This document shows, one piece after another, positions 1-7,510 of a stretch of DNA of 7,510 nt. The notes beneath the pieces were generated by a model. That model had not been told where the DNA came from and did no database searches. It worked only from the letters and a program-made list of their open reading frames with translations. Origin of the DNA: Candidatus Sumerlaeota bacterium (GTDB lineage: Bacteria; Sumerlaeota; Sumerlaeia; JADFCT01); NCBI GenBank assembly GCA_026398575.1, contig JAPLSP010000699.1:1-7510 (forward strand), written 5' to 3'. Position 1 is the first letter of the stretch, and every line of letters begins with the position of its first letter. A program made the position numbers and the translations under genes.

Positions 1-61
1 CGAAGACCGCCGCGGCGAGCTCGATGCGAAGCAGATCGAGCGGATGAAGGCAGCAGAGTAG
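1..61 (+). CDS. C-terminal end of an unidentified protein (partial)
   Basis: Reading from base 2, an open frame runs to a TAG at 59-61 and encodes a charged tail, EDRRGELDAKQIERMKAAE. The Asp/Glu/Lys/Arg-rich helical composition and high G/C at third positions fit the true end of a gene that begins outside the window. It converges with the DUF169 gene, whose stop is 53 bases away. Nineteen residues are too few to name a family. The other two forward frames are also open for part of this distance, so the assignment is only probable. Confidence 0.4.
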   Translation, partial: EDRRGELDAKQIERMKAAE

Positions 62-90
62 AGACGCGGAGAGGGGAGACGCGGAGATGG
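61..90. repeat. Two tandem 15-bp purine-rich units
   Basis: GAGACGCGGAGAGGG (61-75) is followed directly by GAGACGCGGAGATGG (76-90), with 14 of 15 bases identical. A decayed third unit may follow to about 104. It starts at the stop codon of the upstream partial gene and fills the gap between two convergent genes. The strand bias (almost pure purine on the + strand) is marked. Its function is unknown; it may be a member of a dispersed simple repeat. Confidence 0.6.
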
Positions 91-113
91 GGAAGATGCG
101 AGAGTGAAATTTT

Positions 114-833
114 TTAGATCAATCCTCTCGCCTTCCTGAGATTCCGCCAGAAGGGTTTGTAGAGGAAACTCTTGTCATCGAGGGCGCACAGCTGTTCGAA
201 CATCGGCTTGGTGGCAGTAAAGGCGAGGATGTCCGGCGGCAGGAAATGGCGCATCGCGATGTCGGTCGCGCCGATGAGCGCCTGCGGGCGATCCATATCC
301 TCGAATGACGGCGCCAATTGCATGCACCCCGCGCCAAAGGGAGCGATAACCGGCGGCGGATCGTCCGGCGCGCTGTTGTATTGCGCCCCCAGCATCAGCG
401 CGCCCAGCTGATCGGGATTGACGAGGAACGTGACGGTCTTGAGATACGGGTACTGATCCTCGCGCAACGGTCCGAGGAAAAGGTTAGGATGCTGCTGGCG
501 GTAAGTGGTTTGGCGGTCAAGCCAGCGATTCATGAGGTCGTGCGAGGGTTTCAGCCCTTCCTGGTCCACGAGGAACTTCACCAACTCCTCGCGCGGCCGC
601 GCCTCGACGCTGAGCAGCGATCGCCCCGCCCCGCCACAGCCGAAGTTGTCTTTCGCGATGTGGAGTGTTTCGCCCTTCAGCCAGTTCTTATAGAAAGCAA
701 ACACGCACACATTCCTGCCCTGTTCCGGCTTCACCAGAGGATTGAACGCCCCTTCTTCCGGCGCATCATAAAATCCAATGAGCGGAGTCGTTAGTCCAAG
801 GATGTTGAGCAGATTTTTTGGATTGGGTTGCAT
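114..833 (-). CDS. DUF169 family protein
   Basis: 239-residue cytoplasmic protein of the DUF169 family (COG2043), whose biochemical role is not established. Conserved-looking features are the opening LLNILGLTTPLIGFYDAPEE, a first cysteine in NVCVFAFYKNW (about residue 43), the NFGCGGAGRSLL segment (Cys about 66) and a third cysteine in PFGAGCMQLAP (about 170). Gly-Cys-Gly and Gly-Cys motifs of this kind are typical of the family and could bind a metal or cofactor, which is inference. The length is normal. I chose the ATG at 831-833 because GGAGG lies five bases upstream; an ATG four codons earlier has no such site. The hicB-like gene ends 30 bases upstream on the same strand, so the two may share a transcript. 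No hairpin terminator is seen after the stop. Confidence 0.8.
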   Translation of the reverse strand: MQPNPKNLLNILGLTTPLIGFYDAPEEGAFNPLVKPEQGRNVCVFAFYKNWLKGETLHIAKDNFGCGGAGRSLLSVEARPREELVKFLVDQEGLKPSHDLMNRWLDRQTTYRQQHPNLFLGPLREDQYPYLKTVTFLVNPDQLGALMLGAQYNSAPDDPPPVIAPFGAGCMQLAPSFEDMDRPQALIGATDIAMRHFLPPDILAFTATKPMFEQLCALDDKSFLYKPFWRNLRKARGLI

Positions 834-863
834 GGTCGCCTCCATGGAACTACAGGCAGAATT

Positions 864-1034
864 CTATCCATTCGCCAGCCGATCTTCGATATGGAGACGA
901 ATCGCATCGGTTAAATTCGCGCGGGCGTCTTCAAAGGCGTCTCCGCTTGTATAACAGCCTTGCAGCTCAGGACAATAAGCATAATAGCCATCTGCGTCCT
1001 TTTCGATCACAGCAGCCAGGCGATATGTTTTCAT
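864..1034 (-). CDS. Solitary HicB-like antitoxin domain protein
   Basis: 56-residue protein that is almost entirely the HicB fold: MKTYRLAAVIEKDADGYYAY followed by CPELQGCYTSGDAFEDARANLTDAIRLHIED. The pattern 'D-x-G-Y-x-A-Y-x-P-E-L-x-G-C-x-(T/S)-x-G-x-(T/S/A)' and the trailing helix are family hallmarks. HicB proteins normally neutralise the HicA mRNA-cleaving toxin and repress their own operon through a C-terminal DNA-binding domain. Here there is no room for that domain and no HicA reading frame on either side, so this is an orphan or single-domain member. The start is the ATG at 1032-1034, preceded by CAGGA about nine bases upstream; the longer frame upstream (to 1097) would read through the promoter region. 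A good promoter sits at 1087-1115. DUF169 follows 30 bases downstream. Confidence 0.8.
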   Translation of the reverse strand: MKTYRLAAVIEKDADGYYAYCPELQGCYTSGDAFEDARANLTDAIRLHIEDRLANG

Positions 1035-1086
1035 AAATTTCTGTCCTGAATTAAACTGATTTGATGAATTCACAATATGCGAGTTA

Positions 1087-1115
1087 ATTATCCGCATGAG
1101 TTCTCAGGATGTCAA
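1087..1115 (-). promoter_or_regulatory. Sigma70-like promoter for the hicB-like gene
   Basis: On the minus strand TTGACA (complement of 1110-1115) is separated by exactly 17 bases from GATAAT (complement of 1087-1092), six of six and five of six matches to consensus. It lies between the DUF1080 stop and the hicB-like start, giving a leader of roughly 45 bases. It should drive the hicB-like gene and probably DUF169. Six-base inverted arms TGAATT/AATTCA (1047-1052, 1067-1072) in the leader could be an operator, but they are short enough to be chance. Confidence 0.7.
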
Positions 1116-1137
1116 GGGCCGGTCCTGATTGGGGCCG

Positions 1138-1953
1138 TTACTTTGGCTCGACCTTCTTTAATACATCTGCAATCGGCTCCTTGCCGGTGTATTGCGGCTT
1201 GCGGTCCGTCAGCGCCTTGATACGGACGTTGCGGAACCAGACGGCTGCGCCGCCGTAGTTTTGAAGGCCGATGAAGCCTTCGCGCGGGAGCGATGCGATC
1301 GGGTAGGGAAATTTGTTGTGTTTGCCGTCGGGATTCTGATTCGCGGTGGTCCACTGGTTGAGATCGGATTTGACGATTTTCTTGCCATTGAGCTCGACGG
1401 TAACGAGGTTGTCGTTGGCGGTGATCTTGAAGTGGTTCCATTCGCCGAGCGGTGAGTTGGCATTTTCACTCGGATGGACGAGATCATACAGCGCGCCGTT
1501 GGCGTTCATCGCGTCCCACTTGGCGCCGTAGGCGGCGTTATCGAGAATCTGAATCTCCATTCCGGTGTTCACTGGATTTTTGAGATCGTGGACGCGGAAC
1601 ATGACGCCGCTGTTGCTCTTTTTGTTGGCGGCCACCTTGAAGTCGAGTTCGATGACGTAATCGCAATAGCGTTGCTTTGTGAAAAGGTTTCGACCTGATT
1701 TGACTGGCGTGAGTTCGCCCTGCTCGTTGATCGCCCATACTCCATCCTTGGGATCGCCTTGCCAAGCGTCGAGGTTTTTTCCATCAAAGAGGATTTCCCA
1801 GCCGTCTTTGTCGAGCTTGGGTTGGTAATCGCTTGGGTTTGCATTGTGGACTTCAACCCGGGCTTGATCTTTGCTTTTTTCGTCAGCAGCAAGAACGGCT
1901 TGAGCCTGTACCAATGCAATGCAGAACAAAACTGGCAGGATTGTCTCTTTCAC
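1138..1953 (-). CDS. Secreted DUF1080 / 3-keto-disaccharide hydrolase domain protein
   Basis: 271-residue exported protein. A signal peptide covers about residues 1-23 (charged KE start, hydrophobic ILPVLFCIALVQ core, AVLA-A cleavage site). A DUF1080 domain (now called 3-keto-disaccharide hydrolase, a concanavalin-like jelly roll) follows from GWEILFDGKNLDAW (about 51) through YVIELDFKV, SNSGVMFRV, GMEIQILDN, GEWNHFKITA and VELNGKKIV, to GFIGLQNYGGAAVWFRNVRI near the end. Characterised relatives act on 3-keto-glycosides made by Gfo/Idh/MocA-type oxidases; the specificity here is unknown. I chose the GTG at 1951-1953 because AAGGGGGAAC lies just upstream and the signal peptide then begins at residue 1. 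An upstream in-frame start (2007) would add 18 residues ahead of the signal sequence. Expected location is periplasm or cell surface. The Gfo/Idh/MocA gene about 3 kb away is a possible functional partner, not an operon mate. Confidence 0.85.
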   Translation of the reverse strand: MKETILPVLFCIALVQAQAVLAADEKSKDQARVEVHNANPSDYQPKLDKDGWEILFDGKNLDAWQGDPKDGVWAINEQGELTPVKSGRNLFTKQRYCDYVIELDFKVAANKKSNSGVMFRVHDLKNPVNTGMEIQILDNAAYGAKWDAMNANGALYDLVHPSENANSPLGEWNHFKITANDNLVTVELNGKKIVKSDLNQWTTANQNPDGKHNKFPYPIASLPREGFIGLQNYGGAAVWFRNVRIKALTDRKPQYTGKEPIADVLKKVEPK

Positions 1954-2111
1954 GGATAGTTCCCCCTTGGAAAAGAAAACATTAAAAGGCGACCGAAATT
2001 CCATCACTGCTTCATCGGCTGCACAATGCCTTTTTGTGGCGCTGGGATAAAGATAATCGGTTCACTTGTATTTTGCTCACATGCTGAAGTTGTCTCTATG
2101 GAAATCGGCTA

Positions 2112-2140
2112 TTGACATCTGAAGGCCCCAACGGTACATG
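2112..2140 (+). promoter_or_regulatory. Possible higBA promoter
   Basis: A perfect -35 hexamer TTGACA (2112-2117) is followed after 17 bases by TACATG (2135-2140), a poor -10 with three of six matches. It ends about 20 bases before the higB GTG start. The position fits, but the weak -10 leaves it uncertain. Confidence 0.35.
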
Positions 2141-2160
2141 AATTGAACGGGAGATGGAAC

Positions 2161-2493
2161 GTGATCATTGTCTTTGCGTCCAGAAAATTGCAGAAGATTA
2201 TAAATGATTCGAGGAATCGGCAAAAAACTTTTGGAGAACGAGCCAAACCTCTTGGTCAAAGACTCGACGACCTTCAGGCCGTCAGCGATTTTCAAAAGGC
2301 ATTTTTGCTTCCGGGTAGGTTGGAACCTTTGGAGGGCGGGGAAAATGAGTTCTCCATGCATTTGACTGCAAATTGGCGCTTGATATTGGCGCCCGCGAAT
2401 GAGCCATTGCCAAGAAAAGAAGATAGTGGCATTGACTATTCCCAGGTGGATATTGTGAAGATAATCAGGATCGAGGATTATCATAAAGGATAG
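2161..2493 (+). CDS. higB: HigB-like toxin (RelE/ParE superfamily)
   Basis: 110-residue basic protein of the HigB branch of the RelE/ParE fold. Known HigB toxins cut mRNA on the ribosome. The family pattern is visible: N-terminal strand MIIVFASRKLQKI, the helix RAKPLGQRLDDLQAVSDFQ, the strand FSMHLTANWRLILAP and the closing VDIVKIIRIEDYH. I start it at the GTG at 2161 because GGGAG sits seven bases upstream and this gives the usual short N-terminus; a TTG at 2143 would add six residues that overlap the ribosome-binding site. HigA starts seven bases after the stop, the toxin-first order typical of higBA and the reverse of most TA operons. The DNA is clearly richer in A/T than the flanking metabolic genes, as expected for a transferred module. 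Confidence 0.85.
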   Translation: MIIVFASRKLQKIINDSRNRQKTFGERAKPLGQRLDDLQAVSDFQKAFLLPGRLEPLEGGENEFSMHLTANWRLILAPANEPLPRKEDSGIDYSQVDIVKIIRIEDYHKG

Positions 2494-2500
2494 GCGCATT

Positions 2501-2830
2501 ATGAGTACTCAAACCAGAAACGAATACATGCCTGATAGTGTTTCGCCGCCGCGTGACACGTTGCGCGAACTTCTTAAGGAGCGCGGTATTTCTTATCTTG
2601 AGCTAGTTGCTAGAACTGACAAAACAGCAAGTGTTCTATGTAAAATTTTGAATGACAGCGCCGATGCTCCGATTACGCCGGGAATTGCGCTGCAATTGGA
2701 GCAGGCCTTGGGGCTTCCTGCCGATTTTTGGCTTGCCAGAGAACACGCTTATCGAGAAGCCCAAGCACGGATGCCCGGAGAAGCGCGGTACAGGCGAGGC
2801 ATTAAGATTGTCTCTCAGCGTGCTGCGTAA
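2501..2830 (+). CDS. higA: HigA-like antitoxin, XRE-family helix-turn-helix
   Basis: 109-residue antitoxin and likely autorepressor. The helix-turn-helix spans about residues 18-75: DTLRELLKERGISYLELVAR, then KTASVLCKILND, then ITPGIALQLEQALGLPADFW. The GLPADFWLxxEHAYREA stretch is a signature of HigA proteins. By family analogy it binds HigB and the operon promoter. Its ribosome-binding site AAAGGA (about 2485-2490) lies inside the last codons of higB, so translation of the two genes is probably coupled. The basic C-terminal tail (GEARYRRGIKIVSQRAA) is longer than the minimum for the fold. The stop codon sits in a short inverted repeat shared with the convergent gene. Confidence 0.88.
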   Translation: MSTQTRNEYMPDSVSPPRDTLRELLKERGISYLELVARTDKTASVLCKILNDSADAPITPGIALQLEQALGLPADFWLAREHAYREAQARMPGEARYRRGIKIVSQRAA

Positions 2831-2857
2831 GCCAGATTATATCCTCTCTTTGGCTTA
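2828..2857. repeat. Inverted repeat spanning two convergent stop codons
   Basis: TAAGCCA (2828-2834) and TGGCTTA (2851-2857) are perfect 7-bp inverted arms around 16 bases. Each arm contains a stop codon: higA's TAA on the + strand and the TAA of the convergent minus-strand gene. It could act as a weak bidirectional end structure, but no T-run follows on either strand, so an intrinsic terminator is not supported. Confidence 0.4.
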
Positions 2858-3550
2858 GGCCCACCCCTCCGCCGCCAGCGCGTCATGCAGTTCGTCGGGG
2901 TGGCGGCGGCAATGGTATTCGAGGTGGCTGGATTCGACGTGGGCTTTTTGGTAGGAGATGCCGCCGGCCATGCGCTTGCGTTCGTGCAGCTCGTGCAAAA
3001 GCACGTAACCGCGCTCGAACTCCTCGATGTCGTCGTCTATCCACACTTCCTTTTGGGGCACGTACTCATAGACGTAGTCATGTCCGCCGGCGGTAAAGTC
3101 AATATCGAAGACGCTGCGCACGAGGCGGCCATTCACGATCCACACCGAAATGCCGTTTTCAAGTTTCTTCCAGAGGCGCTCGTGGACGTCTTTGCTCTCG
3201 GGTAGTTTCTGGCCGCTGTGAGTGAGCTTGCGCACGTCGCCTGCGCGGCGGCGCTCTTTGCGCTCGGTCTTGTTGGCTTCTATCAGGGCTTTATCATAAG
3301 GCATGCCCTTCTCCATCAGGCGATGCTCGACGAGGAGGTGCTCGATAAAAAACTTGCGCTCGTTGCTATCGCCCTCCTGATCAATCCATAGTTCATTCTG
3401 CGGAATGTAGTGATACCGGTAATGCTGGCCGAAGTTCGTGAACTCTTCATCAATATGCCCGCGAATGAAGCTGCCGTCCACGATGAACACATGGAGGCCG
3501 CCGGCGTCTTCGCATTTGCTGAGATAAGGCGGTTTCAAAGCATTTGTCAT
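2855..3550 (-). CDS. Unrecognised protein with two tandem copies of one ~81-residue domain
   Basis: 231-residue, very charged, soluble protein that I cannot assign to a named family. Residues 21-101 and 136-216 align without any gap at an offset of 115, with 32 of 81 positions identical by hand count. The shared pattern is V-x-I-V-(D/N)-G, R, D, F-T, G, Y-x-Y-x-Y-x-P-Q-x-E-x-W-I-D, E-R, H-x-L-x-E, M-x-x-G-x-x-Y-x-K-A, E, R-R. Copy 2 carries HELHER (186-191), which looks like a metal-ligand cluster; copy 1 has only HLLVE there. This suggests one active and one degenerate copy, which is inference. The linker (102-135) is basic. The start ATG (3548-3550) overlaps the stop of the truncated LOR gene as ATGA and has only a weak ribosome site, so it is probably translated by coupling. 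It converges with higA, with 24 bases between the stops. Confidence 0.75.
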   Translation of the reverse strand: MTNALKPPYLSKCEDAGGLHVFIVDGSFIRGHIDEEFTNFGQHYRYHYIPQNELWIDQEGDSNERKFFIEHLLVEHRLMEKGMPYDKALIEANKTERKERRRAGDVRKLTHSGQKLPESKDVHERLWKKLENGISVWIVNGRLVRSVFDIDFTAGGHDYVYEYVPQKEVWIDDDIEEFERGYVLLHELHERKRMAGGISYQKAHVESSHLEYHCRRHPDELHDALAAEGWA

Positions 3551-3699
3551 AGCCGCGTTCCATTCACGGTCAAAATAGAGATTTTATGGCCCAGGGAGAA
3601 GACTTTTCCATCCACAAAAAAGACGTCGGCGCCTGCTTCATCCTTGATGATGAAATCATCGCCCAGCGCCCATAGTTTTTGCTTCATCAGATACTTCAC
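3547..3699 (-). CDS. Truncated LURP-one-related (LOR / YxjI-like) protein
   Basis: 50-residue protein from GTG (3697-3699) to TGA (3547-3549). It begins MKYLMKQKLWALGDDFIIKD and continues EAGADVFFVDGKVFSLGHKI. This matches the N-terminal strands of the LOR family (Tubby-like fold, DUF567; B. subtilis YxjI is a relative), in which 'KQKxxxxGDDFxIKDExGxxVFxVDGKVFSLG' is typical. Full-length family members are about 160 residues, so two thirds is missing. I read the other two frames past the stop and found no continuation, so this is a truncation, not a frameshift. It remains apparently translatable: AGGAGG lies nine bases upstream of the GTG, whereas an ATG at 3706-3708 touches that site and is too close. 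It overlaps the next gene by four bases (ATGA). It may be a remnant or a minimal version serving as a leader for the downstream gene. Confidence 0.7.
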   Translation of the reverse strand: MKYLMKQKLWALGDDFIIKDEAGADVFFVDGKVFSLGHKISILTVNGTRL

Positions 3700-3708
3700 G
3701 CTGCTCAT

Positions 3709-3714
3709 CCTCCT
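3709..3714 (-). promoter_or_regulatory. Ribosome-binding site that fixes the LOR start
   Basis: On the minus strand this is AGGAGG, the strongest Shine-Dalgarno match in the window. It directly abuts an ATG (3706-3708) and lies nine bases from the GTG (3697-3699). Spacing and the family N-terminus (MKYLMKQK) both favour the GTG. Confidence 0.65.
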
Positions 3715-3758
3715 TTTCAGCGGTTTTCTCTTTCATTGGATTATCTTAGAGTAAAGGT

Positions 3759-3956
3759 TTACTTATCCTGCGCGGCGGAAAGGCATATCCAAAGGATAAT
3801 ATACAGAAGCACTCCGGTGCCAAAGAAAAAAAACAAAACCAAGAACAGCGCTCGCCAAATCGAAGTGGGTATCGGAGTATGTTCGCCCAAACCTCCGCAG
3901 ACTCCGCCCAGAATACGATCTTTTTCCGATTTGCGTATTTGATCAATGAATCCCAT
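3759..3956 (-). CDS. PspC-domain small membrane protein
   Basis: 65-residue protein made only of a PspC domain. Family signature: RKSEKDRILGGVCGGLGEHT (residues about 7-26), then the spaced IWRALF and one transmembrane segment, LFLVLFFFFGTGVLLYIILW (about 35-56). PspC domains occur in phage-shock and related envelope-stress proteins of the inner membrane; short stand-alone forms are common and mostly uncharacterised. The ATG at 3954-3956 has GAGGGGG about eight bases upstream; a GTG five codons earlier lies inside that ribosome site and is rejected. A weak promoter-like pair (ATGACA, 17 bases, TAATGT; 3975-4003) precedes it. The truncated LOR gene starts 59 bases downstream with no hairpin between, so PspC, LOR and the two-copy protein probably form one transcript. 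Confidence 0.85.
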   Translation of the reverse strand: MGFIDQIRKSEKDRILGGVCGGLGEHTPIPTSIWRALFLVLFFFFGTGVLLYIILWICLSAAQDK

Positions 3957-4001
3957 AGCCAGCCCCCTCACTAGACATTACCGAACTCAACGGTACTTGT
4001 C

Positions 4002-4024
4002 ATAGATAGCGTCTTCCTATCTAT
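4002..4024. repeat. 8-bp perfect hairpin at the toxin stop codon
   Basis: ATAGATAG (4002-4009) and CTATCTAT (4017-4024) are perfect inverted arms around a 7-base loop. The right arm contains the TAG stop of the RelE-like gene. The stem is A/T-rich and no T-run follows on the minus strand, so it could be a 3' stabilising hairpin or weak terminator between the TA operon and pspC. It also overlaps the weak -35 suggested for pspC. Confidence 0.45.
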
Positions 4025-4325
4025 ATGCATCCTTTCGTTGATCTGCGGTTAATATGAACACCATACGCTCTTCCTCATCAATTAAGTAAAAAACACGATA
4101 TCGCCCTATTCGATATCGCCATGTCTCCGGACGGTAGCCATGCAGTTTTTTAATATTCGGTCCGAAATGCGGCTCGCGCCGAAGCTGAGGATAAATATAA
4201 GAAAGGAGCTTCTTCTTGATGAAGCCGGCATCAAAAGGTGAGAATTTTGCGAGTCTTTTGCGCAATTCTTCTGTTTCAAATATTCGATAATCAGACAAAT
4301 GATCCTCTCCTATGATTTGCGTCAT
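4017..4325 (-). CDS. RelE/ParE-family toxin
   Basis: 102-residue basic protein of the RelE/ParE superfamily, second gene of an antitoxin-toxin operon. The diagnostic core is YRIFETEELRKRLAKF at the start, then FGPNIKKLHGYRPETWRYRI, then GRYRVFYLIDEEERMVFILT with a short tail RKDAYR. The 'L-x-G-x-x-x-x-x-W-R-Y-R-I-G-x-Y-R-V-x-Y' run is the standard toxin strand pattern; related RelE enzymes cleave mRNA in the ribosomal A site, while ParE-like ones inhibit gyrase, and sequence alone does not decide. Two starts are plausible. The ATG at 4323-4325 has GAGGGG upstream and overlaps the antitoxin gene by 35 bases. A TTG at 4296-4298 has AGGAGAGG five bases upstream, would give the more usual short N-terminus and reduces the overlap to 8 bases. 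I list the ATG. Confidence 0.87.
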   Translation of the reverse strand: MTQIIGEDHLSDYRIFETEELRKRLAKFSPFDAGFIKKKLLSYIYPQLRREPHFGPNIKKLHGYRPETWRYRIGRYRVFYLIDEEERMVFILTADQRKDAYR

Positions 4326-4530
4326 TAGTGCCCCTCTTGAGGCTCCGATTTAATTTGCGATTGCTCTTGATCTCCGCCATTTCGTATTCATCAACCATTT
4401 GATGCTCTTCAATAAATCGCATAGCGGCAGTTTCGATGAAGTTCGAGAGCGCTCGATTCTCCTGCTCAGCGCTGGACCTAAAAATCCTGTAAACGGGCTC
4501 ATTGAGCCGTAAGGTAACTGTTTTCGACAT
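4291..4530 (-). CDS. Ribbon-helix-helix (CopG/RHH) antitoxin
   Basis: 79-residue protein with an N-terminal ribbon-helix-helix: the DNA-binding strand KTVTLRLNEPVYRIFRSSAE (about 3-22) and the second helix ENRALSNFIETAAMRFIEEH (about 24-43). An acidic then basic tail follows, which in such antitoxins wraps the toxin. The pattern 'xVTLRLxxxxxxxxxxxAxxxxRxLSNFIExAA' is common among antitoxins paired with RelE-like toxins, as here. The ATG at 4528-4530 is preceded by AGGAG nine bases away; the frame extends further upstream but that would run into the promoter. It should repress its own operon, and a 29-bp palindrome over the promoter (4586-4614) is the likely target. Confidence 0.85.
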   Translation of the reverse strand: MSKTVTLRLNEPVYRIFRSSAEQENRALSNFIETAAMRFIEEHQMVDEYEMAEIKSNRKLNRSLKRGTNDANHRRGSFV

Positions 4531-4578
4531 ATTTTGTCTCCTGAGCCGATTTCTTTTTGCATTCGTTTGCACGCAGAA

Positions 4579-4607
4579 AGAATACAAAAGCATTCAAAGT
4601 CTTTCAA
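4579..4607 (-). promoter_or_regulatory. Sigma70-like promoter of the RHH-RelE operon
   Basis: Minus-strand TTGAAA (complement of 4602-4607), 17 bases, then TATTCT (complement of 4579-4584). It gives a leader of about 40 bases before the antitoxin ATG. The -35 and most of the spacer lie inside the palindrome at 4586-4614. Confidence 0.6.
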
Positions 4608-4614
4608 GGCTTTT
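4586..4614. promoter_or_regulatory. 29-bp near-palindrome, likely antitoxin operator
   Basis: Left half AAAAGCATTCAAAG (4586-4599), centre T4600, right half CTTTCAAGGCTTTT (4601-4614). Twelve of fourteen symmetric pairs match; the mismatches are 4592/4608 and 4595/4605. It covers the -35 and spacer of the operon promoter, the usual place for an RHH antitoxin repressor site. Length and position make chance unlikely. Confidence 0.65.
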
Positions 4615-4787
4615 CCATGGTTACAGATGCAGCTCCATAAAGACCGTGTCTTTCATTCAAAAAATGACTGACAAAACGATGGATGACAAAATTCCAAACT
4701 ATTCATCAAGCGGCGCCGGCCTTGCCCTTGACAGCCCTCGCTTCGCGTTCAACAATCCCTGCACTGCAAGGAATGCGGCCTGAAGCA
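4615..4787. other. Gene-free spacer, possible gene remnant at its right end
   Basis: No convincing gene lies between the TA promoter and the repeat unit. The composition changes abruptly near 4710: A/T-rich to the left, G/C-rich to the right. On the minus strand, 4706-4787 can be read as a tail ending EREARAVKGKAGAA and TGA, running directly out of the repeat. That could be the last codons of a gene cut off by the repeat, but another minus frame is open over the same bases and the case is weak. Confidence 0.35.
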
Positions 4788-4867
4788 GCGCCAGCTTTTG
4801 GAGTGCGGTTGCTTGCTGCCGCTTTTTGCTTCGATATTCCATAAGATTGGCGTAGCAAAAGCGGCAG
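4788..4867 (-). repeat. ~80-bp hairpin repeat unit, copy 1
   Basis: Begins GCGCCAGCTTTTGGAGTGCG and ends AGCAAAAGCGGCAG. It is the inverted copy of 6146-6224, differing at a limited number of loop and stem positions. Two folds are visible: an outer 14-bp stem, CTGCCGCTTTTTGCT (4816-4830) with AGCAAAAGCGGCAG (4854-4867) and one bulged T, around a loop containing GATTGGCG; and a small imperfect hairpin in GCGGTTGCTTGCTGCCGC. The size and structure resemble a REP/BIME-type element. Its last base adjoins the first surviving codon of the Gfo/Idh/MocA gene and supplies an in-frame TAG (4853-4855) just upstream. Confidence 0.85.
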
Positions 4868-5959
4868 AGGATCGGATTCATCGGCGCGGGCGCGGCGAAC
4901 TTCGGCGGAGGCGAAGGGCCGTGGGATCATGCTTCGCGGCTCGAAAAAATTCCGGGCTTGGAGTGCGTGGGCGTGACCGATCCCGACGTCCGGCTGGCGC
5001 GCGAAAAACTTGCCCGGCGCCGGCATCCCATGTTCGACGGCGCTAAAGTTTTTCCCGCATACCAGGCCATGATCGCCGAATGCAAGCCCGACACTGTCTG
5101 GATCGGCGTGCCCCCGAACGCGCACGGCGTCTGCGACCCGGGCAGGGACATGGAACTCAAATGCGCAGCGGCGGGGATTCATCTTTTCATCGAAAAACCG
5201 CTCTCCTGCGAACGCCCCGAAAAAATCCGCTCGGTGGCCGCCGCGCTCGAAAAAGCCAACGTCATCACCGCCGTGGGCTATATGTTCCGCTACAGCCGCC
5301 CCATCGAGCGGATGCGCGAGATCCTCGCTGAAACGCCCGGCGGGGCCAGGGCGTTCCTTGGCCGCTACAACTGCGCCTATAGCGAAATCCGCAAGGCTGA
5401 ATGGTGGGACGTGCGATCGAGCGGCGGACCGATCGTCGAACAGGCGACGCACTTTGTTGACCTGGCGCGCTATCTCATGGGAGACGCCCAGCTGGAAACG
5501 GTCAAAGGCGTTTCGGTTCGCGGAGCGGGTCCGGCCTGCGATCTTTGCGATACCCCAACGGCGCCGGATGGAAAGCTTTGTGGCGCCGATGTTCCGGAAG
5601 AGTTCCGCCATCCGCGCGTCACCGACGCGGTGTGGCGGTTCGAGTCCGGCGCCGTCGGCTCGCTGAATCACGCCACGCTTCTTCACAAGAAAAAATACGA
5701 CACCGAGATCGAACTCTGGGGCGACGGCCTGCGCCTCGTGCTTCAGGACCCCTATGGCGACACGCGGCTGCTCATCCGCCGTCCCCATTCCGAAGAGACA
5801 GTGATTGAGACCTTCGGCGAGGACGATCCCTACCTGAGCGAAGACGAAGCGTTCGTCGCGGCGATCCGCACAGGAAACCGCTCGCCGATCCGCAGCCCAT
5901 TTTCCGACGCCCTTCAGACTCACAGTCTGGCCTGGGCAATCACCGATGCCGCAAGGTAG
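4868..5959 (+). CDS. Gfo/Idh/MocA-family oxidoreductase lacking its start codon
   Basis: 363 codons of an NAD(P)-dependent sugar oxidoreductase. The Rossmann N-terminus RIGFIGAGAANF begins at 4868 and runs in frame through LEKIPGLECVGVTDPD. The family markers follow: VPPNAHG, then AGIHLFIEKPLS with the catalytic EKP (about 109-111), GYMFRYS (137-143) and GGPIVEQATHFVDLARYLMG with the expected His/Asp (195, 198). The C-terminal alpha/beta domain appears complete. No ATG, GTG or TTG lies between the TAG at 4853-4855 in the repeat and the Rossmann motif; the first possible start, TTG at 4958, would delete GxGxxx and so cofactor binding. The gene therefore looks broken at its 5' end by the adjoining repeat, without promoter or ribosome site, unless the join is an assembly error or a non-standard start (ATC 4871) is used. 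Substrate is unknown. Inverted repeat copies flank it. Confidence 0.85.
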   Translation, partial: RIGFIGAGAANFGGGEGPWDHASRLEKIPGLECVGVTDPDVRLAREKLARRRHPMFDGAKVFPAYQAMIAECKPDTVWIGVPPNAHGVCDPGRDMELKCAAAGIHLFIEKPLSCERPEKIRSVAAALEKANVITAVGYMFRYSRPIERMREILAETPGGARAFLGRYNCAYSEIRKAEWWDVRSSGGPIVEQATHFVDLARYLMGDAQLETVKGVSVRGAGPACDLCDTPTAPDGKLCGADVPEEFRHPRVTDAVWRFESGAVGSLNHATLLHKKKYDTEIELWGDGLRLVLQDPYGDTRLLIRRPHSEETVIETFGEDDPYLSEDEAFVAAIRTGNRSPIRSPFSDALQTHSLAWAITDAAR

Positions 5960-5980
5960 GCGCAGGCCGCCGGACTGCGC
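5960..5980 (+). terminator. Short hairpin after the oxidoreductase gene
   Basis: GCGCAG (5960-5965) and CTGCGC (5975-5980) are perfect 6-bp G/C-rich arms around 9 bases, starting right after the TAG stop. No T-run follows, so it is a weak candidate for an intrinsic terminator. Confidence 0.35.
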
Positions 5981-6083
5981 TAAACCTAAGTATTCGGGCT
6001 CATAAACTCGGTGACCTATTTTTGACTAGAAGCGAAGGTAATGCGGTTGGAAGCGGCGCCAGCATTTGGAGTGCGGTTGCTTG

Positions 6084-6123
6084 CTGCCGCTTTAGCTACG
6101 CCAATCTTATAGACCATCGAAGC
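6084..6123 (+). repeat. 40-bp direct repeat, copy A
   Basis: CTGCCGCTTTAGCTACGCCA (6084-6103) plus the next 20 bases to 6123 recur at 6146-6185 with 38 of 40 identical; the differences are ATAGACC against GTAGATC. The repeat period is 62 bases. Confidence 0.85.
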
Positions 6124-6145
6124 AGGAGAAATCCATCTACTCGCC

Positions 6146-6225
6146 CTGCCGCTTTAGCTACGCCAATCTTGTAGATCATCGAAGCTAAAGCGGCAGCAAG
6201 CAACCGCACTCCAAATGCTGGCGCC
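6146..6225 (+). repeat. ~80-bp hairpin repeat unit, copy 2 (complete)
   Basis: Complete unit in the opposite orientation to 4788-4867. It contains a perfect 14-bp stem, CTGCCGCTTTAGCT (6146-6159) with AGCTAAAGCGGCAG (6183-6196), then a tail GCAAGCAACCGCACTCCAAA and TGCTGGCGCC. Compared with copy 1 the stem has paired A/T to T/A changes on both sides, which preserves pairing. The first 40 bases are direct-repeat copy B. Confidence 0.85.
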
Positions 6226-6238
6226 CCGCCGATCCGCA

Positions 6239-7510
6239 TTAGCCTTCTCTTCCTTTCAGGAACTTGATCTTCTTTACGGGTATCTCTCCCTTTCTGGCCT
6301 CCAGAAAGGGCTTGCTGTTTTTGACGCCGACGGTTCCGTATCCCGTTGCCGTGGAAATAAAGCAGCGGAAATCGCCTTTGATGCGCGGCTCCAAGTAGAG
6401 AACCTGCTCCACGGCGTCATAGCGCGCGCCACCCAGGCCTTGCAGGAGACCATAGCTGGACATGGCGCGGGCGTACCAATGGCCGCACTCGTATTCATTG
6501 AAAGGATTGCGCGTGCGGCCATCATAGCGCGCGCGGCAAACGCGCACGATCTCGAGGCCTTCTTCCACCAGGCCCATCATCATCAAGTGCGAGGCGACCT
6601 GGTATTCGATTCCCGTCCAGACTTCATTGGAATAAACAAACGGCAACGAGAGCGCGCCGCCCCTGGGCCATGTGCAAAGCAGCAGCCCTCCTTCGGCGCC
6701 GCATGCATAGCTGGGACGCTGGGGATTGGGGTGAGCCGTCAGGTCGCGCTTGAGACAATACTTATGGACCGCTTTGAGATGGCTGGCGGTCTTGGCGGCA
6801 TCCATCACCTGCCCCACGCCGCAGACGCCCGCGATCCAGGCGCCGAGAATCCCATCCGCGAGGCAGCCGTTGCCGTATTGATATTTCGGACCCTCCTTGT
6901 TCAGGAGTTCGCGGGCCTCGGGCGTATAGCCGCCGACCATGCTTTTGACCTCCAGCGGGCTTTGGGCGCGCAGACCCTGCCACTGAATTTTCTGGATGAA
7001 ATATTCGCCGTTGTAGAGTTCCTTTTCCATGCGCTTCACGCCGCTCTCATAAAGCTCGGCGTAAAGCGCCTGCTTATCCTCCAGCGCCTCGCCCATCAGC
7101 ATCGCCGCCTTGAGCGCGCCGAGATAAAAACTCGTGCACATGCCGTCCGGACCCCAGAACTCGATGTCGTAGGTGTTATGATGCGGCTCTTCCAGCCAGC
7201 CTTTGTGTTTGGGGTCCCAGGTCTCGATGCAATAATCGAGGCTTTTTTTAATCTTGGGCCAGAGGCCGCGCAGCCATTGCGTGTCGCCGCCGATGCGCCA
7301 CTCGCGATAGGCCTTCATGATGCCGCCCAACTGCCCGTCGCTGGCAGCATGGAAGGCATGGTCAGTCGGCCGGATGGGCAGGGACGCCCGGAACGTCTGG
7401 TGGCCGCGGTCGTCCTGGCCGGGGCCAAACTCGGCGTCCCGCAGGGAGCGCTCCAGGTCGGGGAACAGGTGCGGCAGGGCCTGAGCATAGTTCCATACGT
7501 GCGTGCAGGA
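6239..7510 (-). CDS. GH116 (GBA2-like) glycosidase, C-terminal half
   Basis: 423 residues of a protein whose start lies beyond the window; full-length relatives are roughly 800-900 residues. The frame is open to the window edge and opens with CTHVWNYAQALPHLFPDLER, a hallmark of the (alpha/alpha)6 catalytic domain of GH116. Others follow: DGQLGGIMKAYREWR (about 57-71), LEEPHHNTYDIEFWG (about 106-120), where the nucleophile Glu of the family resides, NGCLADGILGAW (about 214-225), whose Asp is the probable acid/base, EVWTGIEYQVASH (about 296-308) and RNPFNEYECGHWYARAMSSY (about 334-353). GH116 enzymes are retaining beta-glucosidases, beta-xylosidases or glucosylceramidases; the substrate here is undetermined. 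The TAA at 6239-6241 is 13 bases from the composite palindrome. Residues seen look intact. It converges with the oxidoreductase gene. Confidence 0.9.
   Translation of the reverse strand, partial: SCTHVWNYAQALPHLFPDLERSLRDAEFGPGQDDRGHQTFRASLPIRPTDHAFHAASDGQLGGIMKAYREWRIGGDTQWLRGLWPKIKKSLDYCIETWDPKHKGWLEEPHHNTYDIEFWGPDGMCTSFYLGALKAAMLMGEALEDKQALYAELYESGVKRMEKELYNGEYFIQKIQWQGLRAQSPLEVKSMVGGYTPEARELLNKEGPKYQYGNGCLADGILGAWIAGVCGVGQVMDAAKTASHLKAVHKYCLKRDLTAHPNPQRPSYACGAEGGLLLCTWPRGGALSLPFVYSNEVWTGIEYQVASHLMMMGLVEEGLEIVRVCRARYDGRTRNPFNEYECGHWYARAMSSYGLLQGLGGARYDAVEQVLYLEPRIKGDFRCFISTATGYGTVGVKNSKPFLEARKGEIPVKKIKFLKGREG

Follow-up and report, generated by a model that had tools for sequence, protein, structure and literature searches.

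A REP-like repeat abuts a Gfo/Idh/MocA oxidoreductase gene that has no canonical start codon in a Candidatus Sumerlaeota contig

We analysed an entire contig of 7,510 nucleotides from Candidatus Sumerlaeota bacterium (the window) in which a REP/REPIN-like repeat ends at position 4867 and the very next base begins the body of a Gfo/Idh/MocA oxidoreductase gene. The contig contains this junction, two copies of the repeat have a common right end, the start of the gene is missing and the remainder of the gene is intact. The explanation towards which we lean is that a REP/REPIN-like element inserted with loss of target DNA, or that a later deletion reached the element, and that the gene start was lost in this event. 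Most probably the case is an ordinary lesion of REP type; otherwise it would be an assembly artefact at the repeat.

The junction at 4867 and the missing start

The predicted oxidoreductase contains two domains, PF01408 (E 5.3e-14) and PF08635 (E 2.6e-35), that both score over the cut-off. Its frame is open from 4868 to 5956, is stop-free over 363 codons and reads RIGFIGAGAANF from 4868, which bears out a preliminary description of an intact, in-frame Rossmann motif beginning at this base. Across the junction the codons CAA AAG CGG CAG of the repeat are followed by AGG ATC GGA TTC ATC GGC of the gene body. That 4867 is the last base of the repeat and that a TAG lies 13 bases upstream of the frame were both confirmed in the sequence (Table 1), and a codon scan agreed that no ATG, GTG or TTG lies between this TAG and the Rossmann motif. 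The first canonical in-frame start is TTG 4958, which is inside the Rossmann domain, and initiation at this codon would remove 30 residues and the glycine-rich motif. The candidate starts nearer than this are weak ones, ATC 4871, ATC 4880 and ATT 4949.

Table 1. Positions of genes, repeat copies and signals around the junction
Feature	Position	Strand	Basis or remark
ParE-type toxin gene	4017..4325	-	domain profile
Antitoxin-like gene	4291..4530	-	DUF6290 just under cut-off, weak ribbon-helix-helix hint
Sigma-70-like site TTGACA-17-AACAAT, left of repeat, oriented toward gene	4728..4756	+	weak, pattern only
Repeat copy 1: outer arm AATGCGG...GCGCCAGC, one REP-type hairpin, spacer	4772..4867	+	
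REP hairpin GCGGTTGCTTGCTGCCGC of copy 1	4805..4822	+	terminator-like by pattern
Long imperfect hairpin, last paired base 4867 (junction base)	4815..4867	+	
In-frame TAG inside repeat copy 1, 13 bases 5' of Gfo/Idh/MocA frame	4853..4855	+	
Headless Gfo/Idh/MocA oxidoreductase gene (PF01408, PF08635)	4868..5959	+	ORF, domain profiles, homologues
Repeat copy 2: full inverted REP doublet including outer arms, between two convergent genes	6040..6240	.	
GH116 (DUF608) gene, truncated by contig end	6239..7510	-	domain profile

The promoter had also been proposed as lost. We found no support for this because a promoter-like site persists to the left of the repeat; this site matches the sigma-70 consensus at 10 of 12 positions, is recognised by pattern only (1 found, 0.3 expected by chance) and may differ from the ancestral promoter. 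The first repeat hairpin followed by TTTTT resembles a terminator, again by pattern only (2 found, 0.9 expected).

The junction creates a GAGG at 4867-4870 that ends 9 bases 5' of ATC 4880, and a database protein of 359 amino acids from the same contig (P0001) begins at this ATC. Together with the well conserved gene body, this would fit a gene that is expressed from a non-standard start, either ATC 4880 with the GAGG as its ribosome site or ATC 4871. We consider this highly unlikely. ATC start codons are very weak, a start at 4880 drops the RIGFI stretch that precedes the glycine motif, the 114 homologues among the matches listed whose N-terminus is covered all begin elsewhere, and the start of P0001 is a gene call, which is not evidence of use. 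An extension of this idea, in which the mobile hairpin did not kill the gene but remade its start from the same GAGG and ATC 4880 or 4871, leaving a gene with low-level, non-AUG initiation, is one that we would scarcely credit; if true, a REP-type insertion would have given a previously normal gene weak initiation at a non-AUG codon.

The repeat copies and their family

Copy 1 (4772-4867) recurs at 6240-6146 on the minus strand and partly at 6040-6093 on the plus strand. The alignment of copy 1 with 6240-6146, the minus-strand half of copy 2, opens at AATGCGG, closes at AAAGCGGCAG and is interrupted by a single gap, in a run of T; from the next base onward the two diverge. Because the two copies end on the same base, 4867 is probably a boundary of the element. 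The left end of copy 1 is less sharp because the outer arms are only partly alike, and we place it at approximately 4772 and not at 4788, where the repeat had earlier been taken to start. The right end is a partial inverted REP arm that terminates in AAAGCGGCAG. Copy 1 is not a full inverted doublet, as copy 2 is; since the second arm of a full doublet would continue through CAAGCAACCGCACTCC and copy 1 stops before this, copy 1 is one of two things: an independent shorter unit, or a doublet truncated close to the tip of the hairpin.

The REP hairpin of copy 1 forms seven of eight stem pairs if G-T pairs are allowed, with one T-T mismatch. The segment 4797-4867 folds with a z score of -3.66 (2 of 200 shuffles fold as well), and the whole of copy 1 (4772-4867) with a z score of -1.93 (10 of 200 shuffles). 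Within copy 2 a 40-base segment is directly duplicated (6084-6185, 62 bases start to start), and the inner edge of this duplication, 6146, is the same repeat base as the junction base 4867. The outer end of copy 2 (AATGCGG, minus strand, 6234-6241) shares bases with the TAA that terminates the GH116 gene.

The three exact REP cores in the window belong to a family of inverted pairs of TGGAGTGCG-hairpin-CGCTTT with the core pattern TGGAGTGCG-NNN-GCTTGC-NNN-CGCTTT. Of 68 genomes in the phylum of locus L008, whose record is titled Candidatus Hydrogenedentota, 16 contain the exact core, with up to 58 matches in one genome (G110); a reversed-pattern control had no matches in the same 68 genomes. 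One of 149 Planctomycetota genomes (the phylum of L002, Planctomycetales) also contained the exact core. BLAST with copy 2 yielded matches in 20 of the 68 Hydrogenedentota-phylum genomes and in 2 of 45 genomes of the phylum of L001. The outer-arm pattern had no matches in 392 Planctomycetota genomes, the 26-base exact repeat core had none in either the genome collection or the viral collection, two patterns of 20-21 bases had none in viral contigs, and Rfam gave no matches at gathering thresholds.

Inverted doublets in other genomes lie 42-178 bases apart, start to start. We compared 110 distinct arms, which include the three of the window; they were drawn from BLAST and pattern matches, some of them at sites selected for having no exact partner, so that the fractions are not genome-wide. 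Of these arms, 67 are matched by a complete inverted partner no more than 260 bases away, with up to 4 mismatches allowed. With G-T pairs allowed, all eight stem pairs are kept in 100 arms and seven in the other 10, where only three of the eight pairs are free to vary in the search pattern. Stem changes between copies are compensating. Broken doublets occur in other genomes as well. By eye, the second arm is cut inside the hairpin in 2 of the 110 arms, copy 1 and L037, and we therefore rejected a general habit of such cuts. L073 and L090 have lost the outer flank alone, and L075 has Ns at this place. A tally of gene ends beside 45 doublets (44 were 5' ends and 45 were 3' ends, with 8 of the doublets inside an ORF) was discarded because a crude choice of ORFs misnamed the flanks of the window.

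REPINs are paired REP sequences that are thought to be mobilised by RAYT/TnpA-REP proteins. The family described here resembles them in having short GC-rich hairpins, a conserved flank, inverted pairs, many copies in some genomes and compensating stem changes between copies, and by this anatomy it is REP/REPIN-like. It differs in its flank, which is TGGAGT and not GTAG or CGTC, and in that copy 1 is without the outer part of the second REP. In Hydrogenedentota-phylum genomes the matches point to a REP-like family whose flank is unusual. Neither tag was found in the window or in the Hydrogenedentota-phylum copies, which read TGGAGTGCG.

GTAG-tagged REPs occur in the PVC superphylum, including Verrucomicrobia, according to passages in Di Nocera et al. 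(PMC3733652). In our material the GTAG tag was seen in loci L011-L014 only (two genomes of the L001 phylum; Hainich groundwater bin), where the GTAGAGCGGYTGCTTGCTGCCGCTC-type repeats have nearly the same stem as that of the window. The copies in the window and in the Hydrogenedentota-phylum genomes have GGAGTGCGG instead of GTAGAGCGG. Because the GTAG-tagged repeats share a near-identical GCGGYTGCTTGCTGCCGC stem, the comparison suggests that the stem was retained through a change of tag.

A Y1_Tnp domain was found in 54 of the 68 Hydrogenedentota-phylum genomes, 13 of the 16 with the repeat and 41 of the 52 without it. The repeat core was beside none of the 24 Y1 transposase loci examined, which are part of the matches listed and of which 21 are in genomes with the repeat. 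These counts revealed no association of the family with a RAYT. A text search of one literature collection found no paper that names both repetitive extragenic palindromes and Hydrogenedentota; among the matches listed there was none to the full core, and the shorter GGAGTGCGG alone matched, in papers with unrelated titles. The passages seen of a paper covering TnpA-REP cleavage (PMC8266576) carry no weight for this case.

Homologues, neighbouring genes and base composition

A homologue search returned 635 matches, with 120 among the matches listed, including the protein of the window itself. Of the 119 others, 114 cover the N-terminus; the five in which it is missing (P0018, P0050, P0070, P0111 and P0114) were left out of both N-terminus counts. 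All 114 have residues 5' of the first R of the window's protein, five residues in 61 of them and from 1 to 47 overall (among the matches listed). The preliminary description had allowed that repeat-free orthologues might begin at the same residue, and had proposed that orthologues be compared for the missing N-terminal codons; among the matches listed, all 114 begin upstream. Because the protein starts are choices of gene callers, orthologous loci were also read as DNA. In all eight loci read (44-62% identical; L009 and L010, 33-35% identical, were left out of the ten) there is an in-frame ATG 5-9 codons upstream, and in none do the preceding 400 bases contain a full REP core, with up to 4 mismatches allowed. 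The repeat is absent from all eight genomes that hold the Gfo orthologues. At E 1e-60, a cut-off too strict to recover even the 312-base piece in L008, no Gfo orthologue was found in the 68 genomes of the L008 phylum.

The oxidoreductase has the same domains as other Gfo/Idh/MocA oxidoreductases with PF08635 and is 67% identical to its nearest relative among the matches listed. It differs from most homologues in having no canonical start and about five fewer N-terminal residues. Among 82 columns of the alignment that are conserved in 97% or more of the remaining rows, the protein of the window deviates at 2; counting the window itself, 24 of 115 rows show at least this many deviations. By this comparison the gene body shows no sign of decay after the start, and we rejected gene decay as the cause of the missing start. 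The loss of the start would therefore be recent, tolerated or not real. Because no canonical start is present, the gene is probably silent or weakly translated, a state that would be recent.

To the left of the repeat, a gap of approximately 240 bases separates copy 1 from the antitoxin-like gene, whose start we placed at 4530 instead of 4593. This gap is the upstream region of the leftward toxin-antitoxin pair. A gene tail that had been suggested to run out of this side of the repeat was rejected, since no Pfam match with an E value of 1 or below was obtained for either reading tried.

The two genes on the right, Gfo and GH116, have a third-position GC of 0.74 and 0.76. On the left, the DUF169, DUF1080 and unknown genes have values of 0.66-0.75, and the small genes (toxin-antitoxin and PspC) values of 0.38-0.53. 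By base composition the two sides are not separable and a chimera is not clearly indicated. Homologues of one gene from each side of the repeat, compared as a test for a chimera, carry mixed phylum names on both sides, which favours neither reading. The low values on the left include three small toxin-antitoxin-like modules among GC-richer genes, at 864-1097 (HicB-like), 2143-2830 (a frame upstream of a HigA-like gene) and 4017-4530 (ParE and the antitoxin-like gene).

These values bear on the idea that homologous recombination between two repeat copies joined the gene to other upstream DNA. The contig does contain at least two copies of the repeat, which makes such an exchange conceivable, but nothing in its composition marks the left flank as foreign. 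Moreover, recombination inside the repeat swaps flanks and keeps the junction of each copy with its neighbour, so that it would not by itself explain the lost start. Because of this, both recombination and a misjoin would need a pre-existing junction of the repeat with AGGATC, in a copy where the start had already been lost. We regard recombination as an unlikely origin.

Origin of the junction

The coincidence of the repeat end with the lost start, on which the preliminary description had centred, is real; recombination or a misjoin alone would not account for it. Of the mechanisms considered, insertion, deletion or a chimeric read would be able to create a new junction between repeat and gene. 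Insertion with deletion, one of the possibilities first raised, fits best because the right ends of two copies coincide to the base and the gene shows no damage elsewhere. The element would have landed in the divergent region between the antitoxin-like gene and the Gfo/Idh/MocA gene. The loss would comprise the ribosome site together with the start codon and a small number of codons after it (the commonest count in homologues is five residues, counting the start), and would have happened either in the course of the insertion or by a later deletion that halted at the base of the element's hairpin. We infer that the junction exists in the cell, that events took this order and that expression is affected.

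Both routes have a parallel: Bertels and Rainey (PMC3116915) report that REP doublets excise, and they propose that singlets come from doublets by decay, insertion or deletion. Against insertion or deletion at the element stand the rarity of second arms cut inside the hairpin, with copy 1 itself one of the two cases, the lack of a repeat core at the 24 Y1 loci, and a Y1_Tnp domain that is as common in genomes without the repeat. The absence of the repeat from the eight genomes with orthologues also counts against it, as do the five of 119 listed homologues in which the N-terminus is missing too. No target-site duplication was shown. The locus offers one possible case of a REP-like repeat removing a gene start, and as such bears on how these repeats harm or reshape their hosts.

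A contig that is chimeric at the repeat had also been suggested. A k-mer misjoin in the repeat would be insufficient, as it cannot make a new repeat-gene junction, but a chimeric read could make one. The junction could then be an artefact of a chimeric read, or of a template switch at the hairpin, in a low-coverage metagenome contig. The breakpoint coincides with the base of the hairpin and no second contig is known, the protein cluster having two member sequences from one contig. Furthermore, 11 of 40 repeat sites taken from genomes sharing the repeat are at most 200 bases from a contig end, where these additional sites were hand-picked among the matches listed for having no exact partner, a choice that favours contig ends. 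On the other hand, the second copy in the window stops at that base too, a coincidence not expected of a random chimera, and the same repeat subtype lies on both sides of the gene, suggesting that repeat and gene come from one genome. We view an artefact as possible though doubtful, and continue to lean towards insertion or deletion at the element. Because 11 of the 40 sites are near contig ends, the repeat family seems to break assemblies, and in metagenome contigs gene calls and joins beside such repeats need read support. In these 11 cases (L067, L068, L072, L085, L088, L091, L092, L094, L095, L096 and L097) the contig ends 20-194 bases past the repeat core.
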